DNA of 37,444 nucleotides from Pedosphaera sp. (GTDB taxonomy: Bacteria > Verrucomicrobiota > Verrucomicrobiia > Limisphaerales > SIBH01). This document shows positions 1 through 37,444 of the stretch, piece by piece. The position numbers and the translations under genes are program-made. The notes under the pieces were generated by a model. The model saw only the letters and a program-made list of their open reading frames with translations. It was not told the DNA's origin and made no database searches. The stretch lies in contig SIBH01000007.1 in NCBI GenBank assembly GCA_009695285.1, positions 1 to 37,444 of the forward strand, written 5' to 3'. Each line of letters opens with the position of its first letter. The stretch's first letter is position 1.

Positions 1-1628
1 CCCTTGAGCAGCCACGACTGGCTCATGTCGAGGTTGAGCGCGCGCAGGCCACGCAGCACCTGCCATGTTCCGTAGATGTAATTCACACCCCAGCGGCCGT
101 ACCAGGAGCCGTCGTCTTCCTGTTCCCCGCGCAGATATTCGAGCGCCTTCTGAATCTGCGGGTTTTTCCGGTCGTAATGTTCATAGCCGAGCAGTTCGAG
201 GATGCGCGCGGTGATGTCGGCACACTCGGGATCGAGCATCGCGTTGTGGTCGGCGAAGGGAACTTTTTCGAGAATGCCCTTGGTGCAGTCCTTGTCGAAG
301 GCCGCCCAGCCGCCGTCCTTGCACTGGAAAGTGAGCATCCACTTCAACCCGCGCTGGAAACATTCGTCGCGTTTCGCGGGGTTGGCCGTCGGAATTTTTC
401 GGAGGGCCAGCAGCACCATCGCGGTGTCGTCCACGTCCGGGTTCCATTTGTTCTCATACTCGAAGACCCAGCCGCTCGGCTCGACGTTGGCCGGGTTCTT
501 GTAGATCCAGTCGCCGGGAAAACGAATTTCCTTTTCCATCAGCCAGTCGGCGCACTTCTGAAGCGCGGGATGTTCGGCGGGGACGCCGGACTCGTGCAGG
601 CAGATGGCGACGATGGCCGTGTCCCAGACGGGTGAAAAGCACGGCTCGATGCGGACGGTGTCGGCGGTTTCGTGTTCGAGCTTCTTCAGCTCCATTTCGG
701 CCCGCACCACCTGCGGGTGATTGTCCGCATAGCCGAGGGCCTTGAGCGCGATGAGCGCGTTGAGCATGGCGGGAAAAATGGCGCACAGACCGTGCGAGCC
801 TTCGAAGCGTTCGAGCATCCATTGCTCGGCCTTCTTGAGCGCGAATTTCCGGAAGGGACGGAGTTTGTTGCGTTCGACAAATTTGTGGAGGCTGTCCAGC
901 CAGAGGAAAAAATTCCGCAGGGTGAAGGGCTGGGGATCGGCGACTGGCACGAGATCGCGCGCGTGGCGACCGTGGGGATAAAGCTCGTCGAGGGTGACGC
1001 CGCTCTTCAGGGGGCGGGTCGGTTGGAAATGGTTGATGATGGAAAGCGGCACGAGCATGGAGCGCGACCAGTTGCTCATGTCGTGGAAGTTCACATGAAA
1101 CCATTTGCCGATGAGGATGACCTCGCTGGGGATGGTCGGGACGTACTCCCACGGGAACAGGCCGATGAGCGCAAGATAGAGCTTGGAGAACGTGTTCATG
1201 CGCGGCACGCCGCCCAGGTTGTTGGCGATCTCGCGGGCGCGCAGCATCCGGGGATCGGTGACGGAGTTCCCGGCCAGTTTGAGCGCGAGGTAGGCCTTGA
1301 TGGTGGCGTTCACCTCGGCGGGACCGCCGTAGTAGATGTTCCAGCCACCGTCCGGCAGTTGCATCGAGAACAGATGATTCACCGCCTTGCGCTCCCAGGC
1401 CCGGTCCACCTTCCCGTTCCAGTGATGGTAGGCGACCATGTCCGAGACCAGCGTGGAATCAACGATCAGTTCGCCGACCCAATAGCCCTCGAGCTTTTGT
1501 TCGCCGAGCAGAAAATCTTGCGACCGCTTGATGACGGCCTCGGCGGCGGAAACTGGGCGGCCGGAAATTGGTTCAGTCGAGGAATCGGCCGGTCTGTCGC
1601 GTTGCGTTTGAGTCACAAAGAAGGGCAT
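1..1628 (-). CDS. shc: squalene-hopene cyclase, C-terminus cut off by window start
   Basis: Manual reverse-strand translation starts MPFFVTQTQRDRPADSSTEP... and is open to base 1. Contains WNIYYGGPAEVN, MSNWSRSMLVPL, the DxDD-type motif NPDVDDTAMVLLAL and QW-like repeats ending EDDGSWYGRWGVNYIYGTW. Missing from the ORF track because its stop lies outside the window. Confidence 0.95.
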   Translation of the reverse strand, partial: MPFFVTQTQRDRPADSSTEPISGRPVSAAEAVIKRSQDFLLGEQKLEGYWVGELIVDSTLVSDMVAYHHWNGKVDRAWERKAVNHLFSMQLPDGGWNIYYGGPAEVNATIKAYLALKLAGNSVTDPRMLRAREIANNLGGVPRMNTFSKLYLALIGLFPWEYVPTIPSEVILIGKWFHVNFHDMSNWSRSMLVPLSIINHFQPTRPLKSGVTLDELYPHGRHARDLVPVADPQPFTLRNFFLWLDSLHKFVERNKLRPFRKFALKKAEQWMLERFEGSHGLCAIFPAMLNALIALKALGYADNHPQVVRAEMELKKLEHETADTVRIEPCFSPVWDTAIVAICLHESGVPAEHPALQKCADWLMEKEIRFPGDWIYKNPANVEPSGWVFEYENKWNPDVDDTAMVLLALRKIPTANPAKRDECFQRGLKWMLTFQCKDGGWAAFDKDCTKGILEKVPFADHNAMLDPECADITARILELLGYEHYDRKNPQIQKALEYLRGEQEDDGSWYGRWGVNYIYGTWQVLRGLRALNLDMSQSWLLK

Positions 1629-1784
1629 GATTTGCGGACTGGCAAAGGGCTGTAAAGCTCTTAAATTGGCGACGCAAAGTTGGAAATCACATGAACGACA
1701 TCACGACTCAGGAAGACATTCGCAAACCGCCCCCTCAAGCGAGCCGTCCGCGCCGGCAGTGACATTGCCATGCGCTCGCGCCCG

Positions 1785-1813
1785 TTGACTCATGCGAGAA
1801 ATTGCGATTTACT
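1785..1813 (+). promoter_or_regulatory. possible sigma70-like promoter (TTGACT - 17 nt - TTTACT) ahead of the TA-like pair
   Basis: TTGACT at 1785-1790 and TTTACT at 1808-1813 with 17-nt spacing, only 6 nt before the ATG at 1820. Confidence 0.25.
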
Positions 1814-1819
1814 AAGAAC

Positions 1820-2062
1820 ATGACAGCGGCCCGGCTCATCGAAGAAATGAAAGTGCTTCCCGTCCGGGAACGCGCCTATGTCGTCGAGGCAACCATCCGC
1901 GAATCGACCACGGCGGAGCGCAAATCCCTGGAGCGGTTCTTGCGCCGTCTGTAACACCCGGGCGTTCCCGAAGCTTTCTGGCAGGGCGTGGAAGACCATG
2001 AGGACGACCGGACGGTGGACATGGAAATGGCGCTGCATGACCGGCCTCCTGGTCGCAAATGA
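1820..2062 (+). pseudogene. antitoxin-like gene with an in-frame TAA at 1952-1954
   Basis: Frame reads MTAARLIEEMKVLPVRERAYVVEATIRESTTAERKSLERFLRRL*HPGVPEAFWQGVEDHEDDRTVDMEMALHDRPPGRK*. The second half continues in the same frame and its stop overlaps the toxin ATG (AATGA). Confidence 0.65.
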
Positions 2063-2328
2063 AATTCCGTGCCCCAGAAACTTTCTGGAAGCATTTCTAC
2101 GATCTGAGTCCGGGCCAGAAGGAATCCGCCCGCGTAGCCTAGAAGATTTTAAAAAATGATCCATTCGATCCACGGCTGCGTACTCACAAAATCCATCACT
2201 TCTCGGCCGCCTTGGGGCGCACGGTCTATGCGGCGGACCTCGAAGCCGATCTGCGTGTGGTCTTCTATCTCGACGGGAAAATGGTTCGCACGGTGGACAT
2301 CGGCACGCACGATCTTTACAAACTCTGA
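2059..2328 (+). pseudogene. RelE/YoeB-like (type II TA) toxin gene with an in-frame TAG at 2140-2142
   Basis: Frame reads MKFRAPETFWKHFYDLSPGQKESARVA*KIFKNDPFDPRLRTHKIHHFSAALGRTVYAADLEADLRVVFYLDGKMVRTVDIGTHDLYKL*. The KIFKNDPFDPRLRTHKI...VDIGTHDLYK pattern resembles RelE-superfamily toxins. Confidence 0.7.
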
Positions 2329-2408
2329 ACCCGCCAGCCCTGTCGCGCCTTCCATCCGCGCCCATTTTCAACTTTCAACTTTCCACGTTCATCGTAACTT
2401 CCTTCCGC

Positions 2409-3218
2409 ATGAATTTGGACTTTGTGAAAATGAACGGAGCCGGGAATGACTTTGTGCTCATCGACAATCGTGCGCAAAAAATTTCCCTGACCACCGCGCA
2501 GGTCGTCCGTCTTTGCGACCGCCAGCGCGGCGTGGGCGCGGATGGCGTGATGCTGCTCGTGCCGTGCGCCAGCGGAAAGGCCGACTGGGCGTGGGAGTTC
2601 TACAACAACGACGGCAGCCGCGCCGAAATGTGCGGCAACGGGGCGCGCTGTTTCGCCCGCTACATTCAGCGCCAGACCGGCGCGGATCGCGACATCACTT
2701 TCGAGACGGTCGCGGGCGTCATCACCGCGCATTTCACCGGCGAGCGTGTGACCGTCGGCCTCACGGCCCCGAAGCATCTGCGCCTCGGCCAGACCGTGCC
2801 GCTGGCGAACGGCCCCGCCACGATTCACTCGCTCAACACCGGCGTGCCGCACGCCGTGCTCTTCGTGCCGGACGCCGACCAGGCGATGGTCGCGCCGCTC
2901 GGACGCGAGATTCGTTTTCATCCGCACTTCGCGCCGAAGGGTACGAACGTGAACTTCGTGCAGGTGCTCGGCACGAATCACATTCGCGTCCGCACCTACG
3001 AACGCGGCGTCGAAGGCGAGACCCTCGCCTGCGGCACCGGCGTCACGGCCTCCGCGCTCATCTCGTCGCGTGTCCATGGATTTTCCTCGCCCGTGAAAGT
3101 GCAGGTGCAGGGCGGCGACACGCTGGAAGTGAGTTTCACGGAAAAGGAGAGCGCGTTCACCGATGTGCGGCTGAACGGCCCGGCGGATTTTTGTTTCGAC
3201 GGGAAGATTGAGTTGTAA
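2409..3218 (+). CDS. dapF: diaminopimelate epimerase
   Basis: MNLDFVKMNGAGNDFVLIDNRA..., NNDGSRAEMCGNGARCFARY and GETLACGTGVTAS active-site motifs. Confidence 0.97.
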   Translation: MNLDFVKMNGAGNDFVLIDNRAQKISLTTAQVVRLCDRQRGVGADGVMLLVPCASGKADWAWEFYNNDGSRAEMCGNGARCFARYIQRQTGADRDITFETVAGVITAHFTGERVTVGLTAPKHLRLGQTVPLANGPATIHSLNTGVPHAVLFVPDADQAMVAPLGREIRFHPHFAPKGTNVNFVQVLGTNHIRVRTYERGVEGETLACGTGVTASALISSRVHGFSSPVKVQVQGGDTLEVSFTEKESAFTDVRLNGPADFCFDGKIEL

Positions 3219-3251
3219 AACCGCCCTATTTACCCAAAATCACCCCATACT

Positions 3252-4145
3252 GTGAACGAACAACACCTGTTTACCGGCACCTACACCGCCATCGTCACGC
3301 CGTTCAAAAACGGTACGCTCGACGAGAGCGCGCTTGAACGCCTTGTCAAAGCCCAGATCAAGGGTGGCGTGGACGGCATCGTCCCCGTCGGCACCACCGG
3401 CGAATCGCCCACGCTCGATTACGAGGAGCACATCCGCGTCATCGAACTGGCCGTCGAATTCGCCCACGGCAAGATCAAGGTGCTCGCCGGCACCGGTGGC
3501 AATTCCACCAGCGAGGCCATTTATCTCACCAAGGCCGCCGAGGAGGCCGGGGCCGACGGCACGCTGCAAGTCGCGCCCTACTACAACAAGCCGTCGCAGG
3601 AAGGTTTGTTCCAGCATTTCCACGCCATCGCCCGCGCCACGAAAATGCCCGTCGTGCTCTACAGCATTCCGGGCCGGTGCGGCATCGAGATCGCCGTGGA
3701 CACGGTGAACCGTCTCGCGCACGACAGCGTGAACATCGTCGGCATCAAGGAAGCCGGCGGCAACGCCGACCGCGTCAGCCAGCTCCGCCAGGTGCTGGGG
3801 CCGAAGTTCACGATTCTCAGCGGTGATGATTCGCTCACGCTGCCGTTCATGGCGGTCGGCGCAGACGGCGTGATCAGCGTGGCTTCGAATGTGATTCCGC
3901 GCGAAGTGGCGCATCTGGTGGACGCCTTCGCCAAGGGCAAAGTCGGCCTGGCGCAGAGAATTCACGCGAAATATTATCCGCTCTTCAAAGACCTGTTCAT
4001 CGAGACCAACCCGGTCCCGGTCAAGGCCGCGCTGGCCATGATGGGAATGGTGGCGGAAGAATACCGCCTGCCCCTCGTCGCGATGAGCGGGAAAAATCGC
4101 GAGACGCTTCGGGCGACGTTGAAGGCGTGCGGGGTTTTGAAATGA
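3252..4145 (+). CDS. dapA: 4-hydroxy-tetrahydrodipicolinate synthase (GTG start)
   Basis: FTGTYTAIVTPFKNGTLDESAL..., GTTGESPTL, APYYNKPSQEGLFQHF, VLYSIPGRCG, GIKEAGGN. Confidence 0.97.
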   Translation: MNEQHLFTGTYTAIVTPFKNGTLDESALERLVKAQIKGGVDGIVPVGTTGESPTLDYEEHIRVIELAVEFAHGKIKVLAGTGGNSTSEAIYLTKAAEEAGADGTLQVAPYYNKPSQEGLFQHFHAIARATKMPVVLYSIPGRCGIEIAVDTVNRLAHDSVNIVGIKEAGGNADRVSQLRQVLGPKFTILSGDDSLTLPFMAVGADGVISVASNVIPREVAHLVDAFAKGKVGLAQRIHAKYYPLFKDLFIETNPVPVKAALAMMGMVAEEYRLPLVAMSGKNRETLRATLKACGVLK

Positions 4146-4200
4146 TTGCGCCGAGCAACAGTCTTGCGCTGTTGTTGGCCTTGGCCTACAATTAAAAACC

Positions 4201-4629
4201 ATGAAAACGTCCCTGAGTTTTGAAGACATTGTCACCGTTGGCCAACCGCGCATCACCGAACTCCAACGGGTGGGAGATTCATTTCCTGACGCTTTTTCCC
4301 CCGGGGCCCTTCTGGCCTTTTCCCGCCAGGTAAAAAACGTCGAAGCCGCCGTGGTTCAAACCTACGCCATTGCGGCGACTGCCGCCAAAAAGGCGGACAC
4401 TCATGACGAAGTTGCGGACATCTGGAAGCTGATGGGGCAACTGTGCGAATCTGCTTTGCAGGCGCTTTCGGGATTGATGAACAAATATCCGGAGTGCGGA
4501 ACTTCACAATTATACGATTTAGTTTTGGACTATAAACTTGCATGTGATGAACGCCAGCGGGGCGCATTGGAGGAAAAGGCATGTCTGACGATGGAATTTC
4601 CGAAGGGATTGTTACCCGATCCGATTTAG
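4201..4629 (+). CDS. hypothetical protein (142 aa) inside the dap cluster
   Basis: Intact co-directional ORF between dapA and dapB; no family recognised. Confidence 0.65.
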   Translation: MKTSLSFEDIVTVGQPRITELQRVGDSFPDAFSPGALLAFSRQVKNVEAAVVQTYAIAATAAKKADTHDEVADIWKLMGQLCESALQALSGLMNKYPECGTSQLYDLVLDYKLACDERQRGALEEKACLTMEFPKGLLPDPI

Positions 4630-4847
4630 CCAAGCTGGCCGAGTTGTTTGATCGTTTTGAATTTGCCTTGGATCCGTTGTCGCGTGAGGCACATGAGGCC
4701 AGATCTCAATTTAACAACATTGTTCGCGATCTGTTTAAGCAGCGGGGCAAGCCGACGCTCCCGGAAAATTCCACCGTGACGCTGCTGCTTTTTGAAACAC
4801 GCATCCGTTGCGCGTGCCGCCACTACTTAAAAAAGAATGCGGTCTGA
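4581..4847 (+). CDS. hypothetical protein (88 aa) overlapping the previous ORF
   Basis: Co-directional ORF with a 49-nt overlap; no family recognised. Confidence 0.55.
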   Translation: MSDDGISEGIVTRSDLAKLAELFDRFEFALDPLSREAHEARSQFNNIVRDLFKQRGKPTLPENSTVTLLLFETRIRCACRHYLKKNAV

Positions 4848-4882
4848 GAGGACTGCTCGCGCACTGGATATCCATTTTTCGT

Positions 4883-5617
4883 ATGACTCGCATCATCATC
4901 ACCGGTTCCAAAGGCCGCATGGGCCAGACGCTGCTCGCCTGCGCCGCGCGCCTTCCCGATCTTCAAGTCACCGGCCAGGTCGATCAAGGCGACGATCTCG
5001 GGGCCATCATCGTCGGGTGCGACGCGGTGATTGATTTCAGCTTCCACAACGTCACGCCCGCCGTCGCCGCCTTGTGCGCGCAACACCGCAAGGCCCTCGT
5101 CATTGGCACCACCGGCCACTCGGCGGAGGAAAAATCGCAAATCGCAAATCGCAAATCGCAAATCCCGATGGTCTGGGCTTCGAACTATTCCACCGGCGTG
5201 AATACGCTCTTCTGGCTCACGCGCAAAGCGGCGGAAATTCTGGGGCCGGGCTTCGATCTGGAAGTCGTCGAGATGCACCATCGCCTCAAGAAAGACGCGC
5301 CGAGCGGCACCGCCACCACACTCCTCGAAATTCTTGCCGACGTCCGCCAGTTCCAGCTCGCCGACGCGCTGCGCCACGGACGCGAAGGCATCGTGGGCGA
5401 GCGCACCAGCGGCGAGATCGGCATCCACGCGATTCGCGGCGGCGATGTGGTCGGCGATCACACCATCATTTTCGCCGCCAACGGCGAGCGGGTGGAACTC
5501 ACCCACAAGGCCAGCAGCCGCGAGACCTTCGCCAACGGCGCGCTCCGCGCCGCGCAGTGGGTGGTGCAGCAGAAGCCGGGGATTTACGACATGCAGGATG
5601 TGCTCGGACTGAAATGA
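4883..5617 (+). CDS. dapB: 4-hydroxy-tetrahydrodipicolinate reductase
   Basis: MTRIIITGSKGRMGQTLL..., VIGTTGHSAEEK, WASNYSTGVN, VEMHHRLKKDAPSGTA, RGGDVVGDHTIIFA. Start trimmed from the ORF-track 4808 to the ATG at 4883. Confidence 0.96.
   Translation: MTRIIITGSKGRMGQTLLACAARLPDLQVTGQVDQGDDLGAIIVGCDAVIDFSFHNVTPAVAALCAQHRKALVIGTTGHSAEEKSQIANRKSQIPMVWASNYSTGVNTLFWLTRKAAEILGPGFDLEVVEMHHRLKKDAPSGTATTLLEILADVRQFQLADALRHGREGIVGERTSGEIGIHAIRGGDVVGDHTIIFAANGERVELTHKASSRETFANGALRAAQWVVQQKPGIYDMQDVLGLK
5132..5166 (+). repeat. 7-nt tandem repeat (AAATCGC)x4 + AAATCCC inside dapB
   Basis: Copies at 5132-5138, 5139-5145, 5146-5152, 5153-5159 and degenerate 5160-5166; encodes K-S-Q-I-A-N-R-K-S-Q-I. Confidence 0.97.
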
Positions 5618-5652
5618 ATTCGGGCCATGCACCTGATTTTCCCCGGCCCATC

Positions 5653-5724
5653 GGACACGCTAAAGCGTGAACTCCAACGCCGCACCAAGGCCGTCTTCGT
5701 TGGAGTTCAACCTTTAGGTTGTCC
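5653..5724. repeat. intergenic inverted repeat, 26-nt arms, each arm also forming a small hairpin
   Basis: Left arm 5653-5678 GGACACGCTAAAGCGTGAACTCCAAC; right arm 5699-5724 reverse complement GGACAACCTAAAGGTTGAACTCCAAC (22/26). Confidence 0.85.
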
Positions 5725-5763
5725 CGGCCTGCGGGGGAAATAAATCAGATGCGTAGCCACAAA

Positions 5764-6264
5764 ATGCTTTCAGAATCTGCCATCATCGCGCTCGGCTCCA
5801 ATCTCGGCGACTCCGCGCAAATCCTCCGCGACGCGATGGCGCGATTGCAGGAGTTCTCGGACCTGCCGCTGAAAAAATCCTCTCTGTGGCAAACCACGCC
5901 GGTCGATTGCCCGCCCGGCTCGCCGATGTTCGTAAACGTCGTGGTCGCACTCACGCCACGCGCGGGTGAGACACCGGAATCGCTGCACGGCAAATTGCAG
6001 GCGCTGGAGAAGGAGTTTGGTCGCCGGCCCAAAAAAGTTTTGCACGAGGCGCGTCCGCTCGATCTGGATTTGATCGCCTTCGGCCCTGAGATCCGCGCCA
6101 CAATGCAGCTCACGCTCCCGCATCCACGCGCGCACGAACGCCGTTTTGTGCTGCAACCGTTAAGCGAGATCGTGCCGGACCTCGTGCTGCCGGGACAAAG
6201 CTGCAGCGTGAGCGAACTGCTGAGCCTGCTTGCGCCGGATGCATCGATCCGCCGCCTCGCTTAG
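5764..6264 (+). CDS. folK: 2-amino-4-hydroxy-6-hydroxymethyldihydropteridine diphosphokinase
   Basis: MLSESAIIALGSNLGDSAQILRDAM..., SSLWQTTPVDCPPGSPMFVNVVV, RPLDLDLIAFG, LPHPRAHERRFVLQPL. Start moved from ORF-track 5719 to the ATG at 5764. Confidence 0.95.
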   Translation: MLSESAIIALGSNLGDSAQILRDAMARLQEFSDLPLKKSSLWQTTPVDCPPGSPMFVNVVVALTPRAGETPESLHGKLQALEKEFGRRPKKVLHEARPLDLDLIAFGPEIRATMQLTLPHPRAHERRFVLQPLSEIVPDLVLPGQSCSVSELLSLLAPDASIRRLA

Positions 6265-6289
6265 CCTGCCTTTCTCACCGCGAAGCGGC

Positions 6290-6404
6290 GTAGCGCAGAT
6301 TTTCAATCTGCTGTATCGCGGATTTCTAATCCGCAGGCGCTCCGCGTGGCCGACGCCCTGCCGAATGCAATTCGGCGATACGGCAGATTGAAAATCTGCG
6401 CTAC
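6290..6404. repeat. REP-like hairpin array with a long inverted repeat
   Basis: Arms 6290-6319 and 6375-6404 match 29/30 as reverse complements. Four 7-bp-stem/3-nt-loop hairpins at 6295-6311, 6318-6334, 6360-6376 and 6383-6399. Confidence 0.9.
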
Positions 6405-6494
6405 GAGCGGGCCACGGGCTCGTGCCTCGCCCAAGCCAGCGGGCACATTGATGAAAAGATTTACGCCGCCGGCGATTTTCGGCATAAACGGCGC

Positions 6495-7922
6495 GTGAAT
6501 TTTCCCCCTGCATCAGAACCGGAAACGAACCACGGCCTGCCGTTGGTGCGGCCGCAAATCGTGCCGCCGCTGGACCCGGCGTTCCGCCCGGCGGCGCTGG
6601 CCAATCGCGCCTTTCTCGCCGCCGTCAGGGCTTCCGGAGCCCCGCAGCCGCTGCGGCTCGCGCTGGAGCAGGCCGATGGTTCCGTGTTTCATCACACCAC
6701 GGAAATTTTCGCGGAAGGGCAGCCCGGGGCGGCAGGTAATTTCACCTACATCGAACGGCTGGTGAAATTTCTCCTGTGGAGCCGGGGCGGCTGGAGAATT
6801 TATCTCGATGGCTCCGCACCGCTCGCGGCGCAGTTGCAAAACTATTTCCGGGAGACGGCCACGGGGAAGTTCGATTCCCACATCATCGGCGAGAAAATTT
6901 ACGACCGGCCCATCGTGGTCAGCAGCACGCGCGAACTGCCGCCGCCGCGTGCCGCCACGCAGCCGCTGGGCCGCCATCTTGACGGCTGCCGCATCGGCTT
7001 CGATCTCGGCGGCAGCGATCGCAAGGTCGCGGCGGTCATCGATGGCCGGGTTGTCTTCAGCGAGGAGACGGTGTGGGACCCGTATTTTCATCCCGACCCG
7101 CAGTATCACTTCGACGGCATCATGGACTCGCTGCAAAAGGCCGCTGCCCACCTCCCGCGCGTTGATGCCATCGGCGGCAGCGCGGCGGGCTGCTACGTGA
7201 ACAACCGCGTGAAAGTCGCCTCGCTCTTTCGCGGGGTCGCGCCCGAGCTGTTTGAACAGCGCGTGAAAAATCTGTTCTTCGAGGTGCAGCGCGCGATGGG
7301 CGGCGTGCCGCTCGAAGTGGTCAATGACGGCGAAGTGACCGCGCTGGCCGGTTCGATGGCGCTCGGACAAAACGCCGTGCTCGGCCTGGCGATGGGCACC
7401 AGCCTGGCGGCCGGCTACGTCACGCGGGACGGCGGCATCACGTCCTGGCTCAACGAACTCGCCTTCACGCCGGTGGATTTCCGCGCCGATGCGCCGCGGG
7501 ACGAGTGGAGCGGCGACGCCGGCGTGGGCGCGCAGTATTTCTCACAGCAGGCCGTCGGCCGGCTGCTCGTGCCGGCGGGCATCGAGGTGGATGCGAAATT
7601 GCCGTTGCCGGAAAAGCTCAAGCTGGTGCAGGCGCTCATGGCGCAGGACGACGAGCGAGCTCGGAAGATTTATCAGACCATCGGCGTCTTCCTCGGCTAC
7701 GCGATCGCACACTACGCGGACTTCTACGATTTCGACCATGTGCTCATTCTTGGGCGCGTGACCAGCGGCCAGGGCGGCGACGTGATCATTGCGGGTGCGA
7801 AGGAAGTGCTGCGCGCCGAGTTCGCGGAACTGGCGAAACGCATCGCGTTTCACGTGCCGGACGAGAAGGACAAGCGGCACGGCCAAGCGGTGGCGGCGGC
7901 GAGCCTGCCCCGAGTGAAATAA
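6495..7922 (+). CDS. ROK-family / ASKHA-fold sugar-kinase-like protein (GTG start)
   Basis: GFDLGGSDRKVAAVIDGRVVF (phosphate-1-like), VNDGEVTALAGSMALG, LGLAMGTSLAAGYV, VLILGRVTSGQGG. Confidence 0.75.
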   Translation: MNFPPASEPETNHGLPLVRPQIVPPLDPAFRPAALANRAFLAAVRASGAPQPLRLALEQADGSVFHHTTEIFAEGQPGAAGNFTYIERLVKFLLWSRGGWRIYLDGSAPLAAQLQNYFRETATGKFDSHIIGEKIYDRPIVVSSTRELPPPRAATQPLGRHLDGCRIGFDLGGSDRKVAAVIDGRVVFSEETVWDPYFHPDPQYHFDGIMDSLQKAAAHLPRVDAIGGSAAGCYVNNRVKVASLFRGVAPELFEQRVKNLFFEVQRAMGGVPLEVVNDGEVTALAGSMALGQNAVLGLAMGTSLAAGYVTRDGGITSWLNELAFTPVDFRADAPRDEWSGDAGVGAQYFSQQAVGRLLVPAGIEVDAKLPLPEKLKLVQALMAQDDERARKIYQTIGVFLGYAIAHYADFYDFDHVLILGRVTSGQGGDVIIAGAKEVLRAEFAELAKRIAFHVPDEKDKRHGQAVAAASLPRVK

Positions 7923-7963
7923 CTTCCTCTTGAAATCCACCCGACATCTCCCAACTTCCGCGC

Positions 7964-10900
7964 TTACGGTTTCACTTCCAGCCGGTAGAAGCGTGTTGTG
8001 TTCGTCAGGCTCGTGGTGAACGAAAGGATGCTCCCGTTGGCGCGAGTCCAATCCGCAACCGTGCTCCACGAATTCAGATTGGTGCTGCCGGTCAGGCGAT
8101 AGCTGCGGCCCGGCACCGTCGGCCAGTCGAGCCGCACCGCGCCGGTGTTCTGCACCACCGGTTTCAGGAAGCGGAGCACCGACGCGCTGTTCGTCGGGTT
8201 CGTGCCGGCGAGAAATTCCCCGTAATCGGACATGCCGTCGTGGTCCGTGTCGGTCGTCGCCGGATGCGAGGCGGGCGCGCTGCCGAACCAGGTCCGCTCC
8301 CACGAGTCGGCCATGCCGTTGCCGTTCGTGTCGGTGAGGGTGTAGCTGCCGGTGAACACCATCGTGCCGAGCGCGACCACCGAGGCAGTCTGCGGCGCGG
8401 GCGTGTTCCAGTTCGTGACCAGGTCCCAGGTCACCGTGTAAGTCCCCGGCACGGCGTTGGTCAGCACGAAGGAAGTCCCTTGCCCCGCGATCGACACGCT
8501 GCCGCTGGCGTTGTCGATGGTGAACGCCGCCTGCGAAAGGTTGTTCGTCACGCGCAACGTGCCGGGCGTGATGGTGCTGACCGTCACGGACACATCATCG
8601 ATCAGCCAGCCGGGGCGCGACGCGGCCTCGAACGCCAGCAGTTGATGATGCCACACGAAATAAACCACGCGTCCGAGGTGCGGCGAAAGGTCGATGTCCT
8701 CCAGCTCCCAGCCGCCGTTGAGGTCTTCATAGACGGCGAGCGAGATCGGCGCGGAGTTGGCGTTGGTGATGATGAGCAGCTCGCCGCCGGTGATCAGGTC
8801 CGTCTCCGTCTGCTCGCTGAAATCGTAGGCGTGCCAGAACTGCAGCCGCGCGGAGTTGCCACCGGTGAGCCGGATCGCCGGGCTGATGAGAAACGTGTCG
8901 ATCAGATCAGCGTAATCGTTGTTCAGGCTGCTGCCCCAGGCGTTCGGCGGCGAATGGCCGGCAGTGGCGAGGTCGTTGTTCGGCACGCCGAGCGTCCATT
9001 GCACCTGTGTGTCCTCGCTGTTGAAGACCGTCCAGACATCCGGACCGGAATCGAAGTGGTTCGTGTAGGGCGGCGTGAGCGGCGCCAGCGTGCGCACGGA
9101 ATAATTGGTTCCGAAATTATCCGTCGTCACCGTGTTGCCCGACGGATCGCGCGAGGTGACGCGGTAGTAATACACTTGGTCCGGCACCAGTCCGGTCAGC
9201 ACGATTTCGTGCTCCGTGTCGAAGTCCTCAAGATAGGCGGTGCGTCCGAGGAAGGGTGATTCGCCGAACTCCACCAGCGCGTCGGTGTCTTCCGAAGTCG
9301 TCCAGGTCACGGTCACGCTTTCGTAATCCGGCACCGCGAGCAGGCCGGAGATCGTCGGCGCGGTCGCATCCACTTCCGCCACCGCCGCAATGGTGACACC
9401 GCCCGACGCATCGACGTAGAGCGCATGAATGGTGTCGCCGTTGTTCGCGCGCAACCGTCCGGCGGCCGGTGGCGCGTTGGTGTTCATCAGCGTGGCGATG
9501 CCCCGGAACATGCCCGGATGCGTCGTCGCGTAAAGCGTGACCGGAATGCGGTTCGTGACGCTGTCACTGTAAACCTGGACGGTGATTTGATTCGTGCCGG
9601 CGAGGTCCGCGTCGGCGACTTCGATCGTGACCGCATCCGGCAGGGTGTAGCCGTCCCGGTCCAGGCCGATGCCGCCAATGCCGTCGAGTCCAGGAATGAG
9701 AAACTGCATCACGCGCCGCAGCACCGTCGCGCGCAGATTCCCGTCCGGGCCGTTCGTCGGAATGGCGTCCAGCGGGAACGAGAAAAAGACGACCCGCCCG
9801 GTGCTTTCCTGGCCCGTGCGCGGGTAGCGCATGCCAGCGGGCAGACCGGAATTGTAATCCCACCACGCTTCCGTCGCGTCGTGCTTCACGCCGAAGGTGT
9901 CGGCGAAATCGGGACCCAGCCCGAGAATTTCAATCTCCGGATAGTGCGAGTAATCCAGATCGACCAGCAGGCCGTCGGTGATCGGATCCTGCGGAATGCC
10001 CTCGGCGGTCGGGACGGTGTGGTCCTCGTCGCAGGTGTCGCAGCCACTGAAAAGAGGGTTGCGCGTGAAGCGCGAGACATGAAGGACATTGGTCACGAAG
10101 CCCGCGCCGCCGCCGTCGATGAGCCGCGTGAGAATCTCCATCGACGACATGAAGAACGAGCCGCCGTTGGTGACGTACTGGGTGATGAGATTCCGCTGCG
10201 TGGCGCTGAGCGAATCACTGCTGTCGTAGGCGTCGTTGATCCGCCACATCACGACGGGATACGGCCGCAACCGCGCGATGCCGAGGTTCGTGACACTCAC
10301 CACGTCGAAGCTGATGCCCGCCGCGCGCAGGGCGTTTGTATAGACACTGAGCGGAAGTTTCTCGGCGTCTGAATTAGCGTCGTCGAACGTGTAGGCGTTG
10401 ACGAGCAGCACCGTGGCATTGGTCGGCGCGACGAAGTTGAAGAAGACGCCGCCGTTGTTGTTCGTGGAGGTGTTGCCCGCCGCGTCCGTGCCGCTCACCG
10501 CGTAATGGTAGGTCTTGCCCGGCTGGAAATTTGCCACCACCACGGAATGACTCGTCACCAGAAAGTTGTTCGAGATGACCAGGCTCAACGGCGTGTTCGT
10601 GTTGTAGCGCACGACGGAGGTGGCCGGTTCATCGGTGAGCCAGGTGATGACCGCCTCGCCGTATTCGTTGACCTCGACGACGCTCGTGATGACCGGCGGC
10701 AGCAGATCGGCCACGGCGCTGGCGGTGCGCGTCACGTTCGCGGACACATCGAAATACTCGGCGCGAATCCAGTTGCCATGCGCGATCTGGAGCACGCCGT
10801 CGTTCGCCGCCGCGCCTGCCGCCGTCGCCACGCTGCCGGTGAAACTGCCGGGATAGCCCGCGGAATGCAGCACGAGCGCGAAGCCGTTCGTCTCCGTCGC

Positions 10901-13084
10901 GCTCTTGATCGTCACGTTTGGCGTCGCGCCAGTGGCCAGACTCGCGTCGATGAGCTTGATCTTCACCACGCCCAGCGCGGTGTAGGCGGGGCGGTCCAGA
11001 AACACGATCCCCTGCCCCGCCGGCGGCATGATCCCGGACGCGACGAGCGCGAAATCCTGATCGACCCCGACGGTGTCCGTGCGCGCATCGGACGGGACGT
11101 TGCGCGCGTGGATGCGGACGATGTATTCCCCCGGCAGCGGCACTGTGATGTGGACGGCCTCGACATTGTTGATCGCATCGTAGCCCGGCGCGTTCGGAAT
11201 GGATGCGCCGCCTTCAAACTGGTTGCCGTGATACGTCGTTCCGTCCGGCGCGATCACTTCCAGATCGAGATCGTTGACCAGCGCCGCGAGCGCGCCGGGA
11301 AAACCCGGCACGTCCGTGTAGGCCAGCGTGATCTTCAACGGCTCAATCGAATCCGAAATGATGACGTGCCGCTCGAATTGCTGGCCGGTCGCAAGCGTGA
11401 CGGCCTGATCGACGAAATCAAACACGCGGTCGCTCCCGATGATTTCCGTGAGGTCGATTTGGCCCCAGCCCTCGTCATGGTTCGGGGCCGGGCTGGTGCC
11501 GCCCGTTTCGTCGTCCATGTCCACGGCGGAGTTGATCAGCGCGGCCTTGACCAGCGCAGGCGAAGGCGTGGCGTTAGTGTGCGACTCGCGATACCACTGG
11601 ACGAAGACCGCCGCCGCGCCGGAGGCGTGCGGGCCGGACTGGCTCGTGCCGCCCTGGAACATGTAGAAAAACGAAATGTCCCCCCAGGCGAACTCGTCGT
11701 TGCCCACCGGCGAACGCAGCGAGGAAATCCAGGTGCCCGGCGCCGTCAGATCCGGCTTGATGCGCCCGTCTTCGCACGGCCCGCGGCTGGAAAAATCCGC
11801 CATCGTTTCCTGCCCGGAATCGTAGATGAAGTAGTCGTAGCGGTTGTTCTCCGCCGCCCCGGTGGCGATGACGTTCTTCGCGACCGCCGGACTGCCGATG
11901 GTCTGCGCGCCCGGCCCGGCGTTGCCCGCCGAGAATTCCAGGATGTACGGATGCCCCGTGCCGTCCGCGTCCCGCACCAACCCGTCAAACTCCGCCGCGC
12001 TCAGATCGTACCGGCCCTGCGTGTCATCGCCCCAACTGTTCGAGCCGATGTCCGCGCCGGCCTGCACCGCGTCGCGCGTGAGATCGAAGAAGCTCGGAGG
12101 AGCCTCGTAATTTCCTTCGCCGTCGAAAATGCGCTGCGCGATGACATGCGCGCCCGGCGCCACGCCCAAACCCCACAGCGCCCCGTAGTCGTCGATCTCG
12201 CCCGTCGCGCCGTTCGCCGCGACGATGCCGGCGACGTGCGTGCCATGGCCGTGTTCATCCGACGCGTCGGTGAGTTCGCCGTAAAAAAACAGCGCATCGA
12301 TCCGGCCGAACAGATCGGGGTGCATGAGGTTCGTGTCGCCGAGGTGAAGTCCGCTGTCCGCCACGGCGACCACCACGCCGCTGCCGTCATAGCCGAGCGA
12401 TTGCACTTGGGTCGGATGCGCGCCGGACTCGCCGCCGACAATTTTGGAAGCCGTCTCGTCGAAGAGCCGGATCTGCGGCCCGCGTTCGATCCACAGCACC
12501 GCGTCGGAGGCGGCGAGCGTGTTTAATTGCGCGCGCGGAATCTGCCCGCGCCAGACATGGCCGAACCGCGACGAAGTTTCCGAGGCGCCGCGCTTCATCA
12601 ACCCGCGGGCGCCCGCAAGCTGCTGCGGCGTGGCATCGGCGGCGAGCAAGATGGAAACGCCCACCTCACCGGCCGCCGCTACATTTTTGTTTTTCAACCC
12701 GCCATGGACCTTGTGTTCCGGGCGGAACGCGCCCGTCCAGCGCACGAACGGAAGAGTTTCGAGATCGCGCAACTTCACGCCGTCCGCGCGCGCGATGAAG
12801 GCGTGGTCGGGCACGTAGCGAATCAAGGTCACCCGGTGCTTCTTCAACTCCGCGCTCCACGCCGCCTGCAGCGGGCCGTCAAACTGCAAAACAAACAGAC
12901 CTGTATGCGCCGGCTCAGGGCTCTGCGCCAATGGCTGCACGAGCTGCTGACTTTTGTCCGGCGTCTCGATGCGTTCGTTGCGCAACCGGACAACCCCGCT
13001 CTCGGCAAAAGCCGCGGCGGTCGCGAGGAGGAAGGCTGCGACGAACAACAATCGTCGTACGCTTCCAAGTTGTCCGAGAATCAT
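7964..13084 (-). CDS. secreted S8 (subtilisin-like) serine peptidase, multidomain
   Basis: Signal peptide after MILGQLGSVRRLLFVAAFLLATAAAFAES. Catalytic-type motifs VVVAVADSGLHLGD, DEHGHGTHVAGIVAANG, EFSAGNAGPG, GGTSQSGPHASGAA. Fn3/Ig-like repeats and a Ca-binding-type TDTNGNGMADSWE...DTDHDGMSDYGEFLAGTNP tail. Start trimmed to the internal Met. Confidence 0.93.
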   Translation of the reverse strand: MILGQLGSVRRLLFVAAFLLATAAAFAESGVVRLRNERIETPDKSQQLVQPLAQSPEPAHTGLFVLQFDGPLQAAWSAELKKHRVTLIRYVPDHAFIARADGVKLRDLETLPFVRWTGAFRPEHKVHGGLKNKNVAAAGEVGVSILLAADATPQQLAGARGLMKRGASETSSRFGHVWRGQIPRAQLNTLAASDAVLWIERGPQIRLFDETASKIVGGESGAHPTQVQSLGYDGSGVVVAVADSGLHLGDTNLMHPDLFGRIDALFFYGELTDASDEHGHGTHVAGIVAANGATGEIDDYGALWGLGVAPGAHVIAQRIFDGEGNYEAPPSFFDLTRDAVQAGADIGSNSWGDDTQGRYDLSAAEFDGLVRDADGTGHPYILEFSAGNAGPGAQTIGSPAVAKNVIATGAAENNRYDYFIYDSGQETMADFSSRGPCEDGRIKPDLTAPGTWISSLRSPVGNDEFAWGDISFFYMFQGGTSQSGPHASGAAAVFVQWYRESHTNATPSPALVKAALINSAVDMDDETGGTSPAPNHDEGWGQIDLTEIIGSDRVFDFVDQAVTLATGQQFERHVIISDSIEPLKITLAYTDVPGFPGALAALVNDLDLEVIAPDGTTYHGNQFEGGASIPNAPGYDAINNVEAVHITVPLPGEYIVRIHARNVPSDARTDTVGVDQDFALVASGIMPPAGQGIVFLDRPAYTALGVVKIKLIDASLATGATPNVTIKSATETNGFALVLHSAGYPGSFTGSVATAAGAAANDGVLQIAHGNWIRAEYFDVSANVTRTASAVADLLPPVITSVVEVNEYGEAVITWLTDEPATSVVRYNTNTPLSLVISNNFLVTSHSVVVANFQPGKTYHYAVSGTDAAGNTSTNNNGGVFFNFVAPTNATVLLVNAYTFDDANSDAEKLPLSVYTNALRAAGISFDVVSVTNLGIARLRPYPVVMWRINDAYDSSDSLSATQRNLITQYVTNGGSFFMSSMEILTRLIDGGGAGFVTNVLHVSRFTRNPLFSGCDTCDEDHTVPTAEGIPQDPITDGLLVDLDYSHYPEIEILGLGPDFADTFGVKHDATEAWWDYNSGLPAGMRYPRTGQESTGRVVFFSFPLDAIPTNGPDGNLRATVLRRVMQFLIPGLDGIGGIGLDRDGYTLPDAVTIEVADADLAGTNQITVQVYSDSVTNRIPVTLYATTHPGMFRGIATLMNTNAPPAAGRLRANNGDTIHALYVDASGGVTIAAVAEVDATAPTISGLLAVPDYESVTVTWTTSEDTDALVEFGESPFLGRTAYLEDFDTEHEIVLTGLVPDQVYYYRVTSRDPSGNTVTTDNFGTNYSVRTLAPLTPPYTNHFDSGPDVWTVFNSEDTQVQWTLGVPNNDLATAGHSPPNAWGSSLNNDYADLIDTFLISPAIRLTGGNSARLQFWHAYDFSEQTETDLITGGELLIITNANSAPISLAVYEDLNGGWELEDIDLSPHLGRVVYFVWHHQLLAFEAASRPGWLIDDVSVTVSTITPGTLRVTNNLSQAAFTIDNASGSVSIAGQGTSFVLTNAVPGTYTVTWDLVTNWNTPAPQTASVVALGTMVFTGSYTLTDTNGNGMADSWERTWFGSAPASHPATTDTDHDGMSDYGEFLAGTNPTNSASVLRFLKPVVQNTGAVRLDWPTVPGRSYRLTGSTNLNSWSTVADWTRANGSILSFTTSLTNTTRFYRLEVKP

Positions 13085-13259
13085 GGCGACACAATAGCGT
13101 GCGACGGCAGAATGAACAAGGACGGCAGTGCAAACGCCAGCCACCACGAGGTAGACCGGCTGCGGCTGGTCTCCAACACACAGCCGCGCTCCGGATCGGC
13201 AGATGGAAATGCTGCCCAGTTGCTCCTCAAGATTGATTTACAATCGCAATTCCGCTCTT

Positions 13260-14129
13260 ATGGCGGCAATGAATCCCTATCGCCATCTCGTCTCTGAATT
13301 CGTCCGACTCGCCCACGCGGGCAAAACTTATCCACTCGGCGGATTGCCGGACTGCCCGCGCCCCCGTCTCGCGGCGGATGCGCCCAAGGCGCTGATTTTT
13401 TCACCGCACCCAGATGACGAGGTCATCATCGGTGGGCTGGCCTTGCGGCTCTTTCGCAATGCCGGGATGAACGTGATCAATGTCGCCGTCACGCAGGGCA
13501 GCAACCGCGCGCGGCAGGCGGAGCGGCTCACGGAACTGCGCGCTTGCTGCGACCACATCGGTTTCGGCCTGCTGCAAACGGCGCCGAACGGACTCGAAGG
13601 CGTGAACCTGAAAAGCCGCGCGGCGAACCCGGCGCAATGGTCGGCTTCGGTCGCGCGCCTCGCGGAGATTCTCGCGGAGCAGCAGCCGCGGATCATTTTC
13701 TTTCCGCACAGCGAAGACTGGAACAGTTCTCACATCGGGACGCACTATCTGGTGCTCGAGGCGCTCCAGCAACTCGGCGGGGGCTTTTCCTGTTTCACGG
13801 TGGAGACGGAATTCTGGGGCGCGATGGACACGCCAAACCTGATGGTGGAATCGAGCGAGGATGATGTGGCCGATCTGGTGGCGGCGCTGTCGTTCCATGT
13901 CGGGGAAGTGAGGCGCAATCCCTATCATCTGCGCATGACGGCGTGGCTCATGGACAACGTTCGGCGCGGCACGGAGCTCGTCGGCGGCCAGGGCGGCGCG
14001 TCTCCGGATTTCATGTTCGGCACGCTCTACCGTCTGCGGCGCTGGCGCGGTGGAAAGTTTGAAACGGTGCTGGAGAATGGCCGATTCCTTTCCTGCGCGG
14101 ATAATCCGGCGGCGCTGTTCGGCGTCTGA
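13260..14129 (+). CDS. PIG-L / LmbE-family deacetylase
   Basis: ALIFSPHPDDEVIIGGLALRL (HPDDE motif), NVAVTQGSNRARQAERLTELRACC, FFPHSEDWNSSHIGTHYLVLEAL. Confidence 0.9.
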   Translation: MAAMNPYRHLVSEFVRLAHAGKTYPLGGLPDCPRPRLAADAPKALIFSPHPDDEVIIGGLALRLFRNAGMNVINVAVTQGSNRARQAERLTELRACCDHIGFGLLQTAPNGLEGVNLKSRAANPAQWSASVARLAEILAEQQPRIIFFPHSEDWNSSHIGTHYLVLEALQQLGGGFSCFTVETEFWGAMDTPNLMVESSEDDVADLVAALSFHVGEVRRNPYHLRMTAWLMDNVRRGTELVGGQGGASPDFMFGTLYRLRRWRGGKFETVLENGRFLSCADNPAALFGV

Positions 14130-14138
14130 TTAGTGGCG

Positions 14139-14207
14139 CAGCCGTCCCGGCTGTGTTCACGGGCGTCTCGCCCGTAAACTAGCAACAGTTCAGGGGCAAA
14201 ACGCCCC
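14139..14207. repeat. three consecutive small hairpins (REP-like)
   Basis: CAGCCG-tcc-CGGCTG (14139-14153), ACGGGCG-tct-CGCCCGT (about 14158-14174), GGGGC-aaaac-GCCCC (14193-14207). Confidence 0.75.
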
Positions 14208-14235
14208 ACGAGACAGGTGGGACGCCAACCCCAAT

Positions 14236-16527
14236 ATGATTGCGAATTTCGAGCACCTTGTTATCGTCCAGCTTGCTCAACCAGACGTGAAACCAAACCG
14301 GCAAACCATCGCGCGCTGCCTCGCTGCCGTGTTCGGAATTCTGCTGCCTTGCCAGATCACGTTCGCGGCGGAACCGCCCGTCTCCTTCCGCACCGACGTC
14401 ATGCCGCTGCTCTCGAAGCTGGGCTGCAATGCCGGCACCTGCCATGGCAACGCCAACGGCAAGGGAGGCTTCAAACTTTCCCTGCGCGGCCAGGATCCCG
14501 ATCTCGACTGGATCGCCCTCACCCGCGATCAGTCCGGCCGCCGCGTCAATCCGCTCGATCCGCCGAACAGCCTGTTTCTGCTCAAGTCCACCACCGGCCT
14601 CGCCCACGAAGGCGGACAGCGGTTGCGGCCCGATTCCGACGCCTGGCGCACGTTGACGCGCTGGATCGCCAACGGCGCGAAGGATGACGGCGCGACGGCG
14701 CTCAAGCTCGCGCGGCTCGAAGTCACGCCGCCCGAACAGGTGCTGATCGAACCAAAGCGCGAAGTAAAACTGCAGGCGCGCGCAATCTTCACCGACGGAT
14801 CGGAACGCGACGTGTCGCGCCTTGCGGTCTATGACCCGGCGAATCTGCTCGTGAGCGTTTCGCCCGACGGCCTCGTGACCAGCCAGCGTCCGGGCGAGAC
14901 GACGGTGATTGTCCGCTTCCTCGAAAAGCAAACGCCCGTGCGGCTCGCCTTCGTGCCGAAGCGTCCGGCCTTCAAATGGAGCAGCCCGCCGGAAAACAAT
15001 TTCATCGACCACGAAGTCTTCGCCAAGCTGCGCACGCTGCGCATGAATCCCGCACCGTTGTGCTCTGATGAAATTTTTCTCCGCCGCGCGCATCTCGATC
15101 TGCTCGGCCTGATTCCGACCGGCGACGAGGCGCGCGCGTTCCTGGCCGACACCGCGCCCGGCAAGCGCACGAAACTCGTCGAGACGCTGCTGCAACGGCC
15201 GGAGTTCGTGGATTTCTGGACGCTCAAGTGGGCCGACCTGCTGCGCATCGAGGAGCGCCAACTCGACGCGAAAGGGATGCAGACGTTTCACCAATGGATT
15301 CACGAGAGCATCGCCGCGAACAAGCCGCTCGACCAGTTTGCGCGCGAACTCGTGTCCGCGCGCGGCAGCACCTACACGAACGCGCCGGCCAACTGGTATC
15401 GCGCCAACCGCACGGCGGTGCAGCGCGCGGAAAACACCGCGCAGCTTTTTCTAGGCGCCCGACTCAACTGCGCCCAGTGCCACAACCATCCGTTCGAGCG
15501 CTGGACGCAGGATGACTATCACAACTGGACGGCGGTCTTCGCCCGTGTGGACTACAAGATTCTCGAAAACAAGCGCAAGGACGAGAGTGACAAGCAGGAG
15601 TTCAAGGGCGACCAGATTGTCTTCCTCACGAACAGCGCCTCGTGGATCAATCCGCGCCTCGGCAAGCCGGCCACGCCGCGCCTGCTCGGCGGTTCGACCA
15701 TTGCCGAATTGAAACTGCCCGTCGAGCGCGACGAACTCGACGCGCTCGCCGACTGGTTGACCAGGCGGGAGAATCCGTGGTTCGCGAAGATGCAGGCGAA
15801 CCGCATCTGGTTTCACCTGATGGGCCGCGGCCTCGTCGATCCGGTCGATGATTTTCGCGCGAGCAATCCGCCGTCGCATCCGGAACTGATCACAGCGCTC
15901 GCCAGGGAACTGGCCGATCATCATTTCGATATGCGCCACCTGATCCGCGTGGTGATGAATTCCCGCGCCTACCAGCTTGCCTCCGAGACGAACGAAACGA
16001 ACGGTGATGACGAAATCAATTATTCGCACAACCGCCTCCGCCGCCTCGGCGCCGAGCAGTTGCTTGACTCGCAGTGCCTCGCCACCGGGGCGGCGCTTCA
16101 GTTGAAAGACCAGCCCAAGCTCACCCGCATCTCGGAAATGATCGAGGGCCGCAAGCACTACAAGCCGTTGACCTCGACCGAGGACAAATTTCTCGCGGCG
16201 TTCGGCAAGCCGCCGCGCCTGGTCTGCTCGGAGAGCGAACGCTCGAATGACACGACCATGGGCCAGGCCTTCCAGTTCGTGAGCGGCCCGCTGCTGAATG
16301 AACTGCTGACGCGGCAGAAAAATCGCCTCGGCCGGCTGGTGGCCAGCGGCCAAGACGAGCGCGCCATGCTGACGGAGTTGTATTGGGCCACGCTTTCCCG
16401 CCCACCGGCTGGGGCGGAACTGGGCCGGTTGGCACCACGGCTCAAGGCGGCGAATGACAAGCGCGCCGCGCTGGAAGACATCGAGTGGGCGCTGCTGAAT
16501 TCGAAAGAATTTGTATTTCGGAGATGA
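14236..16527 (+). CDS. DUF1549/DUF1553 planctomycete-type cytochrome-like protein with Ig-like (BIG2) segment
   Basis: FRTDVMPLLSKLGCNAGTCHGNANGKGGFKLSLRG; LDLLGLIPTGDEARAFLAD; LNCAQCHNHPFERWTQDDYHNWTAVFARVDYK; FAKMQANRIWFHLMGRGLVDPVDDFRASNPPSHPELI. Confidence 0.92.
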   Translation: MIANFEHLVIVQLAQPDVKPNRQTIARCLAAVFGILLPCQITFAAEPPVSFRTDVMPLLSKLGCNAGTCHGNANGKGGFKLSLRGQDPDLDWIALTRDQSGRRVNPLDPPNSLFLLKSTTGLAHEGGQRLRPDSDAWRTLTRWIANGAKDDGATALKLARLEVTPPEQVLIEPKREVKLQARAIFTDGSERDVSRLAVYDPANLLVSVSPDGLVTSQRPGETTVIVRFLEKQTPVRLAFVPKRPAFKWSSPPENNFIDHEVFAKLRTLRMNPAPLCSDEIFLRRAHLDLLGLIPTGDEARAFLADTAPGKRTKLVETLLQRPEFVDFWTLKWADLLRIEERQLDAKGMQTFHQWIHESIAANKPLDQFARELVSARGSTYTNAPANWYRANRTAVQRAENTAQLFLGARLNCAQCHNHPFERWTQDDYHNWTAVFARVDYKILENKRKDESDKQEFKGDQIVFLTNSASWINPRLGKPATPRLLGGSTIAELKLPVERDELDALADWLTRRENPWFAKMQANRIWFHLMGRGLVDPVDDFRASNPPSHPELITALARELADHHFDMRHLIRVVMNSRAYQLASETNETNGDDEINYSHNRLRRLGAEQLLDSQCLATGAALQLKDQPKLTRISEMIEGRKHYKPLTSTEDKFLAAFGKPPRLVCSESERSNDTTMGQAFQFVSGPLLNELLTRQKNRLGRLVASGQDERAMLTELYWATLSRPPAGAELGRLAPRLKAANDKRAALEDIEWALLNSKEFVFRR

Positions 16528-17930
16528 AGCTTATGAACCGTCCCTTTTCCTGCTCCAGTTTCGCTGCGGAAAAATTTTCTCGCCGGCACGCGATCAAGGT
16601 CGGCGGGCTCGGCTTGCTCGGACTCACACTGCCCGGACTGCTGCGCGCCGAATCCGCGCCTGCCGCGAAGGCCGGCAAGTCGCGCGTGAAATCCGTGGTG
16701 TTTCTTTTCCAGTTCGGCGGCCCGAGCCACCTCGACATGTTCGACATGAAGCCCAATGCCGTGGAAAATGTGCGCGGGCCGCACAAACCAATTTCCAGCA
16801 GCGCGGACGGCATCCAGGTTTCCGAGCATCTGCCGAAGACGGCGAAGATCATGGACAAGGTGACGCTCATCCGCTCAATGCACCACACCATGAACAACCA
16901 CAACTCGGCGGCCTACTACGCCCTGAGCGGTCACGCGCCCGCGACTGACGACCAGCGCCTGCGCGATTCGATCGACCTGTTCCCCTGCTACGGCTCGGTG
17001 GTCGATTTGCTTTCTCCCAGCGGCGCGGAAATGCCGACCTCTGTTTCCTATCCTTACGTGATCGGCGACGGCTCGGTCACGCCCGGCCAACACGCGAGTT
17101 TTCTCGGCAAGAACCACGACCCGTTTTTCTTCGCGCAGGATCCGAACTCGCCGAACTTCAGCCTGCCGGAACTGAGCCTACCCGCGAACATTTCGTTCGA
17201 GCGGATGCAGGCGCGGCGCGAACTGCAAAAGCTCGTCGATCAGCAGACGCGCCTGATGGACAACCCGGCGGCGCGCGGTTTCGACACCTACTACGACAAG
17301 GCGATGGCCATGCTGCAATCGCCCCGGCTCCGCAAGGCCTTCAACATCGCCGAGGAACCGGCAGTCATGCGCGAGGCCTACGGGCGCACCACCTACGGAC
17401 AAAGCTGTTTGCTCGCGCGGCGGTTGGTCGAGGCGGGCACGAAGTTTGTAACGGTGTATTTCTCGGACAACATCGGCGGGCAGAAGACCGACGGCGGCGG
17501 CTGGGACACGCACGGATTCAACAACACCAAGATGTATCCCATCATCGAGAAGTATCACCTCCCGATCACCGAGCAGACACTGCCGACCTTTCTCAACGAT
17601 CTCGAAACGCGCGGCCTGCTCGACACCACGCTCGTCGTCTGGATGGGGGAATTCGGGCGCACGCCGAACATCAACAAGAACGCCAGCCGCGATCACTGGC
17701 CGCAATGCTACACCACGCTCCTCTGCGGCGGCGGCATCAAGCGCGGCTTCGTCTATGGCGCGTCCGACCAGACCGGCTCCTATCCCGCCGAGAAACCAGT
17801 GCGCCCCGACGATCTCGCCGCGACCGTCTATCACATGCTCGGCATCGATCCGCACACGGAAGTCCGCAACACCCAGCAGCGCCCCGTGCTCATTGCGGAT
17901 GGCAAGCCGGTGCTGGATGTGATCGCGTGA
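16524..17930 (+). CDS. DUF1501-domain protein with N-terminal Tat-like leader
   Basis: FSRRHAIKVGGLGLLGLTLPGLLRAES; VVFLFQFGGPSHLDMFDMKPNAVENVRGPHKPI; VVWMGEFGRTPNINKNASRDHWPQCYTTLLCGGGIKRG. ATG overlaps the upstream TGA (ATGA). Confidence 0.93.
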   Translation: MKLMNRPFSCSSFAAEKFSRRHAIKVGGLGLLGLTLPGLLRAESAPAAKAGKSRVKSVVFLFQFGGPSHLDMFDMKPNAVENVRGPHKPISSSADGIQVSEHLPKTAKIMDKVTLIRSMHHTMNNHNSAAYYALSGHAPATDDQRLRDSIDLFPCYGSVVDLLSPSGAEMPTSVSYPYVIGDGSVTPGQHASFLGKNHDPFFFAQDPNSPNFSLPELSLPANISFERMQARRELQKLVDQQTRLMDNPAARGFDTYYDKAMAMLQSPRLRKAFNIAEEPAVMREAYGRTTYGQSCLLARRLVEAGTKFVTVYFSDNIGGQKTDGGGWDTHGFNNTKMYPIIEKYHLPITEQTLPTFLNDLETRGLLDTTLVVWMGEFGRTPNINKNASRDHWPQCYTTLLCGGGIKRGFVYGASDQTGSYPAEKPVRPDDLAATVYHMLGIDPHTEVRNTQQRPVLIADGKPVLDVIA

Positions 17931-17983
17931 AGCGGCCTTTGACTGGAGAGAAGCGGGAAGCCCTGTTCAAAACTTAAGCCGAA

Positions 17984-18697
17984 TCAGTTAGTGAGAGGAT
18001 TAAGGTGCTTACGAATCTCGTCTATCGAAAAGGCTGGCCGTCGTCGGTGTAGCATAGCATGACAGTTAGGACAGACCGGGCGGAGATCAGTAACAGGATC
18101 GACGCGATATTTGCCCCCTATCTGTGAAATCTCAAGCAAGTGGTGGACGTGAATAAAACCCTTCCCGATCTCACCATAAGCTCTGCCAAAGTTGAATCCG
18201 CACACTACACAGATGGGGCCGTAGTGCTGAATGCAAAGCGCACGCGCTGTCGGATTGCGTTCATAGGCATTCACGCTGATCACTCGTATCGCTCCCTCGA
18301 AAAGATCGGGGTAGTCTGATACTTCGTCGGCATAGCTATCAGCTACGTTTTCAAGCAATCGCAGTTGAATAAGTGCAGAGACTAACTCCTCTCGCAAAGT
18401 CCACACAAAGCCTTGCTGCTCCTGAACGCCCTCGGCGAGAATCGCCCACCACTGAATAGTCTCGTTCGGTCGCACCGAGGAACTGATACGCAAGAAATCC
18501 GCGACTCGATGGCCAAGTCTGCCAAACGCGCCGTTGACTTCGACAACGGCTTGATAGCCGAGAAGGCGACAAAGCTGTCCGGCAGTCGCACTGCAATTCC
18601 GGCAGCCATAATGCGTACGAAGAAGCTCTAGGTCGCGCGCTCTGAGCACTCCATCTGCGGCTATGGCGTCTTTGAATTGCTCAATTGAAATTCTCAT
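17984..18697 (-). CDS. HNH endonuclease family protein
   Basis: CVVCGFNFGRAYGEIGKGFIHVHHLLEISQIGGKYRVDPVTDLRPVCPNCHAMLHRR: paired Cys motifs and HxHH/N/H HNH signature. Confidence 0.9.
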   Translation of the reverse strand: MRISIEQFKDAIAADGVLRARDLELLRTHYGCRNCSATAGQLCRLLGYQAVVEVNGAFGRLGHRVADFLRISSSVRPNETIQWWAILAEGVQEQQGFVWTLREELVSALIQLRLLENVADSYADEVSDYPDLFEGAIRVISVNAYERNPTARALCIQHYGPICVVCGFNFGRAYGEIGKGFIHVHHLLEISQIGGKYRVDPVTDLRPVCPNCHAMLHRRRPAFSIDEIRKHLNPLTN

Positions 18698-18745
18698 ATC
18701 TGCGGTTTCTATCGCTTCGTTCGGTTACGCTATGGCATCGCAAAA

Positions 18746-20128
18746 TTACTTCCCCGCCACTTCCACAAAACCCGGCGAGGCCGTGAATTCTCCGAGCAGT
18801 TTTCCATCCGTCAGATTCCACAGCCGCACCTTGCCGTCGTGCGCGCCGGTCGCGAGCCGTTGCGACGCCGCGTGAAACGCCAGCGCCGTCACGCGGTCAC
18901 CGTGGCCCGTGAACGACTGCACTTCGTCGCGCTTGACAAGGCGCCGCTGCGTGACCCGCCCATCCGCCAGCGCGATGAACACCGACTGTTCCACCCGCGC
19001 CAACCCCGTCACCGCAACCTCGAACCTGGCGAACTCTCCCGGCTTGCCCGGCTCGCTGACACCGGAGAAGCGCACCTTGCGATCCGTGCCGGCGGTCAGC
19101 AGAACTTTGCCGTCGTCGTTGAACGTCACGAACTCCACCGCCGCCTCGTGGCCGCGAAACGTGGTGATGGCCGCGCCGTTCGTGGAGTTGTAAATGCGCG
19201 CCGTGCGGTCGCGACTGGCGGAGGCGAGCCGCTGGCCGTCCGGTGAGAAGGCCACGCTGTGGACCCAGTCCGAGTGCTGCTCCAGCCGCAGGATTTCCGA
19301 GCCGGACTTCACCGCGAACACGCGCAAAAATTTGTCCGTCCCGCCGGCGGCGAGGCGCGAACCATCAGGCGAAAATGTGGCGCAGAGCATCGCGTCGCCC
19401 GTCACGGCCAGCGTGCGCGGCGCGGTGTTGCTGAGAAGATTGAGCAACAGCAGTTCGCCCGAGCGGCCCGGCGCGCCGCCCGCGACGGCCAGCCAGTTTC
19501 CGCCCGGCTGCAAGGCCAGCGCCTGAATCCGCTCCGGCATTCCACCAACACGACGGAGCAAGGCATGATTGGTTGCGCTCCAGAAAGTGATTTCGTGACA
19601 GCCGCCCGCGATGAGTTCGGAGCCGTCGGCATTGAAGGCCAGCGCGGTGACGGGCCACGGCTGCGCGTAGCGTTGCGGCGCGGGCGGATGGACCGGTCGG
19701 GGCATCAGCAGCGTGAGCGCCGCGGTCGTGCTCGCGCCGTCGAACTTTGCGCCACCCGCGATCCACGCACGAATGACCGCTATCTCGGCGGCAGGCAACG
19801 GTTCCGCGTCCTGCGGCATCCGGTCGTCCGGATTCTTTTCGACCAGCAGTTGGTAGAGCCGGCTCTTTTCGGGCCGGCCCGCGATCACGGTCGCCTGGTC
19901 GCCGCCCGGCTTGAGCAGGCCGGCGAAGGTGTCGAGACGGTAGCGGCCCTTGGACTTTTCCGGCCCGTGACAGGCCACGCAGCGCCGTTGCAAAATCGGC
20001 GCAACGTCAGCGGTGAAGCTGACGGCGGATTTGCCGGAGGAGGCCGGCAGTCCTGCCGCGACAAGCTGGCTGCCTACGATCCAGAGCGCGGTCAGCGAAA
20101 CGAGGTGGGCAGTTTTGAACAGCGACAT
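18746..20128 (-). CDS. PSCyt1-type cytochrome fused to WD40 repeats
   Basis: VAPILQRRCVACHGPEKSKGRYRLDTFAGLLKPGG (CXXCH); DRMPQDAEPLPAAEIAVIRAWIAGGAKFDG; WD40 motifs HSDWVHSVAFSPDGQRLASASRDRTARIYN and HGDRVTALAFHAASQRLATGAHDGKVRLWN. Confidence 0.92.
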   Translation of the reverse strand: MSLFKTAHLVSLTALWIVGSQLVAAGLPASSGKSAVSFTADVAPILQRRCVACHGPEKSKGRYRLDTFAGLLKPGGDQATVIAGRPEKSRLYQLLVEKNPDDRMPQDAEPLPAAEIAVIRAWIAGGAKFDGASTTAALTLLMPRPVHPPAPQRYAQPWPVTALAFNADGSELIAGGCHEITFWSATNHALLRRVGGMPERIQALALQPGGNWLAVAGGAPGRSGELLLLNLLSNTAPRTLAVTGDAMLCATFSPDGSRLAAGGTDKFLRVFAVKSGSEILRLEQHSDWVHSVAFSPDGQRLASASRDRTARIYNSTNGAAITTFRGHEAAVEFVTFNDDGKVLLTAGTDRKVRFSGVSEPGKPGEFARFEVAVTGLARVEQSVFIALADGRVTQRRLVKRDEVQSFTGHGDRVTALAFHAASQRLATGAHDGKVRLWNLTDGKLLGEFTASPGFVEVAGK

Positions 20129-20134
20129 GGGTGG

Positions 20135-21313
20135 CTATTTGACCCGGTTGTCCGCCGGCCAGAGCATTTCCTCCCAGGGCAAATCGTCGAGGGGCCAGTT
20201 CGCGGCGAGGAGACGGAGGATGCGGCGGGGGCGAAATCCTTCGAGCAGGTTCTCGGGCTTGATGACGAACTGCAGGCCGCTGCTGCCGGGGGCCGCGGGA
20301 ACGCTCCGGATCTCCAGCACCTCGCAATACATCCGGTCATTGATCTGATCGTAGGCGCGCAGTGAATCTTCCGCCACGAGCGCGGCGACGCGGGACTTCA
20401 GTTTGAAATCGTTCGTCAGCGCGGCATTGAAACCGCCAAAGAGCGTGATGGTGAGGTGGCTTTTTTCGTTGTCCACGGTGTTGATCCAGCCGGCCAGCCC
20501 GTGGGTTTTCTGGTGGGCGCGATGCACTTCGGTCTGGCGCGCGGCGGCGAGTTGGCGGCTTTCGTCGTCGAGCCAGATGTCCGTGCAGTGGCCGGGGCCT
20601 TTGAGCGTGGCCACGGTGATGTTGACGAGCAGGGTCTGGCCGGCGGCGAGGTTGGTGAGCGCGCCGAAGCCGCGGCCCTGCCAGACGCGAGTGGCGGCGT
20701 TCACCTTGAAGACGGTGGGCTTCTCGTCGGCCTTGTGGTCGGCGAGCGAGAGGCCGGTGACGGTGATGTTGCCCTTGTTCAGGTCGATGGCATCCAGCCG
20801 CCACGCGCGCTGCTGGCGCTGGTGAAAACTGAAATCGTCCTCCAGCAGAAACCCCGAACTAAAACCGCCTTTGACCGGGCGGCCCTGCTTCGCGTCGAAG
20901 TAGAACTGCCCGTGCAGGTGCGTGCCGATGGGCAGGTCGCGCAATTCGGCGGGTGCGCCGTGGTAACGAAAGGTGCCGTAGGGCAGCATCGCGAAGAACA
21001 TCGCGCGGTCGTAGTCGTCGGTGCGCTGGTCGTTCCGGCGGTCGGGGCGGAGCTGGCCGGTGCGGTTGACGTGATCCATCTGGATCAGCTCGCCGGCGAT
21101 GTAATGCGCGGAGCCTTCCGGTGGAAATTGACCAGGTTGGATCTGGTAGGTCGTGGGTTTCTTGTCACCGTCGGCGGCAGTTGCGAATGACGAAACCAGA
21201 ATGACGAATGACGAAACGGCGGCGGCGAGCGCCAATGACAAATGGCGAGGGGCGAGTGCCGAAAAGGACCGTCGGTCGATGTTTCGCTCAGTGATGCAGT
21301 CGTGGTTCGTCAT
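20135..21313 (-). CDS. secreted hypothetical protein
   Basis: Long ORF with signal peptide HLSLALAAAVSSFVILVSSFATAADG, 6 nt upstream of the next gene. The extreme N-terminus (MTNHDCITERNIDRR) lies in repeat sequence, so the true start may be downstream. Confidence 0.8.
   Translation of the reverse strand: MTNHDCITERNIDRRSFSALAPRHLSLALAAAVSSFVILVSSFATAADGDKKPTTYQIQPGQFPPEGSAHYIAGELIQMDHVNRTGQLRPDRRNDQRTDDYDRAMFFAMLPYGTFRYHGAPAELRDLPIGTHLHGQFYFDAKQGRPVKGGFSSGFLLEDDFSFHQRQQRAWRLDAIDLNKGNITVTGLSLADHKADEKPTVFKVNAATRVWQGRGFGALTNLAAGQTLLVNITVATLKGPGHCTDIWLDDESRQLAAARQTEVHRAHQKTHGLAGWINTVDNEKSHLTITLFGGFNAALTNDFKLKSRVAALVAEDSLRAYDQINDRMYCEVLEIRSVPAAPGSSGLQFVIKPENLLEGFRPRRILRLLAANWPLDDLPWEEMLWPADNRVK
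21183..21220. repeat. GAATGACGAAAC-type repeat overlapping the signal-peptide codons of the 20135-21313 ORF
   Basis: GCGAATGACGAAACCAGAATGACGAATGACGAAACGGC; related inverted copies at about 21305-21325 (TTCGTCATTCGTCATTTC) and 22122-22147 (ATTCGTCATTCTGGCTTCGTCATTTC). Confidence 0.85.
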
Positions 21314-21345
21314 TCGTCATTTCGCATAATTCCTGAAACGCCGTG

Positions 21346-22020
21346 TCATTTTGCGGACGGGTGCGCTCGTTGCAATTTCTCGGGCAGTTCCTTCAGCGGG
21401 GTGACTTCGGTTACGTCATCGTAATACCACGCCTTGCCGGTGGTCTTCTTGTATCCGACCACGCTGGTCGGATACTTCGTGCCGGCCGGCAAGTTGGTCC
21501 AACCCGAGAACCGATGGATGTCGCTGCGCCAATCGATGCGGGCGAGCAGGTCGTTGGTCCGGCTGAAGTAGAGTTCCATTGCCGGTTTCACGCTGCCGCT
21601 GATGCGCAGACCCCAGAGTTCCATGTCGCCATCCTTCAAGTCCTGGACGACTTCAATCGTCGAGACCGAGTCGGTGAGCGCGCCGAGTGTCCAAGCCCAG
21701 ACCAGGAACCTCGCGGGTTCATCCTCGCGTTCCGAGAACCCGCCGGGTGCCTTGAGCCACCAGTGACGCGGCGCGTCCATGACGCTTTCGCGTTTCGCGC
21801 CGAAGCCGGGGTCCTTCTCGCCCAACCGCACATGATCCTTGAAGGTGAAGTAGGCCAATAGATTGGTTCTGCCGCCAGCAGCCTGAATCGCCTTTTGCAT
21901 CAGAGGCCGCGCCGCAGGCGAAACAGTTCCGATATCTCCACGTTGGTGCGGTCCATCGGCGCAGGGCGCGGCCAGCGGAAGCAGCAAGCCAGCGTGCAGG
22001 GCAAGGAGCAGTGGTTTCAT
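21346..22020 (-). CDS. secreted hypothetical protein (224 aa)
   Basis: Signal peptide MKPLLLALHAGLLLPLAAPCADG, intact ORF in a co-directional gene series. Confidence 0.8.
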   Translation of the reverse strand: MKPLLLALHAGLLLPLAAPCADGPHQRGDIGTVSPAARPLMQKAIQAAGGRTNLLAYFTFKDHVRLGEKDPGFGAKRESVMDAPRHWWLKAPGGFSEREDEPARFLVWAWTLGALTDSVSTIEVVQDLKDGDMELWGLRISGSVKPAMELYFSRTNDLLARIDWRSDIHRFSGWTNLPAGTKYPTSVVGYKKTTGKAWYYDDVTEVTPLKELPEKLQRAHPSAK

Positions 22021-22145
22021 TGAATTTTGAGGACGGGTTTGCGCTTTCGCGAGTGGGAAGGGAGTGGCTGCCTATGCCAAAAACGACCCGGGGTCGATGG
22101 TTCATTCAGTGATGCAAAGTGATTCGTCATTCTGGCTTCGTCATT

Positions 22146-23546
22146 TCAAACGATTTCCGAAACCGGTCCGAGGCTGTCCACGAACTTCTCCGACTTCACA
22201 TCCATCTTCTGCAGCATGGTAAGGAGCAGATTACTGACGCGGGCCTTGTCGTCCGCCGGCTTGCCGCAGACGCCGTAGTGCGCCCCGGCGTTGGCGAGAT
22301 CGTAGGATTTGATTTTCGGAAGGTTGTAATCGAGGTGCTGGCCGTGCTGAAAACCAAGGGCGCGGCCGCCGGCCAGAATCGTGGGCAGGTTGGCGTTGCC
22401 GTGGCTGTGGCCGTAGCTCATGCCGCTGCCGAACAGAACCATCGTGCGGTCAAGCAGCGACTCGTCGCCATCGCGCACCGCCGTGAGCTGGTCCAGGAAA
22501 TAGGAGAACTGCTCGGTGATGAACGCATCGCTCTTGCTCAGGCGGGCCATGATTTCCGGATCGCCATTGTGATGGGACAGCTCGTGCCGTGTCTGGGTGA
22601 TGCCGATTTCGGGAATCGCCAGCCCGTTGCCCTCCGTGCCGCTCATGTAGGTGATGACGCGCGTCATGTCCGTGCGCAACGCGAGCACGATGAGATCATA
22701 CATCGTGCGGTAATACTCGCCAGCCTGCGACTTGGAGACATCGCGCTGGAAGTGGCCGGTGACGGCTGGATCGAGCTTGGGCTTGGGCACGTTGAGCCAG
22801 GCATCCAGCCGCTCGGTGCGCACCTCGACTTCGCGGACGGCGGTCAGATATTCGTCGAGCTTGGTGCGGTCCTCGCCGCCAAGCGTGCGGCGGAGCGAGC
22901 GGGCGTCGTCCAGCACGGCGTCGAGCACGCCGTGCCGGCGGTTGAGACGGCGGCGGCGCACCTCGACACCGCCCGACTCCTCGCCAAAGAGGCGGTTGAA
23001 GACGTTGCGTGGATTGTCCTCGGCGGGCAGCGGCACCCCGTCGCGCGACCACGAGAGGGTATTGATGACATTGCCCGGTGCGCCGGTCCCGCTGGCGAGT
23101 GAAAGTTCGAGCGACGAAAACCGCGTGTGAATCGACGTCGCCTCGGCCATGAGTTGGTCGCAGGAAACGCTGTTGCGATACGCGCCACCCTCCTGGCTAA
23201 GCTTCGCGCCGGTGAGCCACAGATCGGCGCAGACGTGGGCCGTGCCGAGGCCGCCAGGATGATGCAGGCCGCTGATGGGGGTGAGATTCGCGCGATGCTT
23301 TTCGAGCGAGCGCATCGGCGCGCTGAACTCGTAGTCGCGCCCGGCCTTGGTGATCTGCCAGGTGAGCACATTCACACCGTTGGGAATGTAAACGAAGACG
23401 GAGCGCCGCGGTTTGGCGGCGGTCCCGGCGGCGAGAGCACGCAGCGGATTCATGCAGTCCAGCAGCGGCAGGGCGACGGTCGCGCCGAGGCCGCGCAGGA
23501 AGTGGCGGCGGTTAAGGAGCCAGCGCTGGGAGAGGATGTTGCTCAT
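22146..23546 (-). CDS. DUF1552-domain protein with Tat-like leader
   Basis: [98 protein letters not shown]. Confidence 0.93.
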
Positions 23547-23561
23547 AAATTTGTTTCGTGT

Positions 23562-26066
23562 TCAGCGTTGCTGGAAGAGATCGGAAACCACGAGTGCTTC
23601 GACAATTTTACGAAGCCGATAGTCCGTCGCCTTGCTTTGCGAGGCAAGCGCGGACAGGGCACGGCGATCGTCGATCGTCATCGCGCGGCGCAGCGCGTAG
23701 GTGCCGAGCTTCTCGACGAAGGCGGCGGCGAACTTGTCCGTGTCCGCGACGAGCAACCGTCGCAGTTCGGCGCCATCAGCGAACTTGCGTCCGTCGGGCA
23801 GCACGCCGCTCGGATCGACTTTGGGATTCGCACCCGCCCCGTCCCGGACGACTTCTTCCGTGCGCCAGCGGCCGATGGCGTCGTAGTTGTCGAAGGCCAC
23901 GCCGAGGGGATCGATCTTGCGATGGCAGGCCGCGCAGTTCTCGTCGCTTTTGTGCGCTTCAAGTTTCATGCGCAACGTCGCCTTGGGCTGGCCGGCGGGT
24001 GTGGGCTCGATGGGCTTCACATTGGCTGGCGGCGGAGGCGGCGGTTTGTTGAAGATGGTTTCGAGCACCCATTTCCCGCGATGCACTGGCCGGTGTCGCT
24101 GGCCGTCGGAGGTGAGGCTGAGCACGCCGGCCTGGGTGAGCAGTCCGCCGCGATGATCTTCCGGTCGCAACGCCACGCGCTGGAACTCATCCCCCTTCAC
24201 CCCCGCGATGCCGTAGTGCTCGGCGAGCCGGGCGTTCAACAGGGTCCAGTCCGAGCTGAGAAATTCGCGCACGCTCAGATTTTTCTCCAGCACCTCGCGG
24301 AAATATTCCGTGCCCTCGGCGATCATGCTTTTCTCCAGATGCGCGTCGTAGTCGGGATAAAGCTTTTTATCCGGCGGAAACATGCCCACGTGTTTCAACT
24401 GCAGCCACTGCTTCGGGAAGCCGGTGGTGAACCGCGCCGCCCTAGGATCGCGCAGCATCCGCGCGACCTCGCCGCGCAGGACCGACGGCTGGTGCAAACC
24501 ATTCGTCCGCGCCAGATCAAAGAGACGGTCGTCAGGCATGGTGCTCCAGAGAAAATAGGAAAGACGCGCGGCGAGTTCCCAGTCGTTGAGGCGCGGGTTG
24601 ACCTGGCCGGCGGAGCCTTCGACGAGGTAGAGAAAATCCTTGGCGCACAAAGTCGCGACGAGCGCGGCCTTGACCGCCGACTCAAACTTCTCGCCGCTCT
24701 GCAACTCGCTCTCGACGAGCTTGACCAACCGTCCGATCTCGTCGGCCCGCGCGGGACGCCGGAAGGCCCGGCTGGCGAAGCTGGTCACGATCTCCTTCGC
24801 CTGCGCCACGTCCTGCGTGCCGCCGGTCGAAAAAAACTTCTGCTGCTGCGGCGTGGGCCACGTCGATTGCAATGGGCCTTCCACTTCCACGAAGTCCACG
24901 ATGAGGAAAGGCCGGAGGGGAACGCCGTCTTCGTCGGTCAGCTTCCACTGCCAGGGCTGACGTCCCGTGGGCGAGTCCTTGATGGTGGTGAAAAAACGGC
25001 CGGCGTCGTAACGGCCGTGCCGCGGCAGATTCGACGGGCCGGGCGCCTCGCAGGTCAGGCGGATGTCGCGACGCCCGGCCGGAACGTGAAAGGTAAAATC
25101 GAGCGTCGCGGGCTGATCCTCCGGTGTGACCACGTCCTGCTCAAAAAGCATCCGGTCGAGATCCTTCGCGTAAACAGAGACGTGTGGCGCCCGGCCCAGT
25201 GGCGGCTTCATCCCGCTCACCTTGATCCTCATGCGATAATCACCCGACACGGGAAAATCCGTGCTGACATCCAGCCCGTCATGAGGCCAGATCTCCACGC
25301 GGGCCTGGTCGGCAATCCCCAGTTTCTCCGCCTTGGGCCGCTGGCCGTGATACCGGAGGTCCCAGACATCTTTGCGCTTGGAAAACTTTTTCGGCGCGAC
25401 CGTCGGCAGGGCCTCGTTCAACACCGCCTCGGCGGCGGCGAAATATTTCTCCACATGCGCGGGCGAGAGCGACAGCACCGAGCCGATGCGCTCAAAACCC
25501 TGCCAGCTCGGATCCTCCGGCAGGCCGGTCGGATCGGTGGCGTCGAAATTCACCCCAAGCAGATCGCGGATCGTGTTCGCGTATTCCTCGCGGGTCAGTT
25601 TGTGGAAGGTCACACGCTCGCGCCTGGCGAGCCGGGTCTTCTCGCCCTCCTTGATCTGCCCCGCGATCCATTCCGCGATGCGCGCCGCCTCCGCCACCTT
25701 GGGCTTCGGCTCATCCTCCGGCGGCATTTCGCCGGTGCTGATCCGCTCCATCACATCCGCCCAGTGCGAGGCGGAAAGCGGCGCGGCGAAATCCCGGGAC
25801 AGAGTGTCCAATCGGAGATTTCCCTTCTGCTTCTTCTCCCCGTGACAGCGGACGCAGTGCTCGGCGAGGAACGGCTTCACGACCGTGTCAAAGCCCGGCG
25901 AGGCCGCGGCAGAGATTCCGAGCGACGCGGCCAAGATGCAGGCGATGGTTCGGAGTGGCGGCATTAGTCGCATATTGGCGACAAGGTTGAACCGGCGACA
26001 AGGAGCAAAATGTCTTCGGTCAGGTGTCGTCATTGTCGAAGTTTTCCTTGGACACAATGTCAACAA
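23562..26066 (-). CDS. DUF1592-family (DUF1587/1588/1592/1595/1585) cytochrome-like protein
   Basis: VVKPFLAEHCVRCHGEKKQKGNLRLDTL; RISTGEMPPEDEPKP; LTREEYANTIRDLLGVNFDATDPTGLPED; LNDWELAARLSYFLWSTMPDDRLFDLA; NCAACHRKIDPLGVAFDNYDAIGRWR; two CXXCH. True start may be an internal Met (MRLMPPLRTIACILAASLGISAAAS). Confidence 0.93.
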   Translation of the reverse strand: MLTLCPRKTSTMTTPDRRHFAPCRRFNLVANMRLMPPLRTIACILAASLGISAAASPGFDTVVKPFLAEHCVRCHGEKKQKGNLRLDTLSRDFAAPLSASHWADVMERISTGEMPPEDEPKPKVAEAARIAEWIAGQIKEGEKTRLARRERVTFHKLTREEYANTIRDLLGVNFDATDPTGLPEDPSWQGFERIGSVLSLSPAHVEKYFAAAEAVLNEALPTVAPKKFSKRKDVWDLRYHGQRPKAEKLGIADQARVEIWPHDGLDVSTDFPVSGDYRMRIKVSGMKPPLGRAPHVSVYAKDLDRMLFEQDVVTPEDQPATLDFTFHVPAGRRDIRLTCEAPGPSNLPRHGRYDAGRFFTTIKDSPTGRQPWQWKLTDEDGVPLRPFLIVDFVEVEGPLQSTWPTPQQQKFFSTGGTQDVAQAKEIVTSFASRAFRRPARADEIGRLVKLVESELQSGEKFESAVKAALVATLCAKDFLYLVEGSAGQVNPRLNDWELAARLSYFLWSTMPDDRLFDLARTNGLHQPSVLRGEVARMLRDPRAARFTTGFPKQWLQLKHVGMFPPDKKLYPDYDAHLEKSMIAEGTEYFREVLEKNLSVREFLSSDWTLLNARLAEHYGIAGVKGDEFQRVALRPEDHRGGLLTQAGVLSLTSDGQRHRPVHRGKWVLETIFNKPPPPPPANVKPIEPTPAGQPKATLRMKLEAHKSDENCAACHRKIDPLGVAFDNYDAIGRWRTEEVVRDGAGANPKVDPSGVLPDGRKFADGAELRRLLVADTDKFAAAFVEKLGTYALRRAMTIDDRRALSALASQSKATDYRLRKIVEALVVSDLFQQR

Positions 26067-26167
26067 ATTGACCGGCTCCGGTGTGTTGCAGCCATTATTG
26101 GGGGGTGTTTGACACGATTTTTTCTCGAAAGACGGCTCGTGGCATATCCACTGCTAAAGCCTTCGCC

Positions 26168-26479
26168 ATGCATGACAAATCTTTTTGCAATGCCATGAAC
26201 CAGATCGCCGCCGAGGCCGAGGCGGAGCAAATTCTCGAACGACGCCGGATTCATCGGCGGGAACGAAACGCCAAAATCTTTTTCTGGGTCAGGTCGGTCC
26301 TGCTGCTCGCCGTGCTAGGAGGACTGGTCGCCTACCGCGTGGAATTGCAAAAATATGTTTCGGAAAATCTGCTCACCTCTCCCAAACCGACGATCGACAG
26401 CAAGACCGGAGCCGTCCTGGCGGGCATTCAGGAAAACGCCGGCAAGCGCGACAAGGCGCTCGAAACACTCATGAAGTAG
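26168..26479 (+). CDS. small single-pass membrane protein, unknown function
   Basis: MHDKSFCNAMNQIAAEAEAEQILERRRIHRRERNAKIFFWVRSVLLLAVLGGLVAYRVELQKYV...; one TM helix. Start could also be 26195. Confidence 0.6.
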   Translation: MHDKSFCNAMNQIAAEAEAEQILERRRIHRRERNAKIFFWVRSVLLLAVLGGLVAYRVELQKYVSENLLTSPKPTIDSKTGAVLAGIQENAGKRDKALETLMK

Positions 26480-26553
26480 AAGACGGTCTCTGTCCCGCCT
26501 GCACAGGATTGGCTGGCTCCGGCAAGGTCCGGTCATCCTCCGGTCCGGACATA

Positions 26554-26610
26554 TTACTCCACCACGAGCACACCGCGCATGATGCGCCAGTGGCCGGGGT
26601 AACATGCAAC
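26554..26610 (-). pseudogene. relic of the 3' end of an azurin/plastocyanin-type domain gene
   Basis: Reverse strand reads ...YPGHWRIMRGVLVVE*. Core 26562-26595 matches 33/34 nt of the 3' end of the intact gene (30707-30740). No upstream azurin coding sequence remains. Confidence 0.75.
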
Positions 26611-26758
26611 TGCGCTGGGGCACGTGGTCAACGCATAACAGGGTGAGATCAAAAATTTACGCAGGGTGGCTGGGACGGAGCGTGGACGCGGTTGGGATAC
26701 GTCTCATGTGATTTTCTGGGCGCAACTGAATCGTCCCAACGGAGCATGAATGGCCCAC

Positions 26759-29700
26759 TTATTGCCCCACCTCGTAAACATGCAACACCACCGGCGCGTT
26801 GCCGTAACCCAGTCGCTCGCCGCCGTAACGCTGATACCAATCGACACCGGTGAAATCGTCCGTGAAAGAGCCATCCTCGGCCGCGAGCACGCGATCCTCG
26901 AACAGCACGCGTACCGACGTGCCCTTTTTCAAGCCGGCCACAAAAAATTTTGTCCGGGCCAACAATTCCGGTGCCGGGCGATCCTCGTGTTCCCCAAACA
27001 CCACCGTCTCCTTTCCATCCGGCGTCACCAGCACCGTCCGCGCCCACCACACGCGGCCGCCGTCATGCACGAACGCGACGCCATCCAGCAACTTGTCCGC
27101 GGCGCCGATGCGCTCCAGCGGCACCTCCAGTTTCACCCATTCGCCCGCGCCCGGCAACGCGCCCATCGGCGTGGTGGCACCCGGCACGTACGCGAGCGCA
27201 TACGGCTCCACCTTGTTGCCCCAACCGAGGAAGCCGCGCGCGTGCCGGTAAAAGGTCCGCAAAAACCAGAACGCCCGTTCATTGTTCGACCGCAGCCCCT
27301 CCCAATCCACCGCGCCCCACGCCGCCCCGTGCGTCCAGCGGCCATCCGCCTTCACCAGCGCCATGACGTTCTTCGGCGGCGCCCCGTTATCCAGCTTGAT
27401 CCACGTCACCAGCCTGCTCCCGGCAGGCCACTTCTTCGCGTTGGGCAAATACGCGATCCCGTGCGGCACCCAACTCAAGGAATCCGGCTCGCCCGTCGCG
27501 TGATAGCCGTCCGATTCATCACGAAAGATATGCGGATCAACCGTGACCCGCGCCCGCCCGCCCGGCGACGCTTCCGTCGGCGTCCCGCGCCAGTTGCCAA
27601 AGGTCAATCCATGCGTCGTCGCCGCGATGATGACCGTTTTGCCGGCCGCCTTTCGCGTCATGTATTCGATGCCCGGCTCGATCGTGACGGCTGGCGGCTT
27701 CTCCCGCGAATAGATCGCCGGCTGCAGACGCAGCAGTTCCCCGTGCAATCCGCGAAAGGTCGAAGGATCGGCCGGTCCGTGCGCCAACTGCCAGCCCCGG
27801 GTCCCTCGCATCAACTCGACGAACACGTGATACCGCCATCGTTCGTATGGCACACTTTCGTACATCTGCGGGCGCAGCCACACGACTTTTTTTTGCCCCT
27901 CGACCAGCGGCCGCAAATCCGTATGCACCGGCGCGGGATACCACGGCTCCGTCTCGGGATCGTAAATGTCGAAGAAAGGAGCACGCTCGAATTCGAGACG
28001 GTTCCAATAGCCCCCGTGCCCCGTCATCACCGGCTTGCCCGTCGCTGCGCGCAACTGCTCGACCTCCGCTTTGACATCGTCAAGCTGCTTTGGCGTCATG
28101 GCCGTGAAATACGCGAACGCCTCCTCCGGTCCGCGCGACACCGCCGCCACCATCGGCGCGGTGCGCAAGTAAGCCAGATGTTCCGGCGGCCACGGCTTCG
28201 CGCCCGGCGGCAGAAACACCGTGGAAGCATACAGCCCGCTCTTCCACAATGTCTCCAGTTGCGCCTGTGGCATAAACTTCCCCTGCTCGACATGCCGCAC
28301 GCAGTTCGCATCCCAGAGCGCCCGCGTGCCCAGGTTGCCACCGTGCCGGTCGTAAAGTCCCCACGGCTTCAGATTCGTCAGGTCGTAATACTTCCCCGAC
28401 TCCGCCGGCCCGTCGTAAACCGGATTGTGTCCGTAGCTCACGCCCCACGGCATCCACGGCCGGCCGTTGATGAGAAAATCCCCGTCCTTGTTGATCCGCG
28501 CCGACTCGATGGCCGGCTGCGGCCCGTCATGTGCCTGCCGGCAAAACGGCGACGACAGCACGCTCCACGACGCCTGGCCCGCGCCGTCCACCGTGCTGAC
28601 GCGCAGCACCCAGTTGCGCTGCGGATCATTGAACGGCTGCAACGGCAGAAACGAGACGTCCAACTCCGTGACCAGCAGATTGCGGAAATCATCCAGCATC
28701 CCGACGGGAATTCTCGTCCGCTGTTGCGCAATCGCCTCGGGCGTCGCGGGCATCGTGAAGGTCTTCAACACCTCCCCGGTTCCGCGCCGCAAAACTTCCA
28801 GTCGCAGTTCCTTCACCCGCGCCAACTCCGCGGCCGTAAGCCCGAGATTTACACGAACGAACTGCTTTTGTTCCGGGTGCAAATAAAGCGAACCCAACTC
28901 CAGATCCAGCGGCACGGTCCACGTCGCGACGGGCCAGCGTGAGGAAGCCATCACCCGCTGCCGGTGATCGCTCAGCAATAAACCAAACGTCCGCTCCCCA
29001 TAAGCCCGCCCCACGCCGGACAAATCATACGGCATCCGAATCAATCCGCGCGCGCCAACCGGCAGCGGCGTCATCCCCCCGATCATCTTGGGCGCCGCGT
29101 CGCCGGCACCTTCCTCGAGACGGACGGTCAAACCCTTCTCCGCCGGGGGATTCACCAGCTCGGCCGTGACGAAATTAGCTCCCAACAACTGCTCCCCCAA
29201 ATCCAGTTTCTCCAAACGCACCCCGCTCTCTGCTGGCACCGGCGGCGCGGGCTTGACCCCGCGCGCCTGCAATTCTGCCGACGAACTCTCCGGCTCGAAC
29301 ACCGCCACGTCATCCCACCACACTACGCCCGCCGCGTTCTGCTGCGGCTGATGCCCCGTTCCGCCGAGCGTGAACCCGTTCATCCCGCGCGCACACAGCT
29401 TGATCCGGATCGACTTCAACGGCGCCGTCGGCGCGAACACCTGCCGGATCAGCCGCCAGTCCTCGGTGCCAAACGAGAGTGGATTTTTCTGGATGAAATT
29501 GTATCCGTTCAGCCGCTTCCCGTTCTCGTCCTCCGCATCGAGCTGCAACATGCACAACTGATGCGTCTTGATCCACGCCCGCACCTCGATCTGGCGTGGC
29601 GCGGTCTGATTCAGCGCCACCGCGTCGCCCGTCACGCACACCTCGTCACCCGTCGGCACCGTCATCCGCAGCGAACCCTTCCCACCGTGCGGCACCAGAT

Positions 29701-30673
29701 TATCCCGCTCGACCGTGCCGCGATTGTCCGAGTTGGCGTTGTGCCAGGTGTTGAAAATATAATAAATCCCCGGCGGAAAATACCGGTAGCGCTGCGCCCG
29801 CGACCAGCCCTTCGGATACTCCACTCCATCCGGCTCGAACCCGCCGTGTGGCATGAGATTTGGCGCGCCCGGCCCCGGCTCCGTCACCGCCGCCTCGATC
29901 AATTCCACCGAGCCGCCCGTCCCGGCTGCATAGCTAATCTGGCATTCCAACGCCATCGGCAACAGCGCGCCCTTGCCCGAAAATTCCTTGTCCTTCTGCG
30001 CCGCCGCGAGCCACTCCGCCGCCGGCAGCTTCACCTCCACCGTCCGCGCCGCGTAAGTCCCCTCCGGCACCGCCACGCTCGCGCTCGCGATCCGCGCCTT
30101 CGCCGCCGCACCCTCGTTCCAGCCCAGATTCGCCTCCGCACTCAGCCATGATACCGTGAGCGTCACCGCGCCCAACGGCACCTCCTTCGCCACCAGTCGC
30201 ACCGCAAACGTCACATCCCGCACCATTGCCAGTCCGTTCGTGCTTCGCATCGCGACCGCGTCCGGATACCCGCCCGCGTCCGGCCAGCCCACCAGCTTTG
30301 TCGGATTGTGAACCGTCACCCAATTTACCGCCTGCACGGCGCGCGATCCCGGACTCAAAAACACCCGCCGTCCGCCGCGCGGCAGATCCGTCCCGCGCCA
30401 ATCCCACTTCCCCGTGAACCGCCAGCCGTCCGGGTTGTAATCGCGCCGATTAAAAACCTCCGTCGTGTAATTCCAGTGATGGTTCTTCAACTCGGGCAGC
30501 AGGGTCAGCCAATCATCCTGAAAATTCCCGTTGCGCAGCAGGTTCCCCGGCGCGTGCGCCGCGACCGCCGGCGCGCTGGCCATCGCCAGTGTGCAAAGCC
30601 AAAAAATCGCCCGGAAGCATCGCAGGCAAATTCGCGCATGGCTGAACGAATAAGGCTTTGATTTTGCGTTCAT
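26759..30673 (-). CDS. large secreted protein, possibly carbohydrate-active (CBM-like N-terminal domains)
   Basis: Signal-bearing N-terminus from MNAKSKPYSFSHARICLRCFRAIFWLCTLAMASAPAVAA; repeated LLRNGNFQDDW / LMPHGGFEPDGVEYPKGW and WWDDVAVFEPES motifs typical of lectin/CBM-like sandwiches. Family not assigned. Confidence 0.8.
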   Translation of the reverse strand: MNAKSKPYSFSHARICLRCFRAIFWLCTLAMASAPAVAAHAPGNLLRNGNFQDDWLTLLPELKNHHWNYTTEVFNRRDYNPDGWRFTGKWDWRGTDLPRGGRRVFLSPGSRAVQAVNWVTVHNPTKLVGWPDAGGYPDAVAMRSTNGLAMVRDVTFAVRLVAKEVPLGAVTLTVSWLSAEANLGWNEGAAAKARIASASVAVPEGTYAARTVEVKLPAAEWLAAAQKDKEFSGKGALLPMALECQISYAAGTGGSVELIEAAVTEPGPGAPNLMPHGGFEPDGVEYPKGWSRAQRYRYFPPGIYYIFNTWHNANSDNRGTVERDNLVPHGGKGSLRMTVPTGDEVCVTGDAVALNQTAPRQIEVRAWIKTHQLCMLQLDAEDENGKRLNGYNFIQKNPLSFGTEDWRLIRQVFAPTAPLKSIRIKLCARGMNGFTLGGTGHQPQQNAAGVVWWDDVAVFEPESSSAELQARGVKPAPPVPAESGVRLEKLDLGEQLLGANFVTAELVNPPAEKGLTVRLEEGAGDAAPKMIGGMTPLPVGARGLIRMPYDLSGVGRAYGERTFGLLLSDHRQRVMASSRWPVATWTVPLDLELGSLYLHPEQKQFVRVNLGLTAAELARVKELRLEVLRRGTGEVLKTFTMPATPEAIAQQRTRIPVGMLDDFRNLLVTELDVSFLPLQPFNDPQRNWVLRVSTVDGAGQASWSVLSSPFCRQAHDGPQPAIESARINKDGDFLINGRPWMPWGVSYGHNPVYDGPAESGKYYDLTNLKPWGLYDRHGGNLGTRALWDANCVRHVEQGKFMPQAQLETLWKSGLYASTVFLPPGAKPWPPEHLAYLRTAPMVAAVSRGPEEAFAYFTAMTPKQLDDVKAEVEQLRAATGKPVMTGHGGYWNRLEFERAPFFDIYDPETEPWYPAPVHTDLRPLVEGQKKVVWLRPQMYESVPYERWRYHVFVELMRGTRGWQLAHGPADPSTFRGLHGELLRLQPAIYSREKPPAVTIEPGIEYMTRKAAGKTVIIAATTHGLTFGNWRGTPTEASPGGRARVTVDPHIFRDESDGYHATGEPDSLSWVPHGIAYLPNAKKWPAGSRLVTWIKLDNGAPPKNVMALVKADGRWTHGAAWGAVDWEGLRSNNERAFWFLRTFYRHARGFLGWGNKVEPYALAYVPGATTPMGALPGAGEWVKLEVPLERIGAADKLLDGVAFVHDGGRVWWARTVLVTPDGKETVVFGEHEDRPAPELLARTKFFVAGLKKGTSVRVLFEDRVLAAEDGSFTDDFTGVDWYQRYGGERLGYGNAPVVLHVYEVGQ

Positions 30674-30698
30674 AGGTCCAGCGAGGTTTGTTCCAATT

Positions 30699-33600
30699 CT
30701 ATTCAACCACCAGCACACCGCGCATGATGCGCCAGTGGCCAGGGAACGTGCAAAGGAACGGGTAGGTGCCCGGTGCGACGGGCGCGGTAAAGATCAACTC
30801 GGCTTTCTGTTTCGGCTGAACGAGCCCGGTGGCGTGGAGAATTTTTTTTGATTCGGGGATATAACCCCTGGCCAGGCCGTCCGGCTGGAGGGCCAACTTG
30901 TCGGCGAGCGCACCGATTTCCTCAGCGGAACCGGGGGCGAGAATCAGGAGGTTGTGAATCATTAGGTCGGGATTTTCAAAGATGAGGCGGACTTTCGCAC
31001 CGGCTTTCACCCGCAGTTCCTTGGGCGCAAATTGCATTTTGTTCGGCACTGCCCGGACAATGAGTGCATCACCGAAGGCGGCACTGGCCTTTTCAAACTC
31101 GGCGGCTAGGGCGCTGAGGCTATTGGTGTCGGCGGCGGGGCGCGCGGTGGTGAGGCGCTGGCCGAGCGGATCGTAGAGGAAGACAGGCGGCGGATTCTTG
31201 GTGTTGCGGAACGCGACGTCGATGACATTGAGGCCGGAACGGAGATCGAGCTGGACCTGCTGGTCGTTGATCCACATCGAGTCGGAGGACAGGAGTTGGA
31301 CGCCGTTGACGAGGACGTCGAGATAGCCGTGGCGGACGGAGAGGACGGCCGGCTGCGCGGCCTCGGCTTTGACGAAGGTGCGGCGCGTGCCTTTGCCGAG
31401 GTCGAGCCATTGGGTGAGGCGGGTTTCGGGCGCGATTTCGAGAACGGGGACACTGCGGCCTTTGGCGGGCTTGGTGCCGTGCTTGAGATCGGCCAGCATG
31501 TGTTGCACGTCGGCATGGGTTGTGGTTAGCCCATGCAGCGCGTGCTCGACGGCGGGCACGGCGGGGCGGAGATGTGCAATGGCATCCACGACTTCCATCT
31601 GCACGCGCGGGTGCGGGTCGGCGGCCATGTTGTGAAGGAGGTCGGAGGTGTTCAGCAGGCGGTCGGCCTGGAAGCGGATCATGCGGACGGCGGCGGCGCG
31701 ATGGAGCGGAGATTTTGACTTCAGCAATTCGGCGAGCAGCGCGGGACGGGTCTGTTCCAGTCCCTCGGCGACGAAAAGGGTCTCGAGCGCGGACTGGTCG
31801 AACTCGGGATTCGCGCGGTCAATCCCGGCGATCCATTTGTTCAGGCTCGGCAGCACCGTCGCGCCACCTTTGCGCAGCTCAATGCGCGCGTGATGGCGCA
31901 CGATGTCCTGCGGATGCTGGAGCAGCGCGAGCAGTTCGGAAACAGCGGCTCCTTCGATGCGCGGAAATTTTTTCACCACCGGCTTTGCATTGTGCACCAC
32001 ACGCCAGATGCGCCCGTGGTCGTGGTCCCAGTTCGGGTCGCGCATCGCGTGCTGCGCGTGGCCGATGATGGCGCTGCAAAAGTCCGAGACGTAAAGCGCG
32101 CCGTCGAAGCCGAACGCGAGATCGGCGGGGCGGAAGGCGGCGTTCGTTGAGGAAAAGATATCGAGGCGCTTCGAGCCGCGCATGTTGCCGCGCTCGTAGT
32201 CGTATTTCCAGAGCGAGACGGTGCAGTTGCCAAGGAGCGAGGCACTGGCCATGCCCTGCTGGTAGTCGTCCGGAAAATTCGGACTCGAGATGCTCGCGAT
32301 GCCTGAGCCTTTGCCGTTGTCGCCGGCATTGCCGTAGCCGAAGGGATGATAGACGCCCAGCGGCGTCCAGGTGAGCGCCAGCGTGTCGAGCGGGAGGCCG
32401 TCGCCATACATCTGGAAAATGTTACCCGTGCGGTCATAGGTGATCTTCCACGGATTCGGCGTGTTGCTTTGCCACTCGGTCTCGACGCGCCCGGTGCGCG
32501 GGTTCAGTCGGTAGGTCGTGGCGTCAATCCCGCGCACGACACCGAACGGCGTCTCCAGCGTGGAGCGGTGAAACACGCCATCGCAGAAAAGGACGTGGCC
32601 GATGGGATCGGTCGCGATCATCCCGCCGTGATGTGAGTCGGTCACATCAATGCCGCGAAATAGCTCGCGCTTCGTGTCGGCCTTGCCGTCGCCGTTGGTG
32701 TCAGCCATCAGCCAGAGCTTCGGTTGCTCGGAGATGATGATGCCCTCCTCGGTGAAGGCGACGCCGTCAAGCGCGTCGAGGCCGTCGGCGAAGGTTGTGC
32801 ATTTGTCGGCCTTGCCATCGTGGTCGGTGTCTTCGAGGACGATGATTTTGTCCTGTGGCGGCAGGCCCGGCACGGTGTGGGGAAAGGACGGCATGGTCAC
32901 GACCCAGAGCCGTCCGCGCGCGTCGAAGGCGATTTGCACGGGATTCTTCAGCTCGGGAAATTCCACCTCGGACGCGAAGAGATTCACAGTGTAATCGTCG
33001 GCGACTTTGAACTCCGCCTGCGCCTCGGCGGGCGGCCGGATGATGCCGGTGTTCTTGCCGTCGTCACGGCCTTTGATCGGCGGGGGCGGCTGCAGCCAGG
33101 CCAGCGGAAGGTCAGCGAATTTCTTGCCGGGCGATGCGGCCAACTCATGCACAACGGCCTCGGTCGCGGCAATCATCTGATGGTAACGCGGTATCTCGGC
33201 GTTGTATTCACTCTGGCGCTTGCGAATGCCGTAATAGAGATCCGCGTTCTTTGGGCGGGCAATCTCGGCCACGAAATAGTTTTTCCGTGCGACGGCCTTC
33301 GCCACTTCCACCACGCGGGCCTGGTCCGCTTTCGCGACCGCGGCGTCACCGAGCAGCGCGCGGGCGATGACCTGGGCGGTCTCGTGATTGCCCGTGCCGT
33401 TGAGATGAAGGCCGTTTCCGGTCAGGCGGGTCTTGCTCTTCGCATACTGCTGCTGGCTCGTGGTAAACAAATCCACGAAGACCGCCCCGCGTGCCCCGGC
33501 CGTTTCGCCGATGACTTTTGCGCGGTCCGCCAGATCGCGATTGCGCACTTCGACTTCCGGCACCTGCCCGCCCTTCTCCACCGCCGTCGGCGCGAGCAGC

Positions 33601-34022
33601 ACCAGCTTTGCGCCGGGATGCAGTCGCGCGATCTGGTCGAGATACCCGTCGAGTTGCTTGCGAAAATCCGCCAGTCCGACCGGGCCGGCGAACGCTTCGT
33701 TCATCCCGAAGCCCACGATCACGACTTTAGCCGGCCACTCCTTGAGCAGTGCCTTCATGTAGGCCTCGTAACCCTCGGGCCGGAGCCGATAGCCGACTTC
33801 GTCGCCCGTCCACGCGAAGCTGCGGAAATGCAGTTTCTTGTCCGAATGCGCGAGCTGAACCAGCGCCTCCAGTTCGCCGTGCTCGGCCAGTCGCTCGATC
33901 ATGGAGTTGCCGTAGAAAAGAATCGTGTCACCGGGCTGGAGCGCGATCTGGGCCCGCGCGGAAACGGGCGAGAGAAGGCTGAAGGCAAAAACGGTGACGA
34001 GGAGGGCGAGAAATCGGGTCAT
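30699..34022 (-). CDS. SGNH/GDSL-like hydrolase + PVC 'membrane-bound dehydrogenase' beta-propeller + HEAT-like region + C-terminal azurin-type domain
   Basis: ILFYGNSMIERLAEHGELEALVQLAHSD...VVIVGFGMNEAF; YTVNLFASEVEFPELKNPVQIAFDARGRLWVVTMPSFPH...EDTDHDGKADKCTTFADGLD; C-terminal MIHNLLILAPGSAEEIG...YPFLCTFPGHWRIMRGVLVVE with Cys-x4-His-x3-Met copper ligands. Confidence 0.9.
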   Translation of the reverse strand: MTRFLALLVTVFAFSLLSPVSARAQIALQPGDTILFYGNSMIERLAEHGELEALVQLAHSDKKLHFRSFAWTGDEVGYRLRPEGYEAYMKALLKEWPAKVVIVGFGMNEAFAGPVGLADFRKQLDGYLDQIARLHPGAKLVLLAPTAVEKGGQVPEVEVRNRDLADRAKVIGETAGARGAVFVDLFTTSQQQYAKSKTRLTGNGLHLNGTGNHETAQVIARALLGDAAVAKADQARVVEVAKAVARKNYFVAEIARPKNADLYYGIRKRQSEYNAEIPRYHQMIAATEAVVHELAASPGKKFADLPLAWLQPPPPIKGRDDGKNTGIIRPPAEAQAEFKVADDYTVNLFASEVEFPELKNPVQIAFDARGRLWVVTMPSFPHTVPGLPPQDKIIVLEDTDHDGKADKCTTFADGLDALDGVAFTEEGIIISEQPKLWLMADTNGDGKADTKRELFRGIDVTDSHHGGMIATDPIGHVLFCDGVFHRSTLETPFGVVRGIDATTYRLNPRTGRVETEWQSNTPNPWKITYDRTGNIFQMYGDGLPLDTLALTWTPLGVYHPFGYGNAGDNGKGSGIASISSPNFPDDYQQGMASASLLGNCTVSLWKYDYERGNMRGSKRLDIFSSTNAAFRPADLAFGFDGALYVSDFCSAIIGHAQHAMRDPNWDHDHGRIWRVVHNAKPVVKKFPRIEGAAVSELLALLQHPQDIVRHHARIELRKGGATVLPSLNKWIAGIDRANPEFDQSALETLFVAEGLEQTRPALLAELLKSKSPLHRAAAVRMIRFQADRLLNTSDLLHNMAADPHPRVQMEVVDAIAHLRPAVPAVEHALHGLTTTHADVQHMLADLKHGTKPAKGRSVPVLEIAPETRLTQWLDLGKGTRRTFVKAEAAQPAVLSVRHGYLDVLVNGVQLLSSDSMWINDQQVQLDLRSGLNVIDVAFRNTKNPPPVFLYDPLGQRLTTARPAADTNSLSALAAEFEKASAAFGDALIVRAVPNKMQFAPKELRVKAGAKVRLIFENPDLMIHNLLILAPGSAEEIGALADKLALQPDGLARGYIPESKKILHATGLVQPKQKAELIFTAPVAPGTYPFLCTFPGHWRIMRGVLVVE

Positions 34023-34272
34023 GGGTTGAATGAGGTGAACTGCGATTGGAAGCGGGGCAAATGGTGCGGCGGATTTCTAACCCCAGAACTTAACAGACAA
34101 CAGGCCGGACGCTGCCGGGGTCGCGGAAAATTGTTTTGGCGCCGGATTCATGGGCGGTGATTTAGCAATTTCCAGCGAGGCGAGCAAGCGTCGTTTGACC
34201 GGGTTTCATCCTCGTCATGCCGGGCCGGTGACCGCGCCGCTCCCATCCAGACGACGAAACTTCAGTGAGGAG

Positions 34273-35463
34273 CTACAGCAGGGAAAATGGGTTCTGTCTT
34301 GTCTGGAGCGGGAGCGTGACGCGCTGGCCGCCGAGACGATGCGACTCGAACACCGCGGAAATCATCTCCACGGTCGTGGCGCCGGCGCGCGCGTTGCACA
34401 GCGGCTCACGGCCTTCGCGAACGGCGGCAATCAGATCGCGGCCGGAGATGAGGTGATCGGATATCTGCCGGTCAAGTCCGGCAACAGGCTCGGGCTGGCT
34501 GATGCCGGCGGTGGTGATTGGCACCCACGCGCGCGGTTCCTTCAGTGGCTCGAACGGATGGCCCGCGAGCAGGTGCGCCAACGGCGCACGGTCGGCACGC
34601 AGATCGATGATGCCCTTGGTGCCGATGATCTGGACGTTGAAACCGGCGGTCGGAATTCCCGCCTTCGCCACCGAGTCGAAGAAAACCGGGAAGCCGCGCT
34701 TCATCTCGAACCGCGCATGGACTTCGTGGCCAGCCAGCGGGCCTACGCCTTCGGCGCCTTCTCTCACATCCGCGCGCGTCACGGGCCGGCCGTCTTGCAG
34801 CACGGTGGCGGTGCACGCGACTGGCTCGCCGGCGAAGACGGTGGCCAAGTTGAGCAGATGCGAGCCGAGCACCCACAGATCGAGGGAGCCGCCGCGTTCG
34901 TCCTCCTTGCCGCGCGTCCGGATTTCCAGGACGCGCCCGATGGCGTCCTGCTGGATCAGCTTCGTGAGCACGGGCAGGACCGGGTGACAGCGGTTGCGGT
35001 GCGCGACGGCGATCTTCACCTGGTGCCGGTCGGCGGCGGCGATGATTTCATCCGCCTCGGCGGGCGTGCGGCAAAAAGGTTTCTCAATGTAAATACCACG
35101 CGCGCCCGCTTCGATCGCCGCCAGGAGCATGTCGCGGTGTTGATCAACGTGCCGCGGACCGATGGCCACGAGGTCAGGCTTCATCTCCGTCAGCATCTTG
35201 CGGTAGTCGGCGAAGCCCCGGTCGGTCTGTAATGTTTTCAGCGCGCCTTCGAGCCCCCTGGCGCTGGCATCGGCAACGGCGACGATTTTCGTCTCCGGCA
35301 ATTGCAGCCACATCGTGTCCACGCCGTGGCCGTAGTTGCCGCGCCCGGTGTGACCGATGACGGTGACGCGAAGTTTGGGATCGGGATCGGCGGCGTGCCC
35401 CGCGAGTGCGAGACCGGCAGCGGTGGCGGTGATGAATTGACGGCGGTTGATCAGTGAGGACAT
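34273..35463 (-). CDS. Gfo/Idh/MocA-family oxidoreductase with Tat-like leader
   Basis: INRRQFITATAAGLALAGHAA; LRVTVIGHTGRGNYGHGVDT; IEAGARGIYIEKPFCRTPAEADEIIAAA (EKP motif). Confidence 0.92.
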   Translation of the reverse strand: MSSLINRRQFITATAAGLALAGHAADPDPKLRVTVIGHTGRGNYGHGVDTMWLQLPETKIVAVADASARGLEGALKTLQTDRGFADYRKMLTEMKPDLVAIGPRHVDQHRDMLLAAIEAGARGIYIEKPFCRTPAEADEIIAAADRHQVKIAVAHRNRCHPVLPVLTKLIQQDAIGRVLEIRTRGKEDERGGSLDLWVLGSHLLNLATVFAGEPVACTATVLQDGRPVTRADVREGAEGVGPLAGHEVHARFEMKRGFPVFFDSVAKAGIPTAGFNVQIIGTKGIIDLRADRAPLAHLLAGHPFEPLKEPRAWVPITTAGISQPEPVAGLDRQISDHLISGRDLIAAVREGREPLCNARAGATTVEMISAVFESHRLGGQRVTLPLQTRQNPFSLL

Positions 35464-35582
35464 GGCTGGAGGCGGGCCGTTTTTTTCACTGCGCGGATAA
35501 TGACGCTGCGGGGGTCACTGGCCAGACTTATTTTTTGAGCCGCCGCCGGACGGGTGCAGCTTGACACTGTTATCGGAAGCTC

Positions 35583-35660
35583 TGGAAGAGCCGGTATCTT
35601 TGCCGGCGCGATGCGGTAGGTCAAAACACGAACACGCCGGCAAGGATACCGGCGCTCCCA
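35583..35660. repeat. intergenic inverted repeat with GCCGG...CCGGC hairpin arms
   Basis: TGGAAGAGCCGGTATCTTTGCCGGCG (35583-35608) against the reverse complement of CGCCGGCAAGGATACCGGCGCTCCCA (35635-35660). Confidence 0.8.
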
Positions 35661-35746
35661 AAGGCAGACTCCCCACCGGCCAAGAGCGGCGTGGGCGGGG
35701 AGGCCCACGGCGAGACGAGCCTTTCCGGCAGCGAAGGGACGCCACG

Positions 35747-37444
35747 TCAGGCGGTCAGATCTTCCACGAACTTGATCACGCGCTTTTTCTCAGAACGACG
35801 GCGCAGGCCTTCATCAAGAATCTTTTTGCGCAGGCGCAGGTTCTTCGGCGTGGCTTCTACGTATTCGTCCACGTCGATGTATTCGAGCGCGCGTTCGAGC
35901 GAGAGCTTGAGCGGCGGGGCGAGCTGGATGCCCTTGCCATCGCCGCCGGAACGCATGTTATTGAGGCGTTTTTCCTTCACCGGATTCACGGGGATGTCGT
36001 TCTCGCGGGCGTTCTCGCCCACGATCATGCCGATGTAAATGTCGTCGCCGGCCTCGACCATCAGGCGGCCGCGTTCTTGCACCATGTTGAGCGCGTAGCT
36101 GGTGGCCTCGCCGTTGTCCATGCTGACGAGCGAGCCGTTTTTGCGGGCGGCGATTTCGCCGCAGTCCGGGCCGTATTCGTGGAAGAGATGGCTCATCACG
36201 CCCATGCCCTTGGTGGAGTTGACGAGGTCGGTCTCAAAGCCGATGAGGCCGCGCATCGGCACGAGTGCCTCAACGGAGACGATGGTGCCGACGTGGTTCA
36301 TGTTCGTGATCTGCGCCTTGCGGCCGGAAAGATTTTCCATGATCGCGCCGAGGTTTTCGCTCGGAACTTCCACGAACAACTTTTCAATCGGCTCGAGCGC
36401 GTCGCCGGTGGTCGGGTCTTTTTTCCAGAGCACTTCGGGGCGCGAAACCAGGACTTCGTGGCCTTCGCGGCGCATCTGTTCGACGAGAATGGCGATCTGC
36501 ATTTCGCCACGACCGCTGACGGCAAAAATTTTCGGGTCGCTGGTCTGGGCGATGCGGAGCGCGACGTTGGTGCGGATTTCCTTCACGAGCCGGTCCCAGA
36601 TGTGACGCGCGGTGACGAGCTTGCCGTCCTTGCCCGCGAGCGGGCCGTCGTTGACGGCGAATTCCATCTGAATGGTCGGCGGATCGATCGGGATGTAGGG
36701 CAGGGCCTGGCGCGCCTCGCTGTCGCAGATGCTTTCACCGATGAAAACGTCCTCGAAGCCGGTCACACCGATGATGTCGCCGGCGTGGGCCTCCTGAATC
36801 TCGATGCGCTTCATGCCCTCGAAATGGTAGATCGCGGTAATCTTGCCCTTGGAAATTTTCCCGTGACCGTGGCGGCAGATGGCGGGATCGCCAATCTTAA
36901 CCTTGCCCTCGTAAATTTTACCGAACGCGATACGTCCGAGGTAATCGCTGTAGTCCAGGTTCGCGACGAGGAGTTGAAAGCCTTCGCCGGCGTGGGCGCG
37001 CGGCGGGGGGATGTGCTTCACGATGGCGTCGAAAAGCGGCTCCATCGTGCCGGCGACGTGTTCGAGTTCGACCTTGGCGTAGCCCTGCTTGGCCGAGCAG
37101 TAGATGAACGGGAAATCGAGCTGTTCGTCGGTGGCGTTGAGCGAGACGAAGAGTTCAAAAATCTGGTCGAGGACTTTTTTCGGGTTGGCGTTCTCGCGGT
37201 CGATCTTGTTGATCACGACGATGGGTTTGGCCCCAGCTTCGAGCGCCTTGCGGAGCACGAAACGCGTCTGCGCCTGCGGACCTTCGGCGGAATCCACGAC
37301 GAGCAGCACGCCGTCGATCATGTTCATGATGCGCTCCACCTCGCCGCCGAAATCCGCGTGGCCGGGGGTGTCCACGATGTTGATGTGGTAATTCTTGTAT
37401 TTGAACGCGGCGTTCTTGGCGCGGATGGTGATGCCCTTTTCCTT
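35747..37444 (-). CDS. typA: TypA/BipA-type translational GTPase, N-terminus cut off by window end
   Basis: Reading through the window edge gives [68 protein letters not shown]...[13 protein letters not shown]-terminal [29 protein letters not shown] and [28 protein letters not shown]. Confidence 0.96.

Follow-up and report, generated by a model that had tools for sequence, protein, structure and literature searches.

An orphan azurin tail next to a large secreted-protein gene in a Pedosphaera genome bin: the probable scar of recent recombination

The DNA analyzed here (the window) is a 37,444-nt stretch of contig SIBH01000007.1 from a Pedosphaera sp. genome bin. One of its loci was most likely left behind by a recent recombination event; changes of this type are already known in genomes, but the case is instructive. 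Gene A (30699–34022, minus strand) encodes a secreted protein of 1107 aa with SGNH/GDSL, DUF7133 (PVC propeller), HEAT and azurin/plastocyanin domains (Pfam/NCBIfam). Its tail (T1) is repeated as an orphan tail (T2) on the other side of a gene that was first listed with 1319 aa. We propose, with about even chances of being right, that DNA bearing a foreign azurin 3′ end together with the 1319-aa gene entered gene A by recombination, and that gene A's native tail was displaced in the process.

The first-pass annotation had noted a 33/34-nt match between 26562–26595 and 30707–30740. This match is correct, and it lies within a longer direct repeat of 41/45 nt (91%; 26555–26599 and 30700–30744), of which 29 nt, from 26567 and 30712, are exact. 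When the wider flanks were aligned, homology ran on to 26609 and 30753 across a single 1-nt gap and then ended. T1 (30699–30743, minus strand) comprises the last 14 codons and the stop TAG of gene A, which confirms the right copy as the 3′ coding end of the SGNH-propeller-azurin gene. T2 (26554–26611, minus strand) codes for ACYPGHWRIMRGVLVVE*, with a protein sequence identical to that of T1; its positions 26554–26598 read PGHWRIMRGVLVVE followed by TAA. A chance match was excluded (E = 1.8e-13 against the whole bin), and a search of the whole bin (114 contigs, 57% complete) yielded these two copies only. The azurin motif CTFPGHWRxMRGVLVVE is conserved across the order and accounts for part of the T1/T2 DNA identity, so that a left tail this similar could derive from any close azurin-tailed gene.

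The left copy had been described as a tail without a gene body, and this proved to be the case: no azurin coding similarity was found upstream of T2. The frame 5′ of the coding tail is broken by a 1-nt insertion, and homology to gene A ends abruptly near the Cys ligand codon, at ∼26611. The ∼150-nt spacer that follows towards the 1319-aa gene (26612–26758, minus strand) resembles neither gene A nor any locus compared. On the far side of T2, and convergent with it, lies a small membrane-type ORF of 132 aa (26081–26479, plus strand), whose homologues elsewhere adjoin no azurin gene. Next to it, the gene for a PSD-type cytochrome protein (23562–26066, minus strand) is the first of a conserved three-gene unit (with 22146–23546 and 20135–21313) that has no azurin neighbor in the relatives examined. 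Since these genes lack an azurin neighbor in relatives, and no sequence downstream of gene A is shared between the genomes compared, the flank cannot show which junction is ancestral. In no relative examined was the left tail part of an unrelated intact gene. T2 was also considered as an RNA element and as a tail with a clear terminator hairpin behind it, and both were rejected (no Rfam match; fold z −0.23, and a terminator scan no better than shuffles).

Such a fragment could also arise if the metagenome bin were misassembled, or chimeric between strains, at the conserved azurin tail, since the bin is fragmented and a 29-nt exact tract could confuse short-read assembly. We regard this as very unlikely: the two copies differ, a single 37-kb contig contains both, their flanks are unique, and a tract of 29 nt is short to have forced a join. 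The 1-nt insertion of T2 and the unrelated sequence upstream of it would require an additional join.

The differences between the two tails are informative. T1 and T2 differ at 4/42 sense nt, all of them synonymous and spread over 4 of the 12 degenerate codons, and the stops are TAG and TAA, respectively. The tails were compared with those of gene A orthologues from two other families (G032 and G066). T2 is 4 nt away from T1, from G032 and from G066, whereas T1 is 8 nt away from either orthologue. In synonymous terms, T2 differs from these orthologues at 3/12 degenerate codons, which is near the value of the gene A body, and T1 at 7/12; GC3 is 0.93 for T2 and 0.71 for T1. T2 is thus exactly midway between T1 and the orthologous tails; it holds the ancestral state, and T1 is the changed copy. 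Had T2 evolved neutrally since the split, the chance that the coding copy's branch received all four sense changes would be ∼0.0015. These codons mark T2 as the end of a gene that was truncated recently; neither an old duplication nor an att-type repeat accounts for it.

Integration by a site-specific mechanism at the azurin 3′ end, or duplication of a target site there, would likewise leave direct repeats at a 3′ end around a patchily distributed gene, with gene A intact. Either is nevertheless very improbable. No integrase, transposase or recombinase domain was found between the repeats, where a single 1304-aa ORF fills 4.1 kb, and the repeat was not found elsewhere in the bin. We rejected both an att-type repeat and a target-site duplication because, besides the missing recombinase, the differences are synonymous only and confined to the coding branch, without non-synonymous decay across codon positions. 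Of the two origins suggested earlier, simple integration with target duplication and an old tandem duplication that began to decay at once both fit poorly, because all T1/T2 differences are synonymous and the sense changes lie on the branch of the intact copy. Integration at the azurin 3′ end stands in another form, in which foreign DNA supplies gene A with a rebuilt 3′ end while the native tail stays in place behind the insert, and this form fits best because the azurin domain itself appears mosaic. Duplication followed by replacement would still fit as the loss of the body of a second gene. T2 might also be a piece of some other azurin gene, present by coincidence or transferred independently, given how strongly the azurin end motif is conserved across the order. 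This is hard to credit, however, because T2 encodes the same protein sequence as T1, is only 4 nt from T1 and from the two closest orthologues, and is 16/42 nt from the only other azurin tail in the bin.

Gene A orthologues are present in 31/320 genomes of the order (58–86% identity). The gene A of the window (W) was compared pairwise with those of G066, G153 and G032. The synonymous difference rises at aa ∼984, from 248/744 to 58/102 (about 0.33 to 0.57, p 8e-6) for W–G066 and from 251/731 to 57/98 (about 0.35 to 0.58, p 7e-6) for W–G153; the rise is weaker for W–G032 (256/723 to 49/102, p 0.016). MaxChi placed a break at aa 984, with permutation p 0.0003 (W–G066) and <0.0003 (W–G153). Control pairs without W were nearly all flat at this position; G032–G153 also rises there (p 0.008). 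The segment downstream of the break, the azurin domain (aa 984–1107; 30699–31073, minus strand), has a GC3 of 0.685, down from 0.813, the lowest among 616 window segments of 124 codons. These patterns suggest that gene A is mosaic from residue ∼984 onwards and that its azurin domain may be a foreign segment. The break coincides with the domain boundary, and a lineage-specific change within the domain could therefore mimic a mosaic. In the azurin-domain tree W keeps its position on a longer branch, and the tree picked out no donor.

The 1319-aa gene was said to lie exactly between the repeats. As listed, with a GTG start at 30718, it overlaps the right repeat; the claim holds for the likely start, ATG 30673, which would give a protein of 1304 aa with a signal peptide (26759–30673, minus strand) and place the gene 25 nt behind gene A. 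Its product, predicted to be secreted, belongs to a family common in Planctomycetota MAGs, among which the window's gene nests. Searches of Pfam, NCBIfam and PDB returned no matches, and an AlphaFold model of the central segment showed no confident fold (pLDDT 35); a glycoside-hydrolase-like role, suggested by motifs, is only a guess. Within the order, 3/320 genomes carry the gene, and at the loci compared elsewhere it is never beside gene A. It does not look ancestral in the order but rather like a patchy newcomer. Its GC3 (0.798) is native-like. In G036 a frameshifted end of the gene is left (L039, 5902–6082), where G052 has the whole gene. Identity between the window and G036 is 87% for BipA; as the 1319-aa gene stands at 83%, divergence by itself is no proof of a recent transfer linking these two lineages.

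Under the proposed displacement, native gene A would originally have ended at T2. An incoming fragment, in which the 1319-aa gene came after the 3′ end from a diverged homologue of gene A, would have paired with gene A close to where the azurin domain begins, near aa 984. At the fragment's other end, little or no homology would have been involved: the junction would fall within the native tail at ∼26611, close to the Cys codon. Gene A would thereby have remained intact but with a foreign azurin domain, the 1319-aa gene would have come to lie 25 nt behind it, and the final ∼15 codons of native sequence would now stand 4.1 kb downstream as the orphan T2. The native azurin domain that would have preceded T2 is missing; if T2 is gene A's own tail, ∼0.3 kb of resident DNA was deleted and the insert measures ∼4.4 kb. 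Because we found no relative with the site empty and no donor in which the 1319-aa gene follows gene A, and because no genome of the same family was among those compared, we infer the mechanism, and with it the donor, a single event and T2 as gene A's own former tail. The GC3 of the 1319-aa gene (0.798) vs. that of the azurin domain (0.685) makes two events possible and speaks against one co-transfer.

The main alternative, possible though on balance doubtful, traces T2 to a second, separate azurin-tailed gene: a tandem gene A paralogue that was long functional and whose body disappeared recently, either by deletion or because the 1319-aa gene replaced it. All-synonymous differences suit two maintained coding copies, and neighboring copies do occur: in G155 (C5), gene A is present twice, with 4.7 kb between the copies and both on the same strand, and in G132 (C10) gene A lies directly behind a 30% paralogue on the same strand. 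The frameshifted gene end in G036 shows that gene loss can leave a 3′ tail alone. However, of the 31 carriers in the order, 30 have a single close gene A copy per genome, no second close copy was found in the 57%-complete bin, and this reading leaves the apparently mosaic azurin domain unexplained. For a recent tandem duplication of gene A, we found no remains of a second body, and the tails are not near-identical (4/12 degenerate codons differ).

The layout that displacement would produce is as expected of homology-facilitated illegitimate recombination (HFIR); a single crossover involving a circular intermediate would give the same layout. In HFIR, one insert end lies on homologous resident DNA and the other joins without extended homology, and foreign DNA is added while some resident DNA is replaced (PMC3240628). 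Similarly, one insert end here would meet homologous gene A, with foreign DNA added and resident DNA replaced; the present case, however, is known as a scar in one bin, and its deletion is small relative to the insert, unlike typical HFIR products. Illegitimate HFIR junctions usually show 3–10 bp of microhomology, and measuring it requires the donor sequence. In Vibrio cholerae T6SS clusters, effectors are displaced and orphan immunity genes remain, for which HFIR was proposed (Kirchberger 2017, PMC5361080). There too the incoming module is anchored in a conserved gene, and the resident 3′ part is moved downstream and stays as an orphan. The azurin locus, in contrast, is not a toxin–immunity system, T2 is a 15-codon relic without a likely function, and the old and new tails have the same residues. 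A circular intermediate was proposed for the displacement of rhs C-terminal tips (Jackson 2009, PMC2935791), where a constant gene keeps its body and acquires a new 3′ end, with the old tip, sometimes frameshifted, downstream. The rhs tips are unrelated in sequence and stand in arrays, whereas here there is one homologous tail and one cargo gene. T2 shares with both systems an orphan resident 3′ end downstream of the new one on the same strand; gene A, an SGNH/propeller/azurin gene, belongs to neither a polymorphic toxin/immunity nor a variable-tip family.

It would be a long shot that the 3′ ends of azurin-tailed PVC genes are recurrent docking sites, where conserved tail DNA admits cargo genes, the host gene is rebuilt each time and orphan tails are left, as at rhs loci. 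If so, the 29-nt exact repeats would also permit clean excision that restores gene A. Should such scars recur in relatives at further azurin-tailed genes, large secreted proteins would have an entry route through conserved gene ends that needs no mobile element; the present evidence is a single case of a known process. The locus offers a readable gene-acquisition scar in an uncultured Verrucomicrobiota lineage: because the orphan tail keeps the ancestral codons and the working gene has an apparently foreign domain, the direction of the event may be read from ∼45 nt.

Comparison of the window with itself confirmed a direct repeat flanking the 1319-aa gene: positions 26555-26599 and 30700-30744 are identical at 41 of 45 nt, the longest run without a mismatch measures 29 nt, and the alignment extends past a 1-nt gap to 26609 and 30753, respectively. 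With the right copy (T1) as query, the whole bin (57% complete; the window is its contig C95) yielded two places only, T1 itself and the left copy (T2, E = 1.8e-13). As proposed in the first-pass annotation, T1 is the 3′ coding end of the azurin gene, since it terminates gene A (30699-34022, minus strand), which encodes 1107 aa with SGNH/GDSL, DUF7133 propeller, HEAT and azurin domains. T2 encodes PGHWRIMRGVLVVE followed by a stop codon, and its reading frame is interrupted by a 1-nt insertion. No azurin-like sequence was found preceding it, in keeping with an orphan tail that has no gene body. The 1319-aa ORF most plausibly starts at ATG 30673 (1304 aa; 26759-30673, minus strand), 25 nt behind gene A, and is referred to here as the 1304-aa gene.

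The relatives searched belong to the same order as the window and all come from other families. The azurin end motif CTFPGHWRxMRGVLVVE is kept across the order, and 18 other genomes have DNA matches to T2 at 78-94% over 33-64 nt, so that T2 need not derive from gene A. The sequences nearest to T2 are T1 and the orthologous tails of genomes G032 and G066 (4 of 42 nt different in each case), and the sole other azurin tail of the bin differs from it at 16 of 42 nt. T1 and T2 differ at four sense codons (CCC/CCT, CTC/CTG, GTG/GTT and GAG/GAA), all synonymously, and at the stop codon (TAA/TAG), again synonymously. Both G032 and G066 show the T2 state at 4/4 of the differing sense sites, and the tail distances are additive (T2-T1, 4; T2-outgroup, 4; T1-outgroup, 8); hence T2 is the ancestral and T1 the changed copy. 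Had T2 ceased to code at the split and persisted as a relic, about four-fifths of the changes would be expected on T2, and the probability of 4/4 changes falling on the coding copy would be ∼0.0015. T2 was therefore probably still coding until recently. The copies nevertheless differ at 4 of 12 degenerate codons, which matches the divergence of gene A orthologues across families. Target-site duplication and duplication with immediate decay are both disfavoured by differences that are only synonymous and all on the T1 branch.

Synonymous divergence between gene A and its close orthologues is fairly even up to residue ∼984 and higher beyond it, rising from 0.33 to 0.57 against G066 (p 8e-6), from 0.34 to 0.58 against G153 (p 7e-6) and from 0.35 to 0.48 against G032 (p 0.016). 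Pairs that do not include the window gene are flat around this residue, with the exception of G032-G153. MaxChi placed the break at aa 984 for the window gene vs. G066 (permutation p 0.0003) and at aa 976 vs. G153 (permutation p <0.0003); for the G066-G153 pair the break lies at a different place, aa 267. The GC content at third codon positions (GC3) of gene A is 0.813 outside the azurin domain and 0.685 within it, the latter value being below all 616 windows of 124 codons taken from the other window genes and the rest of gene A, the 1319-aa gene being excluded. T2 (GC3 0.93; differing from either outgroup at 3 of 12 degenerate codons) is like the native part of gene A, and T1 (GC3 0.71; differing from them at 7 of 12) is like the anomalous part; these tail-only figures are small, and the main weight lies on the mosaic test. 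The simplest account of the sequence data would be a foreign origin of gene A's working azurin domain, with T2 as the native end. In the azurin-domain tree the placement of the window gene is unchanged but its branch is longer, which would put the donor in a nearby lineage. G153 has a gene A orthologue of 83-84% identity (L139 5956-9294, contig C50), with only ∼60% versions in the others of its family, and its tail continues into a longer C-terminal extension, which suggests further exchange in the gene A family.

The 1304-aa gene is present in only 3 of 320 genomes of the order. The relatives in its protein tree are 14 Planctomycetota records, one from Lentisphaerota and two from Verrucomicrobiota; the window copy groups with the two from Verrucomicrobiota in a single clade within Planctomycetota, a nesting that points to transfer of the gene. 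Its GC3 is native-like (0.798) and the window and G036 proteins share 83% identity, not above that of BipA (87%), so a very recent arrival from the lineage of G036 is not obvious. Gene A was not found near the 1304-aa gene in any relative examined, and the loci of the gene differ between G036 and G052. G036 has an intact copy at locus L036, with ∼215 nt of common downstream sequence. At L039 5902-6082 (G036 contig C131) there is only a frameshifted 3′ fragment, vs. the whole gene at L061 5343-8012 (G052 contig C209); this fragment is an independent example of gene loss sparing only the tail. In G036 and G052 the gene lies in a ∼4.25-kb module bounded downstream by a ∼105-nt imperfect palindrome and upstream by a further dispersed repeat (edge repeats at L036 13844-13958 and 9640-9722, and L061 7535-7640), and similar palindromes are scattered through both genomes.

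We observe the scar and the mosaic, and we infer a single event in which donor DNA, with the 1304-aa gene lying behind a homologous azurin 3′ end, would have paired with gene A, its other end joining inside the native tail at an illegitimate junction. One such event would account for all the features: a gene A that is mosaic yet intact, a cargo gene 25 nt beyond it, and the native tail left as a co-oriented orphan. The main rival, a second azurin-tailed gene that lost its body and left T2, accounts for T2 as well as displacement does, and tandem azurin-tailed genes occur in G155 and G132, but it leaves the mosaic azurin domain of gene A unexplained. In G155, two same-strand gene A paralogues (L138 3734-15709, contig C5; 63% and 59% identical to gene A of the window) bracket a DUF1501/PSD1 pair on the opposite strand. 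The integration at the azurin 3′ end proposed in the first-pass annotation stands in outline, but calls for a mechanism other than simple integration with target duplication, given the synonymous-only differences on the T1 branch and the mosaic azurin domain. Displacement has precedents: homology-facilitated illegitimate recombination shows the properties of the proposed event (PMC3240628) and has been suggested as the route by which T6SS effectors are displaced and downstream genes orphaned (PMC5361080). Displacement of rhs tips gives the same layout as in the window, but via a proposed circular intermediate (PMC2935791). Judging by the sequence, the 29-nt repeats could excise a 4145-bp segment, which would restore an in-frame gene A.

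A 224-aa gene of the window (21346-22020, minus strand), patchy in distribution (15 of 293 genomes), sits between the HXXSHH gene and the 20135-type gene. In relatives these two are immediate neighbours, in that order and without an intervening ORF; G284 has its 224-aa gene on a different contig. The window's 224-aa gene is bracketed by direct repeats of ∼85 nt (21257-21339 and 22075-22163; 81% and 70% in two parts) at the HXXSHH 3′ end/intergenic junction, and no further copies of this repeat were found in the bin, save a 27-nt inverted match nearby. The gene A locus adds one more example to a process already known, the main uncertainty being that all genomes compared come from other families, and the 224-aa gene may mark a second insertion scar of this type.
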